Source of the DNA: an alpha proteobacterium SCGC AAA536-K22
Lineage (GTDB): Bacteria; Pseudomonadota; Alphaproteobacteria; Puniceispirillales; Marisalimonadaceae
Assembly: GCA_000421325.1 (NCBI GenBank)
Contig: ATWQ01000001.1
Span: 146,011 to 210,010, forward strand
DNA length: 64,000 nt
Reading direction: 5' to 3'
Shown: one piece after another, positions 1 to 64,000 of the stretch
Numbering within the stretch: position 1 is the stretch's first letter
Layout: every line of letters starts with the position of its first letter
The notes under the pieces: model-generated
Database searches by the model: none
What the model saw: only the letters and a program-made list of their open reading frames with translations
Told to the model about the DNA's origin: nothing
Translations under genes and position numbers: made by a program

Positions 1-94
1 TGCTGGTAATTTAAATTATTGTGAAACATAAATGTTTATTAAAATTATGCAATAGATAAATATAAATAAATTTAATCATTTAAAGGGGCTTGAA

Positions 95-1024
95 ATGAAT
101 TTTATTGTTTTTCCAGGGCAAGGGTCTCAGAAGATTAGAATGGGTAAAGAATTATCAGATAATTTTATTGAAGCAAAACAAGTTTTTGAAGAAGTAAATG
201 ATGCCCTAAATTTTGATTTAACAAGTGTTATGTGGGAGGGCACAGATGATGAAATATCCTTAACTTCAAACGCACAACCTGCATTGATGGCTTGCAGTAT
301 AGCTACCTTAAGAGTTTTAAATAAAATTACTAATAAAAAACTACCAGATTTAGCAGATTATGTTTGTGGACATTCTCTAGGAGAATATACAGCTATGACT
401 GCTGCAGAAGTTTTTTCTCTACATCAATGTGCAATTTTATTAAGATTAAGAGGTACTGCAATGCAGGAAGCTGTTCCAATTGGGAAAGGTGCAATGGCTG
501 CATTGATAGGTACAAATCTTGAAACAGCAAAAGAAGTTTCAGATAAAGTAAAGTCTTATGGAGTTTGCGATATAGCTAATGATAATTCAGAAGGTCAAGT
601 TGTAATCAGTGGTGATATATTAGCAGTAGAAAATGCTATAAAACTTTCCAAGGATTTTGGTATAAAAAGGGCTGTAATTCTTCCTGTAAGCGCTCCATTT
701 CATTGTCAACTAATGAAACCTGCTCAAACAACGATGGAAAATGCCCTTAACGATTTAATTTTTAAAACTCCTATTGTACCAATTATACCCAATGTGAATG
801 TTTCACCTGAAACTAATCCAGATAAATTAAGGAAAAATTTAATTGATCAAGTTACTGGAACTGTTAGGTGGCGAGAGACTATGAAATTTGCTGACAAACA
901 AGGTGTTAAAAAAGTTATAGAATTAGGAAGTGGAAAAGTTCTTTCAGGCATTGCAAAAAGAATGATTAAAAATGTTGTAACTATTAGCATTGAGAATACA
1001 GAAGATTTTGAAAATTTTTTATAA
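95..1024 (+). CDS. fabD: malonyl-CoA:ACP transacylase
   Basis: FPGQGSQ N-terminus, GHSLGEYTA nucleophile motif; first gene of a fab cluster. Confidence 0.97.
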   Translation: MNFIVFPGQGSQKIRMGKELSDNFIEAKQVFEEVNDALNFDLTSVMWEGTDDEISLTSNAQPALMACSIATLRVLNKITNKKLPDLADYVCGHSLGEYTAMTAAEVFSLHQCAILLRLRGTAMQEAVPIGKGAMAALIGTNLETAKEVSDKVKSYGVCDIANDNSEGQVVISGDILAVENAIKLSKDFGIKRAVILPVSAPFHCQLMKPAQTTMENALNDLIFKTPIVPIIPNVNVSPETNPDKLRKNLIDQVTGTVRWRETMKFADKQGVKKVIELGSGKVLSGIAKRMIKNVVTISIENTEDFENFL

Positions 1025-1042
1025 ATTATAATGGAGATTTAA

Positions 1043-1780
1043 ATGTTTGAATTGTCAGATAAGGTAGCCCTAATAACAGGTGCATCAGGTGGCATTGGTA
1101 TGTCAATAGTAAAAAAAATGAAACAATGTGGAGCAAAATTAATTATTTCAGGGACACGACAAAATGTTCTTAATGATTTAGCCTCAGAATTAGGTAATGA
1201 CGTTAAGACAATAATAACTGACTTAAACGATAAAGATGATGTCCTAAATTTAGCAAAAGAAGCTGAAGCAAGTTTTGGTCATATTGATATATTAATAAAC
1301 AATGCTGGCATTACCGCTGATAACCTTTTTTTAAGAATGAAAGATGACGAATGGGATCAGGTTATTAACGTAAATTTATCAGCACCAATGAGATTAACAA
1401 GGCAAGTAATTAAAGGAATGTTAAAAAGAAGATATGGAAGAGTGATATTTATAAGTTCTGTTGTTGGTTATTCTGGAAATGCAGGCCAAAGTAATTATGC
1501 AGCCTCTAAATCTGCTTTAGTAGGCTTTACTAAATCAATAGCATTAGAAGTTGCTAGTCGAGGAATTACATGTAACCTGATAGCACCAGGATTTATTTCC
1601 ACTCCTATGACTGACAAATTATCTGATGACCAGAAAAAAAATATAGTAGAAAATATTCCAGTTAATCGATTAGGAAAAGTTGATGATATATCAAATGGCT
1701 GTGTTTATTTAGCTAGTGATGAGGCTGGTTTTATAACTGGCACTACTTTACATATTAATGGGGGTATGAGTATGATTTAG
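1043..1780 (+). CDS. fabG: 3-oxoacyl-ACP reductase
   Basis: SDR TGASGGIG, NNAG and YAASKSA motifs; between fabD and acpP. Confidence 0.97.
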   Translation: MFELSDKVALITGASGGIGMSIVKKMKQCGAKLIISGTRQNVLNDLASELGNDVKTIITDLNDKDDVLNLAKEAEASFGHIDILINNAGITADNLFLRMKDDEWDQVINVNLSAPMRLTRQVIKGMLKRRYGRVIFISSVVGYSGNAGQSNYAASKSALVGFTKSIALEVASRGITCNLIAPGFISTPMTDKLSDDQKKNIVENIPVNRLGKVDDISNGCVYLASDEAGFITGTTLHINGGMSMI

Positions 1781-1883
1781 AGTTTTTTTGGCTAACACGA
1801 TAATATGCTTGGCATGAATAAATATTTATGTTACTCGAAACGCATTACAATTAAGTATTTAAATTGAATTGAAGGGGATTTTA

Positions 1884-2117
1884 ATGAGTGATATAGCTGG
1901 TAGAGTTACAAAAATTGTAGTTGAGCATCTTGGAGTTGAAGAAGCTAAGGTAGTAGATAGTGCTAGTTTTATAGATGATTTAGGTGCTGATAGCTTAGAT
2001 ACTGTTGAACTAGTTATGGCTTTTGAAGAAGAGTTTGAGTGCGAAATACCAGACGATGCTGCTGAAAAAATACAGACTGTTAAAGATGCAATAGATTTTA
2101 TATCCTCAAATACTTAA
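1884..2117 (+). CDS. acpP: acyl carrier protein
   Basis: [19 protein letters not shown] phosphopantetheine site; ATG at 1884 after GAAGGGG is a better start than the TTG at 1869. Confidence 0.97.
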
Positions 2118-2158
2118 TATAATTAAACTTTTACTCGATTAAATATTAGGAGTTTTTT

Positions 2159-3427
2159 ATGCGTCGAGTTGTTGTTACTGGATTAGGTTTATTAACACCT
2201 CTGGGTGTCGGTGTTGAGCTTAACTGGAGAAGACTGATTTCGGGTTCAGTTGGCATAAATAAAATTAATGATTTTGAAGTATCAGACCTGCCTTGTAAAA
2301 TAGCTGGACAAATTCCAACTATAAACGATGATAAAAATGGTGGATTAGATTTATATAATTGGATTGAACCAAGAGAATACAAACGTATTGATAGGTTTAT
2401 AGCTTACGGAATAATATCAGCTGTCCAGGCAGTAGATGATTCTGGTTGGACACCAAAAACTGAAAATGAAAAACAAAGAACAGGAGTAATTCTAGGTTCA
2501 GGTATTGGAGGTCTTGAAACTATAGCTAAAACTACTGAATTACTTAATTCAAAAGGACCTAGAAAAGTAAGCCCATTTTTTATACCTTCTGCGCTTATAA
2601 ATTTATTATCTGGTCAAGTAAGCATAAGGTATGGTTTTAAAGGTCCAAACCATTCTGTTGTAACAGCCTGCTCAACTGGTGCTCATGCTATTGGAGATGC
2701 AGCTAGAATTATAAGATATGGTGATGCAGATGTGATGGTTGCAGGAGGAGCTGAAGCTGCTTGTTGCCGCATTGGTATGGCAGGGTTTGCTGCAGCTAGA
2801 GCCTTAAGTACTAATTTTAATAATGACCCAGAATCCAGTTCCAGACCTTGGGATCAAGATAGAGATGGTTTTGTTATGGGTGAAGGTTCTGGTGTAATTA
2901 TTCTAGAAGAAAGAGAACACGCCATTGCTAGAGGTGCCAAAATATATGCGGAAATAAAGGGTTATGGCTTGTCAGGAGATGCTCATCATATTACTGCACC
3001 CGCTGAAAATGGCGATGGAGGTTTCAGGGCTATGCAATCTGCTTTAAAAGACGCAAACATTAATAGTTCAGATATTGATTATGTAAATGCTCATGGAACA
3101 TCAACTCCACTTGGAGATGTAATTGAATTAAAAGCTATTGATAGATTACTTAACCATAAAATAGAAAATACAAGCGTCAGCTCCACTAAATCAGCAACTG
3201 GCCATCTTTTAGGTGCGGCTGGTGCAATTGAGGCTATATACTCGATATTATCAATTAAAAATCAAATTGTACCTCCAACTAATAATTTGATAACTCCTGA
3301 CAAAGAAGCATTAGGATTTGATTTAGTTCCAATCAAATCAAAAAAAAGAAATGTTAAAAACGTACTTTCAAACTCATTTGGATTTGGTGGAACAAATGCT
3401 AGCCTAGTAATCAGTTGTCCAGATTAA
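2159..3427 (+). CDS. fabF: beta-ketoacyl-ACP synthase II
   Basis: VVTGLGLLTPLG, VTACSTGAHAIGDA, NAHGTSTPLGD, NSFGFGGTNAS. Confidence 0.97.
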   Translation: MRRVVVTGLGLLTPLGVGVELNWRRLISGSVGINKINDFEVSDLPCKIAGQIPTINDDKNGGLDLYNWIEPREYKRIDRFIAYGIISAVQAVDDSGWTPKTENEKQRTGVILGSGIGGLETIAKTTELLNSKGPRKVSPFFIPSALINLLSGQVSIRYGFKGPNHSVVTACSTGAHAIGDAARIIRYGDADVMVAGGAEAACCRIGMAGFAAARALSTNFNNDPESSSRPWDQDRDGFVMGEGSGVIILEEREHAIARGAKIYAEIKGYGLSGDAHHITAPAENGDGGFRAMQSALKDANINSSDIDYVNAHGTSTPLGDVIELKAIDRLLNHKIENTSVSSTKSATGHLLGAAGAIEAIYSILSIKNQIVPPTNNLITPDKEALGFDLVPIKSKKRNVKNVLSNSFGFGGTNASLVISCPD

Positions 3428-4380
3428 TATTAAAAAACAAACTTTTCCTTTTAATATTTTTTATAATTTTTTTGATTTTTACTAGTTACTACTATATTGA
3501 CTATAAAAAAAAACTACAAATAGTGCCTAAAAATACTTATTTTTTATTAGAAAAAAATACAAACCAAAAAAAAATTATAAAACAACTTCAGCTTAACGAT
3601 ATTTTTATTCAGTATGTTGATTGGAGAATTATATCATTAATACGTAAAGATATTTTTATTCCTAAAGCTGGTGAGTACTTAATTCCTAAAAACTCAAGCA
3701 TACAAGATATTCAAAACATTTTTCAGAATGAAAAAACAATTACAAGGATTTTTAAACTTGTTGAAGGAACAACGAAAAAAAATTTAAAAAAAAGCTTACT
3801 TGAAAATCGATATTTGTCGGGAGAAATAAAACTTTTAAAAGAAGGGATATATAAACCAGACACGTATTATTTTAAATATGGGTATTCTAGAAATAAATTA
3901 TTAGAACGTATGAAGTTAGCTCAAGATAAAATTCTAGAAAATGTTTGGAAAAATAAACCTAAAAACTTTATTTTAAAAAATAAAAAAGATTTCCTGATCT
4001 TAGCATCAATAGTTCAAAGTGAAACAAGTGATTTGAACGATAGTAGATTAGTAGCAAGTGTTTTTATTAATAGGCTTAAAAATAATATGAAACTTCAGTC
4101 TGATGTTACATTAGCATATGGTTTTAATGTTAATGGTCAAAAAATTACCAAAAATATGTTAAAATCAGATAACCCTTTTAATACGTATTTTTATAAAGGT
4201 TTACCTCCAACTCCCATATCATATCCTGGTGAAAATGCTTTAAAATCCTTAAAGTATCTAAAAAAAACAAATTATTTTTATTTCGTAAGTGATGGAAAAG
4301 GAGGTCATAGATTTTCTCAAACATATAGTTTACATAGAAAAAATATTAAGCTATGGAAAGATTATATCAATAAGGAATAA
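3415..4380 (+). CDS. mltG: endolytic murein transglycosylase (YceG/MltG)
   Basis: N-terminal TM segment, LASIVQSETSD, PTPISYPGENAL; follows fabF; TTG start overlaps fabF by 13 nt. Confidence 0.9.
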   Translation: MSRLILKNKLFLLIFFIIFLIFTSYYYIDYKKKLQIVPKNTYFLLEKNTNQKKIIKQLQLNDIFIQYVDWRIISLIRKDIFIPKAGEYLIPKNSSIQDIQNIFQNEKTITRIFKLVEGTTKKNLKKSLLENRYLSGEIKLLKEGIYKPDTYYFKYGYSRNKLLERMKLAQDKILENVWKNKPKNFILKNKKDFLILASIVQSETSDLNDSRLVASVFINRLKNNMKLQSDVTLAYGFNVNGQKITKNMLKSDNPFNTYFYKGLPPTPISYPGENALKSLKYLKKTNYFYFVSDGKGGHRFSQTYSLHRKNIKLWKDYINKE

Positions 4381-4382
4381 TA

Positions 4383-5006
4383 ATGAATAATAACACTCGA
4401 AAAGGTCTTGTATTAGTAATTTCTTCTCCTTCTGGGGCTGGTAAAACAACTATATGTAAAAAAATAATTCAAGAGGTTGATGGAATTGATCTTTCAGTTT
4501 CCGTAACTACACGTAAAATAAGAAAAGACGAAATTGAAGGGAAAGATTATTTTTTTACAAATGACTCAGAATTTGAAACGTTGGTTAGAAATGATGAGTT
4601 TTTAGAACATGCCAATGTTTTTGGTTTTTCATATGGAACTCCAAAAAAAGAAGTTATTTCAAAAATTGAAAAAGGAATTGATATTATAGTAGATATAGAT
4701 TGGCAAGGTACAAGACAGATTCAAAATCATATACCGAATGATATTGTAAAAGTCTTTATTTTACCTCCATCTATCAAAGAGCTTGAGAACAGACTTGGCA
4801 ATAGAGCAAGTGAAGATAAAAAAAATTTTCTAAAAAGAATGTCTGAAGCTAGAAAAGAAATAAGTCACTATTTAGAATATGATTTTGTTATAATAAACAA
4901 GGAAATTAATTTGGCTGTAAGCCAAATTAAATCAATTTTAATTTCGGAAAGACTACGAAGATATAGATATTTAAACTTAAAGAATATTGTCGAAAAGCTT
5001 AAATAA
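4383..5006 (+). CDS. gmk: guanylate kinase
   Basis: ISSPSGAGKTT P-loop, SVTTRKIRKDEIEGKDYFF. Confidence 0.97.
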   Translation: MNNNTRKGLVLVISSPSGAGKTTICKKIIQEVDGIDLSVSVTTRKIRKDEIEGKDYFFTNDSEFETLVRNDEFLEHANVFGFSYGTPKKEVISKIEKGIDIIVDIDWQGTRQIQNHIPNDIVKVFILPPSIKELENRLGNRASEDKKNFLKRMSEARKEISHYLEYDFVIINKEINLAVSQIKSILISERLRRYRYLNLKNIVEKLK

Positions 5007-5010
5007 ATTT

Positions 5011-5841
5011 TCACTTTTGTTCGAATGATTTTTTGGCTATTTTACAAAAATCTATAACAGTTAAATTCTCTGGCCTTAAATTTGGTGAAATACCCAGTTC
5101 TTTTAAAATTGTTTGTCCATTTATAGTTTTCAAACTAGTTTTAAGCATTTTTCTTCTTTGGCTGAAGGCCATATGCGTTATTTTTTCAACAGATTCGAAA
5201 GATACATCATATAGAGGTTTACTTAATGGTTTTAATTGTATCACGCTCGATTTAACCTTAGGTTTAGGAATAAAAGCGTCACTTGGAATATCAAACATTT
5301 TTTTACTTTTTGTTAACCAATTTGTTAAAATTGACAATCTACCATAGTTTTTAGATCCAGGTTTTGCAATTATTCTATCGGCAACTTCTTTTTGAAACAT
5401 TAAAGTAAGCAAATCAAAATGATGAATATGTTTCAACCATGAAGTCAACATTTTAGTTCCTGTATTATAAGGAAGATTAGCTATCACTTGCCTAGGAGAG
5501 TTACCTAACTCCCAAATAGGATAATGAAGAGCATCATCAGTGATTATAATAAGTTTATCTTTATATATTTTTTTCACATCGGTTAACATTTTTTCTGATT
5601 GTTTATCTTTGTCAATAGTATAAAGAATAGTTGGATTTTTTTTTAAAATTGATCTGGTCAAACTCCCAGGACCTGGACCAATTTCAATTACGGTTCGAGC
5701 GATAGGTTCAGAATTTCTAACAATTTTATCAGTTAAGTTTAGATCAAATAGAAAATTTTGACCTAAGGATTTATTAATTTTAACATTATTTTTTTTCAGA
5801 GTTTCCTTGATAGTAGGCAATTCTGTATTCTTATTATCCAT
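5011..5841 (-). CDS. rsmA: 16S rRNA dimethyladenosine transferase
   Basis: KSLGQNFLFD, EIGPGPGSLT, ANLPYN motifs. Confidence 0.96.
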   Translation of the reverse strand: MDNKNTELPTIKETLKKNNVKINKSLGQNFLFDLNLTDKIVRNSEPIARTVIEIGPGPGSLTRSILKKNPTILYTIDKDKQSEKMLTDVKKIYKDKLIIITDDALHYPIWELGNSPRQVIANLPYNTGTKMLTSWLKHIHHFDLLTLMFQKEVADRIIAKPGSKNYGRLSILTNWLTKSKKMFDIPSDAFIPKPKVKSSVIQLKPLSKPLYDVSFESVEKITHMAFSQRRKMLKTSLKTINGQTILKELGISPNLRPENLTVIDFCKIAKKSFEQK

Positions 5842-6847
5842 CTTGCTTATTTATACTCATTTGATAAGCAAGATTAATTGCTGCTATTAAACTATCGGGA
5901 TTAGCAATGTTTTTGCCAGCAATATCAAATGCAGTTCCATGGTCAGGTGAAGTTCTAATGAAATCTAATCCCAAAGTTACGTTAACACCATTAAAAAAAT
6001 CTAATGTTTTAATTGGAATAAGAGCTTGATCGTGATACATACAAATAGCTACATCATAATCTTTTCTTTTTTTTGACGAAAAAGCTGTATCAGCAGAAAC
6101 GGGCCCCTCTAAAAAACAATCATTTTTTTTTTTGGCTTTATTAATCGCAGGAATAATTATTTTCTTTTCTTCATTTCCAATATCTCCGTTTTCACCTGCA
6201 TGAGGGTTTAATCCTGTAACGAGTATTCTAGGTTTAGAAATATTAAATAAAGAAATTAAGCTTTCTTTTGCAATATTTATTGAATGTTCAATTCGACTTT
6301 TTGTTATAAGTTTTGAAATATTTTTTATAGGAACATGAATTGTCAATGGAATTGTTTTTAGGCCATTAGTAACTAGCATCATGACAGGAATTTTTTTGTA
6401 TTGGGAAAGTGATGCAAGAAAATCTGTATGCCCTTGAAAGTTAAACCCAGATTGATACATAATCTCTTTATTTATAGGATTTGTTACAATCGCAGAAGCT
6501 ATACTATTCATTTTAATTCGAACACAATCAACAATTGATTTTTTTATAAAAGAAGCATATTTGGTATTTGGTTTCCCAAAAAATATTTCTTCAAATAAAT
6601 TTATAGGAATAATATTTAAATTATTCTCCTTGTAGTCAGAAAAATTCACTTTATCCTTAATTTCATTCAATTTGATGTTGCTATTAATATTCTTTTTACA
6701 ATCTTCAATTAGATTTAAGCTACTTATAACTATAGGTCTTATGTTTTTAATAATTTTGGAGTTTTCTATTGCTTTAATTGTAATTTCACTTGAAATACTA
6801 GCGGGATCACCTGCAGATATTAGGATAACTTTTTTTAAAGAATTCAT
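5834..6847 (-). CDS. pdxA: 4-hydroxythreonine-4-phosphate dehydrogenase
   Basis: SAGDPASIS, GHTDFLA, GLNPHAGENG, MYHDQALIPIK, RTSPDHGTAFDIAG. Confidence 0.96.
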   Translation of the reverse strand: MNSLKKVILISAGDPASISSEITIKAIENSKIIKNIRPIVISSLNLIEDCKKNINSNIKLNEIKDKVNFSDYKENNLNIIPINLFEEIFFGKPNTKYASFIKKSIVDCVRIKMNSIASAIVTNPINKEIMYQSGFNFQGHTDFLASLSQYKKIPVMMLVTNGLKTIPLTIHVPIKNISKLITKSRIEHSINIAKESLISLFNISKPRILVTGLNPHAGENGDIGNEEKKIIIPAINKAKKKNDCFLEGPVSADTAFSSKKRKDYDVAICMYHDQALIPIKTLDFFNGVNVTLGLDFIRTSPDHGTAFDIAGKNIANPDSLIAAINLAYQMSINKQDG

Positions 6848-6858
6848 ATAAATATTTA

Positions 6859-8133
6859 TTAACTATTTAATTTTTTGATACTGGTTATATTTGCTTCCTT
6901 ATAAAGACGTTTTAATAGTCTTTCACTGAAAATCAAATAATGTTTTTGCATTATTTTATTTTTTTTCTGCAAGAGTGATGCTTTTTCTAACTTTGTATTT
7001 TTGGTGTCACATAAAATATATGTATATCCATAATTACCAATAAATATTGGTTGTGATATTTTATATAATTCAATCTTCTTAATAAGATTTTGTATCCTTG
7101 AACTTAAATCTGCTATTCTTGAATGTAAAATATTTAAGCTAAGTTTGTTATTTTTTTGTTTTTTTATAATACCTAAATTTTCACAACCTTTTTGGCCATC
7201 TAATATACTTTCAAGTCTTTCATTTGTTTTGTTAAAAGCCTCATCTTTTTTTTGAAAATTTATTGGGAATTTTATTTGAGCAACGATGACATTCATTTCA
7301 TTTTTGCTTAATTTTCCATTAAATCTTTTAGCTAATACTTTAATGATCTTTATTTTATCGTTGGTTGGAAAACTGATAATATCACCTTCATTCAATTTAA
7401 TCTGTTTTGATTTTATATAATTAGGCAAATTTTCATAATTTTTCCATCCAACTTTACCTCTTAACTTGGCTGAACTACTTATAGAAATTTGTTTTGCTAA
7501 ATCTAAAAAGTTTACACCATTATTTAAAGCAGATTTAATTTTGGTTAATAAGATCTTATTATTTTTTTTACTGATTACAATTTCTGCTAAATCGTAGAGA
7601 TCTTCAGTCGTTCTGTTTTTTTTTTCTTTAAGATTGTTTTCAATTTGTTTGTCTAAAGTAATCAATTGTTTCTTAAATTTATTTTTTAAGACAATACTCC
7701 AAATTAATTGAGAATTATATTTGTCTAACAAAGCTGTTTTTGGTAATAATAGCTTATTTAGAAATTTATTTAATGTTACTTCTGAATTGTTAAATTCATT
7801 TAAAAGTAGTTGGTTAGCTTTCGGGGAAACTATTTTTATTATGTTTTTATTAATTTTAAGTCCAGCAGATAAAATTATTTTATCGTTAATTAGAGAATTT
7901 AATGATTGGTTGTAATATGATTCGAGTTTTTTGGAGTCACTTTTATTTTCAATAGAAAATGAAAGTAATTTTGCACGATTGACTACATCATTTTTCGTAA
8001 TAGGTATTTTATTAACAGTTGTTAGTATATAGTTTTCACTACAAAAAGCGCTGTTAGCAATAATATTATAAACAAAAATATTTATAAATATTAATAATCT
8101 AAAGTTTAAACAATTTTTAATAATTCTATTCAC
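6859..8133 (-). CDS. surA: SurA-like periplasmic peptidyl-prolyl isomerase/chaperone
   Basis: signal-like N-terminus, 'VNKIPITKNDVVNRAKLL' SurA N-domain, parvulin-like segment; adjacent to pdxA. Confidence 0.85.
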   Translation of the reverse strand: MNRIIKNCLNFRLLIFINIFVYNIIANSAFCSENYILTTVNKIPITKNDVVNRAKLLSFSIENKSDSKKLESYYNQSLNSLINDKIILSAGLKINKNIIKIVSPKANQLLLNEFNNSEVTLNKFLNKLLLPKTALLDKYNSQLIWSIVLKNKFKKQLITLDKQIENNLKEKKNRTTEDLYDLAEIVISKKNNKILLTKIKSALNNGVNFLDLAKQISISSSAKLRGKVGWKNYENLPNYIKSKQIKLNEGDIISFPTNDKIKIIKVLAKRFNGKLSKNEMNVIVAQIKFPINFQKKDEAFNKTNERLESILDGQKGCENLGIIKKQKNNKLSLNILHSRIADLSSRIQNLIKKIELYKISQPIFIGNYGYTYILCDTKNTKLEKASLLQKKNKIMQKHYLIFSERLLKRLYKEANITSIKKLNS

Positions 8134-8147
8134 TGTAAACCCTTTTT

Positions 8148-9284
8148 TTATTGTCTTTTACCTTCGTCTATATCACTTGTTAAATAACAACCTGCGAACA
8201 ATCCAATTAAAGTAGGACCAAATCCAGATAGTAATGCTGGCAGTTTCTCTGAAGAGCCCAATGCAAAAATAAAATCTCCAATAAAATATAAACTAAAACC
8301 AACAACTAACGAGAGTGAAACAATACCAAGCTCAATTTTTCTTTCATTACTCCTTAACATCAAGGAAGCTGAAAGTAAAATCATTGATATAATCAAAAAT
8401 GGTTGGCAAATTAATTTAAAAAAATATAACAAATGCTTAGAAGTGTTTAGACCATATTGTTGCATTTGCTTTAGATAAATTGGAAAATCTAATAGATATA
8501 TATTTTCAGGTTCTATAGTTGTGACATTTAGATTGCTTTGATTAGATTTTATGAAAAAAGAGAGTTGATTTAGTATTTGTAATTCTGAGTTGTTTTTCGT
8601 TAATCGTACTTCAAAAAGGTTCAGTTTATTTTTAGAAAATACAGCTCGTCTTGCAGAGATTCTTTTTTTAAAAACTTGATCTTGATCATAAACAAATATA
8701 TTTACATCGAACAAAGTATTTAAATCTTCATTTATTTTACCAGCATTTATCAGTAAATATGATTTTTTAGAAATTTGTTTGATCCAGAACCCTTTTGTGT
8801 CAAATGAAAATGTTTTTAAATTCTTCTGACCAAAAAAAATAGTCTGTAAACTTTCATATTTTTTGTTCAACAAAGCTGTAAAGGGATTTAAAACTATTAC
8901 GGAAACAAGTCCTATTAAAAAAAAAGAAATTAATATTGGAGAAAGTATTGTCCACAGAGATATTCCGGATGTTTTTGAAACTATATAGTAGTTTTTTTTT
9001 CTCCATTGATTAAAGCAAGATATTGATCCAATTAGAACGGCAAAAGGTAAAATTTTTTGGATATTTCCAGAAATTTTTAATAAGGCCATAACTAATATGT
9101 CAAAGATATCAGCCTCAACTAGATGATCAACACCTACTTTGTTTGAGGAACGTCTAAATAGTTCAATAATGTCTATAAAAAATATCAATATCATCAATGA
9201 AAACAATGCTAACAAAAAATATTTAAATATGTCTTTTGTAAAATATTTATAAAGAATTAAAGGATGATTATTAGTTTTTATCAT
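8148..9284 (-). CDS. lptG: LPS export ABC transporter permease LptG
   Basis: YjgP/YjgQ-type permease with TM segments; paired with LptF-like gene. Confidence 0.88.
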   Translation of the reverse strand: MIKTNNHPLILYKYFTKDIFKYFLLALFSLMILIFFIDIIELFRRSSNKVGVDHLVEADIFDILVMALLKISGNIQKILPFAVLIGSISCFNQWRKKNYYIVSKTSGISLWTILSPILISFFLIGLVSVIVLNPFTALLNKKYESLQTIFFGQKNLKTFSFDTKGFWIKQISKKSYLLINAGKINEDLNTLFDVNIFVYDQDQVFKKRISARRAVFSKNKLNLFEVRLTKNNSELQILNQLSFFIKSNQSNLNVTTIEPENIYLLDFPIYLKQMQQYGLNTSKHLLYFFKLICQPFLIISMILLSASLMLRSNERKIELGIVSLSLVVGFSLYFIGDFIFALGSSEKLPALLSGFGPTLIGLFAGCYLTSDIDEGKRQ

Positions 9285-9298
9285 TCAATATCAACGTG

Positions 9299-10390
9299 TT
9301 AATAAAATGGACTTTTGTGTGTGTTTTCTCTTGTATACAAAAAAATAAAACATACAATTAAAATAGATATCGGAAATAAATACATAAATGGTACAAAAAA
9401 AGTGTCACTGTGTACTGCATTTTTTAAAATTATAACTAAACTTTGAAGTACAAAAACTATTCCAATTGTCATAGTTTTCTTATATGTAATTAATATTCTT
9501 GAATATTGTTCTTTGAGTATAGTTAACATAACTATTAAGGTGAAAATAATTGGCATAAATACAATAGTGTTTCTAGTATGAGCTTCTGCTAAGAATTTAC
9601 CACGTTTGCTCAGATTTTTTTCTGCTTTCTGTATCAATTCAAAAAAACTATACTCGTTATATTCCACAACTCTTGTAGCAACTAATTTTTTTTTATCTTT
9701 TTGTATTGTTATATTATAATTATCAAAATTTAAGACTGTTGAACGACCTTTTTTATCGGTTGATATTCTAGTTCCTTCAATCATCATTAAATTAATAGCT
9801 TCACCAACATTCAAATTACCTCTTTTCGAAAAATATTCTACTAGGTATAGATTATCAGTTCGATCTTGAATAAATATTTCCTCTAAATTATTATTATTTT
9901 TTAACTTTCCTATAAATATTGTTTGGGTTTTGTTAATATCTATAAAAATATTGTCTCTTAAAATAAATTCTTGATTACTATTTCTAATTTCATTTTGTAA
10001 TTTTTTAAAATTTCTATATGTTTCGGGAAGAATAAAATGTGATATTATAAACAATATTAATGAACATACCAAAGCTACTAAAAGAGCAGGTTTACTAATT
10101 TTCAAAGGACTAAAACCAGCTGATTTCATTACTATAATTTCTTTATCATTTTGAAGTCTCAAATAAGAGATCATACAACCAGCGAAAGTACCAAGTGGCA
10201 AAGCTATTAATAACCAGCTTGGTAAGCTGTAAACAGATAAGATAAAGAAATCAGCAAGATTAGCTCCTTTCTCAATTATTAATTTTATACTTTTGAAAGA
10301 TTGACTTAACCAAATAACTCCTAAAAAAACACATGTTGAAAGAAAAACACTTTTTGATGTTTGTCGAAATATATAGCTTGTTAAAATCAT
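9299..10390 (-). CDS. lptF: LPS export ABC transporter permease LptF
   Basis: YjgP/YjgQ-type permease; adjacent to lptG and divergent from pepA. Confidence 0.88.
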   Translation of the reverse strand: MILTSYIFRQTSKSVFLSTCVFLGVIWLSQSFKSIKLIIEKGANLADFFILSVYSLPSWLLIALPLGTFAGCMISYLRLQNDKEIIVMKSAGFSPLKISKPALLVALVCSLILFIISHFILPETYRNFKKLQNEIRNSNQEFILRDNIFIDINKTQTIFIGKLKNNNNLEEIFIQDRTDNLYLVEYFSKRGNLNVGEAINLMMIEGTRISTDKKGRSTVLNFDNYNITIQKDKKKLVATRVVEYNEYSFFELIQKAEKNLSKRGKFLAEAHTRNTIVFMPIIFTLIVMLTILKEQYSRILITYKKTMTIGIVFVLQSLVIILKNAVHSDTFFVPFMYLFPISILIVCFIFLYTRENTHKSPFY

Positions 10391-10495
10391 AAAAAAATAT
10401 TATCAGAAAAGTTAAAATTAACTATTTTAAAATATCACATTATTATACCTTATGTGGATATATACAATAATACTAATTAGATTAAAGGAAAAAAT

Positions 10496-11962
10496 ATGCT
10501 TGTTAATAATAGGTTTATAAAATTTAAATTTGAAAAACCAAATGAGAATTTAAAACTTAATCATCAAAATATAACAAATGTTTTATTTTATTCTGAGAAA
10601 AACCTTTTATTATCTAAGGGCTTATCTATTGAGAAAAATTTAGAAAAATTTTTAAAGAAAATTATTGAAAATAATTTGGCAAGCATCTGTATTGTCAGAT
10701 CTGAGAAGGGAATATTTCTTTTAATCAATAGAAAGGATCATAAAAGTGATTTGACGAATAAATATTTAGAAGATCTTGGTGGGAGTATATTTAATCAAAC
10801 CAAGTCTATAGGATGTTCTGAAGTTAGAATTTTTGAACATGATCAATATTTAAACAAACAGATTGCCTTAGGTATTTTATTAAGTTCATATAAATTCAAT
10901 AACTATAAAAAAAATAAGTCAAAAGATATTATTGATATAAAAAATGTCACATTTATTTGTGATGAACCAAAAAAACATTCTCAAAATATACAAGAGATCA
11001 AAAATATTGCCAATGGTGTTTTTACTGCTAGAGATTTAGTATGGCAACCAGCAAACATTCTCTTTCCATCAAGCTTTGCCAATGAGTGTAAAAAACTTAA
11101 AAAAATTGGAGTTAAGGTTACTACATACAATGAGAAACAATTGGAAAAACTTGGTATGGATGCTTTATTAGCAGTTGGGCGAGGCTCAAGAAAAGATAGT
11201 CAAGTTGTAGTTATGGAATGGTCGGGTGGAAAAAAAGAAACTCCTCCTATGGCATTTATTGGTAAAGGTGTATGTTTTGATTCTGGTGGATTATCTTTAA
11301 AGCCGCCAAAGTCTATGGAGGATATGAAATGGGATATGGGTGGTGCGGCAACAGTTACAGGACTAATTGAAACTGCTGCTTTATCTAAGATTAAAAAAAA
11401 TGTTATTGGGGTCATAGGACTTGTTGAAAACATGCCTGATGGAGATGCGCAAAGACCTGGAGATGTTGTGAAGTCTGTTTCAGGTCAAACGATTGAAGTT
11501 TTGAATACAGATGCAGAAGGAAGATTAGTATTGGCTGACATACTCTCTTGGACAGAAAAGAAATTTAAGCCAAAGTTTATGATAGATTTAGCTACGTTAA
11601 CTGGAGCCATGATAGTTGCCTTAGGTGATATTAGAGCTGGACTGTTTTCAAATAATAAAGATGTTTCTAAAGCCATTTTTAATGCTGGTGAAATTACTGG
11701 AGAAAAGGTTTGGGAAATGCCTATGGATGATGATTATGATCAATTAATAAAAACAGAGATTGCAGATATGAAAAATATTGGAGGACCTGGAGCAGGTTCT
11801 ATTACAGCAGCCTGTTTTTTAAAAAGACATGTTGAAAAAACTCCATGGGCTCATTTAGATATTGCTGGAGTAACATGGAAAAATAAATCCTCACCTTCAG
11901 TTCCATATGGTGGTGTAGGATGGGGAGTTAAAATGTTGTATCAGTTAATTAAACAACACTAG
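10496..11962 (+). CDS. pepA: leucyl aminopeptidase (M17)
   Basis: GKGVCFDSGGLSLKP, NTDAEGRLVLADIL motifs. Confidence 0.97.
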   Translation: MLVNNRFIKFKFEKPNENLKLNHQNITNVLFYSEKNLLLSKGLSIEKNLEKFLKKIIENNLASICIVRSEKGIFLLINRKDHKSDLTNKYLEDLGGSIFNQTKSIGCSEVRIFEHDQYLNKQIALGILLSSYKFNNYKKNKSKDIIDIKNVTFICDEPKKHSQNIQEIKNIANGVFTARDLVWQPANILFPSSFANECKKLKKIGVKVTTYNEKQLEKLGMDALLAVGRGSRKDSQVVVMEWSGGKKETPPMAFIGKGVCFDSGGLSLKPPKSMEDMKWDMGGAATVTGLIETAALSKIKKNVIGVIGLVENMPDGDAQRPGDVVKSVSGQTIEVLNTDAEGRLVLADILSWTEKKFKPKFMIDLATLTGAMIVALGDIRAGLFSNNKDVSKAIFNAGEITGEKVWEMPMDDDYDQLIKTEIADMKNIGGPGAGSITAACFLKRHVEKTPWAHLDIAGVTWKNKSSPSVPYGGVGWGVKMLYQLIKQH

Positions 11963-12051
11963 CATTATTAAGATAAATTTTTGAAATGTTTTTTTAAAAG
12001 GTCTTGCTTATTTGAGACAAAACATATAAAAATTTTTTTTTGGAGAATATA

Positions 12052-12474
12052 ATGACAATTGAAAACACGTTATCCATAATTAAACCAGACGCTACTAAAA
12101 GAAATATAACTGGTTCTATAAATGCTAAATTTGAAGATTCTGGCCTAAATATAATAGCACAAAAACGATTGCAATTGACTAAGGGTATGGCTAAAAAATT
12201 CTATGAGGTCCATAAAGATAGACCTTTTTTCAATAATTTAGTTGATTTCATGATTTCTGGTCCTGTTATCGCTCAAGTGCTTAGAGGTGAAAACGCCGTA
12301 AAGCTGAATAGAGACATTATGGGAGCAACTAATCCAAAAGAAGCTGAAAAAGGCACTATTAGAAATGAGTTTGCAGAAAGCATAGAAGCGAATTCTGTAC
12401 ATGGTTCTGACAGTCTTGAAAATGCAAAATCTGAAATTGCATTTTTTTTCGCTGAAATAGAATTAGTTTACTAA
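12052..12474 (+). CDS. ndk: nucleoside diphosphate kinase
   Basis: [21 protein letters not shown] active site; ATG at 12052 preferred over TTG at 12040. Confidence 0.97.
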
Positions 12475-12477
12475 ATT

Positions 12478-12606
12478 TTAAACTAGAAAAATTGCCATTA
12501 AGGCAACAATCGCGATAATGATGACTGTACTGTAGGTAGTATATTTTAAGAAATTTTCATAAAATATTTTATGTTCCTCTGTTTCTTTATCAATTTTATT
12601 ATTCAT
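12478..12606 (-). CDS. small membrane peptide resembling aa3-type cytochrome c oxidase subunit IV (42 aa)
   Basis: hand translation MNNKIDKETEEHKIFYENFLKYTTYSTVIIIAIVALMAIFLV; short hydrophilic N-terminus plus one TM helix; below the ORF-track length cutoff. Confidence 0.65.
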   Translation of the reverse strand: MNNKIDKETEEHKIFYENFLKYTTYSTVIIIAIVALMAIFLV

Positions 12607-12714
12607 ATCTAACTCCTTAAATTAATAAAATTAGTAATTAATTAACTATTCTTCCATTATACTAATCTGGCTCAATAATATTGTGTTTTAGCCTCAAATA
12701 TAGTTTAACAAAAA

Positions 12715-13791
12715 TTATAGCTCCCATCCATCAAATATAACGCTATTGTTTGACGTATTTTCGATCATTGAACCAATTAAAAATGAATTATAACCAGCTT
12801 TGTTTATATTCATCATTACTGTTTCTAAATCTTTTTTACTTACAAATATTAAAAGTCCAATTCCACAGTTGAAAGTTTTAACTAGCTCAAAAAGAGAAAT
12901 ATTTGCTTTACTTTGGAGCCATTTAAACAATGGTGGAAGTTCATAATTTTTCATATCAAATTTAATTGTTAGATTTTTGTTAAATGCTCTTGGAGGATTT
13001 TCAATTAAACCTCCACCAGTTATGTGGCTTATAGACTTTATTTCATGTTTTTTATTTCCGGCTAATAATGCGTTTGTATATAAAATTGTAGGCTCCATCA
13101 ATATATTAGCAAGTGTTTTTGATTTATCAAATTGAGGTGCTTCAAATATGTTAATTGAATGAGTTTCTAGAACTTTTCTTACTAGTGAGTAGCCATTAGA
13201 ATGAATACCACTACTAGATAAGCCAATAACATAATCACCACTTTTAACTGCGCTTTTCTTAAAAAGGTTATTTCTTTCTACAGCACCAACACAAAAACCA
13301 GCTAAGTCAAAATTGTTGTTTTCATAGTGTCCTGGCATTTCAGCGGTCTCGCCACCAATAAGAGCGCATCCTGATTGTTTGCAGCCTTCTGCTATTCCTT
13401 TAATAATTTCAATTGCTATGTCTTTGTCTAATTTACCTGTAGCATAGTAATCCATAAAAAAAAGTGGTTTGGCCCCCTGAGCTAATACATCATTTGCGCA
13501 CATAGCTACCAAATCAATTCCAATATTAAAATATGACTTAGTTTCAATAGCTAATTTTAATTTAGTTCCAACGCCATCAGTACTGGAAACAAGAATAGGA
13601 TCTTTAAAGCCAGTCTTTTTTAAATCAAACAACCCACCGAATCCACCTAATTCACCTGTAGCACCTTTTATTGATGTAGCTTTTGTAATATCAGAAATTT
13701 CACTAACAAGTTTATTACCCTCGTCAATATTCACACCTGAGTCTTTATATGTTATAGGGTTATTGGTCATGTTATTTGGTTCTTTGTTCAC
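12715..13791 (-). CDS. purM: phosphoribosylformylglycinamidine cyclo-ligase
   Basis: TYKDSGVNIDEGN, STDGVGTKLK, MCANDVLAQGA, GGGLIEN. Confidence 0.97.
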   Translation of the reverse strand: MNKEPNNMTNNPITYKDSGVNIDEGNKLVSEISDITKATSIKGATGELGGFGGLFDLKKTGFKDPILVSSTDGVGTKLKLAIETKSYFNIGIDLVAMCANDVLAQGAKPLFFMDYYATGKLDKDIAIEIIKGIAEGCKQSGCALIGGETAEMPGHYENNNFDLAGFCVGAVERNNLFKKSAVKSGDYVIGLSSSGIHSNGYSLVRKVLETHSINIFEAPQFDKSKTLANILMEPTILYTNALLAGNKKHEIKSISHITGGGLIENPPRAFNKNLTIKFDMKNYELPPLFKWLQSKANISLFELVKTFNCGIGLLIFVSKKDLETVMMNINKAGYNSFLIGSMIENTSNNSVIFDGWEL

Positions 13792-13915
13792 TTTGAAGCT
13801 ATTTTTTGTAATATGTCACTATGACTAACACGTAATGAAAATTATTCTTAGATTTATATATTGATATATCGATGTTATAGTTACATATCAATTAAAAAAG
13901 TCAGGCAGTTATTTA

Positions 13916-15256
13916 ATGTCATTCAACTACTTCAAAATCATTCTAACTATAATCTTTAAAATATTTTTTTTTATTTCAATATCCTTTGCTTCAATAAATG
14001 AGGATTGTCAGAATTCATCATTTTATATAAAAAACATAAGCGTAGATTTAACAAAAGAATCAATTAATGAAGCTAGATTTCAAGCTGAAAATAAAGCAAA
14101 ATTATTAGGAGTAAGAAGGCTTACTAATAGATTGCTTATAAAGAAAAATAACTTAAAATTTAAGAAAAATGAAATTTCAACATTAGTTAATTATTTAAAA
14201 ATTAATAAAGAAGCTAATAGTGACAAAAGATACTTAGCTAATTTTGATATTTGTTTTAATAGAAACTTAGTGATTAATTTTTTTCGTAAAAACAAGTTAA
14301 AATATTCTGAAACTTACAGAGAACCTATTTCTATTCTTCCAATATTTAAAGGTCCTAGAGGGTTTGTTATGTGGGATGAGAAAGACGGATGGTATAAAAA
14401 ATGGAAAAAACACATAAAATCAGTTGACGGTTTAGTTAAAGTAAAACTTGCTCAGGGCAATTTTCAGTTAAATAGAACTATAAGTGCTAATGTTCTCCTA
14501 AACTCAGACAAAAATCTTATTAATAAAATAATTAAAAATGAAAAAACCAACGCTTTATTAGTTGTAATAGCGGAACCTATTTTAAAAACTAATGGGAAAA
14601 CTTATTTGACCACCTACGCTAAACATTACAATTTTGACGGGAAATTAGTAAATACAGTTTATAGAAATATAACACCTCTTAAGAAAACTTCTTCTATATA
14701 TGATGTAGATGAAAATCTAATTAAAAAAGAAATATTAAAAATGATTGGTTCAATTGAAAAAAATTGGAAACAAAACAATTTGATAGATACTAGTATATTA
14801 AATGTGGTAGATTTAGTAATTCCAATTACCTCTATAATGTCTACTAAATTAGAAAATAAATTATTATTTAATGATAAAATAGTAAGCGTACAATCAACCC
14901 AAGGTTTTTCAGAAAAAGGTTTACTTAAAATTCAGAATGAGAGTATTTTTTACAAAAATAAAACACTTAAAAGTTTTAATAATATCACAAGAAATATTTT
15001 TGATTCTTCTAGTCAGTTGAAATATGAAAAGAATATTTCTGTAAATCAGAAGGATATAAGAGTTTGGCCTATGGTTTTGAAAAAACTTGAAAAATTACCT
15101 TTTGTTATTGAAGTTAAAGTGGTTTCGATTACTAATTCAGAAGGTAGAATTATAGTAAAGTTTATGGGTAATAAGAAAACTTTTTTTCAAGCTGTTAATG
15201 AAAAAAAACTAATATTCGAAAATTTAAATTCTAGACAATATATACTTGTTAATTAA
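13916..15256 (+). CDS. DUF2066 domain protein
   Basis: signal peptide-like N-terminus; position between purM and an AI-2E family permease typical of DUF2066 genes. Confidence 0.7.
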   Translation: MSFNYFKIILTIIFKIFFFISISFASINEDCQNSSFYIKNISVDLTKESINEARFQAENKAKLLGVRRLTNRLLIKKNNLKFKKNEISTLVNYLKINKEANSDKRYLANFDICFNRNLVINFFRKNKLKYSETYREPISILPIFKGPRGFVMWDEKDGWYKKWKKHIKSVDGLVKVKLAQGNFQLNRTISANVLLNSDKNLINKIIKNEKTNALLVVIAEPILKTNGKTYLTTYAKHYNFDGKLVNTVYRNITPLKKTSSIYDVDENLIKKEILKMIGSIEKNWKQNNLIDTSILNVVDLVIPITSIMSTKLENKLLFNDKIVSVQSTQGFSEKGLLKIQNESIFYKNKTLKSFNNITRNIFDSSSQLKYEKNISVNQKDIRVWPMVLKKLEKLPFVIEVKVVSITNSEGRIIVKFMGNKKTFFQAVNEKKLIFENLNSRQYILVN

Positions 15257-15276
15257 TTTAGATTAAGGTTCGATAA

Positions 15277-16290
15277 ATGTCAGATTATCTAAAAAGAATT
15301 TATCCTTATGCATTTATATTACTATTATTATTAATTGTAATTTATTTGTTTGAAGTATTAATTCCGTTTGCAGTAGCTTTTATTATTGCTTATCTAGTTA
15401 ATCCATTAAAAATATTTTTTGATAAATATCTTAACACAACATTTTCAAGTTTTTTATCCGTAGTATTTTTTATATTAAGTTTTTTTTCTGTTTTAATTTT
15501 AATTTTGCCTATTATTTTTTATCAATTACAAAATTTAATAATTATTGCACCTGAATACTTGAATGAAGCCGAAAAATTTATTAAGGAAATAAATAACAAA
15601 TATTTACTTAGTGAAAAAATAAAAGCTATAGATTATACCAGTTTTTTTAAGCCATTATCTAATAATCTTCTTAACTCTGGTAATCATTTAATAAATAATG
15701 GAATAGAATTTTTCAGTAGTGTGTTTAACATTATTTTAATATTTATTATAAGCTTTTATATGAGTTTAGAGTTTAATAAAATTAAACTATTTTTATATCA
15801 TTTTGCAAATAAATCTCATTTTCGAGATTTCCCAATTTTAATAAAAGAAATAGACCAAGTTTTAGCAAAATTTATACGTGGTCAGGGTTTGGTATGTGTA
15901 ATTTTATCTATTTTTTATGGAACAGGATTATTTTTAGTTGGTATAAAATTTGGAATTATTCTTGGTATATTTGCAGGTGTTATATCTTTTATACCTTTTG
16001 TAGGAGCTTTCTTAGGTGGTGGGTTTACTCTAATTTTAGGCTTTACTCAATTTGGAATGTCTTTTGAATTATTAACTTTATTATTAATTTTTGTTTTTGG
16101 ACAATTATTTGAAAGTTATTATTTAACTCCAAAATTAGTTGGAGATGCAATAAAATTAAATCCAATTTGGATTATATTTGCGTTGTCAACAGGAGCCTTT
16201 TTAGCAGGTTTTGTTGGAGTGTTGATATCCTTACCAGTCGCTGCTGTTTTAGGTGTTCTTGTAAGGTACTATTTCATAAAAATATTTTAA
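15277..16290 (+). CDS. AI-2E transporter family (PerM-like) permease
   Basis: polytopic; 'FIPFVGAFLGGG' and 'PKLVGDAIKLNPIWIIFALSTGAFLAGFVGVLISLPVAAVLGVL' signatures. Confidence 0.92.
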   Translation: MSDYLKRIYPYAFILLLLLIVIYLFEVLIPFAVAFIIAYLVNPLKIFFDKYLNTTFSSFLSVVFFILSFFSVLILILPIIFYQLQNLIIIAPEYLNEAEKFIKEINNKYLLSEKIKAIDYTSFFKPLSNNLLNSGNHLINNGIEFFSSVFNIILIFIISFYMSLEFNKIKLFLYHFANKSHFRDFPILIKEIDQVLAKFIRGQGLVCVILSIFYGTGLFLVGIKFGIILGIFAGVISFIPFVGAFLGGGFTLILGFTQFGMSFELLTLLLIFVFGQLFESYYLTPKLVGDAIKLNPIWIIFALSTGAFLAGFVGVLISLPVAAVLGVLVRYYFIKIF

Positions 16291-16303
16291 TGATATTAGT
16301 TAT

Positions 16304-17020
16304 ATGACTTTAAAAATAAGAAATATTAATAAATATGTTTTAAATAAACAAATGGCACTACCATTAACTTTTAAAATATCTAAGAATAGAGAAAATTTTA
16401 TTATTTCAAAATGTAATGAAAAAGCTGTAAAGTTAATAGACAATTCATCTTTTTGGCAAAATAAAAGAAAAATTAATTCTATACCAGCTGCGATTATTTT
16501 TGGACCAAAAGGTTCTGGTAAAACACATTTGTCTTATATATTTAAAGAACATAATCGATGTGAATATTTATCCTCTTTATCTAGTTTTAATTTAGATAAA
16601 ATAGAAGAAGGTAAAAAATTTATATTAGATGATTTTATTCCTGGTGAAAAATATCCGTCAGAATTAGTTATGCATTTTTTAAACAGAGTCACATACCAAG
16701 ATGGTTCAGTTTTATTTTTGTCAAATCTATCACCCTCAAATATGGATTGGAAACTTGACGATCTTAATTCAAGAATACGCAGTTTAATTTCTAGTAAAAT
16801 AAATTTGCCAGATGATGTGCTTTTATATTCCTTCATGGTTAAGTATTCAAATGATAAGAAATTATTAATAAATGATAAACAACTCATATATATATTAGAG
16901 AGATTAGAAAGAAATTTTGGGAGTGTTATTAGTGTAATTGATAAACTAGATACTTATTCTTTAGAAATGAAAGAAAAAATTAGTTATAAAATCATTAAAA
17001 CCATTTTAAATGAAATTTAG
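16304..17020 (+). CDS. DnaA-related/HdaA-like regulatory ATPase
   Basis: P-loop GPKGSGKTHL, DnaA/Hda-like layout (LNSRIRSL), follows PerM. Confidence 0.8.
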   Translation: MTLKIRNINKYVLNKQMALPLTFKISKNRENFIISKCNEKAVKLIDNSSFWQNKRKINSIPAAIIFGPKGSGKTHLSYIFKEHNRCEYLSSLSSFNLDKIEEGKKFILDDFIPGEKYPSELVMHFLNRVTYQDGSVLFLSNLSPSNMDWKLDDLNSRIRSLISSKINLPDDVLLYSFMVKYSNDKKLLINDKQLIYILERLERNFGSVISVIDKLDTYSLEMKEKISYKIIKTILNEI

Positions 17021-17026
17021 TAATAG

Positions 17027-18181
17027 TTAAAAATTTAATTTTTTAACTTTATTATTTTTAATAGTGAAACCTAGTTTGCCTTCTAATAGTAAATCTACAA
17101 AATTTCCAAAGATCTCATATCTCCAACCTTCAAATATTTTAAGACCGTCTCTTTTACCATTTAAGATGGACTTAAGATCAGTTACATCAGCAATTAACTT
17201 TTCTGCTAATCCACTTTCTTCGGAACAATATAAGAGTAGGAGTTTTAATAAATCTAAACTTGATTTATCGGCATTACATTTTTTATTAATTTTAGAAATT
17301 TGCGGCCAAGTATTAGCGTTCATTCTTTCTGCAACTTTAATCATTTTTATAATTTCATTCAAATCACTATGAGATAAATTTTTTGGTATACCCCTAATTT
17401 TTTTAAAAAAATCAATTTTGTTAGGTTTAAATAGAGATATATTTACTAAAGTTTCATCTCTAATTAATCTATTTCTAGGAATATTTCTTCGTATACATTC
17501 TTCTTCTCGCCACTTTGCAAGAGTTTTAAGTATGTTTAATGTTTCTGGTTTAGAATATTTTATTTTAATTCTTTTCCAAGCATCTTCAGGATTTACATAA
17601 TATAAATCTTTTTTGTTTAGTTGTTCAATTTCTTTACTAACCCATTCTTGTCTACCTGAATCTTCAATTAATTTATTTATTAAAGGAAATAATTTTATTA
17701 AATGTGTTACATCTGAAATTGCATAATCTAATTGACTTTTTGTAAGTGGCCTTTGTAACCAATTTGTAAATTGATTTTCTTTATTTATAGATAATCCTAA
17801 AAATCTATCTACTAATCTTTCATAACCAACCTGATCACCTAATCCACAAAACATTGCAGCTATTTGTGTGTCATAAATTGGTTTTGGAATTTCTCCAGTC
17901 AAATTTAAAAAAATTTCTATATCTTGTCGCCCGGAGTGAAAAACTTTTAAAATATTTTCATTTGTAAGTAATTCCCATATTGGTTTCATGTTTATATTTG
18001 AAAGTGGATCAATTGCAGCTGCAAAATCTTCACCTGCAATTTGAACTAATGATAATATAGGATAGTAAGTGTTGTCTCTAATAAATTCAGTGTCAATGGC
18101 TAACACTTTTTGTTTTAAACATTTATTATTAAATTCTTTTAATGTATAATCATCTGTGATTATCTGATTTTTTTTGTTCAT
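17027..18181 (-). CDS. rnd: ribonuclease D
   Basis: AIDTEFIRDNTYYP, VFHSGRQDIEIF, YAISDVTHL exonuclease motifs. Confidence 0.94.
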   Translation of the reverse strand: MNKKNQIITDDYTLKEFNNKCLKQKVLAIDTEFIRDNTYYPILSLVQIAGEDFAAAIDPLSNINMKPIWELLTNENILKVFHSGRQDIEIFLNLTGEIPKPIYDTQIAAMFCGLGDQVGYERLVDRFLGLSINKENQFTNWLQRPLTKSQLDYAISDVTHLIKLFPLINKLIEDSGRQEWVSKEIEQLNKKDLYYVNPEDAWKRIKIKYSKPETLNILKTLAKWREEECIRRNIPRNRLIRDETLVNISLFKPNKIDFFKKIRGIPKNLSHSDLNEIIKMIKVAERMNANTWPQISKINKKCNADKSSLDLLKLLLLYCSEESGLAEKLIADVTDLKSILNGKRDGLKIFEGWRYEIFGNFVDLLLEGKLGFTIKNNKVKKLNF

Positions 18182-18256
18182 TCTTAATAATCTAACTTAA
18201 TTCTCTAAGAAAATGTTTAAATATTAATAGCACGATATTGGTAATGAGGTATAAAA

Positions 18257-19051
18257 ATGTTTTTTAAAAATTATATTTATCTTTTGTCTGTTTTTTTAAT
18301 TCTAACTACAAGCCCATCTTTTGGTATTAAACTTTTATCACATAAAGCTACTTATACACTTAATGTTGAGGATATAGAAGAAAACAGTTTTCTTGAAGGA
18401 GGGCAAGGTCAAACATATTTTGAAATAATAGAAAAATGTGATGGTTGGAATGTAAAAGAAGACTATGTTCTTGTATACGAGTTACCTGAAAAAAAAATGA
18501 CTAATAGTTATTCTCGTTATTCAACATTTGAAAATTTCTTAGGAACAAAGCATAGTTTTGAATTAAATGAAAAAAGTGAATTAAATGGTAATAATTCCTA
18601 TCAAGGTTTTATCGAAAAAAATAATACTAATATTTCTGGATCAGTAATTAATAATTCTATTAAACAATTATCGTTTAATAAAGATACATTATTGCCTATT
18701 GAGCATTTAAAAAAACTTATTGAAGCTGCTAAAAATGAAAAAAAAATATTTACAAAAAAAGTATTTTTTGGAAATGAGGATAAAGAATATATTAAAATAG
18801 TGTCTGCATTTATAGGTAAAAAACAAAAATCTAAATTTAAAAAATTTGACTATTTTAAAAATAAAATTATTTGGCCCATGAAAATAGCTTTTTATAAAGA
18901 GAACACCAAATCGGAAAATCCTGATTATGAAATAAGCTTGGATTTAGATGAACATGGGGTAGTACATTCATATAAAGTCGATTATGGGAATTTTAAAATT
19001 ACGGCAGTGCTAAAAGATTTTAATGTCTTGCAAAAAGAAAGCTGTAAATAA
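18257..19051 (+). CDS. cell-envelope protein of the EipB/DUF1849 family
   Basis: signal peptide, 'SHKATYTLNVED...GGQGQTYFEIIEKCDGW' pattern; C-terminal Cys. Confidence 0.8.
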   Translation: MFFKNYIYLLSVFLILTTSPSFGIKLLSHKATYTLNVEDIEENSFLEGGQGQTYFEIIEKCDGWNVKEDYVLVYELPEKKMTNSYSRYSTFENFLGTKHSFELNEKSELNGNNSYQGFIEKNNTNISGSVINNSIKQLSFNKDTLLPIEHLKKLIEAAKNEKKIFTKKVFFGNEDKEYIKIVSAFIGKKQKSKFKKFDYFKNKIIWPMKIAFYKENTKSENPDYEISLDLDEHGVVHSYKVDYGNFKITAVLKDFNVLQKESCK

Positions 19052-19059
19052 AAAATTTA

Positions 19060-19227
19060 TTATTTAATTTTAGCTTCTTTAAATAATACATGTTTACGAA
19101 CTTTAGGGTCGTATTTCATAAGTTCTAATTTTTCAGGCTTTGTTCTAGGATTTTTTTTAGTAACATAAAAAAAGCCTGTGTCTGCAGAACTTAATAATTT
19201 TATCTGTAAAGTTGCTGGTTTAGCCAT
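19060..19227 (-). CDS. rpmG: 50S ribosomal protein L33 (55 aa)
   Basis: hand translation [55 protein letters not shown]; not in ORF track; adjacent to rnr. Confidence 0.96.
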
Positions 19228-19297
19228 TAAAATCTCCATCTAATTTTTGATAATTTAGCTCTTTTTTTTATAAAGTCAAGTTATCGACGTTTTATTT

Positions 19298-21325
19298 TCA
19301 ATCAGATTTTCTATTAGATTTCCACTTTACAGTAATACTTCCGGTTAAGGGAACAACTTCAATAATCTTAACCTTTAATTGCATTCCAATATAAAATTTA
19401 CTACCGCTCCGTTCACCAATTAATGTTTGTTTAACTTGATCGTAGTTATACCAGTCATTTGGAAGTTCTCTTATTGGTAGTAATGCGTCAGCAATTCCTC
19501 CATCTATAGAGACGAAAACACCAAATTTATGTATTGATGTTATAGAGCAATTAACAATTTCATTAACTTTTTTTTTGTATAATAATGAGATATATCTATC
19601 AACAGTTTTCCTTTCAGCGACAATTGACTTTCTTTCGGTATTAGAAATATGATCACATATTGATTTAAGATCATCATTTTCAATGTGTTGAAATAATTTT
19701 TTATTCTTATTTAAAACATTATTATTAATTATTTCAATAATTTGCCTGTGTACTAATAAATCAGCATATCTTCTTATAGGTGACGTGAAATGAACATAAT
19801 TTTTTAGAGCCAAACCAAAATGTGACTTGTTTTTGTTCTCGTATTTTGCTTGAGATTGACTTCTTAGAATTGATTGATTAACAGTTTCATATTCAGGAGA
19901 CCCCTTACTTTCACTTAATATTTTATTCATTAATGAAGGGTGAGGTACTTTACCAATTAAAATCTTTGATAAAGGTTTTCCTATCAATTCTATCAGTGAT
20001 TTATACTTTTCTTGGCTAGGTGGTTCATGAGATCGATAAATCGATTGATTGGCAACCTTATTTATTTCCTCTGCTGCAGCTACGTTTGCTAAAATCATTA
20101 ATTCTTCAATAATTTTATTACTTGTAACGCCATAAATTTTTTTGACATCTTGAGGCCAACCCTCTTCATCAAATAAAATCTTCTTTTCAGGTAATTCTAG
20201 ATTTAAAGCACCTCTCTTTTCTCTCAGACCTTCTAAAATTTTGTAGACATTGTGAAGAGACTTAATAACTTTTAATATATTATTTTCAAAACCTTGATTT
20301 AAGAATTTACTTTTTATAACGTCTTCCACTTCATTATATGTCAGACGTTTTTTTGAGTTAATGATAGATCTGAAAAAAGAATGGGATTTTTTTTGTCCAT
20401 TATTATCTAGAATAATTTCAACTGTTAAACACGCGCGATCCAAGTCTGGTTTAAGAGAGCAAAGGTTATTTGATAATTCTTCAGGTAGCATTGGAATTAC
20501 ATAGTTGGGGAGATATACTGAATTCCCTCTAAGTCTTGCTTCTTTATCTAAATAAGAGTTAGCTTTGACAAAGTGAGAGACATCAGCAATAGATACTAGA
20601 ATACGCCATCCATCTTTTTTACTTAATTGTTCTGCATAAACTGCATCATCAAAATCTTTTGCATCTTCTCCGTCTACTGTAACAAGTGAAATTGTTCTAA
20701 GGTCTATCCGTGAATTTGTATCGATGATATCTAGTTTTTCAATTTCATTTTTTATGTTTATATCGAAGTCATTTTTTAAGTCCTGTTCTTTTACCGCAAG
20801 ATAGGAATAAACTTTAGGATCCAGGGATGAGCCAATAACTTCTATAATTTCAGCATGAGTTTGTTGAATTCTAGTCCTAAGTTTATGTCTTTTGTTGGTT
20901 TTTATCTTTTTTATTTTTAACTTTTTTAAAATTTGTCCAGAAGCAAACCTTGCTTTAACTATATCACCATTTTTAATTAAAAAATCTTTAGGTGTTATTG
21001 GTTCTATAACTTCTTTACTTTGCATTCCTCTTTCTAGAACTTGAAGAAGAAACTTACTTTTAGAATTTAATCTAACTTTTGCAAAAAAATATTTCCTTTC
21101 AATTTCAATTTTCTTAATTATTTTTGTTACTTTATATTCCTTATGTTTTAATTCCAACTCTACCAATAAATTATCATCGACAGCAAAGTTGATGTTGTTT
21201 TTATTAAATGGTATTTCTATGCTTTTTAGTGGATGATTTTTTTCCGTTAATTTGCCAACTGCATAACCATCATCATCTAATAGTGTGACTTTTAAAGATA
21301 ATATTTCTTTGTTAGTTAATTCCAA
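19298..21325 (-). CDS. rnr: ribonuclease R
   Basis: TVDGEDAKDFDDAVYAE, IADVSHFV, YVHFTSPIRRYADLLVHRQI, C-terminal S1 domain. Confidence 0.96.
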   Translation of the reverse strand: MELTNKEILSLKVTLLDDDGYAVGKLTEKNHPLKSIEIPFNKNNINFAVDDNLLVELELKHKEYKVTKIIKKIEIERKYFFAKVRLNSKSKFLLQVLERGMQSKEVIEPITPKDFLIKNGDIVKARFASGQILKKLKIKKIKTNKRHKLRTRIQQTHAEIIEVIGSSLDPKVYSYLAVKEQDLKNDFDINIKNEIEKLDIIDTNSRIDLRTISLVTVDGEDAKDFDDAVYAEQLSKKDGWRILVSIADVSHFVKANSYLDKEARLRGNSVYLPNYVIPMLPEELSNNLCSLKPDLDRACLTVEIILDNNGQKKSHSFFRSIINSKKRLTYNEVEDVIKSKFLNQGFENNILKVIKSLHNVYKILEGLREKRGALNLELPEKKILFDEEGWPQDVKKIYGVTSNKIIEELMILANVAAAEEINKVANQSIYRSHEPPSQEKYKSLIELIGKPLSKILIGKVPHPSLMNKILSESKGSPEYETVNQSILRSQSQAKYENKNKSHFGLALKNYVHFTSPIRRYADLLVHRQIIEIINNNVLNKNKKLFQHIENDDLKSICDHISNTERKSIVAERKTVDRYISLLYKKKVNEIVNCSITSIHKFGVFVSIDGGIADALLPIRELPNDWYNYDQVKQTLIGERSGSKFYIGMQLKVKIIEVVPLTGSITVKWKSNRKSD

Positions 21326-21377
21326 GATATTAAAAGATCTTTTTTGTCATATTATAAAAGTTTACCAAAATTTACGT

Positions 21378-23888
21378 TTATTTTTTTTTAACAGATTTCT
21401 TTTTTGTTCTGGGAGGTTTTGCAGCTTTTGCAATAATTAACTCGATTGCTTGATCAAGATTAATCTCTTCTAATGAAATAGATTTTGGAAGAGTAGCCCT
21501 GATTTTATTATATTCAACGTAAGGTCCAAATCTTCCGGATTTAGCTAATACCTTTCCGTTGCCATCAGGATGATCTCCTAAAACCTTTCCTAGCTTTTCG
21601 CTGTTTTCACCTATTAAAACTACAGCATGATTTAAGCCTATATTTATAACAGTTTCGTCAGCTGGTATGCTTATAAAATTAATATCATATTTCAAGTAGG
21701 GACCATATCTTCCAATTCCAGCAGAAATATCTTGGCCTGTTTCTGGATGTTTGCCTATCAATCTTGGTAAAGAGAGAAATGCAAGAGCTTTTTGAAGATC
21801 AATTCCTTTAGCTTCTACTAATTTTGGAATACTAGTTCTTTTAGGTTTCTTTTCGTCACCTAATTGAAGATAAATACCGTAGGGTCCTTTTTTTATAATC
21901 GCGTTTAAACCACTTTCAGGGTCAATACCTAAAATGCCATCATCATTTGGCATAAAAGTACTATTAGCATCATTCTCCTCGTTTTGATTGCTTGCAATTT
22001 GCTTTGTGAATTTACATTCAGGATAATTTGAGCATCCTATGAAAGCACCGTATTTTCCTAGTTCCAAACCCAATTTTCCATTAGAACAAGTAGGACATTT
22101 TTTATTAGGTTCACCGTTTTGAGTTAAATCTTCTTTAGGAAAAAATAAATCAGAGAGTTCGTTTTCAAGAGCTTCAAGGATCTTATCTCTTTCTAATTCA
22201 GACATTTTATTTAAATGTGGTTTAAACCCATCCCAAAATTCTTCTAATAATTTCTTATAGTTTAATTTTCCGTCAGATACTTTATCTAACTTTTTTTCAA
22301 GATCAGCAGTGAAATCGTATTCTATATATTGACCAAAGAAATTGTTTAAAAAGGCGGTGAGTATCCTTCCTCTTTCTTGAGGTATATGTTTACCTTTTTC
22401 TTTTTCAACATAACTTCGGTTTATAAGTACTTGAAGTATAGAAGCATACGTAGAGGGTCTTCCGATACCTAACTCTTCCATTTTTTTAATAAGACTTGCA
22501 TCTGTAAATCTAGGTGGAGGTTGAGTGAAATGTTGTTCTCCGTCAGCTTTTTCTAAATCAACATCTTCATTTTCAACTAATTTAGGTAATATTTTATCAT
22601 CTTCTCTATCTCTATAAACAAAAAAGCCTGGAAAATATACTTGTGATCCGTTGGCTCTAAAAATAATACTCATATCTTTATTTGAAATATCAGCGGCAGT
22701 TTCGTCTAATTCAGCTGATTGCATTTGACTTGAAATTGTTCTTTTCCAAATTAATTCATAAAGTTTTAATTGTTCATTATCTAGGTATTGCGACATATTT
22801 TCTGGGTCACGTGAAATTGAAGTAGGTCTAATAGCCTCATGAGCTTCCTGGGCATTTGCCGCTTTAGATTTATATACCCGTGGTGTTTGAGGAATATAAT
22901 CTTTACCATGTCGATTTGTAATTTCATTTCGTAATTCATCAATAGCTTGAGAGCTTAATTGAACGCCATCTGTTCTCATATAAGTTATCAAACCAGTTGT
23001 TTCACTACCAATGTTTATACCTTCATATAATTTTTGAGCTATTCTCATTGTTCTTGACGCACCAAAGCCTAATTTGTTTGAAGCTTCTTGCTGAAGTGTT
23101 GATGTCGTAAAAGGTGCTAAGGGATTTCTTTTAACGCGTTTAGTTTCAATTTTAGATATATTAAACGAAGATTTTCTAATTTTGTCTAATGCTTGATTAG
23201 CAGCATCTTCATTTTTAAGATCCATCTTCGCTAATTTTTTATTATCAAAAACATTCAACTTTGCTGAGAAATTTTCATTGTTATTTTTTAAAAATATAGA
23301 AGATATTGACCAATATTCTTCAACATTAAACTTTTCAATCTCAATTTCTCTTTCACATATAAGCTTCAATGCAACAGACTGTACTCTACCAGCAGATTTT
23401 GAACCTGGAAGTTTCCGCCATAGTATTGGAGAGATTGAAAAACCGATTAGATGATCTAAAGCCCTCCTAGCTAAATAAGCCTCAACTAATTCTGTATTAA
23501 TTTCTCTTGGTTTTTTCATTGCGTCAAGAACAGCATTTTTAGTTATTTCGTTAAAAACAACTCTCTCAACTGGTTTTTCCATAATAGTTTTTTTTGAATT
23601 TAAAATTTCTTTTAAATGCCAACTTATAGCTTCTCCTTCTCTATCAGGATCTGTAGCCAGAATTAAACTATCAGCTGATTTCAATTCTCCAATAATTTCC
23701 TTAACAACTTTTTCTTTATCTTTATGCATCTCCCATGACATTTTAAAGTTATCATTAGGAAGTACTGCTCCATCCTTAGATGGTAAATCTCTTATATGGC
23801 CAACAGACGCAATTACTTTATAATCACTACCAAGATATTTATTAATAGTTTGTGCTTTTGCTGGAGATTCAACTATTACTAACTTCAT
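21378..23888 (-). CDS. topA: DNA topoisomerase I
   Basis: MKLVIVESPAKAQTINKYLG, TDPDREGEAI, ITYMRTDG, C-terminal zinc finger and Lys-rich tail. Confidence 0.98.
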   Translation of the reverse strand: MKLVIVESPAKAQTINKYLGSDYKVIASVGHIRDLPSKDGAVLPNDNFKMSWEMHKDKEKVVKEIIGELKSADSLILATDPDREGEAISWHLKEILNSKKTIMEKPVERVVFNEITKNAVLDAMKKPREINTELVEAYLARRALDHLIGFSISPILWRKLPGSKSAGRVQSVALKLICEREIEIEKFNVEEYWSISSIFLKNNNENFSAKLNVFDNKKLAKMDLKNEDAANQALDKIRKSSFNISKIETKRVKRNPLAPFTTSTLQQEASNKLGFGASRTMRIAQKLYEGINIGSETTGLITYMRTDGVQLSSQAIDELRNEITNRHGKDYIPQTPRVYKSKAANAQEAHEAIRPTSISRDPENMSQYLDNEQLKLYELIWKRTISSQMQSAELDETAADISNKDMSIIFRANGSQVYFPGFFVYRDREDDKILPKLVENEDVDLEKADGEQHFTQPPPRFTDASLIKKMEELGIGRPSTYASILQVLINRSYVEKEKGKHIPQERGRILTAFLNNFFGQYIEYDFTADLEKKLDKVSDGKLNYKKLLEEFWDGFKPHLNKMSELERDKILEALENELSDLFFPKEDLTQNGEPNKKCPTCSNGKLGLELGKYGAFIGCSNYPECKFTKQIASNQNEENDANSTFMPNDDGILGIDPESGLNAIIKKGPYGIYLQLGDEKKPKRTSIPKLVEAKGIDLQKALAFLSLPRLIGKHPETGQDISAGIGRYGPYLKYDINFISIPADETVINIGLNHAVVLIGENSEKLGKVLGDHPDGNGKVLAKSGRFGPYVEYNKIRATLPKSISLEEINLDQAIELIIAKAAKPPRTKKKSVKKK

Positions 23889-23977
23889 TTATAAGGAGCC
23901 TTAAATCTATTAAACTTAAAATTCTATTATTTTAGTGCAGATAACATTACTTTTACTAAATAACAATAAATATGTTT

Positions 23978-24607
23978 TTATATTTTAGCTTCTGATCGAT
24001 TTAGTATTCTCTTTATATTTTCTCTATGTTGTAAATAACAAATTGAAGAAATTAAAAGAGAAGCAACAAAAAATGAATTTTCAGAAGATAAAAAAAACAT
24101 TAAAATTGGTACGAAAAAATATGAAACTAATGCTGACATAGAGCTTATTTTGAATAATTTTGCAATTAAAGCCCATATCAAAAGTGCTGTTAATCCAACA
24201 AATAAATTAAGAAAAAGTATAACCCCAAATCCAGTTGCTACCCCTTTTCCACCTTTAAAATATAACCAGATTGGAAAACAATGTCCTATTACTGCAGATA
24301 TGGCAACTACAGCTTCAAAAGACTTAATATCATTGCTAAAGGTAAACGGTATATAATTTAAAGATAACTTAACAAGATAGATAGCAAGCGCACCCTTTAT
24401 ACCATCTAGAATTAATGTTAAGAGAGCTAATTTTTTGTTTCCAGTTCTCAAAACGTTTGTTGCACCAATATTTCCACTACCTATATCTCTTATATCTCCT
24501 AATCCAGATATTTTAGTGAGTATTAAACCAAATGGTATAGATCCTATAAAATATCCAAATAGGAAAAAAGTTGTCAAAAAAATTATGTAACTATGTTCTA
24601 AAGTCAT
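23978..24607 (-). CDS. plsY: acyl-phosphate glycerol-3-phosphate acyltransferase
   Basis: GYFIGSIPFGLILTK, DIGSGNIGATNVLR, FKGGKGVATGFG. Confidence 0.97.
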   Translation of the reverse strand: MTLEHSYIIFLTTFFLFGYFIGSIPFGLILTKISGLGDIRDIGSGNIGATNVLRTGNKKLALLTLILDGIKGALAIYLVKLSLNYIPFTFSNDIKSFEAVVAISAVIGHCFPIWLYFKGGKGVATGFGVILFLNLFVGLTALLIWALIAKLFKISSMSALVSYFFVPILMFFLSSENSFFVASLLISSICYLQHRENIKRILNRSEAKI

Positions 24608-25929
24608 TTTATAATTTTATCTTTAAACATTTGGCTGATATAGGCTGCTTGACCATTTATAAAAGTACCTAGAATTTTTCCATTGATTTTTCTAAAATCA
24701 AAAGGTGTAGGGCTGGTCTTTAAATTATTCTGATTTATCATATCAGGAAAATTCTCATCAAAAATTATAAATTCAGCAAGTTTGTCTTTTTCTAAACTTG
24801 GTTTTTTCATATTAAGAACATTTGCTGGATTAATAGTTAATAAGGATATAGCCTTATTTAAGTCAATAATTTTTTTATGTACTAACTCTAATGTCATTAC
24901 AAACAACGTTTCTATTCCAGATGCACCAATTGACGCGGCTGAAAAAGGCTGTACTTTTGTATCTTTTGATCGAGCTCTATGATCAGAAGCAATAGCATCA
25001 ATTGTTCCGTCTTGAATTCCTTCAATTACAGCTAACCGGTCATCTTCAATTCTTAAAGGAGGAGATAATTTAAACGCGGTATTATAACTTAATAAAGAAG
25101 TCTCATTTAAAGAAAAATAGGGAGGTGCAGTATCACAGGTGATTTTTAAACCGGCTTTTTTAGCTTCTCTAATTACATTAATTGAATCTCGTGTAGATAC
25201 ATGGGCGACATGATAATTAACTCCTGTTAATTTAGCCAATCTTATATCTCTTTCGATTATAATAACTTCTGCACAAGATGGGATGCCAATTAACCCTAGA
25301 CGGGTAGAAATTTCACCTTCATTCATTTCACCATTAATTAATGTGGTTGATGCTTTATTTAGACCTGATAAATCTTCATCTTCTGCATGTTGAATAATAG
25401 GACGATTAATCATTGCTGCATAACTCATTAAACGTCTCATAACTAAACTATTTTTTATACTTTTGTTTCCATTTGTAAAACCGATTGCTCCCATTTCTGA
25501 CATAAGGCCAATTTCGCTCATTTCTAAACCTTGATCATCTTTGGTAGCTGCACCATAGACATTCACTTTAGGAAGTTTAGAGTTCTCAGATTGTCTTTTA
25601 ATGTGATCTATTATTGATGGATTATTCAATTTGGGAGTCTGATTTGGAAGAATGACCATTGATGTAATACCATTCTCCGCTGCAATTTTTTGAGTGGATA
25701 CTAAATTCTCAGTTTTCCCAATGTTAACACGCATGTCTATGATGCCAGGTGTCATAGTTAATCCATCACAATCATAGATATCAATTTGATTATTTTGTTT
25801 TAAAACTTCAGTTTGGAAGTCTTTAGAAATTGAAAAAATCTTATTTTTATGAATAACAACATCTGATATTTCATTTAAATTTGTTGCGGGATTCAATAAT
25901 TTGATTGATTTGAAAATCGTATATGTCAT
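24604..25929 (-). CDS. pyrC: dihydroorotase
   Basis: amidohydrolase; HVSTRDSI, SDHRARS; overlaps plsY by 4 nt and follows pyrB. Confidence 0.9.
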   Translation of the reverse strand: MTYTIFKSIKLLNPATNLNEISDVVIHKNKIFSISKDFQTEVLKQNNQIDIYDCDGLTMTPGIIDMRVNIGKTENLVSTQKIAAENGITSMVILPNQTPKLNNPSIIDHIKRQSENSKLPKVNVYGAATKDDQGLEMSEIGLMSEMGAIGFTNGNKSIKNSLVMRRLMSYAAMINRPIIQHAEDEDLSGLNKASTTLINGEMNEGEISTRLGLIGIPSCAEVIIIERDIRLAKLTGVNYHVAHVSTRDSINVIREAKKAGLKITCDTAPPYFSLNETSLLSYNTAFKLSPPLRIEDDRLAVIEGIQDGTIDAIASDHRARSKDTKVQPFSAASIGASGIETLFVMTLELVHKKIIDLNKAISLLTINPANVLNMKKPSLEKDKLAEFIIFDENFPDMINQNNLKTSPTPFDFRKINGKILGTFINGQAAYISQMFKDKIIK

Positions 25930-25931
25930 CT

Positions 25932-26915
25932 TTAATTTTTTAGAATTTCATTTTTTGTATTATTTAAAGCTTCAATGATAGACATTCTTACTGCAACACC
26001 CATTTCAACTTGAGTTTTAATTAAACTTCTATTTGAATCGTCCGCCAGTGCAGATGCAATTTCCACACCTCTGTTCATAGGACCAGGATGCATAATTACT
26101 GCATTAGGGCTAGCTAAAGCAAGCTTTGTTTCATCAAGGCCAAAAAACTTAAAATATTCTCTCTCTGAGGGATTTTCAGTTCCAGACATTCTTTCATTTT
26201 GCAAACGTAAAAGCATAACAACATCAGCGCCTTTTATACCCATTTTCATATCATAAAAACATTTTACACCTAAATTTTCTAAATTTGAGGGCATTAATGT
26301 AGATGGTGCAACACACCTAACGTCTGCACCCATTATTGTCAATAAATGTATATTTGATCGGGCTACTCTACTATTCGTTATATCTCCACAAATACTGATC
26401 TTTAAGCCTTCTAGATATCCTACTCTTCTTTTTATTGTGAGTGCGTCAAGCAATGCTTGAGTAGGATGTTCATGTCTTCCATCACCAGCATTAATAATGC
26501 TACAATTTAAATAATTTGCAAATAATAGTGGAGCACCACTATGAGGGTGCCTTACTATTAACAAATCTGGCTTCATAGCATTTAGTGTGCTTGCAGTATC
26601 TAGTAAACTTTCTCCTTTTTTAATGGATGAATTAATAAGGGATATATTAATTACTTCAGCTCCAAGCCTTCTTGCAGCAAGTTCAAATGATACTCTTGTA
26701 CGGGTTGAGTTCTCAAAAAAAACATTAAGGACCACGTAACCTTGAAGAGTTTTTGTATTGCTGTGTTTATCTAAATTTGCAAAATAATCGGCTCTATCAA
26801 TCAGATTTTGAATTTCAGACTTTTTCATTCCCTCAATGGCTAACAGATGATTTGATGATAGTTTTACAGGAGAGGAAAGAAAGCTTTCAGTTTTATTATT
26901 TAATAATTCATTCAT
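25932..26915 (-). CDS. pyrB: aspartate carbamoyltransferase catalytic subunit
   Basis: [37 protein letters not shown]. Confidence 0.97.
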
Positions 26916-26928
26916 TAAAAATATCCTA

Positions 26929-27396
26929 TTACATCTTTTTTTGTAATCCGTCTAGTGCAGTTTGTAATATCCAACATGCTGCAAGTTGATCTGTTCTAGA
27001 ACTTCTTTTCTTTCTTGTCATATCTTCATTTATCATAGGTCTTTCCACAGCCATTGTAGACATTCTTTCATCTTGAAAGAAAATTGGAAAATCATTAACC
27101 ACTAAAATACTCCTTGTAAAATCTCTAACAGAATCACACCTTGGCCCTATACTTCCATCCATATTTAAAGGCCAACCCATTACTAAACCTGCAATATCGT
27201 AATGGTTAGCAATTAATATTAACTCATTTATATCAGAGCTTATTTTTTTTCGTTTAATGGTCGTTATTGGGGAAGCAACAGTTAAATCTGTATTACTCAC
27301 AGCAACTCCAATGGTTTTTTTTCCTGGATCAATACCTATAAGTCTTTTTTTAGGCAAAATATTTAAGAAAAATTCATCAAGCTTGAAGATAGGCAT
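26929..27396 (-). CDS. ruvX: Holliday junction resolvase RuvX/YqgF
   Basis: [31 protein letters not shown]; internal ATG (27396) is a likelier start than 27438. Confidence 0.92.
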
Positions 27397-27456
27397 AATT
27401 GATGCTAACAGAAATCTAAAAAAAATAAAAATTATCAATCCAATGAAGGATTAAAA

Positions 27457-27759
27457 ATGTCCAACAAAAATACAATCGTTGATATTCCAACTGTAAACAA
27501 AATAGCTAGATTATCTCGTTTAGATATTCCAGAAGCTAGTAAACAAAGTCTGACCAATGATTTAAACAATATATTAGGTTTTGTAGCTCAATTAGAAGAA
27601 GTTGATACTTCAGACGTAAAACCCTTAGCTTCAGTAACTGGACACAGGTTACCTCTTAGAAGCGATGAAGTAACAGACGGAAACATTGAAGATTTAGTTT
27701 TAAAAAATGCTCCTGAAAGTTCCAGTGGATTTTTTGTTGTTCCAAAGGTAATTGAATAA
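27457..27759 (+). CDS. gatC: Asp-tRNA(Asn)/Glu-tRNA(Gln) amidotransferase subunit C
   Basis: [37 protein letters not shown]. Confidence 0.97.
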
Positions 27760-29222
27760 TGTCTGATTTACTTAAGTTTGATTTATTAAGCGCATCTATT
27801 GCTCTTAAGAATAAAGAATTTTCTTCATTAGAATTGACTAATGCTTATTTTGAAGCAATTGAAAAAACATCAGCTTTAGGAGCTTATTTAGAAATTATAA
27901 AAGATCATTCTATGAATATGGCTAAAGCATCAGATAAAAATATTAATAATGGAACATCAAGACCTCTTGAAGGTCTTCCGATAGGTGTAAAAGACATGTT
28001 TTGTACTAAAGACATAAAAACTACTGCATCTTCAAAAATACTTGAAAACTTTTGTCCTACTTATGAAAGTACTGTTACTCAAAATCTTTGGGATGACGGA
28101 GCGGTTATGTTAGGTAAATTATCTTGTGATGAGTTTGCAATGGGATCTAGTAATGAAACAGCAGCTAAAGGAAATGTTGTTAACCCATGGCTAAAAAATA
28201 GTAAAATGTCTCCAGGAGGATCATCTGGCGGGTCAGCTGCAGCAGTGGCTTCAAGGTCAGCACTTGCTGCTACTGGTACAGATACAGGTGGATCAATCCG
28301 GCAACCAGCAGCATTTTGCGGGGTTACTGGTTTGAAACCTACTTATGGTCGATGCTCCAGATGGGGAATAGTTGCATTTTCTTCTTCTTTAGATCAAGCA
28401 GGGCCACTGACAAGGACAGTAAGCGATGCTGCTCTCATGCTTAACTCTATGGCTGGGTATGACAAAAAAGATTCAACCTCGGCTAATTTAGAAATGCCTG
28501 ATTTAATAAATTACTTAGATAAAGGTATTAAAGGAAAAAAAATAGGCATACCCAAAGAATATACTCAAGACGGTATTTCTCAGGATATTGTTAAATTTTA
28601 TGAAAAATCAATCAATTGGTTAAAGGAATCTGGAGCTGAGATATTGCCTGTTTCTTTACCGCATACAAAGTACGCTTTACCTGTTTATTATATAATAGCC
28701 CCTGCAGAAGCATCTAGTAATTTAGCTAGATATGATGGTGTAAGATATGGAAAAAGAAATGAAGCTGCAAGTTTAGATGAGATGTATGAAATTACACGTG
28801 GAAATGGTTTTGGTGAAGAAGTAAAAAGAAGGATAATGATTGGAACTTATGTCTTATCGTCTGGATATTATGACGCATATTACCTTAAGGCTCAAAAAGT
28901 TAGGAGGTTGATAAAAGAAGATTTTGATAATGTTTTTGAAGAAGTTGATTATATTTTAACTCCATCAACACCAACAACATCTTTTGAACTAGGACAAAAA
29001 CAAGATCCTCTGACTATGTACTTAAATGATATATTTACTGTCCCAGCAAGCTTGGCAGGATTGCCAGGGATATCCTTACCTATTGGTTTAGATAAATCAG
29101 GCCTGCCAATAGGAATACAATTAATTGCAAACTCTTTTGATGAGCCAGGTTTAATAAGTACTGCAAGAGCTCTAGAAAGAAGTGCAGAATTTAACTTTAT
29201 ACCTGACGGAGCTGCTACATGA
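27759..29222 (+). CDS. gatA: Asp-tRNA(Asn)/Glu-tRNA(Gln) amidotransferase subunit A
   Basis: amidase signature [26 protein letters not shown]. Confidence 0.98.
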
Positions 29223-30691
29223 GTGAAACTGGAATTTTAAAACCAGGTCATATTAATGGAGAGACTGGAACATGGGAAATGGTTATTGGTTTGGAAATAC
29301 ATGCGCAAATTTCGAGTAAATCTAAGTTATTTTCTGGAGCTTCTGCTTCTTTTGGAGCTGAAGCTAATTCGAATGTATCTTTAGTTGATGCAGCAATGCC
29401 AGGAATGTTACCAGTAATTAACGAGTTTTGCATTGAGCAGGCGGTTAAAACTGGATTAGCGCTAAACGCAAAAATCAACAACGTTTCGGTTTTTGACAGA
29501 AAAAATTACTTTTATGCTGACTTGCCACAGGGATATCAAATTAGTCAGTTCACAAAACCAATAGTTGGGGAAGGTGAGATTATAATTGATTTAGATAATG
29601 GTAAACAAACAACTATAGGCATTGAACGTTTACATCTTGAACAAGATGCAGGAAAATCTCTTCATGATCAGCACCCTAGCAAATCTTTTATTGATTTGAA
29701 TAGAACAGGCGTAGCTTTAATGGAAATTGTATCTAAACCCGATATCAGATCTCCTCAAGAAGCAGGTGCCTACGTGAAAAAAATTAGATCTATTTTAAGA
29801 TACGTTGGAGCGTGTGATGGAAACATGGAAGAAGGTTCGCTAAGGGCAGACTGCAATGTTTCAGTAAGGAAATCAGGGGAAGAGTTTGGAACAAGATGTG
29901 AAATAAAAAACTTAAATTCTATTAGATTTATAATTCAAGCAATTCAATCTGAAGCTGAAAGACAAGTCGATATTCTTGAATCAGGTGGTAAAATAAATCA
30001 GGAAACAAGACTTTTTGATACATCTACAGGAGAAACCAGATCTATGAGAAGTAAAGAAGATGCTCATGACTATAGATATTTTCCAGATCCAGATCTGTTA
30101 CCTCTGGAATTTAGTGATAGTTGGGTCCAAGAAATTAAAAAAACACTTCCTGAACTCCCTGACTCACTAAAAAAAAGATTAGTCAACGATTTTGAAATAA
30201 CTCCCTACGACGCTTCAATTTTAGTAGAAGAAAAAGATTATGTTGATTTTTACCAAAAGGCAGCAAAGGGCCAAGATGGAAAGTTAACAGCTAATTGGAT
30301 GATTACAGAACTTTTTGGTGCATTAAAAAAAGAAAATCTAACATTGTCTAATAGTCCTATTTCTCCTGAAAATCTTGGTAAGCTAGTCTCTTTGATTTCT
30401 AAGGGTACAATTTCTGGTAAAATAGCAAAAGATGTCTTTGTAGAAATGATGACAAGTAAAAATTCTCCATCAGATATTGTAAAAGATAAAGGCCTAGAAC
30501 AAGTTTCTGATGACACAGAAATTTTAAAATTAATAGATAAAGTTATTTCAGAAAATAAGGATAAAGTTAATGATTATTTAGGTGGTAAGGACAAGCTTTT
30601 TGGTTTCTTTGTAGGTCAAGTTATGAAGTTATCTCAAGGAAAAGCAAATCCAGGTATAGTAAATAATCTACTTAAGGAAAAATTAAAGTAA
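29219..30691 (+). CDS. gatB: Asp-tRNA(Asn)/Glu-tRNA(Gln) amidotransferase subunit B
   Basis: [39 protein letters not shown]. Confidence 0.98.
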
Positions 30692-30698
30692 TTTATAA

Positions 30699-31610
30699 TT
30701 AAGCTTTAATTTTCGACTTCCAGTTAGCTAAAATAATAGCCATCAAAATTGAAATGAATCCTATACCTAATTTAAAAGTTATTTCTTCATTAAGTATAAT
30801 CGATCCAAGCAAAATAGCTGTCAAAGGATTAAACCCAAGGGATATTGCGGCCTGAGTTGGAGATATTAATTGTAGTGCCTTTCCCCAGCAATACATCATT
30901 ACAACTCCTCCTGGAATGATTAACATTAACAAAGCAGCAGCTTCAAATTTATTTATTTCTAAAAGACTTATAATTGCATTACCAAAAATCATGGATATTA
31001 TCAAATTAAGTATTGTACCTATTAAAATGACAAAAATCATTACAGGTATATTTCCATATTTTTTTAAATACTTACCTGAAAAGACTGTAAAGCATGACGC
31101 TGATAAAACACCAATCATCATCAAAAAATCACCTTTTAAGGTGTCCTGGAAGTTGTTATCAACTCTTTCTGACATACAAAATGATACCCCTAAAATAGCA
31201 AGCAGAACAGCTAATGATTTATTGAGTGTGATTTTTTCAATATTAAAGAAATAAGCAATTATTATTGTACATAAAGGCATAGTAGCATAGAGCAACCCTG
31301 CTCTTGCAGCAGTTGTATGCTCTAGACCTAAAGCCATAAAATTTGGAAATAAAGTGATCATAGCCAAACCAAGAAAACACATAGGAATTAAGTCTGCTTT
31401 AGAAAATTTTTTGTTAATATAAACAGATATAGATAGTAAAAATAGAATTAAACCAGTCAAACCATAACGTAAAAAGCTTAATGTAAATGGGTCAATGCTA
31501 TCAACAACATATCTTGTAAATACAAATGTAGACCCTCCTAACATTGCAGATAAAGAAGCAAAAAATGATCCTAGTAGTAGAGTTTTAAGAATTGTTTTAT
31601 CTTTATTCAT
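30699..31610 (-). CDS. EamA/DMT family transporter
   Basis: about ten hydrophobic segments; 'FLRYGLTGLILF', 'AAISLGFNPLTAILLGSIILNEEIT'. Confidence 0.9.
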   Translation of the reverse strand: MNKDKTILKTLLLGSFFASLSAMLGGSTFVFTRYVVDSIDPFTLSFLRYGLTGLILFLLSISVYINKKFSKADLIPMCFLGLAMITLFPNFMALGLEHTTAARAGLLYATMPLCTIIIAYFFNIEKITLNKSLAVLLAILGVSFCMSERVDNNFQDTLKGDFLMMIGVLSASCFTVFSGKYLKKYGNIPVMIFVILIGTILNLIISMIFGNAIISLLEINKFEAAALLMLIIPGGVVMMYCWGKALQLISPTQAAISLGFNPLTAILLGSIILNEEITFKLGIGFISILMAIILANWKSKIKA

Positions 31611-31694
31611 TACAGATTTTCTTATAAGTTGTTACGAGGATATGAGTTTAAAATTAACCTAATACAACTTTTAACAAATAAAGATAATATTATT

Positions 31695-32675
31695 ATGAAA
31701 AAAAATAAATTAGGAAGAACAGGATTAAATATATCGCAGGTTATACTTGGAGGAGGTTGGGTAGGAGGGCTCTTTATTGATCCAAAGTATGAAGTTATGG
31801 AAAAAGCTATCGAATTTTCACTTAAATCAGGGATTAACTGGATTGATACAGCAGAGAGTTACAGTGACGGGCAGTCTGAGAAAAATATTGGAGACTTGTT
31901 AAGTTCACTTTCAAGTGAAAACAAGTTACATGTTTCTTCGAAAGCTAGAATAGATCCTGCAAGTGCAGAAACATTTGAATCCCAGTTGGATAGAAAATTA
32001 GATAATAGCCTTAAAAGATTAAAATTGGATAAATTAGAATTATATCAATTACATAATAAAATAACCATTCACGAAAGCACTGACACCTTAACGTCTGCTC
32101 AAATTTTAAAGACAAATAGTGTTTCTGACATCATGGAAAAAATTAAAGAAGATGGTAGGGTAGATAACATTGGACTTACTGGTTTAGGAGATACTGTCCC
32201 TATAAGAGAAGTTGTTAATAAGGGTTCTTTTGATACTGCTCAAATATATTATAATCTTTTGAATCCAACAGCTAATTTTAATGAAAAAGGGTTGTGGAAT
32301 GACCACGACTTTTCAGGTTTGATATCAGATTGTCAAAAACAAAACATGGGTATAATGGGTATAAGAATTTTTGCTGCTGGTTTACTTGCAACTGATATAA
32401 GACATGGTAGAGAAATTCCTGTTACTCATGTTATTGATATAAGTGAAGAAGAAAAAAGAGTGAAAAAAATATTTGAACTTGTAGGTGAAGCTTATGTTAA
32501 CAGGGCTCAATTTTCACTCAGGTATGGATTATCAACTAATAATTTGCATTGTGCTGTATTAGGTTTAGCATCATTAGATCATCTTCAAAACTCAATTCAA
32601 GCTGTTGAAATGGGCCCATTACCTAAAGATGTTTTAGATGAAATTTTAAAGCTACAAAAAACAAATTTTATTTGA
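31695..32675 (+). CDS. aldo/keto reductase
   Basis: LGRTGLNISQVILGGGWVGG, WIDTAESYSDGQSE, LYQLHNK; start moved from TTG 31629 to ATG 31695. Confidence 0.93.
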   Translation: MKKNKLGRTGLNISQVILGGGWVGGLFIDPKYEVMEKAIEFSLKSGINWIDTAESYSDGQSEKNIGDLLSSLSSENKLHVSSKARIDPASAETFESQLDRKLDNSLKRLKLDKLELYQLHNKITIHESTDTLTSAQILKTNSVSDIMEKIKEDGRVDNIGLTGLGDTVPIREVVNKGSFDTAQIYYNLLNPTANFNEKGLWNDHDFSGLISDCQKQNMGIMGIRIFAAGLLATDIRHGREIPVTHVIDISEEEKRVKKIFELVGEAYVNRAQFSLRYGLSTNNLHCAVLGLASLDHLQNSIQAVEMGPLPKDVLDEILKLQKTNFI

Positions 32676-32712
32676 GTAAGATTTAATTTAATTCAAATAG
32701 ATTGAGGTATTA

Positions 32713-33627
32713 ATGAAAATATTAATTTTGGGAATAGGTGGTATTGGTGGTTTCTTTGGAGCATATCTTCAACAAAGTGGAGCAGACGTTACTTTTTTAG
32801 TAAGACCTAAAAGAAAAGATTTACTATTAAAAAATGGTCTTAAAGTAATTAGTCCACTAGGAAATCTTAATCTAAAACCTAATTTAGTTTTAGCAAATGA
32901 GCTAAAGCCAATTTATGATATAATATTAATTTCGTGTAAAACATATGACTTAGATCAAGCTATTCTTGATTTAAGACTCACTAAAGGTAAAGGTCTTATT
33001 ATCCCTTTTTTAAATGGTATGACTCACCTGATGAAATTGGATGAGGAGTTTGGAAGTGAAAAAGTTATGGGAGGTGTTGCTCATATCAGTTCAACTATAA
33101 ATGAAGATGGGACAATAGAGCACTTTAGTCAGTTCAAAAAACTTACTTTTGGAAATAGGATATATAATCAAAATTATCTTTTAAAACCTTTTTTAGATGT
33201 TTGTGAAAAAACCAAATTTGACGTTGTTCTTAGTGAAAATATTACTATAGATTTGTGGAAAAAATGGATTTTTATTTCAACCGTTGCAGGAGCAACAACT
33301 CTTTTTAGCTCAACCCTAGGTGAGATTAGCAATCATGAAGTTGGTAAAAAAACTCTTATTGATTTGTATATGGAATGTAGGTCAATAGCTAAATTAAACG
33401 GTTTTAAGATTGATGATAATGAAGCAAATAGTGTTTTAGATAATATTACAGCAGAAGGTTCTCCTATTAAAGCTTCAATGCAAAGAGATGTTGAAAAAAA
33501 CGCCTTTACAGAACATGAAGAGATATTTGGACACTTGATTTCTAAAGCACAAAATTATAATTTTGATAGTCGTATACTGACGTCATGTTATTTAAAAATG
33601 AAGTTATATTACGAAAAATTAATTTAG
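32713..33627 (+). CDS. ketopantoate reductase-like (PanE/ApbA family)
   Basis: ILGIGGIGGFFGAYL, CKTYDLDQAI, KASMQRDVEK. Confidence 0.85.
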   Translation: MKILILGIGGIGGFFGAYLQQSGADVTFLVRPKRKDLLLKNGLKVISPLGNLNLKPNLVLANELKPIYDIILISCKTYDLDQAILDLRLTKGKGLIIPFLNGMTHLMKLDEEFGSEKVMGGVAHISSTINEDGTIEHFSQFKKLTFGNRIYNQNYLLKPFLDVCEKTKFDVVLSENITIDLWKKWIFISTVAGATTLFSSTLGEISNHEVGKKTLIDLYMECRSIAKLNGFKIDDNEANSVLDNITAEGSPIKASMQRDVEKNAFTEHEEIFGHLISKAQNYNFDSRILTSCYLKMKLYYEKLI

Positions 33628-33629
33628 TA

Positions 33630-34430
33630 TTATGTCCCAATTTTAAACGAAGATTTTAAGCCCCTTAAACAAGCTATAACGCTCAAGCCAGTAATTTTTC
33701 CAGTCCCTGGGTTCTCAGGTGTTTGAACATTTTGAATGGACATTTCAAAGATAGCACTGTCTGAATCAACTTGAACTTTATGGGTGTTTCTTTTCAAGTT
33801 AGGGTCAGCCCATATTTCAAGGTTTGTTTTATTTGCACCAATGCCGGCTAGACCAACTGCAGCAGCGACATTCACATTAGCAGGAAAAGCTTTTGCGCCA
33901 TCAGTTGCAGACCCTTTGAATATTAATTTTGGTTCTAATAAATTATTTAATTGGATATTATTATTAATAACGAATGGAGCATTAGATAGAGCGTTAGGGG
34001 GTTTCCGTGTTGTCATTGTAACAGAATTAATATTTGATTCTGCAGCCGCTCTTAGGGCATCCAAGCCTAAAATTGCTCCTGTGGCTAAAATAATTTGGGA
34101 GTTGTTTGTCTTCGCTAATTCCTCCAGATCTAAATTATCAAGTATGCCTGAACCACTCACAGTTATCAATTTTCTTTCTTTATTAATACATTTAGTAGCA
34201 ATGTCTCTAAAAGCTTCTTTTGGAGCGCAGTCAATAATAATCTCACAATTATCAACTAGAGCCTGCAAATCAAAAATTTTTATATTTTTATCTAATTTAT
34301 CAATTCTTTCTTGAGCATTTGATTTGCTTCTTGATGTGATACCATATAAAGAAAAATCTTCTACTCCATTGATAAGTGCTCTAGCAACTTCTGTTCCTAT
34401 CGATCCAAACCCAACAATCCCAACATTCAT
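33630..34430 (-). CDS. L-aspartate dehydrogenase-like (NadX/DUF108 family)
   Basis: VGIVGFGSIGTEVARAL, TTRKPPNAL, NVNVAAAVGLAG. Confidence 0.87.
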   Translation of the reverse strand: MNVGIVGFGSIGTEVARALINGVEDFSLYGITSRSKSNAQERIDKLDKNIKIFDLQALVDNCEIIIDCAPKEAFRDIATKCINKERKLITVSGSGILDNLDLEELAKTNNSQIILATGAILGLDALRAAAESNINSVTMTTRKPPNALSNAPFVINNNIQLNNLLEPKLIFKGSATDGAKAFPANVNVAAAVGLAGIGANKTNLEIWADPNLKRNTHKVQVDSDSAIFEMSIQNVQTPENPGTGKITGLSVIACLRGLKSSFKIGT

Positions 34431-34448
34431 TTTTTAATCCTTTAGTAT

Positions 34449-36269
34449 TTATCTTCCAATTGCATAACCTTGCATAAATCTTGGATTTGCGGCTCCTTTT
34501 AATATTTGGCCATCTTTAGAGGCAGCCGTCATTCTTCCTAAGCTCCAATCAGTATCAACTGAAACTTTATGTCCTTTTTTCTTTAGCTCATCAATAGTCG
34601 TTTTAGGGAATCTTCCTTCAATTGCTAAGTGACCTATATCAGTTTCTCTTGGATAAAAGGAGTTCGGAAAGTGAGCAGTGCTAAAACCTGGCGCATCAAT
34701 CGCCTCTTGAAGATTTAATCCAAAGTGAACATGTCTCAAAAATAAGTGAAGCGACCATTGATCTTGCTGGTCGCCGCCAGGTGTTCCAAACACCATATAT
34801 GGAACGCCATCTTTAAGGGCTAAGCTAGGAGATAAAGTTGTTCTTGGTCTTCTCTTTGGACCTATACAAGCAGGTGAGTTATCATCTAACCAAAACATTT
34901 GACCTCTATTGGATAAGCAAAAACCTAGTTCTGGTATAATAGGAGAACTTTGTAACCAACCTCCACTGGGTGTTCCTGCAATCATGTTACCCCATTTGTC
35001 GATTATATCAAAATGAGTGGTATCCCCTTTAGTATCTCCCAAGCTATTCGGACTAGGTTCGTCAAATCTAGCTACTGTTGGTTCGCCTATGTCAAATTTA
35101 GAGAAATATTCTGGAGTTGTGCCCTTTGGTCTTACCGTTACTTTCCCTCCAAATCCAGGAATATTTCCAGGCCTAACTTCCATAGAAGATTTTTCAGAAA
35201 TTAAACGTCTACGTTCAATATTATATTCTTCACTAAGTAATATATCCATTGGTACTTTATTAAAATTTGTATCTCCATAAAAAGCCTCTCTATCTGCAAA
35301 AGCCAACTTAGTTGCTTCAACAACAAAGTGAACAAATTCTGGTGAGTTTTCGTCAAGCACATCTAAATCAAAATCTTTCAATAATGCTAATTGCTGAAGG
35401 AAAGTTGGTCCTTGTCCCCATGGGCCAGTTTTACAAACAGTAAAGTTTTTATAATCATAAGTTAATGGTTTTTCTATTGTAGCAGACCAATTAGCTATAT
35501 CATCGGCAGTAAGTAAGCCTTTATGCTTACTTTCAGTTGTATCCATTACTTGATTATTTTTACAATAATTTTCAATTTCCTCTGCGACGAAACCTTTGCT
35601 CCATATATTTCTAGCTTGATTAATCTGTTCTTTTATATCTTTAGACTTTCCTTCTGCTTCTTTAATAATTTTTAAATAAGTTTCAGCCATTTTTTTATTA
35701 GTAAAAAAATCACCCTCTTTAGGCAATTTTCCGCCTGGAAGATATATTTCTGCAGAGCTAGTCCACTCATTTCTAAATAATTCCTCAACAGACTTTATGG
35801 TATTTATTATATTTGGAACTAAGTGATAACCTTTTGTTGCTATGCCAATAGAAGGTTCTAATACATCTCTTAATGTCATAGTTCCAAAATTTAATAATAA
35901 TAACATCCAAGCATCAAAAGCACCTGGGACAACAGCAGGTAACAAACCGCTTCCAGGAACTATATTTAACCCAAGATCATTGAAGTTCTTTAAAGTTGCT
36001 AACTCTGGCGCCACTCCTTGACCACATATAACAATTGGATCTTTGTTATTTGGAGCTAAAATTAATGGAACCTCTCCCCCAGGACCATTTAAGTGAGGTT
36101 CTACAACTTGAAGGGTAAACCCAGTTGCAACAGCAGCATCAAATGCATTGCCTCCTTTTTCTAATATTGACATTCCTACTGCAGAAGCAATCCAATGAGT
36201 GGATGTAACTATGCCAAAATTACCAACAATTTCAGGTCTAGTAGTAAATTTATTCATAAAAAAACTCAT
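34449..36269 (-). CDS. gamma-glutamyltransferase family protein
   Basis: GGNAFDAAVATGF, GDTTHFDIIDKWGNMIAGTPS catalytic Thr region, FGTPGGDQQDQW. Confidence 0.93.
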   Translation of the reverse strand: MSFFMNKFTTRPEIVGNFGIVTSTHWIASAVGMSILEKGGNAFDAAVATGFTLQVVEPHLNGPGGEVPLILAPNNKDPIVICGQGVAPELATLKNFNDLGLNIVPGSGLLPAVVPGAFDAWMLLLLNFGTMTLRDVLEPSIGIATKGYHLVPNIINTIKSVEELFRNEWTSSAEIYLPGGKLPKEGDFFTNKKMAETYLKIIKEAEGKSKDIKEQINQARNIWSKGFVAEEIENYCKNNQVMDTTESKHKGLLTADDIANWSATIEKPLTYDYKNFTVCKTGPWGQGPTFLQQLALLKDFDLDVLDENSPEFVHFVVEATKLAFADREAFYGDTNFNKVPMDILLSEEYNIERRRLISEKSSMEVRPGNIPGFGGKVTVRPKGTTPEYFSKFDIGEPTVARFDEPSPNSLGDTKGDTTHFDIIDKWGNMIAGTPSGGWLQSSPIIPELGFCLSNRGQMFWLDDNSPACIGPKRRPRTTLSPSLALKDGVPYMVFGTPGGDQQDQWSLHLFLRHVHFGLNLQEAIDAPGFSTAHFPNSFYPRETDIGHLAIEGRFPKTTIDELKKKGHKVSVDTDWSLGRMTAASKDGQILKGAANPRFMQGYAIGR

Positions 36270-36373
36270 AAAAAATATAAAAAAATTGACTCTATATTAT
36301 TATCTAGCAATTATTAAACTAATCTATAAATCAAGAAATCAATAACAAATTAAACTAATATGTGGAGATAACA

Positions 36374-37348
36374 ATGCCAATTAAAAATTTATTTAAAGTA
36401 GGTTTAGCAGGTGCTGCTTTTCTTGCTTTATCAGTAACAGGTGCCGTCGCTGCGCCAGACATTCCTTGTGGAACAGCCAAGCTTATTGTTCCTTGGGGAG
36501 CAGGCGGAGGAACTGATATTATTTTTCGTCAAATTGTAGAAAAAGTTAATAAAAATGGAGCAAAACCACAGTTACAAGTTGTAAATGTAGGTGGTCAAGG
36601 TGGAAATAAAGGTGCCAAGCAAGCTGCAAAGGCAAAGCCTGATGGTTGTACTTTATTTGCAATTCATCAAAGTGCAATTACGAGTTATTTTACCGGAAGA
36701 ATTGACATAACTTGGGATGCTTTCGAGCCAGTATCTATGGTTACTTCTACTCCTTCAATAATTGGAGCTAATGTAAACACTCCTTTTAATAACTTAACTG
36801 ATTTAGTTGCTGCAGCGAAGAAAGACCCTAAAAGTATTACAGCTGGCGGAACCTTTGGATCAACAAGTCAATTTGTTTTCCTATTATTAGAAGATGCTGC
36901 TGGCGTAAAGTTTAAGCACGTTTCTTATGATGGAACTAAACAAAGAATGACAGCTTTGTTAGCTGATAACATAAAGCTTGGTGAAATAAATTTAGCAGCA
37001 GCTATTAAATATATTAAAGCTGGTAAACTAAAAGCATTAGGTGTAACCAACCCTGCAAGATTGGATCAAATACCAGATATGAAAACTGCGCAAGAACAGG
37101 GTTATAATCTTGTTTATGCTGTTGAAAGAGGAGTTGTTGCTCCAAAAGGCACTTCAAAAGCTATTATTGATCATTATGCCTCAATGCTAAAAGGCGCAGC
37201 AGCAGATGCAGATTTCAAAGAGGCTATGCATAAAAAAGGTATTTTGATAACATATAAGGGAGCAAGTGATTACAGAGATCATTTTCAAGCCACTTATGAC
37301 AAATGGTTGCCGATTGCTAAAAAAGTTGGTGTATATAAAAGAAAATAA
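36374..37348 (+). CDS. tctC: tripartite tricarboxylate transporter substrate-binding protein
   Basis: signal peptide, IVPWGAGGGTDIIFR, Bug/TctC layout; followed by TctB and TctA. Confidence 0.94.
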   Translation: MPIKNLFKVGLAGAAFLALSVTGAVAAPDIPCGTAKLIVPWGAGGGTDIIFRQIVEKVNKNGAKPQLQVVNVGGQGGNKGAKQAAKAKPDGCTLFAIHQSAITSYFTGRIDITWDAFEPVSMVTSTPSIIGANVNTPFNNLTDLVAAAKKDPKSITAGGTFGSTSQFVFLLLEDAAGVKFKHVSYDGTKQRMTALLADNIKLGEINLAAAIKYIKAGKLKALGVTNPARLDQIPDMKTAQEQGYNLVYAVERGVVAPKGTSKAIIDHYASMLKGAAADADFKEAMHKKGILITYKGASDYRDHFQATYDKWLPIAKKVGVYKRK

Positions 37349-37354
37349 ATTTTA

Positions 37355-37389
37355 AACTCAGAGATTTAGAGAGATTATCTCTCTGAGTT
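37355..37389 (+). terminator. intercistronic stem-loop (attenuator-like) between tctC and tctB
   Basis: AACTCAGAGA (37355-37364) / TCTCTGAGTT (37380-37389) inverted repeat followed by TTTTATT; inner GAGAGA-TTA-TCTCTC. Confidence 0.6.
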
Positions 37390-37404
37390 TTTATTAGGAT
37401 TTGA

Positions 37405-37893
37405 ATGACTAACAATAAAACAGATATAATAATTTCTGTATTTTTACTTTGTTTCTCTGGCATCATGATAAATGACGCCTCTAATATTAGAGATCTTGGT
37501 TTTGAAGGAATGAAAGCAGACGCTTGGCCTAGAGTTGTTTTGTGGCTTTTGGTAATAATTTCCTCTGTTATGTTAGGTAAATCTTACCTTTTATTTAAAA
37601 CAGAAGGGCATGTAGGCAATAATAATTTTAAGGTAAATTTTGCGAAGTTTAAAAATGCATTAATTTGTTTTGGAATGTTCATATTTTTTCTTTCAACTTT
37701 AGATTATCTAGGAATGCTTTTAGGTGGGATAGTTTTTGTTTTTGGTTTATTAACTTTTTTAGGTGGTTTTTCTCCTAATTTAATTTTTAAGCATCTTACG
37801 ATTTCTATCCTAAGTATTGGTTTTATGTGGATGATTTTTACCTTTGGTTTAAGGGTGATGTTACCTGAAGGAGAAATCTTACGTGTTTGGTAG
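37405..37893 (+). CDS. tctB: tripartite tricarboxylate transporter small membrane subunit
   Basis: four TM segments; between TctC and TctA. Confidence 0.88.
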   Translation: MTNNKTDIIISVFLLCFSGIMINDASNIRDLGFEGMKADAWPRVVLWLLVIISSVMLGKSYLLFKTEGHVGNNNFKVNFAKFKNALICFGMFIFFLSTLDYLGMLLGGIVFVFGLLTFLGGFSPNLIFKHLTISILSIGFMWMIFTFGLRVMLPEGEILRVW

Positions 37894-37902
37894 ATTTAAA
37901 TA

Positions 37903-39549
37903 ATGTTTGATATAATTCTTCAAGCTGGAGCGTCTGTTTTACTTGATCCTTTAACGTTAGGATTAATGGGTATAGGAACATTAGCTGGTTTGTTAGCTGG
38001 AGCTATACCAGGCTTTACAATAGCTATGGGTGTTATCTTAACATTGCCTTTTACATTTGGTATGAGTCCTATTCAAGGCTTGGCAACAATGATGGGTGTA
38101 TTTGTCGGTGGTTTATCTGGTGGTTTAATGTCTGGAATGCTCACAGGTATTCCTGGAACTCCTTCTTCAGTGGCGACAACATTTGATGGTTTTCCTATGG
38201 TGCGTTCTGGAAAACCAGGATTAGCTTTGGGATTAGGTTTATGGTCTTCTTTCTTTGGAGGAATGATAAGCGCAGTTATTTTAGTAGCACTTGCACCACA
38301 GCTTGCTTTTCTTGGCTTAGAATTTGGCCCTTGGGATTACTTTGCTCTAATTGTTTTCGCTCTTACTATTACAGTTAGTTTATCTGGCGATAATATGGTT
38401 AAGGGATTAATTGCAGGTTGTTTAGGTTTATTTGCAGCTTGTGTTGGAGAAGATGAAATAAATGGAGTGGCTAGATTTGCATTTGGCTCGGATCATATTA
38501 GACAAGGTTTTGCTTTTCTTCCAGTATTGATTGGTTTATTTGCATTTTCCCAACTTTTAAGTGACGTAGAAGATAATGTAAAAGCTAAATCACCTTTAAT
38601 GGCGAAAACGGCTGACCCAGTTAGAGTAGAGCATAGAAAAGCAATTGCTTTAGTTGTTAAAAATTGGATTAATTTATTTAGATCAAGTTTTATTGGAATT
38701 TTTACTGGAATTCTTCCCGCCGCAGGTGGCTCTATTTCAAATATTCTTGCATATGATCAAGCAAAAAAAGCGGCCCCAAATAGAGATGAATTTGGAAAGG
38801 GAGCTGTAGATGGCATAATTGCTCCAGAGTCAGCTAACAATGCTACTGCAGGTGGAGCTCTCATAATGATGATGGCATTAGGCATCCCCGGTGACATTGT
38901 AACGGCGGTTATGCTTGGTGCTTTAATGATACATAATATAATTCCTGGACCTTCATTTATTCAAGATGAACCCCTTTTAGCTTATGGTGTTTTTATAGCA
39001 TTTTTTGCGGCACATTTCTTTATGGTAGGTTTGCAAGCATTTTCTCTAAGGTTGTTTCTTTTAGTAACAAGAATTCCTATGTATGTTTTGGCATCCGTAA
39101 TTCTTGCTTATTGTGCAATAGGAGTTTTTGCTCTTCATAATATAACTTTTGATATATGGGTAATGTTCGGTTTTGGTGTTATTGGATATTTTATGCGCAA
39201 ACTAGGTTTCCCACTAGCACCAATGATACTTGGTGTCGTATTAGGAAAATTAGCCGAACTAAATATAGCTAGAGCTATCGGTACTAGTGATGATTACTTT
39301 TTATTTGTAACTAGACCTTGGTCTTTGTTTTTTATACTGATGGCAATAGTTTCCATAATATTTCCTTTTTATCAAAATGCGAATAAGGATTCAATGTTTT
39401 CAAAGCTCTATGTCCCAATATGTATGATGGTTTTATCTTTTCCATTGTTTCTAATGGGAAGCCCAGTAAGAATGATAATTGCCGCTATATTATTATTAGC
39501 TGGAAGTTATTTTGTTTATAAAAGGACTACTACACTTCAAGTTACCTAA
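37903..39549 (+). CDS. tctA: tripartite tricarboxylate transporter large permease
   Basis: GLLAGAIPGFTIAMGVILTLPFTFGM, GIPGTPSSVATTFDG, GILPAAGGSISNILAYDQAKK. Confidence 0.96.
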   Translation: MFDIILQAGASVLLDPLTLGLMGIGTLAGLLAGAIPGFTIAMGVILTLPFTFGMSPIQGLATMMGVFVGGLSGGLMSGMLTGIPGTPSSVATTFDGFPMVRSGKPGLALGLGLWSSFFGGMISAVILVALAPQLAFLGLEFGPWDYFALIVFALTITVSLSGDNMVKGLIAGCLGLFAACVGEDEINGVARFAFGSDHIRQGFAFLPVLIGLFAFSQLLSDVEDNVKAKSPLMAKTADPVRVEHRKAIALVVKNWINLFRSSFIGIFTGILPAAGGSISNILAYDQAKKAAPNRDEFGKGAVDGIIAPESANNATAGGALIMMMALGIPGDIVTAVMLGALMIHNIIPGPSFIQDEPLLAYGVFIAFFAAHFFMVGLQAFSLRLFLLVTRIPMYVLASVILAYCAIGVFALHNITFDIWVMFGFGVIGYFMRKLGFPLAPMILGVVLGKLAELNIARAIGTSDDYFLFVTRPWSLFFILMAIVSIIFPFYQNANKDSMFSKLYVPICMMVLSFPLFLMGSPVRMIIAAILLLAGSYFVYKRTTTLQVT

Positions 39550-40075
39550 TAAATTGATCAACATAATTGCTACCGAGGCCAACTTTCTCAAAATGTTTTT
39601 TTGCGGCATCAATTCTATCAAAAACGTCAGTAGAACTTATGGTTTTTCCATTTTCATCGCAATAAAGTAAAGCTCCAGAATTGTGAAATAACGTAATCAT
39701 TTCTTCACAGTCTTCATCAACTACAAGAGTATGGATTTCTCCAGGTGGTTCAAATAAATAAGATCCTTCGGTAGCTACCCAATCGTGTTCAAGATATCGC
39801 CATGACCCTTTTATAACAAATCCGTGAACTGGGGCTGGATGTCTGTGTCTAGATAGGAATCCTCCTCCAATTACTTTTGTCAAATGAACCCAGTATCCCT
39901 GACTTATATTAAAGCATAGAGGTCTAGACCATCTACCTGGAGATAATGGGACCCATAATCTTTCATCTTCTTTAGAAAAGCTATCTTGGATGAATATGTC
40001 AGCTATAGCTACTTGAGGTTTTGGTCCACTATAAGGTAAGGGAATTTTAGGTTTTTTTATATCATCCATTAACAA
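39542..40075 (-). CDS. cupin-domain protein (acetylacetone-dioxygenase-like)
   Basis: GGGFLSRHRHPAPVHGFVIKGSWRYLEHDWVATEGSYLFEPPGEIHTL double-stranded beta helix motifs. Confidence 0.85.
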   Translation of the reverse strand: MLMDDIKKPKIPLPYSGPKPQVAIADIFIQDSFSKEDERLWVPLSPGRWSRPLCFNISQGYWVHLTKVIGGGFLSRHRHPAPVHGFVIKGSWRYLEHDWVATEGSYLFEPPGEIHTLVVDEDCEEMITLFHNSGALLYCDENGKTISSTDVFDRIDAAKKHFEKVGLGSNYVDQFIR

Positions 40076-40120
40076 TCTCCATAATGTGTATATTATAATA
40101 GATAATTCTCTAAAATAATC

Positions 40121-40158
40121 AAAAAGAAAAGGACGAAGGATGGGGGTCCTTCGTCCTT
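40121..40158 (-). terminator. Rho-independent terminator of the DUF1127-sRNA unit
   Basis: perfect 12-bp stem AAGGACGAAGGA/TCCTTCGTCCTT, loop CCCCCA, followed on minus strand by TTCTTTTTGA. Confidence 0.88.
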
Positions 40159-40262
40159 GTTTTATCAGATGACATAATAGCTACCTTGGGGGAGGAATTT
40201 GAGCTTTGTGTTATGCCACCATCTTTAATCAATATTCGAGGGAGGAGGTACGAATATTAATA
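40125..40262 (-). ncRNA. candidate CcsR/'cuckoo'-type sRNA downstream of a DUF1127 gene
   Basis: minus strand: AATATTCG-TACCTCCTCCCT-CGAATATT hairpin with CCUCCUCCC loop (40231-40258); second hairpin CAUAA/UUAUG + AGCU/AGCU with CCUCCCCC loop (40173-40215); then terminator. Confidence 0.75.
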
Positions 40263-40273
40263 CTTTAAAATCT

Positions 40274-40528
40274 TTATGCAGCTTTCTTGTCGTCAATCTT
40301 GTTATCTTGCTCGACTGCTTTATTTAAACCCAAATTACCTGCTGGGAAGTCAACAACATCTGTTATGTTAAAGAAGTCACCATTTAATACCTGCTGTCTT
40401 GTATATCCGATATCGGCTAATGTACGATCGTCTAAGCTAATTAAAGCTTGTCTAGTTCTTGAAACAGCAATCTTGTCAAATACTGTAGTAATAAAATTAT
40501 TTAGTTTGGCTAGAAATGTATTTTCCAT
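40274..40528 (-). CDS. DUF1127 domain protein
   Basis: 'SRTRQALISLDDRTLADIGYTRQQV' matches the DUF1127 pattern. Confidence 0.92.
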   Translation of the reverse strand: MENTFLAKLNNFITTVFDKIAVSRTRQALISLDDRTLADIGYTRQQVLNGDFFNITDVVDFPAGNLGLNKAVEQDNKIDDKKAA

Positions 40529-40724
40529 CGTCTTTTCACTTTTCTTTCTAATATTAAGAAGGCTTTATCCTTCGTTGATAATTATATACGCCAAATAAAA
40601 AAGAAAGAGAACCTAGGTAAATGGAAAATGATTATTTCCAAAATAGAAACATTAAACATATTTAGAACATTATTGACCTTAATTAGGAGTTAATATGGCA
40701 AGAGTAGGGCAATTTGACTTATAT

Positions 40725-41966
40725 TTAAATTTTGGCTGTTTGCAGCCTTTCTTCTTTTATTGGTATATGTATTAATGTAGAGAAAATAGATACTCCAATT
40801 CCAATCCACCATACAAGAGTATAATCCCCTGTAGCATCGTAAAGTCTTCCTCCCATCCAAACACCAAGAAAACTACCAATTTGATGAGAAAAAAACACAA
40901 GACCATAAAGTGTTCCCATGTAACGTAATCCATAAACATGTGCAATTAAACCACTAGTTAATGGAACTGTTGCTAACCAAAGTGAGCCCATGAAAAGTGA
41001 AAATAATATGACTGTTGTGGGTGTGATTGGGAGTAATATAAAAATTAAGCCAATTAGCGCTCGAAGAGCGTATACGCCTGCTAATAAATATTTTTTTGGA
41101 AATTTTTGACCTAACCAGCCAGCATATATAGTTCCAAAAATATTGCTAAATGCTATCAATCCTATAGCTAATGCGCCTAAACTTGATGTTGATGAAATTC
41201 CTATAAAATGTAATGCACTAGATGGAGTTATTGCACTGCACATTTCAGTAACCATTGCAGGAAAATGCGCAGTTAAAAAAGCTAGTTGATACCCACATGC
41301 AAAGAAGCCAAAAAATATCATTGAAAAAGTTGGATCCTTAAATGCATTACTCAAAACTTTTGATAGACTTACTTCCACCTCTTTTTTTGTTGCAACAGGT
41401 GCGTCTTTAAGGAAGGGGACCACTGACATAACTAACACAATAGTTAATGCAAAAATAATAAAAACCTGTTGCCAACTGTAGAAATTGAGAAGAGCTTGTG
41501 CAATTGGAGCTCCAAACATTTGTCCAAAAGATCCAGCTGCTGTTACTATTCCAAGAGCCATCGATCTATTTTTTTCACTTGATGCCCGTCCTACCACTGC
41601 TAGTATCATACCAAGGCCAGTACCAGCTATACCAAAGCCGATAATAAGTTCTAAGAATTGATGAGTTAATGGATTTTGTGCATAGGTGGAAAGAACCAGA
41701 CCAATGACGTAACAAAATGCACCAACTATAATCATTTTCTTATCACCAAATTTTTCGCCTAAAGCGCCAAAAATTGGAGCACCAATTCCCCATCCTAGAT
41801 TTTGAATAGCTATAGCCAAAGAAAACTCAACTCTTAACCATTGAAACTCATTCTCAATTGGTATTTGGAATACGCCAAAACTACCCCTGATACCGAAAGT
41901 GATAATTATGATTAATGAGCCTGCTAATAACACAGGCGTGATAAGTGAGGAGTTATAATTTTTCAT
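40725..41966 (-). CDS. MFS transporter
   Basis: 12 TM-like segments; 'IFGALGEKFGDKKMIIVG' MFS loop, oxalate/formate antiporter-like. Confidence 0.92.
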   Translation of the reverse strand: MKNYNSSLITPVLLAGSLIIIITFGIRGSFGVFQIPIENEFQWLRVEFSLAIAIQNLGWGIGAPIFGALGEKFGDKKMIIVGAFCYVIGLVLSTYAQNPLTHQFLELIIGFGIAGTGLGMILAVVGRASSEKNRSMALGIVTAAGSFGQMFGAPIAQALLNFYSWQQVFIIFALTIVLVMSVVPFLKDAPVATKKEVEVSLSKVLSNAFKDPTFSMIFFGFFACGYQLAFLTAHFPAMVTEMCSAITPSSALHFIGISSTSSLGALAIGLIAFSNIFGTIYAGWLGQKFPKKYLLAGVYALRALIGLIFILLPITPTTVILFSLFMGSLWLATVPLTSGLIAHVYGLRYMGTLYGLVFFSHQIGSFLGVWMGGRLYDATGDYTLVWWIGIGVSIFSTLIHIPIKEERLQTAKI

Positions 41967-41990
41967 AAATTAACATGTGAAGTAATTTAA

Positions 41991-42833
41991 TTAAAGTGTC
42001 AAACCTTTGTTTTTTAATATTGTAACAGACATATCCCATAATTTTTCAGCAGAGCTTTTATTATCTGCGTATACAGAAGGTTTGTTAATTTTGCTTTTGT
42101 AAAAGTATTTACCCGTAATGTTTTTAACTTCCTTATTATTAGCTAAATGAATAATTGTTTTTGCTCCTTCTTCAACGGTTATTGCAAAAAAATTCATCAA
42201 AAATTTAATTATCAAACCGACAAAACCTTTATTATTTTTACCAAATTCAGTTTTTACAAATCCTGGATGAAGACAATTAACAGTAATATTATTTTTTGAA
42301 GTCAATTCACTCAATTTTTTTGTAAAGAGAATATTACATAGTTTTGATTTTTTATAACATATCCAACCATTATAGTTATTTGACATTTCTAGATTATTAA
42401 AGTCTATGTCTACTCCTCTATGAGCACCGCTTGCGACATTAATTATTCTACCACCATTTTTAATGACTTTATATTTCAGTAATAAGTTAGTTAGAGCAAA
42501 ATATGATAAATGATTAAGAGCAAATGTTTTTTCTATTTGATCGATGCTTTCAATTCGTGAGTAAAATAGTGCACCTGCGTTATTAATAAGAATATCAAAT
42601 TTTTCTTTGATTAAATCTTTAGCTAGTAATTTAATTTCGTTAATGGATGAGAGGTCAGCTTCCTTAAATCTAAAATTTTTATTTTTAGTTTCATGAATTA
42701 AGCTATCAAGAGCTTGCTGACCTTTTTTGTTGTTACTACCTATTAATACAATTTTATTTTTACTTGCTTGCCCTAATATGTAAGCCGTTCTATAGCCAAG
42801 ACCACTAGTACCACCTGTAATTAAAATATTCAA
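41991..42833 (-). CDS. short-chain dehydrogenase/reductase
   Basis: ITGGTSGLGYRTA, NNAGAL; retinol-dehydrogenase-like HPGFVKTEFG. Confidence 0.9.
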   Translation of the reverse strand: MNILITGGTSGLGYRTAYILGQASKNKIVLIGSNNKKGQQALDSLIHETKNKNFRFKEADLSSINEIKLLAKDLIKEKFDILINNAGALFYSRIESIDQIEKTFALNHLSYFALTNLLLKYKVIKNGGRIINVASGAHRGVDIDFNNLEMSNNYNGWICYKKSKLCNILFTKKLSELTSKNNITVNCLHPGFVKTEFGKNNKGFVGLIIKFLMNFFAITVEEGAKTIIHLANNKEVKNITGKYFYKSKINKPSVYADNKSSAEKLWDMSVTILKNKGLTL

Positions 42834-42837
42834 AAAT

Positions 42838-43494
42838 CTAATCCTTATATATTTGATTTTTAAGTAAAAGAAAATTTTGTAAATAATTTTTGTTATTTAA
42901 TATATTCGAAATAACAGCTACTCCAGACACTCCTAAATCAAATAATTTACTAACTTTAGAAGTTGCAATGCCTCCTATAGCAACTACTGGAATGTTGGTT
43001 TTCAAAATTATATTTTTTAGACAATTCTCTCCTAATGGTTTAGATGCATCATTTTTAGAGTTTGTTTTGTATATAGGTCCAACACCAATATATTTAACAC
43101 AATCTGGAATATCATCTATTTGATTTTCATTAGTAATAGATAATCCTATTTCAATTTTATGATCAATAACACTTCTAGCTTTATCTGGGTGCATATCTGA
43201 TTGTCCAAGATGGAGAATATCAATTATCTCCCCAACTTTAGACGCAACATTTACATTATCGTTAATGCAAAGTTTTGTATTCGTACCATTCATAGCGTAA
43301 TTAAGATCCTTCAATAATGTAATAATATTATTTTCATCTAAATTTTTAGCTCTTAATTGAAAAACATTAAGTCCATTTACAGCAAGTTCTTTAACTATCC
43401 GAACTAAAGCCTGCTCTTTGTTTTCATTACCTAGTAGATGATCTGATAAAATATTTTCAGGTCCTGCAACAAAATAGGTGCTGTAATCAGACAT
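42838..43494 (-). CDS. thiE: thiamine phosphate synthase
   Basis: FQLRAKN, CINDNVNVA, HLGQSDM, GVGPIYKT, AIGGI; ATG at 43494 preferred over 43524. Confidence 0.94.
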   Translation of the reverse strand: MSDYSTYFVAGPENILSDHLLGNENKEQALVRIVKELAVNGLNVFQLRAKNLDENNIITLLKDLNYAMNGTNTKLCINDNVNVASKVGEIIDILHLGQSDMHPDKARSVIDHKIEIGLSITNENQIDDIPDCVKYIGVGPIYKTNSKNDASKPLGENCLKNIILKTNIPVVAIGGIATSKVSKLFDLGVSGVAVISNILNNKNYLQNFLLLKNQIYKD

Positions 43495-44305
43495 TTTTAA
43501 TGTTAGCGTTTTCTGAAACTTCACTTGCTGATAAATTGGCCAAATTATCTAACAAATGCATTCTCAAACTACCTGGTCCTTCTGCAACTTTAGCAGCCAT
43601 TTCACCTGCCAGTCCATAAATTGAAATAATAGAAGCAGTTGAAAGAAGTTTATTTTCTCCAACTGCAATAGCAGCTCCGATTAGACATGAAAGAGCACAT
43701 CCGGTAGCAGTTACTTTGGTCATCATTTCATGGCCACCTGATATAGCATATGTAGTTTTTCCATCTGTGACATAGTCAGTTTCACCAGTTACAGCAACTA
43801 TAATGTTATTTTTATTTGCAATAGCGTTTGCTGCATCTAAAGCTTCATTAGATGAGGATGTTGAATCTACTCCCTTACCGCCACCAGCTATACCAAAGAC
43901 AGCCATTATTTCAGAACCATTTCCTCTTAATACGGTAGGTTTAAATTTCATTAATTCCTCAACATTTTTATTTCTAAAACCACTAGCCCCTGCACCTACA
44001 GGATCTAAAACCCAAGGAACACTATTTTTATTTGCTAAACTTGCCGCCTCTAATGCACATTCTTGCCAATATGGATCAAACGTACCAATATTGATTGTCA
44101 ATGCACCATTAATTGCTTTACATATTTGGCTAAAATCATTTGCTTCCTCTTTTGCATGAGCCATTGCTGGAGAGGCTCCAATTGCCAAAAGAGCATTAGC
44201 TGCAATATCCATGGAAACAAAATTTGAAAAATTCCATATTAATGGAACTTTTTTTCTAATATTTTCAAGTAATTCTGCCGCTTTGATCGATGTCTTATTA
44301 TTCAT
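43487..44305 (-). CDS. thiM: hydroxyethylthiazole kinase
   Basis: NFVSMDIAANALLAIGASPAM, WVLDPVGAGAS, VTATGCALSCLIGA. Confidence 0.96.
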   Translation of the reverse strand: MNNKTSIKAAELLENIRKKVPLIWNFSNFVSMDIAANALLAIGASPAMAHAKEEANDFSQICKAINGALTINIGTFDPYWQECALEAASLANKNSVPWVLDPVGAGASGFRNKNVEELMKFKPTVLRGNGSEIMAVFGIAGGGKGVDSTSSSNEALDAANAIANKNNIIVAVTGETDYVTDGKTTYAISGGHEMMTKVTATGCALSCLIGAAIAVGENKLLSTASIISIYGLAGEMAAKVAEGPGSLRMHLLDNLANLSASEVSENANIKNV

Positions 44306-44432
44306 TATAATTCCTTTTGTTGAAAGATACTTTTATATTTTACTTAGTTTATAAAAAATTAAATACATCTTAATCATGCTTAAAATGTAATTTTAAGGTA
44401 TTTATTATGTAAATTCTGAGAATTCTTATAAT

Positions 44433-44510
44433 GCTTCTCCCTCCGCTGGTTTTAATCAGATCAGGTTATAAGGGTTTAATTCTCAGCAAGATAGTCTTGC
44501 TCCCCTGGCG
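44433..44510 (-). promoter_or_regulatory. TPP riboswitch (THI element) upstream of thiM-thiE
   Basis: minus strand: CGCCAGGGGAGC..GCTGAGAATTAAACCCTTATAACCTGATCTGATTAAAACCAGCGGAGGGAGAAGC, matching the THI-box consensus. Confidence 0.96.
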
Positions 44511-44613
44511 TTTACATACTAACATTAGTAATTAAATTTTGCTAATTTTTTATTGTTTTAGATAGCAGACGTTAAATAAAATAAATTAGTATTTTTTTTA
44601 AGTAGGTATCAAT

Positions 44614-46008
44614 ATGGAAAGAAAATTACTAGCTGTAGTTGCCGCTGATATGGTTGGGTTTTCCAGATTAGTTGAGAATAATGAAATTGAAATTTTAAAA
44701 CGTCAAAAGAAACACTTCATAGAAATAATTAAACCGACTGTTGACAAATATACAGGTAGGATCATCAAAACAACTGGTGACGGTTTTTTAGCGACGTTTG
44801 AAAGCTCAATGAGTGCTGTTGAAAGTAGTTTAATAATACAAAGTAAAATTAACAAATTAGAAAGTATGTTTAATAATGACGAAAGGATATGGTATAGATT
44901 TGGAATTAACATAGGAGATGTTGTAATTGATGAAGACGATATTTTTGGCAACAGTGTAAATATTGCTAGTAGATTAGAGTCAATTGCAGACCCAGGTGGA
45001 ATATCGATAACGCATGATATTTTTAAAAATATAAAAAATTTAGAAATAGATGAAATTGAGTACATAGGTGATCAGTACTTAAAAAATATTAGCCAAAAAA
45101 TAGAAGTTTATAAAATTTTAGTTAATGGCAATAAAAAAAATCTCTCCTCTAACTCAGATATCTTAACAGAGAGTGATCAAGAAATTAGATATTGTAGTTC
45201 GAAAGATAATACAATTATTGCCTATGCCAAAGTTGGCAATGGTCCTCCTTTGTTAAAAGCTCCTAATTTTATGAGTAGCCTTGAACATGATTGGCGAAGT
45301 CCAATTTGGAAACATATGTATAGATTTTTAGCAGAAAAATATACTTTAGTCAGGTTTGATCAAAGGGGGAATGGTTCTTCTGAACTAGATCCATCAGAAA
45401 TATCTTTCGATAGCTTTGTTGATGATATGGAAGCAGTAGTTAATAATTCTAAAATTGAAAAGTTTCCAATTTTAGGTGTTTCACAAGGATGTGCAGTCTC
45501 TATAGCTTACGCTATTAAAAATCCAGATAAAGTTTCACATCTAATTTTGTTTGGAGGTTTTGCAAGGGGAAAAGGACAAAGAAATGACCCTAAATATGAA
45601 TCAAAAAGCAAAATGGAACAGACAATGATTTTAAGTGGTTGGGAAGATGAAAATCCCGCTTTTAGACAATTTTTTACTACATCTATGATACCAGAAGGTT
45701 CTAAAGAACAAATGGACTCATTCAACAAAATAATGAAAATTACTACATCAGCAAAAAATGCAGCAAAAATTTCAAATGCTAACGACCAAATAAATATAAC
45801 TGCAATATTATCTAAATTAAAAGTTCCCACTATTATTTTTCATTGTACTGATGACGCAAGGGTTCCAATTTCTGAAGGTAAATTTCTTGCGGCTAATATT
45901 AAAAATAGTAAATTTGTTCCAATCCAAAGCAAAAATCATATTCTACTTGAAACAGATGAGGGTTGGAATTTATTCAAAAAGGAAATGGATAACTTTCTCG
46001 AGAAATAA
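44614..46008 (+). CDS. class III adenylate/guanylate cyclase domain fused to alpha/beta hydrolase
   Basis: N-term AADMVGFSRLVE, KTTGDGFLATF, GNSVNIASRLESI; C-term GVSQGCAVSIAYA nucleophile elbow, DDARVP, KNHILLE. Confidence 0.92.
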   Translation: MERKLLAVVAADMVGFSRLVENNEIEILKRQKKHFIEIIKPTVDKYTGRIIKTTGDGFLATFESSMSAVESSLIIQSKINKLESMFNNDERIWYRFGINIGDVVIDEDDIFGNSVNIASRLESIADPGGISITHDIFKNIKNLEIDEIEYIGDQYLKNISQKIEVYKILVNGNKKNLSSNSDILTESDQEIRYCSSKDNTIIAYAKVGNGPPLLKAPNFMSSLEHDWRSPIWKHMYRFLAEKYTLVRFDQRGNGSSELDPSEISFDSFVDDMEAVVNNSKIEKFPILGVSQGCAVSIAYAIKNPDKVSHLILFGGFARGKGQRNDPKYESKSKMEQTMILSGWEDENPAFRQFFTTSMIPEGSKEQMDSFNKIMKITTSAKNAAKISNANDQINITAILSKLKVPTIIFHCTDDARVPISEGKFLAANIKNSKFVPIQSKNHILLETDEGWNLFKKEMDNFLEK

Positions 46009-46030
46009 AATTTTTGGGTAATTAACTAAG

Positions 46031-47194
46031 ATGGGAATGTTAATGGATTTTAATTTATCAGAAGAACAATTAACCTTTCAAAATTCAGTTAGAAGTCTTG
46101 CAGAAAAATATTTAAGCAAAGATAACCTTCTAAGGGCTCATGATCCTTTGTTTCCAAAAGATGTAGCAAAATTATTTGCAAAAAATGGTTTGATGGGAAT
46201 AACACTTCCAGAGGAAGATGGTGGTCAGGGTGGTAAATTAATGGATGCAGTTCTTGCTATTGAACAAGTAGCATTAGTTTGTCCAAGAAGTGCAGATGTA
46301 ATTCAGTCAGGAAGTTTTGGTCCTCTTAGAACTTTTGCTGAGTATGCAACAGAATTCCAAAAAGAAAAATATTTAAGCCAACTATTGCATGGAGAAATAG
46401 TGATTGGTTTAGGAATGACTGAACCAAATGCTGGATCAGCAGTGACTGATCTAACAACAAAAGCTGTTGAAGATGGGGAAGGGTTCAGAGTTTCAGGAAG
46501 TAAAGTTTTTACAAGTAATTCTCCTGATGCTGATATTTTTTTAATATATGTAAGATATCATGAGGGTGTCAATGGAATAGGATCAGTACTGATGGATACT
46601 TCAATGGAAGGTTTTTCCAAAGGCAAATCTTCAAAATATACTAATGGTGAAGAATGGTGTGCTCTGTACTTTGATAATGTTTTTATACCTAAAGAAAATG
46701 TTTTACTAGGACCAGGCGGTTTTAAAAAACAGATTGCAGGATTTAATGCCGAAAGAATTGGAAATACAGCACGATCTCTTGCTGTAGGAGAGTTTGCATA
46801 TAACTTAGCTAGGGAATATGCTCTTACTAGAGAACAATTTGGAAAAAAAATATGTGAGTTTCAAGGAATTCAATGGAAGTTTTCAGATATGAAAATTCAA
46901 ATAGAAGCTGGTAGGTTGTTGTTATATAGAGCTGCAATTAACGCTGACAAAGGTTTCCCATCCTCTAAAGAAACATCTATTGCAAAAGCATTTTGTAATA
47001 AAGCTGGTTTTGATATTTGTAATGAAGCAATGCAAGTAATGGGAGGAACTGGTTATTCACAAGAGACACTTGTTGAATATTGTTTTAGAAAATCTAGAGG
47101 ATGGCAAATTGCAGGAGGGTCAACTGAAATGATGAAAAATAGAATAGCCGAAGATATATTTGAACGCAGATTTTCTCAAAGACCTAATAAATAA
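46031..47194 (+). CDS. acyl-CoA dehydrogenase
   Basis: GLGMTEPNAGSAVTDL, LTREQFGKKICEFQGIQWKFSDM, QVMGGTGYSQE. Confidence 0.95.
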   Translation: MGMLMDFNLSEEQLTFQNSVRSLAEKYLSKDNLLRAHDPLFPKDVAKLFAKNGLMGITLPEEDGGQGGKLMDAVLAIEQVALVCPRSADVIQSGSFGPLRTFAEYATEFQKEKYLSQLLHGEIVIGLGMTEPNAGSAVTDLTTKAVEDGEGFRVSGSKVFTSNSPDADIFLIYVRYHEGVNGIGSVLMDTSMEGFSKGKSSKYTNGEEWCALYFDNVFIPKENVLLGPGGFKKQIAGFNAERIGNTARSLAVGEFAYNLAREYALTREQFGKKICEFQGIQWKFSDMKIQIEAGRLLLYRAAINADKGFPSSKETSIAKAFCNKAGFDICNEAMQVMGGTGYSQETLVEYCFRKSRGWQIAGGSTEMMKNRIAEDIFERRFSQRPNK

Positions 47195-47204
47195 TTATAA
47201 AAAT

Positions 47205-49289
47205 ATGATAGAAACTCGATTAGCCCAACATTTTTTGAATCCAAAATCTATTGCCATAGTAGGAGCATCTGCTGATCCAAAAAAAACAGGATCTAGAATT
47301 CAAAGATTTCTAGTTGCTCATGGTTACAAAGGGAAAATATACCCAGTCAATCCAAATAGAGATAATATTCTTGGTTTAAAATGTTATTCAAATTTAAAGA
47401 AAATTAACGAAAAAGTCTATCATATTTTTATTGCTCTTGATGGAGATAAAATCATTGATTCAATTAATGACGCTATTTCAATAGGCGTAAAATGTGCAAC
47501 AATTTTATCAGGAGGTTTTAGCGAATTTAGTTTAAAGGGAGCAAACTTAGAAAATAAAATTTTGGATATTGCCCAAAAAGGAAATTTAAGAATTTTAGGT
47601 CCAAATAGTATTGGGATAATAAATATTTCAGATTCAGTTATTTTAAGTGCCAATGCTATGCTGGAACTCCCAAATCTTAAAAATGGTGGTTTAAGTGTCG
47701 TGTCTCAAAGTGGTAGTTTGATAGGTGCACTTTTAGCTCATGGTTCTTCTCGTGGCATTGGTTTTTCTAAATTGATTTCAGTTGGTAATGAAACTGATCT
47801 GTCTATTGGTGAAATTGGTAAAATGTTAGTCAATGACATCAATACTGATACAATAATTTTATTTTTAGAAACTTTGCGTAACAGTAACGAAATTGCTGAA
47901 ATGGCACGTCTAGCTTACTCTTCGGGTAAAGCAGTTATAACTTACAAACTAGGGAAATCTGACTTAGGTAAAGAGCTTGCAAAATCTCATACTGGTGCAA
48001 TTGCTGGTTCTGATGAAGCGTTTAATGCATTTATTAAATTTAATGGCATAACTAGAGTCCATATGTTTGAAACCTTAATAGAAGTTCCAAATTTATTTAA
48101 AAATAAAGTAATTGCGAAGGGCAAAAGAGTTGGAATTGCGACGACTACTGGTGGGGGTGGTGCCATGGTAGTAGAAAGTTTGTCAGACGCAAATATTGAA
48201 GTAATTGACCCAGGTTCTTCAATTTCAAAAGTAATGAAAAAACATAATATTCCTTATGATAATAATAAGTTAGTTGACTTGACAATTGCTGGCGCAAAAC
48301 CTGAGATAGTTAATGATGTAATTCAAGAATTTATGAATAACGACAACTGTGATTTAGTAATTATGGTAGTTGGATCATCTGCCAAGTTTAGACCAGATCA
48401 AGCTATTGATCCTTTATTAAAATGGGCAAATAATTCTAAACCTCTTGCTGTGTACGTGGCACCAGACGCTCCTGAGGCTCTGGAATTATTAAATAAAAAT
48501 GGAATAGCAAGTTTCAGGACACCAGAATCTTGTGCAGAAGGTATTAAAGCTTATTTAAACTATAATGCACCTTCAATTATTGATGATAATATTGATGATT
48601 TAAAGTTTCAAAACATTAAAAATATTTTGAAAAGGGTTAAAGTTAAAAATTTGACTGAGTTTGAAGCTTTAAAAGTTTTTGATGTTATGGATATTAATAC
48701 GGTCAAGTCTCATGTAGTTTCTAATTTAACAAAAGCTATAGCATTGAGAAAGGAGATTGAGTTTCCTCTAGTTATGAAAATTCTATCTAGTGAAATTCAA
48801 CATAAAACGGATACTGGTGGAGTAGAGCTGAATATAATTTCAGAAGAAGATTTAAAAATAAGATATGGAAAATTATTTAAAGTTTTTGAAAAACTAAAAA
48901 TAGAAGATGATAAAAAACAATTCATTATTCAAAAAATGGAAACTGGGATAGCAGAGATTATTTTAGGTTACCGAGTTGATGAATTAGTTGGACCAATTGT
49001 AGTTGTCGGATCTGGTGGTATTTTATCAGAAGTTTATGATGATAAATCAGTTAGAATAGCGCCTGTAGATTTTAAAGAAGCAAAGGATATGATAAGCGAG
49101 GTAAAAAGTTTTATGATCTTTAACGGTTATAGGGGGCTTCCAAAAGTAAATATTGATGTTTTAGCTAGAGCAATAGTCAATATTTCTCAATTGGCTTTTG
49201 TAAATGAAATTAGAGAAGCTGAGATAAACCCAGTCATAATAAAAAAAGAAGGTATTGTAGCAGTTGACGGGCTAATAAATTTAAGTTGA
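47205..49289 (+). CDS. acyl-CoA synthetase (NDP-forming) / acetate-CoA ligase family
   Basis: LNPKSIAIVGASADPKKTGSRI, LGPNSIGIIN, SQSGSLIGALLA, C-term ATP-grasp; ATG at 47205 preferred over 47160. Confidence 0.93.
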   Translation: MIETRLAQHFLNPKSIAIVGASADPKKTGSRIQRFLVAHGYKGKIYPVNPNRDNILGLKCYSNLKKINEKVYHIFIALDGDKIIDSINDAISIGVKCATILSGGFSEFSLKGANLENKILDIAQKGNLRILGPNSIGIINISDSVILSANAMLELPNLKNGGLSVVSQSGSLIGALLAHGSSRGIGFSKLISVGNETDLSIGEIGKMLVNDINTDTIILFLETLRNSNEIAEMARLAYSSGKAVITYKLGKSDLGKELAKSHTGAIAGSDEAFNAFIKFNGITRVHMFETLIEVPNLFKNKVIAKGKRVGIATTTGGGGAMVVESLSDANIEVIDPGSSISKVMKKHNIPYDNNKLVDLTIAGAKPEIVNDVIQEFMNNDNCDLVIMVVGSSAKFRPDQAIDPLLKWANNSKPLAVYVAPDAPEALELLNKNGIASFRTPESCAEGIKAYLNYNAPSIIDDNIDDLKFQNIKNILKRVKVKNLTEFEALKVFDVMDINTVKSHVVSNLTKAIALRKEIEFPLVMKILSSEIQHKTDTGGVELNIISEEDLKIRYGKLFKVFEKLKIEDDKKQFIIQKMETGIAEIILGYRVDELVGPIVVVGSGGILSEVYDDKSVRIAPVDFKEAKDMISEVKSFMIFNGYRGLPKVNIDVLARAIVNISQLAFVNEIREAEINPVIIKKEGIVAVDGLINLS

Positions 49290-49350
49290 TATTTTTTCGG
49301 ACAATTTTTAAAAACAAACAAAATATATATTTACTTGTTAAATAATTATT

Positions 49351-49370
49351 TTATCATAATCGGATGATAA
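49351..49370. promoter_or_regulatory. inverted repeat/possible operator upstream of the signalling operon
   Basis: perfect TTATCAT-AATCGG-ATGATAA dyad 10 bp before the ATG at 49381. Confidence 0.4.
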
Positions 49371-49380
49371 TGAGTCTCAA

Positions 49381-50163
49381 ATGATAATTAATCATGGCGT
49401 TAGAGGATCTATTCCAAACCCAAGTAAAAATACATTAGGTTTTGGAGGCAACACTCCATGTGTTGAAGTTAAAACTTCAAAATATCAGTTAATTTTTGAC
49501 TGTGGATCTGGTTTTTCAAAAGTTGATTTTTCTAATGATCTTCAGAGTATTTTATTTATTTCTCATTTTCATCATGATCATATTCAAGGCCTAGCGTTTA
49601 ATAGTTATAATTCTGATAAAAATAAAAAAATTATTTTAACATCAGCTCATTCTAATTCAAAAGACACTTATAACAACCTAACTAATTATTTTAAGGATCC
49701 GTATTTTCCTGTCGATTTTATTGAAATAATAGACAAATTTGAATTTATTGAATTTGAAAAAATTGTAAATGATTTTCAAGATTTAGCTGTTAATTCAATA
49801 GATCTAAATCACCCAGGAAATTGTTCAGGATATAGTATTACTAGTGAAGAAAAGAAATTTTGTTATTTATTAGATAATGAATATGAGAGTAATCAGAAAA
49901 AGGAATTAATAGAATTTTGTAATTTTTCCGACACAATAATTTGGGATGGTATGTTTTTAGATAAAGAGTTACCAGATAAAAAAGGATGGGGGCACTCTAG
50001 CATAGAACAAGGTGTTAACTTAGCTAATGAAATTGAATTTAAAAAGTTTTTAATTTCTCATCATTCTCCCACAAGAGAAGATAACGAAATCAAACAAATT
50101 CAAAATAATTTATCCAACTTAAAGATAAAATTTGCATCTGAAAATGAGGTTATAGATTTTTAA
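49381..50163 (+). CDS. MBL-fold metallohydrolase
   Basis: SHFHHDHIQG (HxHxDH), downstream Asp and SHHSPTRED. Confidence 0.9.
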   Translation: MIINHGVRGSIPNPSKNTLGFGGNTPCVEVKTSKYQLIFDCGSGFSKVDFSNDLQSILFISHFHHDHIQGLAFNSYNSDKNKKIILTSAHSNSKDTYNNLTNYFKDPYFPVDFIEIIDKFEFIEFEKIVNDFQDLAVNSIDLNHPGNCSGYSITSEEKKFCYLLDNEYESNQKKELIEFCNFSDTIIWDGMFLDKELPDKKGWGHSSIEQGVNLANEIEFKKFLISHHSPTREDNEIKQIQNNLSNLKIKFASENEVIDF

Positions 50164-50501
50164 TGGAAAAAACGAAATTTAATCAACATCAAAGTGTATT
50201 TAAAGTTGGAGAATTGCCTGACAAAATGTACTTGCTTGTAAAAGGATCAGTGGGAATTTTTTTACCAACTAACAGAACTAATAATCCTAATTTTATTATT
50301 CAAGAAAATGAACTTTTTGGTGAGATGGGCGTTATTGAAAATGAATTAAGAATGGCTACTGCTAGATGTCTGGTAGAAAGTGAAATAATATCTATTACTA
50401 AAGAAGAATTCAATAAGCGTGTTAACAACTCAGATGTATTTGTTAAAGGTTCACTTAAAGCCTTATCTTACAGACTAAGATCTGTAGAAAAAAAAATGTA
50501 A
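50163..50501 (+). CDS. stand-alone cyclic nucleotide-binding domain protein
   Basis: LVKGSVGIF and phosphate-binding-cassette-like ELFGEMGVIENELRMATARC; no HTH; overlaps the MBL gene stop. Confidence 0.88.
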   Translation: MEKTKFNQHQSVFKVGELPDKMYLLVKGSVGIFLPTNRTNNPNFIIQENELFGEMGVIENELRMATARCLVESEIISITKEEFNKRVNNSDVFVKGSLKALSYRLRSVEKKM

Positions 50502-50530
50502 TTAAATTTAGACACTAAAGGAGTTTTTAA

Positions 50531-53500
50531 TTGAGTATCAATATAGAAATCGCGGAAAAATTAATAAGTGCATTCGATAGTGAAGAGACCGGAATAATTT
50601 TATGGGATAAAAATGACAATATTCAATATAGAAATCAAAATATTTCAGAAAGATTTATAAAGTTAAATATTGATTTTGAGGTTGGTCAAAATTTCTTTGA
50701 TAGAATAAAAAAATTCAAACAAAGTGATTTATTATCAAAAGAACAAGTTGTTTTGAGAGAAAATAATTATAAGTCTGCAAAATCAACTGGGAAACCTCAA
50801 CAATTCGTAACAAAAGGTCCAACAGGTAGATGGGTTCAAGTTAAAGATAGTTTAACTGCTGATGGAAACATTTTAACTTTAATGACAAATGTTACTGACA
50901 TTGTTGAACAAGATTTAGAAAGAAAGAGGTTGGCTAAAGCTATTGAAAATTTTCCAGGGGGAGTAATGTTCTGGGATGAAGACGATAAGTTAATAGTTTC
51001 AAACAAACATAATAAAGAATTAATGAAAAAATTTGGCATTAATTTTAAATTAGAAAAGGGGATTTCGTTTGAAGCAATGTTAAGGGCACAAGTTGAAAGC
51101 AATTTATATATTCTCCCAAAGAATATTGACAATGAAAAATATATTAAAAAACGTTTAGATGAAAGATCAAAATTAACATCAAATACAAGAGAAATTAATC
51201 TTGCAGATGGTTCATTCATATTAGCAAATGAGACTAAATTTGGAGATGGATCCTTACTTAGTGTTTACAATGACGTTACTGAATTAAAAAAACAAGAGAC
51301 AGAATTTAAGCAATTAGCAAATGCTATTGAAATTATTCCAAATAATATGATGCTTTGGGATTATGATAATAAGTTAATCATGGCTAATGCCAAAGCAAGG
51401 GATGATAATGCTTCACGAGGTTTTAAACTCGTTAAAGGGGCATCTAGATTAGAAATGGTAAAAAACGCTCTTAAAAAGGGGTTTATGACTGCTCCAAATG
51501 GAGTTTCTAATAAAGATTTTATTAAAAATAGAAAAAAACAATTTGAAAATTTGAAAAGCCAAGAGGCTTATGAAGTTATAATGAATAAGAAATTTTATCT
51601 TTTGTCGTCTTCTAGATTACCTGATGGATCAACACTTCAGTTTGCCACTGATATTGATGATACAAAAAAACAAGAAAAAGAGCTTCTTCGATTGAAAGAT
51701 GGAATTGAGACACTTCCTAATGGCCTTATGTTTTGGGATGGAAACGATAATCTAATAGCATTCAATCACAGCTCACAAAACTTAACAAAACATTATGGAT
51801 TTGAATTAAAAATAGGTGTTAATTTTAGTCAACTTAGAAAACATATGGTTTTAAATCACCAAACACCACCTAAAGGAATAAGTGTCGAAAAGCATTTGAA
51901 AAATAGAGAAAATGCCTGGAAAAAACTAACTGGTCAGAATATTAGAGAATCAAATTTTACAGATCATACACTTCATTTTACAGATACTAGACTAAAAGAT
52001 GGAAGCACAATTTGCTTATGGACGGACATTACTGACATAAAAAAACAGGAAAAAGAACTTTTAAGATTAAAAGATGGAATAGACATTTTACCAAATGGTC
52101 TTATGTTTTGGGATGCAGATGATAACTTAATAGCGCATAACGAAAGTGCTATTTTGTTCTTAAAAGATTTTGGAATAGATTTAGTTATTGGAAAATCTAG
52201 AGATGAATTAAGAGAACACATGTCTTACAATGGACATATATCCAATCCTGAACAATTGAAGCACAAAGATCATGTGCAACAATTAAAAGAAGACTGGAGA
52301 AGTTTTAAAGGAACACGCACTAGAATAAATAATTTTTCTGATGGTAGATCTTTGTTTTTTTCTGAAACAAGATTAGAAGATGGAAGCACTATTTCTCTAT
52401 GGACTGACGTAACAGAAAATAAAAAACAAGAAAATGAACTTTTAAGATTAAAAGACGGTATAGAAACACTTCCTAATGGCCTAATGTTTTGGGATGAAAA
52501 TAATAAATTAATAGCAAGTAATAAAGCTGCAGTTGATTTTCTAAAAGATTTTGGTTTTGATTTGAATCTAGGTGTTGATAGATTTGATCATGTTAATCAT
52601 TTGGTTGATCATAATTATAGTGTTTTACAAAGTGGGTTAAACAAAAAAACACACATAAAACAAATGAAAGAAAGTTGGAAAAATTTTTCTGGCCAAAGAA
52701 CAAGGGAAACAAGATTCTCTAATGGGAATGCCTTTCTCTTTACTGATACTAGGTTAGTGGATGGTAGTACAATTTCATTATGGTCTGATATAACTTCAAT
52801 AAAACAAGTTGAAGAAAGTCAAAAGCAACTTATAGATGCTATTGATGTAATGCCAAATAGTATATCTTTATGGGATAAAGATAATAGATTAATAATGGCG
52901 AATAAAACGTCAATAAATGACATGAAAAAACTTAATTTTGATTTAAAGCCAGGCATATCGAGGATGGCTATGGTAAAAAATGGAGTTCAACAAGGTTTGT
53001 TTCCAATTCCTAAAGGAATGACGAGGAAAAAATTCTATGAATCAAAACAAAATGAATATGAATCTTTAAAGAATGAACAAAGAGATGAATTAGAACTTAA
53101 TAACGGAAATGTTGTTTTGAATATTTCAAAAAGATTAACTGATGGAAGTACTTTACAAAATACAGTCAATATAACTGAAATAAAAAAAGGAGAAAAATCT
53201 CTAAAAATATTAAGTGATGCCATTGAGATTATTCCAAATATGTTGATGTTATGGGACAAGGACAACAAATTAGTGATGGCTAACCGTCGAGCAAGAGAGA
53301 TACAAAACAAAATGGGTATAGAGCTTAAACCCGGTATATCAAGGTTTGATATGCTCGAGGCCGGTTTGAAGTCTGGATCAGTTTTGGATAGTGAAGGACT
53401 TTCAGCAAAAGAATGGGTAAAAAAGAGAAAAGAAAGAATTATAAACTTAAAAGGAAGAGAAATAGTTGAAACAAGAATTCGAGTCGATAACGTACAATTT

Positions 53501-56392
53501 GATATTTTGGGTTCTTTTACAAGGTTAAACGATGGTGGAACTCTTCAGGTTTGGACTGATATTTCTGATATAAGAAAGAAAGAAAGGGAAGTACAAGAAA
53601 GTCAAAAAAAAGTAAGAGAAGCAGAAGAAAAAATTTCAAATGCAATAAACAGTATGCCTCATGGAATTACTATGTGGGATAAAGATATGAAATTAATAAT
53701 GTTGAATGATTATGCTGATGAAGTATGGAAAAAAGGGAATTTAGACATAAATGTAGGCACTACTTATGTTCAATATATGGATCAATCAAGAAAAAACAAA
53801 TTTTTAGTATTTGATAATAAAGATGAAGAAGATACATATTATAAAAAGGCTATAAACAACAGGAATAAACTTAAAGGCGTTTTCACTACTGAAACCCCAC
53901 CTTTTTATGACGGATCTATATGGCAATCTACTTCAACAAGATTACCAGATGGAGCAGTGTTTTCAATATTGTCAAATATCACAGATTTAAAACAAAGAGA
54001 AAGATCACTCAAACAATTAAGTGATGCTGTTGAAGTTACACCTAATGCTATTCTTTTATGGGATAAAGATCATAAATTAGTAATTGGCAACAAAGCCGCT
54101 CGAAAAATTCAAAAAAATTTAGATTTTGACTTAAAACCTGGGGTTTCTAGAAAAGATATGATTGATAATGTTGAGAAAAAAGGTTTGTTTGCTATTCCAG
54201 ATGGTATGACAAGTAAGGATTTTCATTCACAAAGAAAAAATGCAACTAAATCATCTAAAGGTGACATGTATGAAGTAGCATTCACAAATGGACAAATCTG
54301 GCTTGTTACTGATAGCAAACTTGTTGATGGTGGCTTATTACAAGTATTCTCTGATATTACTGACATGAAGGATAAAGAAAAACAAGTAAAACTAGCCCAA
54401 AATCAAGTTAGAGAAACTGAAAGAAGAATGTCAGATGCTTTAAATAGTATGCCATATGGAATAACTATGTGGGACTCCAAAGACAACTTATCATTTGCTA
54501 ATAATTTTGCGTATGAAATACAACGTGGTGCTGGAATGGAGTTTAATGAAGGAATTAACTATAACGACTATGTAAAACTTCAGAAAAAGAATAAATTTTT
54601 GAAGTTTTCTTCTGCTGAACATGAAAATACATATTATAAAAATGTTATAGAAAATCGAAAAAAAATAAAAAATGAAGTAACTTACGAAGCACCTGAATTT
54701 TACAATGGGACCTTCTGGCAAGCTACTAATAATCGTCTCAATGATGGTGGTTTATTCTCAATTTTCACAAATATTACAGAATTAAAAAAACGTGAGGAAG
54801 AGCTCAACAAAACGATTACTGAATTAGATGTTGCTAGAGAAAAAGCTAATGCCGCAAATCAAACTAAAAGTCAATTTTTGGCAAATATGAGTCATGAATT
54901 AAGAACACCCTTAAATGCAATAATTGGTTTAACAGAAATGTTAAAAGAAGATGCAGCAGATGACGGTTTAGATGATTTTGAGGAACCATTAGACAGAGTT
55001 TTTAATGCTGGAAAACATCTTTTAACTCTTATAAATGACGTTTTAGATTTATCAAAAATTGAAGCAGGTAGGGTTGAATTATTCAATGAAACGTTTGAAT
55101 TAAATCAAATATTAGATGATGTTTTGAAAACTTCGTCACCACTTGCTCAAAAAAATGATAATGAGTTGGTAATGGAATTTAAAAAAGATATTGATTTTGT
55201 TACTGCTGACCAAACTAGAGTAAAACAAGTTGTGTTAAATTTAATTTCTAATGCCTGTAAATTCACAGAAAAAGGAAAAATAACAGTTGGGGTTAATAAA
55301 ATAACTCAAGAAGGTGGTGACCTAATTGCAATTGACGTAAGTGACACTGGTATTGGAATGTCAGAAGAACAGATGGCCAGACTGTTTAATTCATTTGTTC
55401 AAGCAGATAGTTCTACAACAAGAAAATATGGAGGCACAGGATTAGGTCTTACAATATCAAAACAACTTGCAATCTTAATGGGAGGAGATGTTGTAGTTAA
55501 TAGTGATTTGGGAAAGGGGACAACTTTTACTGCAACATTCTTAGCTGATTTTATTGGAGCCTCAGAAACTGTTAAAAACCTAAATCAACAAACAGGTTCC
55601 TTAATTCAAAATGTTGTCTCCCTAGAAAACAGTTCAGGAAAGACCGTGTTAATTATAGATGATGATCCCACTGTGAGTGAGTTAATGAAAAGGCAATTGT
55701 TAAAAGAAGGTTACAAAGTAGTAATTGCACCTAATGGTAAAGAAGGTATTCGTTTAGCAAGAGATCTTAATCCTGATGTAATTACATTAGATATACTTAT
55801 GCCAGAAATGGATGGATGGTCAGTTTTAAGAACTTTAAAAGCTGATCCAAAAGTGTCAAATATCCCAGTTATTATGGCGTCAATCTTAGATGAAAAAAAC
55901 AAAGGTTTTTCTCTTGGTGCTGCTGACTTTTTATCTAAGCCAGTTCAAAAAGAATATTTAATGAAATCCATAAGAAACTTAATTGGTGATAAAGAAAATT
56001 TAAAAATTTGTCTTATTGAAGATGACGATAGTTTAAGATTTACAATTAAAGAAATACTAGAAAAACAAAATGTTAAAATTATTGAGGCTGAAAATGGTAA
56101 AATTGGTATGTCAGTCTTGGAAAAAGAAGAAATAAAGCCTGATTTAATTTTGTTAGATCTTATGATGCCAGTAATGAATGGATTTGAATTTTTGAAAGTA
56201 ATCAGGGAAACTGAATTAAGTTCTATTCCAATATTAGTTTTAACTGGTGCTGAATTAAGTGAAGAGGAAAGACAGTTTTTATCAGGAGAAACTCAAAGGA
56301 TTCTTGAAAAAAGTGATGATACACTATCAACAATAGTTAACGAAGTAGGCAATGTGTTGAAGGCTTCTGCAGATAATGGAGATAATAAATGA
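50531..56392 (+). CDS. multi-PAS hybrid histidine kinase with two receiver domains (1953 aa)
   Basis: about 11 repeats of an xxLWDxDxxLIxxN PAS core; [15 protein letters not shown]-box; HATPase [24 protein letters not shown]; receivers VLIIDDD..LDILMP and ICLIEDD..LDLMMP; TTG start after AAAGGAG. Confidence 0.95.
51670..52800 (+). repeat. three near-identical tandem PAS-coding units
   Basis: TTTTGGGAT landmarks at 51731, 52106 and 52487 give 375- and 381-bp spacing; linker [25 protein letters not shown] nearly conserved. Confidence 0.85.
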
Positions 56393-56763
56393 CAAAGATT
56401 TTGTATGTAGAAGATAACGAAGATAATGTTTACATGTTGTCAAGACGTTTAAAAAGAAAGGGTTTTGATATTGTAATTGCTGTAGATGGAGAGCAAGGTG
56501 TTGAAATGGCTTCATCTGAAAAACCAGACTTAATTTTAATGGATTTGAGTTTGCCTAAAATGGATGGATGGACTGCTACCAAGCATATAAAAGGTAATGA
56601 TGAACTTAAGTCCATTCCAATTATAGCTTTATCAGCGCACGCAATGGAAGAACATAAGAAAAGAGCACTAGAAAGTGGTTGTAATGATTATGATACGAAA
56701 CCAGTTGATATTGATAGATTATTGTCAAAAATTTCCAAGCAATTAGGTACTAATGATGATTAA
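56389..56763 (+). CDS. single-domain response regulator (CheY/DivK-like)
   Basis: [40 protein letters not shown] at YDTKPVD; ATGA overlap with kinase stop. Confidence 0.95.
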
Positions 56764-57796
56764 TAAAGAAGACGCTAACATTCTAATTGTTGATGATATT
56801 GAAGACAATAGATACACTTTAGAAAGAAGGCTAAAAAGGGACGGATACACAAATATATTTACAGCAGAGGGTGGTAAAACAGCCCTTGAAATGGCTGCTG
56901 ACAACAAGTTTGATTTAATCCTTCTCGATTTAATGATGCCAGATATGAGTGGCCTTGAAGTACTAAAGTACTTAAAAGGCGACCCAATGCAACGATCAAT
57001 TCCTGTTATAATGGTTACTGCATCTGATGAAGTGGAAACAGCTGCAGAATGCATAATAAATGGGGCAGATGACTTCATTACCAAACCCTTTAATGGAACT
57101 TTATTGAAGGCTAGAGTTGGAGCTAGTTTAGAGAAAAAAAGGTTAAGAGATACAGAAGAAAATTATTTAGATAGAGTTGAAACAGACAAAAAACGCTCTC
57201 AGCAAATCTTAAAAACAGTAATGCCTACATCTGTTGCTAACGAGTTGCAATCTTCAGGAAAAGTTAGGTCAAGAAGATACGATGATGTTGCGATTTTAAT
57301 TTGTGATTTAGTTGGATTTACGTCTTTTTGTGAAAAAAACAACCCTGAATTAGTAGTGGAGACCTTACAAACTCTTGTTGAGAGCTTTGAGAATGCTTTT
57401 GAAGAATTTGGTTTAGAAAAAATTAAAACGGTAGGAGATGCTATTGTAGCAGTAGCTGGACTATCATCACATTCAATTTCTCCGGTTAAATCATGTGTTG
57501 ATTGTTCTTATAAATTAAGAGAAATTGCAAATTCAGCGTCAATGCCTTGGGATTTGCATCTTGGTATTCACTCAGGTTCCTTGGTGGCAGGAACGGTCGG
57601 CACCAAAACGGTACAATTTGATATATTGGGGAAAACTGTAAACGTAGCTTTTAATATTTGTGATATGTCAGTTTCAAATCAAATTCTTATATCAAGTGAT
57701 GCCTGGATGACTGCTAGAAATGAAATTAAGGTCAAGTCAATTGGTCTTAAAAGACTTAAAAGTGGTCAAGATATCGAAATGTTAGAATGCGTATGA
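56753..57796 (+). CDS. response regulator with C-terminal class III nucleotide cyclase domain
   Basis: receiver [23 protein letters not shown]; cyclase VAILICDLVGFTSF, KTVGDAIVAVAGL, FDILGKTVNVAFNI. Confidence 0.93.
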   Translation: MMINKEDANILIVDDIEDNRYTLERRLKRDGYTNIFTAEGGKTALEMAADNKFDLILLDLMMPDMSGLEVLKYLKGDPMQRSIPVIMVTASDEVETAAECIINGADDFITKPFNGTLLKARVGASLEKKRLRDTEENYLDRVETDKKRSQQILKTVMPTSVANELQSSGKVRSRRYDDVAILICDLVGFTSFCEKNNPELVVETLQTLVESFENAFEEFGLEKIKTVGDAIVAVAGLSSHSISPVKSCVDCSYKLREIANSASMPWDLHLGIHSGSLVAGTVGTKTVQFDILGKTVNVAFNICDMSVSNQILISSDAWMTARNEIKVKSIGLKRLKSGQDIEMLECV

Positions 57797-57797
57797 T

Positions 57798-58613
57798 TTA
57801 CCATTCATTTTCAAATTCATGAGAAAATGAAAACATTTTTAATGGCGTTGCCTCACCTCTTGGTATTTGAGCAGTAGGATTTAATTTATGTTTATCAACA
57901 CCTCTTGCAAGTTGGGTCTCAAAAAAAGGCCAAGTTTTTAGATCTCCTTTTACATTAGTAGGAGAAAATCGCATGGTAACTCCACACCTTCTTCTATTTG
58001 AATTATTTGCTTCTGAGCCATGAAGTAACGCATCATTATGAAGAGAAATTTGACCAGCTTTTAAGTTTAGTGAAACAATTTTTGATTGATCTAATTGATC
58101 AAATGAAACTTCTTGATTTAACACTAAATTTTTTGCGTCATTCTTTTTATGAACAAATTTTCCTACCTTATGACTTCCTGCAACTACTTTCATTGCTGCG
58201 TTTTCCTCGTCTGTGTCAAACACAGCAAGCCAAACTGTTACAGCATTAGACGGATTTAAGGGCCAATACTGTGCATCTTGATGCCATGGAACTACTGATC
58301 CGTCTTTAGGCTCCTTGCTAAAAAACTGTCCTCCCCATTGGACAAAGTTTGGTCCTAGAAGATCTTCAACATAATCTAATATAGTTGGGGTTCTACATAG
58401 ATCATAAAATTTTTTACTAGCTTTATGCCACATGTTTGTTTTGTTTATATCAATATCACTAGGTAATTTGGAACTTAATTCGTCGTACCAATTATGAATA
58501 TCTTTAACAGCGCTTTCAGAGAAAACTGGTAAGCCTGTTACATAGCCTTCATTCAAATATTGATTTCTCTCAGACTTTGAAAGCCTTCTGGCTTTCGGAT
58601 CTATATCAAACAT
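57798..58613 (-). CDS. phytanoyl-CoA dioxygenase (PhyH) family protein
   Basis: VPWHQDAQYWPL, HNDALLHGSEANNSNRRRCGVTMRF Fe/2OG motifs. Confidence 0.92.
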   Translation of the reverse strand: MFDIDPKARRLSKSERNQYLNEGYVTGLPVFSESAVKDIHNWYDELSSKLPSDIDINKTNMWHKASKKFYDLCRTPTILDYVEDLLGPNFVQWGGQFFSKEPKDGSVVPWHQDAQYWPLNPSNAVTVWLAVFDTDEENAAMKVVAGSHKVGKFVHKKNDAKNLVLNQEVSFDQLDQSKIVSLNLKAGQISLHNDALLHGSEANNSNRRRCGVTMRFSPTNVKGDLKTWPFFETQLARGVDKHKLNPTAQIPRGEATPLKMFSFSHEFENEW

Positions 58614-58616
58614 GTT

Positions 58617-59348
58617 TCACTTCTCCCACTGTTCATTAGCAGCTTTTTCCCATGCTTCTTTTAGTTTATTAATATTAAAATCATCTTTTTTCGCGGCATC
58701 TATTAAATGCTTTTCTTTTTTTGTCATATAATTAATTCCATTTTTTATCATAGACAAAGCATCGTCTGGAATTATCACAGCCCCATGTTGATCTGCATGA
58801 ATTATTTCGCCATCGCTTATATTAAGGCCATGAACATTTATAGATGATCCATATTCAAGAACATGGACATGAGCATGACTGGGACCAATACCATTAGCAA
58901 GAACTTGGTAGTTTTTGTCTATTGCATCTAAATCTCTTAGTAAACCGCTTGTGATTGTTCCAGCTACACCAAGCCCTTTGTGAAGGGAAACATTTACTTC
59001 ACCCCAAAATGAACCAGTTGGATAAGGCCAGTCTAAATCTTCAATCAGACAAACAGGAGATGCATCTGGATATACATCAGATCTCTTACTTATATATTCA
59101 TAGTAATTAAGCCTTATTGATTTAACTTTTTCAGGCGAAAGAACTGGTAAAGTAGATGCTTTTATTTTTGCTGTTCTTGAAATTCCAACTATAGGCTCTA
59201 ATCTTGGGTTTGCTGATACGAATGGGTATTTGGTATATCCATCAGCAGACCTTGAACCTCTATATATGTCTAAAGCGTTAGAAATGGTGGGTGTATCAAA
59301 TTTTTTTAAAAATGTTATAAGTTCTTTTGTTAACAAATTAATCTCCAC
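58617..59348 (-). CDS. RraA family protein (aldolase/dimethylmenaquinone methyltransferase-like)
   Basis: FDTPTISNALD, GVAGTITSGLLRDLDAI, GEIIHADQHGAVIIP. Confidence 0.92.
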   Translation of the reverse strand: MEINLLTKELITFLKKFDTPTISNALDIYRGSRSADGYTKYPFVSANPRLEPIVGISRTAKIKASTLPVLSPEKVKSIRLNYYEYISKRSDVYPDASPVCLIEDLDWPYPTGSFWGEVNVSLHKGLGVAGTITSGLLRDLDAIDKNYQVLANGIGPSHAHVHVLEYGSSINVHGLNISDGEIIHADQHGAVIIPDDALSMIKNGINYMTKKEKHLIDAAKKDDFNINKLKEAWEKAANEQWEK

Positions 59349-59393
59349 ATAATTGAAAATTTTAATTTTTCAATCAGATTTTAAAGACAAATA

Positions 59394-60410
59394 CTACCTT
59401 TTGACAATTAATTTATCTATATAATGCGGATTATTAATTGCGTTTAGAGCTCCATATAATCCATTATTACTATCTTCAGTTAACCAGATAGGAACATTTT
59501 TTACATAATCATGTCTACGACCTTTATTTAACAAATTAATTTCAAAATCACTTATACTCAAAATTTCTTTTAATTTAGGAGTGATACCCCCTGATAAAAT
59601 TACACCACTTTGAGTACCATTTATTAAAATCACGCTAGATATAATTGTACCTAAAATACTAAATAGTAATTTTATACTTTCTTTAGCTTCATAATTTCCT
59701 GTTAAAGCTTTTTCGCCTATTTCAGGAGCTTTAAAATCATTTGGTTCTAATCCATTCTTTAAACACATAAAATTATATATTTCTTCAATACCTGAGCCAC
59801 TCACAAGTCTTTCATTAGATATATGATTATATTTCATTTTCATAAATTGAAGTAGTTCTATTTCAATATTTGAATTTGGCGCAAAAGATGAATGACCTCC
59901 TTCACCTTCTATAGCAAGAGGGTTATCATGTAGTTGAAACAAGGTGCAAATGCCTAAACCGGTTCCTGGACCAGTTACTAAAAGAGGGGCTTTATTTATT
60001 GGAATACCATTTCTAATTATTTTTAATTTGTGCTTTAAAGCAAGTTTGTTATTTAGTGATTGGTCTTCTGATAAATTTTTATAAAAAGAACCAAAACATA
60101 ATGATTGTGCAACAAAATCGTTTATAAAAATAAGTTTATCTAGTTTGAAATATTCAAAAACTTCAGATTGTTTAAAACTCCAGGTGTTATTTGTAAATTT
60201 GATTGAATCATGTTTAGTTGTCGATGCAACTGCGATAGACATATTTCTTACATCTAAGTTATTATCATTTTTATAAAATTCTATAGCGTCATAAATACTA
60301 ACAAAATCAGAACATTTTAAATAAGCAAAATTAGACAATTCTCTAGTATTATCTGCTTGGTAAGCAAAGCGTGCATTTGTTCCACCAATATCAGCAACAA
60401 GTAAATTCAT
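59394..60410 (-). CDS. glk: glucokinase
   Basis: LLVADIGGTNARFAYQ, FINDFVAQ, VTGPGTGLGICTL, EGEGGHSSFAP. Confidence 0.93.
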   Translation of the reverse strand: MNLLVADIGGTNARFAYQADNTRELSNFAYLKCSDFVSIYDAIEFYKNDNNLDVRNMSIAVASTTKHDSIKFTNNTWSFKQSEVFEYFKLDKLIFINDFVAQSLCFGSFYKNLSEDQSLNNKLALKHKLKIIRNGIPINKAPLLVTGPGTGLGICTLFQLHDNPLAIEGEGGHSSFAPNSNIEIELLQFMKMKYNHISNERLVSGSGIEEIYNFMCLKNGLEPNDFKAPEIGEKALTGNYEAKESIKLLFSILGTIISSVILINGTQSGVILSGGITPKLKEILSISDFEINLLNKGRRHDYVKNVPIWLTEDSNNGLYGALNAINNPHYIDKLIVKR

Positions 60411-60503
60411 TTCATCCTCATTAAATTTTACTTAACTTTTTAATATAAATAGTAAATATTATCTCTAAATTAATTTGTTGTTTTATAAAAGAGGTAGTAA
60501 CAA

Positions 60504-61577
60504 ATGAAATACGTTTATATAATTTTTATGTTTATTTTTCTACCCTGCTCTTCCCATTCTAAAATTTTATTAGATAAAATTAGCCCAAATTTATCTAACT
60601 TATGGGGAATTTCTGTTTTAAATAATGAAGAAATATTATTTACCCAACGCTCTGGTAAAGTCTTTAGACTTAATATTTTTAAAAAAAATTTGTCTGAAGT
60701 GAAGGGAGTTCCCAAAGTTTTTAATTCAGGCCAAGGTGGTTTATTAGATATTAAAATAGAGCAAAAAAACAGAAAAATAAAAGTATATTTATGTTTTAGT
60801 AAAAAAGTAAATAAATCGCAATCCGCAACTGCTGTAAATAGTTATGATTTTATAAACGACGAACTAAAAAATAAAAAAATATTGTTTGTTTCCAATAAAG
60901 TATCAAGTAGCAGCCGTCATTTTGGTTGTAGGCTAGCAATAAAAAATGATCATATTTATGCTACTATAGGCGATAGAGGAAGTAGAAATAGTGCTCAAAA
61001 TTTAAAAAATCACTCTGGAACAGTTGTGAAACTTCTTAAAAATGGAATATCTTTTGATAATAATGCCTTTGAGGGATCACTTCCTGATATTTATTCTGTA
61101 GGACATAGAAATCCTCAAGGTTTAACATTTAATTCTAATAAGTCTATACTTTGGCTGCATGAACATGGGCCGCAAGGAGGCGATGAATTAAATATTGTTT
61201 TAAAAGGAAAAAATTATGGCTGGCCCCTAATTACTTTTGGAAAAGAGTATGGAAGCGGAAAAAAAATTGGATTAGGCACTAGTAAACCAGGTTATAAAGA
61301 TCCCTTAAAAGTTTGGATACCGTCTATAGCTCCCTCTGGAATGATTTTTTATAATGGTAAAATGTTTCCTGAATTTAAAAACAAATTAATTATTGGTTCT
61401 TTAAAATTTAAAAGATTACATATTTTAACTTTGAAAAATAACAATGTAGTAAATGAGAAAATATTTTTAGAAAATAAAATTGGTAGAATTCGTGACCTGG
61501 AAGAAATGTCTGATGGTTCTATAATTATAATCAATGATGAATATGAGGGTGGTGTTTATAGATTATTTAAACAATAA
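60504..61577 (+). CDS. PQQ-dependent sugar dehydrogenase family (soluble aldose dehydrogenase-like)
   Basis: signal peptide; QGGLLDI, YATIGDRGS, GHRNPQGLTF, EHGPQGGDELNIV, NYGWP, PSIAPSGMIFY. Confidence 0.93.
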   Translation: MKYVYIIFMFIFLPCSSHSKILLDKISPNLSNLWGISVLNNEEILFTQRSGKVFRLNIFKKNLSEVKGVPKVFNSGQGGLLDIKIEQKNRKIKVYLCFSKKVNKSQSATAVNSYDFINDELKNKKILFVSNKVSSSSRHFGCRLAIKNDHIYATIGDRGSRNSAQNLKNHSGTVVKLLKNGISFDNNAFEGSLPDIYSVGHRNPQGLTFNSNKSILWLHEHGPQGGDELNIVLKGKNYGWPLITFGKEYGSGKKIGLGTSKPGYKDPLKVWIPSIAPSGMIFYNGKMFPEFKNKLIIGSLKFKRLHILTLKNNNVVNEKIFLENKIGRIRDLEEMSDGSIIIINDEYEGGVYRLFKQ

Positions 61578-61639
61578 TGTTGATTTACTCATCTATTGTA
61601 TTAAATAGAAGTATCAATTAGCAAGTGTTGGAGAAATAA

Positions 61640-62329
61640 ATGTTAAAATTTTACTATAATACCGGTCCTAATCCCATGAAAATAGCATTATGCTTAGAGG
61701 AAATGGGTCTGGAATATGAAGCGATACCTGTAGATACTAGAAAAGGTGAACAACATGCTTCTACATACTTATCAATAAATCCTAATGCAAAAGCACCTTC
61801 TCTTGTTGATGATGGTAATGTAATATTTGATAGTAATGCTATTTTATTATATTTAGCTGAAAAAACAGGAAAATTTATTACTGATAACAATCCTAAATCT
61901 AGAGCAGATCTTCTGTCTTGGTTAATGTTTGTAGCTACAGGAATTGGTCCATATTCTGGGCAATCTGTTCACTTTCAACATATGGCTCCTGAAAAAATAA
62001 AGTATGCTATAAATAGATACGTGTTTGAAGCTGAAAGACATTATGACATTCTTGATAATAGACTAGCAAATAACAAATATATGCTAGGTGATACATATAC
62101 TATCGTTGATATGTGTGTATGGGGTTGGACTAGGATGTTACCTAAAGTAATAGGTGAAGGTGAACTTGAAAAAAGAGTTAATTTAAATAGGCTTATGACA
62201 GAAATAAATGAAAGGCCGGCTAGTCAAAGAGCAACAAATATAAATGTCTCAAATAATCATGATTTCAAGGTCGAAATTGATGAAGAGGCAAGTAAATATA
62301 TGTTTCCCCAGAACGAAAGACTTAAATAA
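61640..62329 (+). CDS. glutathione S-transferase family protein
   Basis: thioredoxin-fold N-terminus, NPNAKAPSLVDDGNVIFDSNAILLYLAEK, GDTYTIVDMCVWGW. Confidence 0.93.
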   Translation: MLKFYYNTGPNPMKIALCLEEMGLEYEAIPVDTRKGEQHASTYLSINPNAKAPSLVDDGNVIFDSNAILLYLAEKTGKFITDNNPKSRADLLSWLMFVATGIGPYSGQSVHFQHMAPEKIKYAINRYVFEAERHYDILDNRLANNKYMLGDTYTIVDMCVWGWTRMLPKVIGEGELEKRVNLNRLMTEINERPASQRATNINVSNNHDFKVEIDEEASKYMFPQNERLK

Positions 62330-62331
62330 TT

Positions 62332-63399
62332 TTAATTTGGCCTAATTTCATATACAGCGTTAAGCGGATGATCGATTTCTATTCGCTTAACTGTATTAAA
62401 TCCAACTTCTTTACAATACTCTCTTACTTTTCCTTCAGGAAGTCCAACCGTTCCTAGGCCTGCACCGTTATTTGCTAAAGATGTGGTCATACAAAAATGT
62501 AAACTCATTGCATACAAAAAAGGAACCATTGGCCCTTTGTTATCAGCTGGATCATCTTCACATTTTATGTCCATTAGAACAAAAATTCCGTCGTCTTTAA
62601 CTGCATTCCTTATTGTTTTCATCCCTTCTAGGGGGTCTGTCATATCATGAACAAGATCAAAGCATGCAACAAAATCAAACTTTTCTTCTAGGTTGTTTGA
62701 AACATCCCATTGAATAAATTTTAAATTTTTTGAAACACCAGCTTCTTCTGCATTCTTTTGACATTTTACAATATTAGGTTCAAATAAATCAAATCCAAAA
62801 AATTGACTTTGTGGAAATTTTTTAGCCAGCTCTATTGTAGATCTTCCCGATCCACAACCAAAATCTGCAAAAGTTACAGAACCTTGTTCTAATCGAGATT
62901 TTAATTCTGGCATTTCATCAATCCAATCTTTGACTAAGAAATGTCTGTATCTAGTACATCCTGTTTGGTCTATTCCGTCCCAAAAACCTTGGTCTATTTT
63001 ATCATAATTAATGCCTCCACCATTTTTGAAAGCGTCTAAAAGATCATGATAAGGTAACAATGTACTATTAAGCAGTTGGATTATTCCTTTTTGTGAAAAT
63101 TTACCTCCTTCTTCGACAAGTACTGGGACATATTCTGGGTTTAAAGAGATTTTTCTATTTTTTTTATTAAAATCAAGATAGCCAGATGAAAATAAACCCA
63201 GTGCCCATTCTCTTATATACCTCTCATCAAGTTTTATTCTTGACGATAATTCTTCACTTGTTGATGGACCATTATTTGCAAGATCTTCAAAAATACCTAA
63301 ATCTACTCCAATTGCACATAATCGTATAGCAACTGCTCCAGATGCATCATTTATAATTTTTTTGATTAATTCTTTTTGAATTAAATTGTCATCATTCAT
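62332..63399 (-). CDS. class I SAM-dependent methyltransferase with winged-helix N-terminus
   Basis: HTH-like ELSSRIKLDERYIREWALGL; FADFGCGSGRSTIELAKKFP SAM motif. Confidence 0.88.
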   Translation of the reverse strand: MNDDNLIQKELIKKIINDASGAVAIRLCAIGVDLGIFEDLANNGPSTSEELSSRIKLDERYIREWALGLFSSGYLDFNKKNRKISLNPEYVPVLVEEGGKFSQKGIIQLLNSTLLPYHDLLDAFKNGGGINYDKIDQGFWDGIDQTGCTRYRHFLVKDWIDEMPELKSRLEQGSVTFADFGCGSGRSTIELAKKFPQSQFFGFDLFEPNIVKCQKNAEEAGVSKNLKFIQWDVSNNLEEKFDFVACFDLVHDMTDPLEGMKTIRNAVKDDGIFVLMDIKCEDDPADNKGPMVPFLYAMSLHFCMTTSLANNGAGLGTVGLPEGKVREYCKEVGFNTVKRIEIDHPLNAVYEIRPN

Positions 63400-63554
63400 T
63401 TTTTCTCACCTATCATTATGATATTTAATTATAAATAATTAAAAAGAAATGTAAAACTTGGTATGTTTTTTGAAGATAATTTGAGATTGTTCAAAATAAT
63501 TGTATAATTTTTGAATTATTATTTAAAATATCTTCGTTAGATTAAGGTAAGTAA

Positions 63555-64000
63555 ATGCAAGACTGGGATACACGCATAAAAAATCTTAAAACAGATATAC
63601 AAGTAGCACGTGAAAAATATGTGGTTCCTTTTTTAAATGCAAAGTCTAAAACACCTCCAGCACCAAAAGAAGTTACTCAAACGCTTAATCCTGCAATAAG
63701 TGCTATGGCTAGTAACCAGGAAGCTGTGGGAGAAAAAATTTATGAAAACAAAGATCCTGTTTCATCATTAGACCTAATAGATAAAACCAATAATGCAGAG
63801 CAAAGCCAAAATGTCGGCATAACTGAAGAAATTACAAACAAAATTGATAATGCTTTAGAAAAATCTCCGACTATAGATGTTAATGAGGCGGTTGCATCAG
63901 CAGAAGCACCAACAGTCGACGTTAATGAAGCAGTTGCATCAGCAGAAGCACCAACAGTAGATGTTAATGAAGCAGTTGCATCAGCAGAAGCACCAACAGT
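63555..64000 (+). CDS. unknown repeat-containing protein, truncated by window edge
   Basis: hand translation MQDWDTRIKNLKTDIQVAREKYVVPFLNAKSKTPPAPKEV...; open to the window end. Confidence 0.8.
   Translation, partial: MQDWDTRIKNLKTDIQVAREKYVVPFLNAKSKTPPAPKEVTQTLNPAISAMASNQEAVGEKIYENKDPVSSLDLIDKTNNAEQSQNVGITEEITNKIDNALEKSPTIDVNEAVASAEAPTVDVNEAVASAEAPTVDVNEAVASAEAPT
63876..64000 (+). repeat. 42-bp in-frame tandem repeat (DVNEAVASAEAPTV), at least 3 copies
   Basis: copies at 63876-63917, 63918-63959 and 63960-64000 (incomplete). Confidence 0.95.

Follow-up and report, generated by a model that had tools for sequence, protein, structure and literature searches.

A DUF1127-linked RNA of the CcsR/cuckoo kind, with predicted anti-Shine-Dalgarno loops, in SAR116 bacteria

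Introduction

Does the DNA that immediately follows a short DUF1127 gene in a SAR116 bacterium encode an RNA that pairs with Shine-Dalgarno (SD) sites? The question is raised by a locus in the window (the whole stretch of 64,000 nucleotides analysed here), where an earlier note, made from the letters alone, had read two hairpins with C-rich loops as an RNA of the CcsR/'cuckoo' type. In Rhodobacter sphaeroides, CcsR1-4 derive from the ccaF1 3' UTR (PMC8625941), from which they are processed by RNase E with the aid of CcaF1 (PMC8625941, PMC10253847); CcaF1 binds RNA and influences how CcsR matures (PMC10253847). The R. sphaeroides locus is driven by RpoHI/RpoHII, and the association of DUF1127 with CcsR is frequent among alphaproteobacteria (PMC10253847). 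Anti-SD loops have also been proposed for SmelA075/A099 of Rhizobiales (PMC3927594), and members of the cuckoo family carry two to four hairpins in which the stem sequence is unconserved and the anti-SD loop motif conserved (PMC4504443, PMC3927594). Whether DUF1127 proteins act via RNA or via proteins is disputed (PMC12501420).

Results

The window belongs to a SAR116 genome of 2.0 Mb that is 80% complete (G000), and its GC content is 30.4%. The layout described in the earlier note was recovered: on the minus strand the DUF1127 stop codon is followed by hairpin 1, hairpin 2 and a terminator with a T-rich tract (Table 1), with the coordinates, RNAfold (three hairpins in the minus-strand 3' flank, the terminator included) and the PF06568 match (residues 24-47 of the ORF product) all in agreement. 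Hairpin 1 (40261-40228, 11 bp) has the loop TACCTCCTCCCT; the outer stem of hairpin 2 pairs GGUGGCAUAA with UUAUGUCAUC and its inner stem AGCU with AGCU, enclosing CCUCCCCC in a large loop. The 166-nt flank has an MFE of -40.6 kcal/mol versus -24.6 ± 3.8 kcal/mol for dinucleotide shuffles (z = -4.2), and none of 200 shuffles equalled it. Because there is no terminator between the DUF1127 stop codon and the hairpins, we infer that gene and hairpins are co-transcribed. The DUF1127 protein is 70-89% identical to its relatives in genus g1 and sister genus g3.

Table 1. Features of the DUF1127 locus in window coordinates
Feature	Position	Strand	Description
DUF1127 small protein gene, CcaF1-like	40274..40528	-	84 aa; PF06568 E=3.5e-7
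Hairpin 1	40228..40261	-	11-bp stem, loop UACCUCCUCCCU; CCUCCUCCC at 40240-40248
Hairpin 2	40168..40220	-	10-bp outer + 4-bp inner stem; CCUCCCCC at 40188-40195
Intrinsic terminator	40129..40158	-	12-bp stem, T-rich tail
Conserved promoter-like block TTTCTATTTTGGAAATAATCATTTTCCATTTACCTAGGTTCTCTT	40605..40649	-	Conserved in 21 upstream regions; palindrome TGGAA-N9-TTCCA at 40622-40640

Two further elements were considered and set aside: a third functional loop in the terminator, where the C-rich loop differs among relatives, some of which (L011, for instance) have no C run left, and a 5'-leader hairpin (GAAGG/CCTTC, 40558-40573) that is absent from some relatives. As for the surroundings, the downstream neighbour (39542-40075, minus strand) is in many relatives a ChrR-type cupin gene (PF12973), and its coding sequence in the window contains GGAGGAGG at 39861-39868, where L212 and L213 read GGTGGTGG instead. 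On the other side, a TPP riboswitch (RF00059, 61 bits; 44421-44516, minus strand) lies upstream of thiM-like (43487-44305) and thiE-like (42838-43524) genes.

We then aligned the 3' flanks of 25 DUF1127 copies, drawn from genus g1 and sister genus g3, and the check proposed in the earlier note, compensatory changes in both stems around fixed C-rich loop cores, came out positive. Six pairs changed on both sides with pairing kept, versus 2.8 ± 0.9 by column shuffle (2 of 500 shuffles were as high); four of them are among the 11 pairs of hairpin 1, and the outer and the inner stem of hairpin 2 each contribute one. The proposed structure pairs 95.4% of the cells in these 25 sequences, a proportion that falls to 29-55% once the partner is slid. 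Over the same set the hairpin 1 loop core UCCUCCC shows zero variation and the C-rich loop core of hairpin 2 is nearly invariant; the terminator is almost unchanged and hence uninformative on covariation. A CCUCC motif in a hairpin loop was present in 25/25 and 13/13 DUF1127 flanks of the same family, versus 0.8-2.8% of shuffled flanks.

The RNA is tied to DUF1127 across genomes, as the earlier reading implied. A covariance model built in the present analysis (R1) and run over 40 genomes of the genus gave 23 full-length matches in 20 of them, and each of the 23 DUF1127 copies in the genus (23/23) is adjoined by exactly one full-length RNA; within these 40 genomes the model revealed no full-length RNA without DUF1127 and no DUF1127 without the RNA. 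The remaining 20 genomes, some of them 99-100% complete, show neither. This apparent lack of DUF1127 and RNA is largely an assembly effect: wherever the cupin gene was found in these genomes (14/14), its contig stops at the locus or shortly ahead of it. Contigs ending at the locus are L211, L212 (G031) and L243-L254, and absence calls made there are unreliable.

The unit is present twice in several relatives. In G013 and G025 the two copies have about 590 bp in common (95% and 83% identity, respectively), a stretch that starts about 180 bp before the ATG and ends just past the terminator; G005 holds a shorter duplicate stretch of 94% identity, one contig beginning within the gene. The cupin gene follows one copy, and a membrane-transporter-like gene the other. 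In G031, two contigs open with an identical run of exactly 77 bases within hairpin 2, beyond which they lead to different neighbours, an overlap that resembles a k-mer break at a repeat. Two similar copies of the unit plausibly break short-read assemblies at this point; cutting or masking by the database is a conceivable alternative cause of the contig ends. The limits of the duplicated block match those of promoter, gene, RNA and terminator taken together, an indication that these form one functional unit. A single copy was found in G000, where the earlier note had suspected a minimal one-copy form; that idea did not hold, given the two hairpins at the window locus, the duplicated units in relatives and the single-hairpin forms that occur in sister genera.

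In those sister genera (g2 and g4) the single hairpin has an unrelated stem (CUAGAU/AUCUAG in g2) and retains the loop CCUCCUCC. In family f4, CCUCCC or CCUCCUCCC together with a terminator directly follows most short DUF1127 genes, the motif lying about 10 bases or less from the stop codon in genus g17. Under strict MFE criteria the motif falls in a hairpin loop at 8/22 loci of f4 and 2/10 of f2, and at 0/9 loci of the long DUF1127 types, which serve as negative controls. DUF1127 genes of four other alphaproteobacterial genomes formed a further control set. There, behind the 71-aa CcaF1-like genes of three Rhodobacterales, our positive control, lie hairpins with a dozen CCUCC motifs, many of them with CCUCCUCCC, and the Rfam CcsR1 model (RF02791) matches two of these control loci (L259 and L260); a second Rhodobacterales paralogue has two or three CCUCC motifs. 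Other DUF1127 types in these genomes have few or none, and the Rhodobacter-type genes serve as further negative controls. In some Rhodospirillales-type genomes (L266, L078 and L080), CCUCC-rich runs stand right at the DUF1127 stop codon and may be degenerate or minimal versions of this RNA.

Set beside the known families, the window locus has the hallmarks of CcsR/cuckoo (CIN1) RNAs, namely a CCUCCUCCC loop, a hairpin number within the range of two to four with unconserved stems, and a same-strand position directly after a short DUF1127 gene. As at ccaF1/CcsR1-4, and in the same layout as in the Rhodobacterales controls, hairpins with CCUCCUCCC in the loop, and then a terminator, come straight after the DUF1127 gene; as in cuckoo, SmelA075 and SmelA099, there are two hairpins whose stems covary or are replaced while the loop motif is kept. 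On the other hand, and unlike R. sphaeroides CcsR1-4, the SAR116 RNA has two hairpins with AT-rich stems and a second loop that reads CCUCCCCC, and its DUF1127 protein differs from CcaF1 in the C-terminal tail. It also departs from cuckoo in that exact CCUCCUCCC occupies one of the two window loops (hairpin 1), and the single hairpins of g2/g4 and f4 fall below the cuckoo range. The covariance-model search suggested in the earlier note, run with the Rfam CcsR1 model, left the window locus unmatched: the scan gave no RF02791 match at the gathering threshold or at E<=10, and the best weak matches were unrelated.

The locus differs from that of R. sphaeroides also in its promoter region, in which no RpoH site was found. 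With CTTGAA/CYATNT as the pattern, in place of the exact RpoHII matrix of R. sphaeroides, the best RpoH-type sites upstream of DUF1127 scored 8-10 of 11 versus 7-10 in shuffles. For comparison, groES in this genus carries CTTGAAA-N17-CTATTT and scores 10-11. The best-conserved upstream stretch is instead a 45-base block 77-121 bases 5' of the ATG, the palindrome of which reads TAGAA-N9-TTCTA in sister genus g2, its arms altered symmetrically. As a regulon marker, TGGAA-N9-TTCCA was discarded, with 6 sites in the genome versus 5 for the reversed control and no sign of a regulon.

GGAG occurs in 10/55 upstream regions, in 0/55 regions inside genes and in 3 regions after shuffling, an upstream enrichment which indicates that this genome uses SD sites. 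The longer GGAGGAGG, which reads identically backwards and for which the reversed-pattern control is uninformative, has 29 sites in the genome, just one of them placed convincingly for an RBS, implying that strong targets are few or that pairing is shorter. This site lies 5 nt before a Pyr_redox_2 flavoprotein gene (L225:1501-1508; relatives L277-L298) and reads GGAGGAGG in 17/22 SAR116 relatives and GGGAGG in 4 more. Judged by leader and domain, the flavoprotein may be a relative of flavocytochrome c sulfide dehydrogenase. Its mRNA is only a candidate target of the anti-SD loops, because a strong SD may persist for its own sake.

Discussion

The reading of the locus as a CcsR/cuckoo-type RNA largely holds, supported by covariation, loop invariance, the linkage to DUF1127 and the Rhodobacterales controls. 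The RNA is real and conserved, and it belongs to a known kind. In SAR116 it is new to the extent that the literature found shows: our search, which did not cover the original cuckoo survey, returned no paper on an anti-SD RNA in this group. We put at roughly 0.78 the probability that the window holds the DUF1127/CcsR ('CIN1', 'cuckoo') locus in its SAR116 form, acting in trans at SD sites. Anatomy, covariation, invariant loops, one-to-one linkage and extension across SAR116 are direct observations, and transcription, processing, trans action and a role in stress would follow the Rhodobacter precedent. A single transcript would begin near the conserved block at 40605-40649, encode the DUF1127 protein, cross the two hairpins and end at the terminator (40129), and its 3' part would be processed to a small RNA. 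By analogy with CcsR1-4 and SmelA075/A099, trans pairing with SD sites is the most likely action of this RNA: its exposed CCUCCUCCC and CCUCCCCC loops would engage the G-rich SD sites of particular mRNAs, which would then be translated less, and the DUF1127 protein would probably aid RNA processing or binding, as CcaF1 does.

Hairpins that act only in cis, to protect or end the DUF1127 mRNA with C-rich loops devoid of trans targets, would fit both the strength of the terminator and the stability of the stems directly 3' of the stop codon, as well as the small number of perfect RBS targets. Protection of an mRNA, however, requires stems and not a loop sequence, and here the loop core is invariant while the stems vary and are wholly different between genera, so that we hold a purely cis role to be unlikely. 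Similarly improbable, in our view, is that the C-rich loops are mainly sites for a protein (DUF1127 or another RNA-binding factor), the RNA then serving as a sponge or in feedback and not as a partner of SD sites. The strict one-to-one relation of RNA and DUF1127 and the binding of RNA by CcaF1, with its effect on CcsR maturation (PMC10253847), speak for such sites, but the loop is exactly anti-SD and is kept alongside quite different DUF1127 sequences; protein binding and SD pairing by the loops can, moreover, coexist. That 40119-40232 encodes a 37-aa peptide instead of an RNA is scarcely credible: the stretch can be read as an open frame from a TTG start codon, yet relatives have gaps of 1, 2 and 3 bases in loops and spacers, and the substitutions preserve base pairs.

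Beyond SD pairing by a CcsR/cuckoo-type RNA, we entertain as a speculative and rather doubtful extension that the SAR116 DUF1127/anti-SD RNA might be a self-contained two-copy cassette, its copies similar within a genome, that has been rewired from RpoH to a regulator binding TGGAA-N9-TTCCA and tuned to few extended-SD targets, such as the flavocytochrome-c-sulfide-dehydrogenase-like flavoprotein with its conserved GGAGGAGG.

For genome surveys, the 'absence' of DUF1127 from SAR116 single-cell genomes is to be distrusted. The number of C-rich hairpins ranges from none to two inside one order, and the SAR116 series offers a natural experiment on the number of loops required. The DUF1127-linked anti-SD RNA family, known from Rhodobacter and rhizobia, extends to a marine lineage, and a predicted anti-Shine-Dalgarno 3'-UTR RNA is placed in SAR116, which is widespread in the sea and has small genomes.
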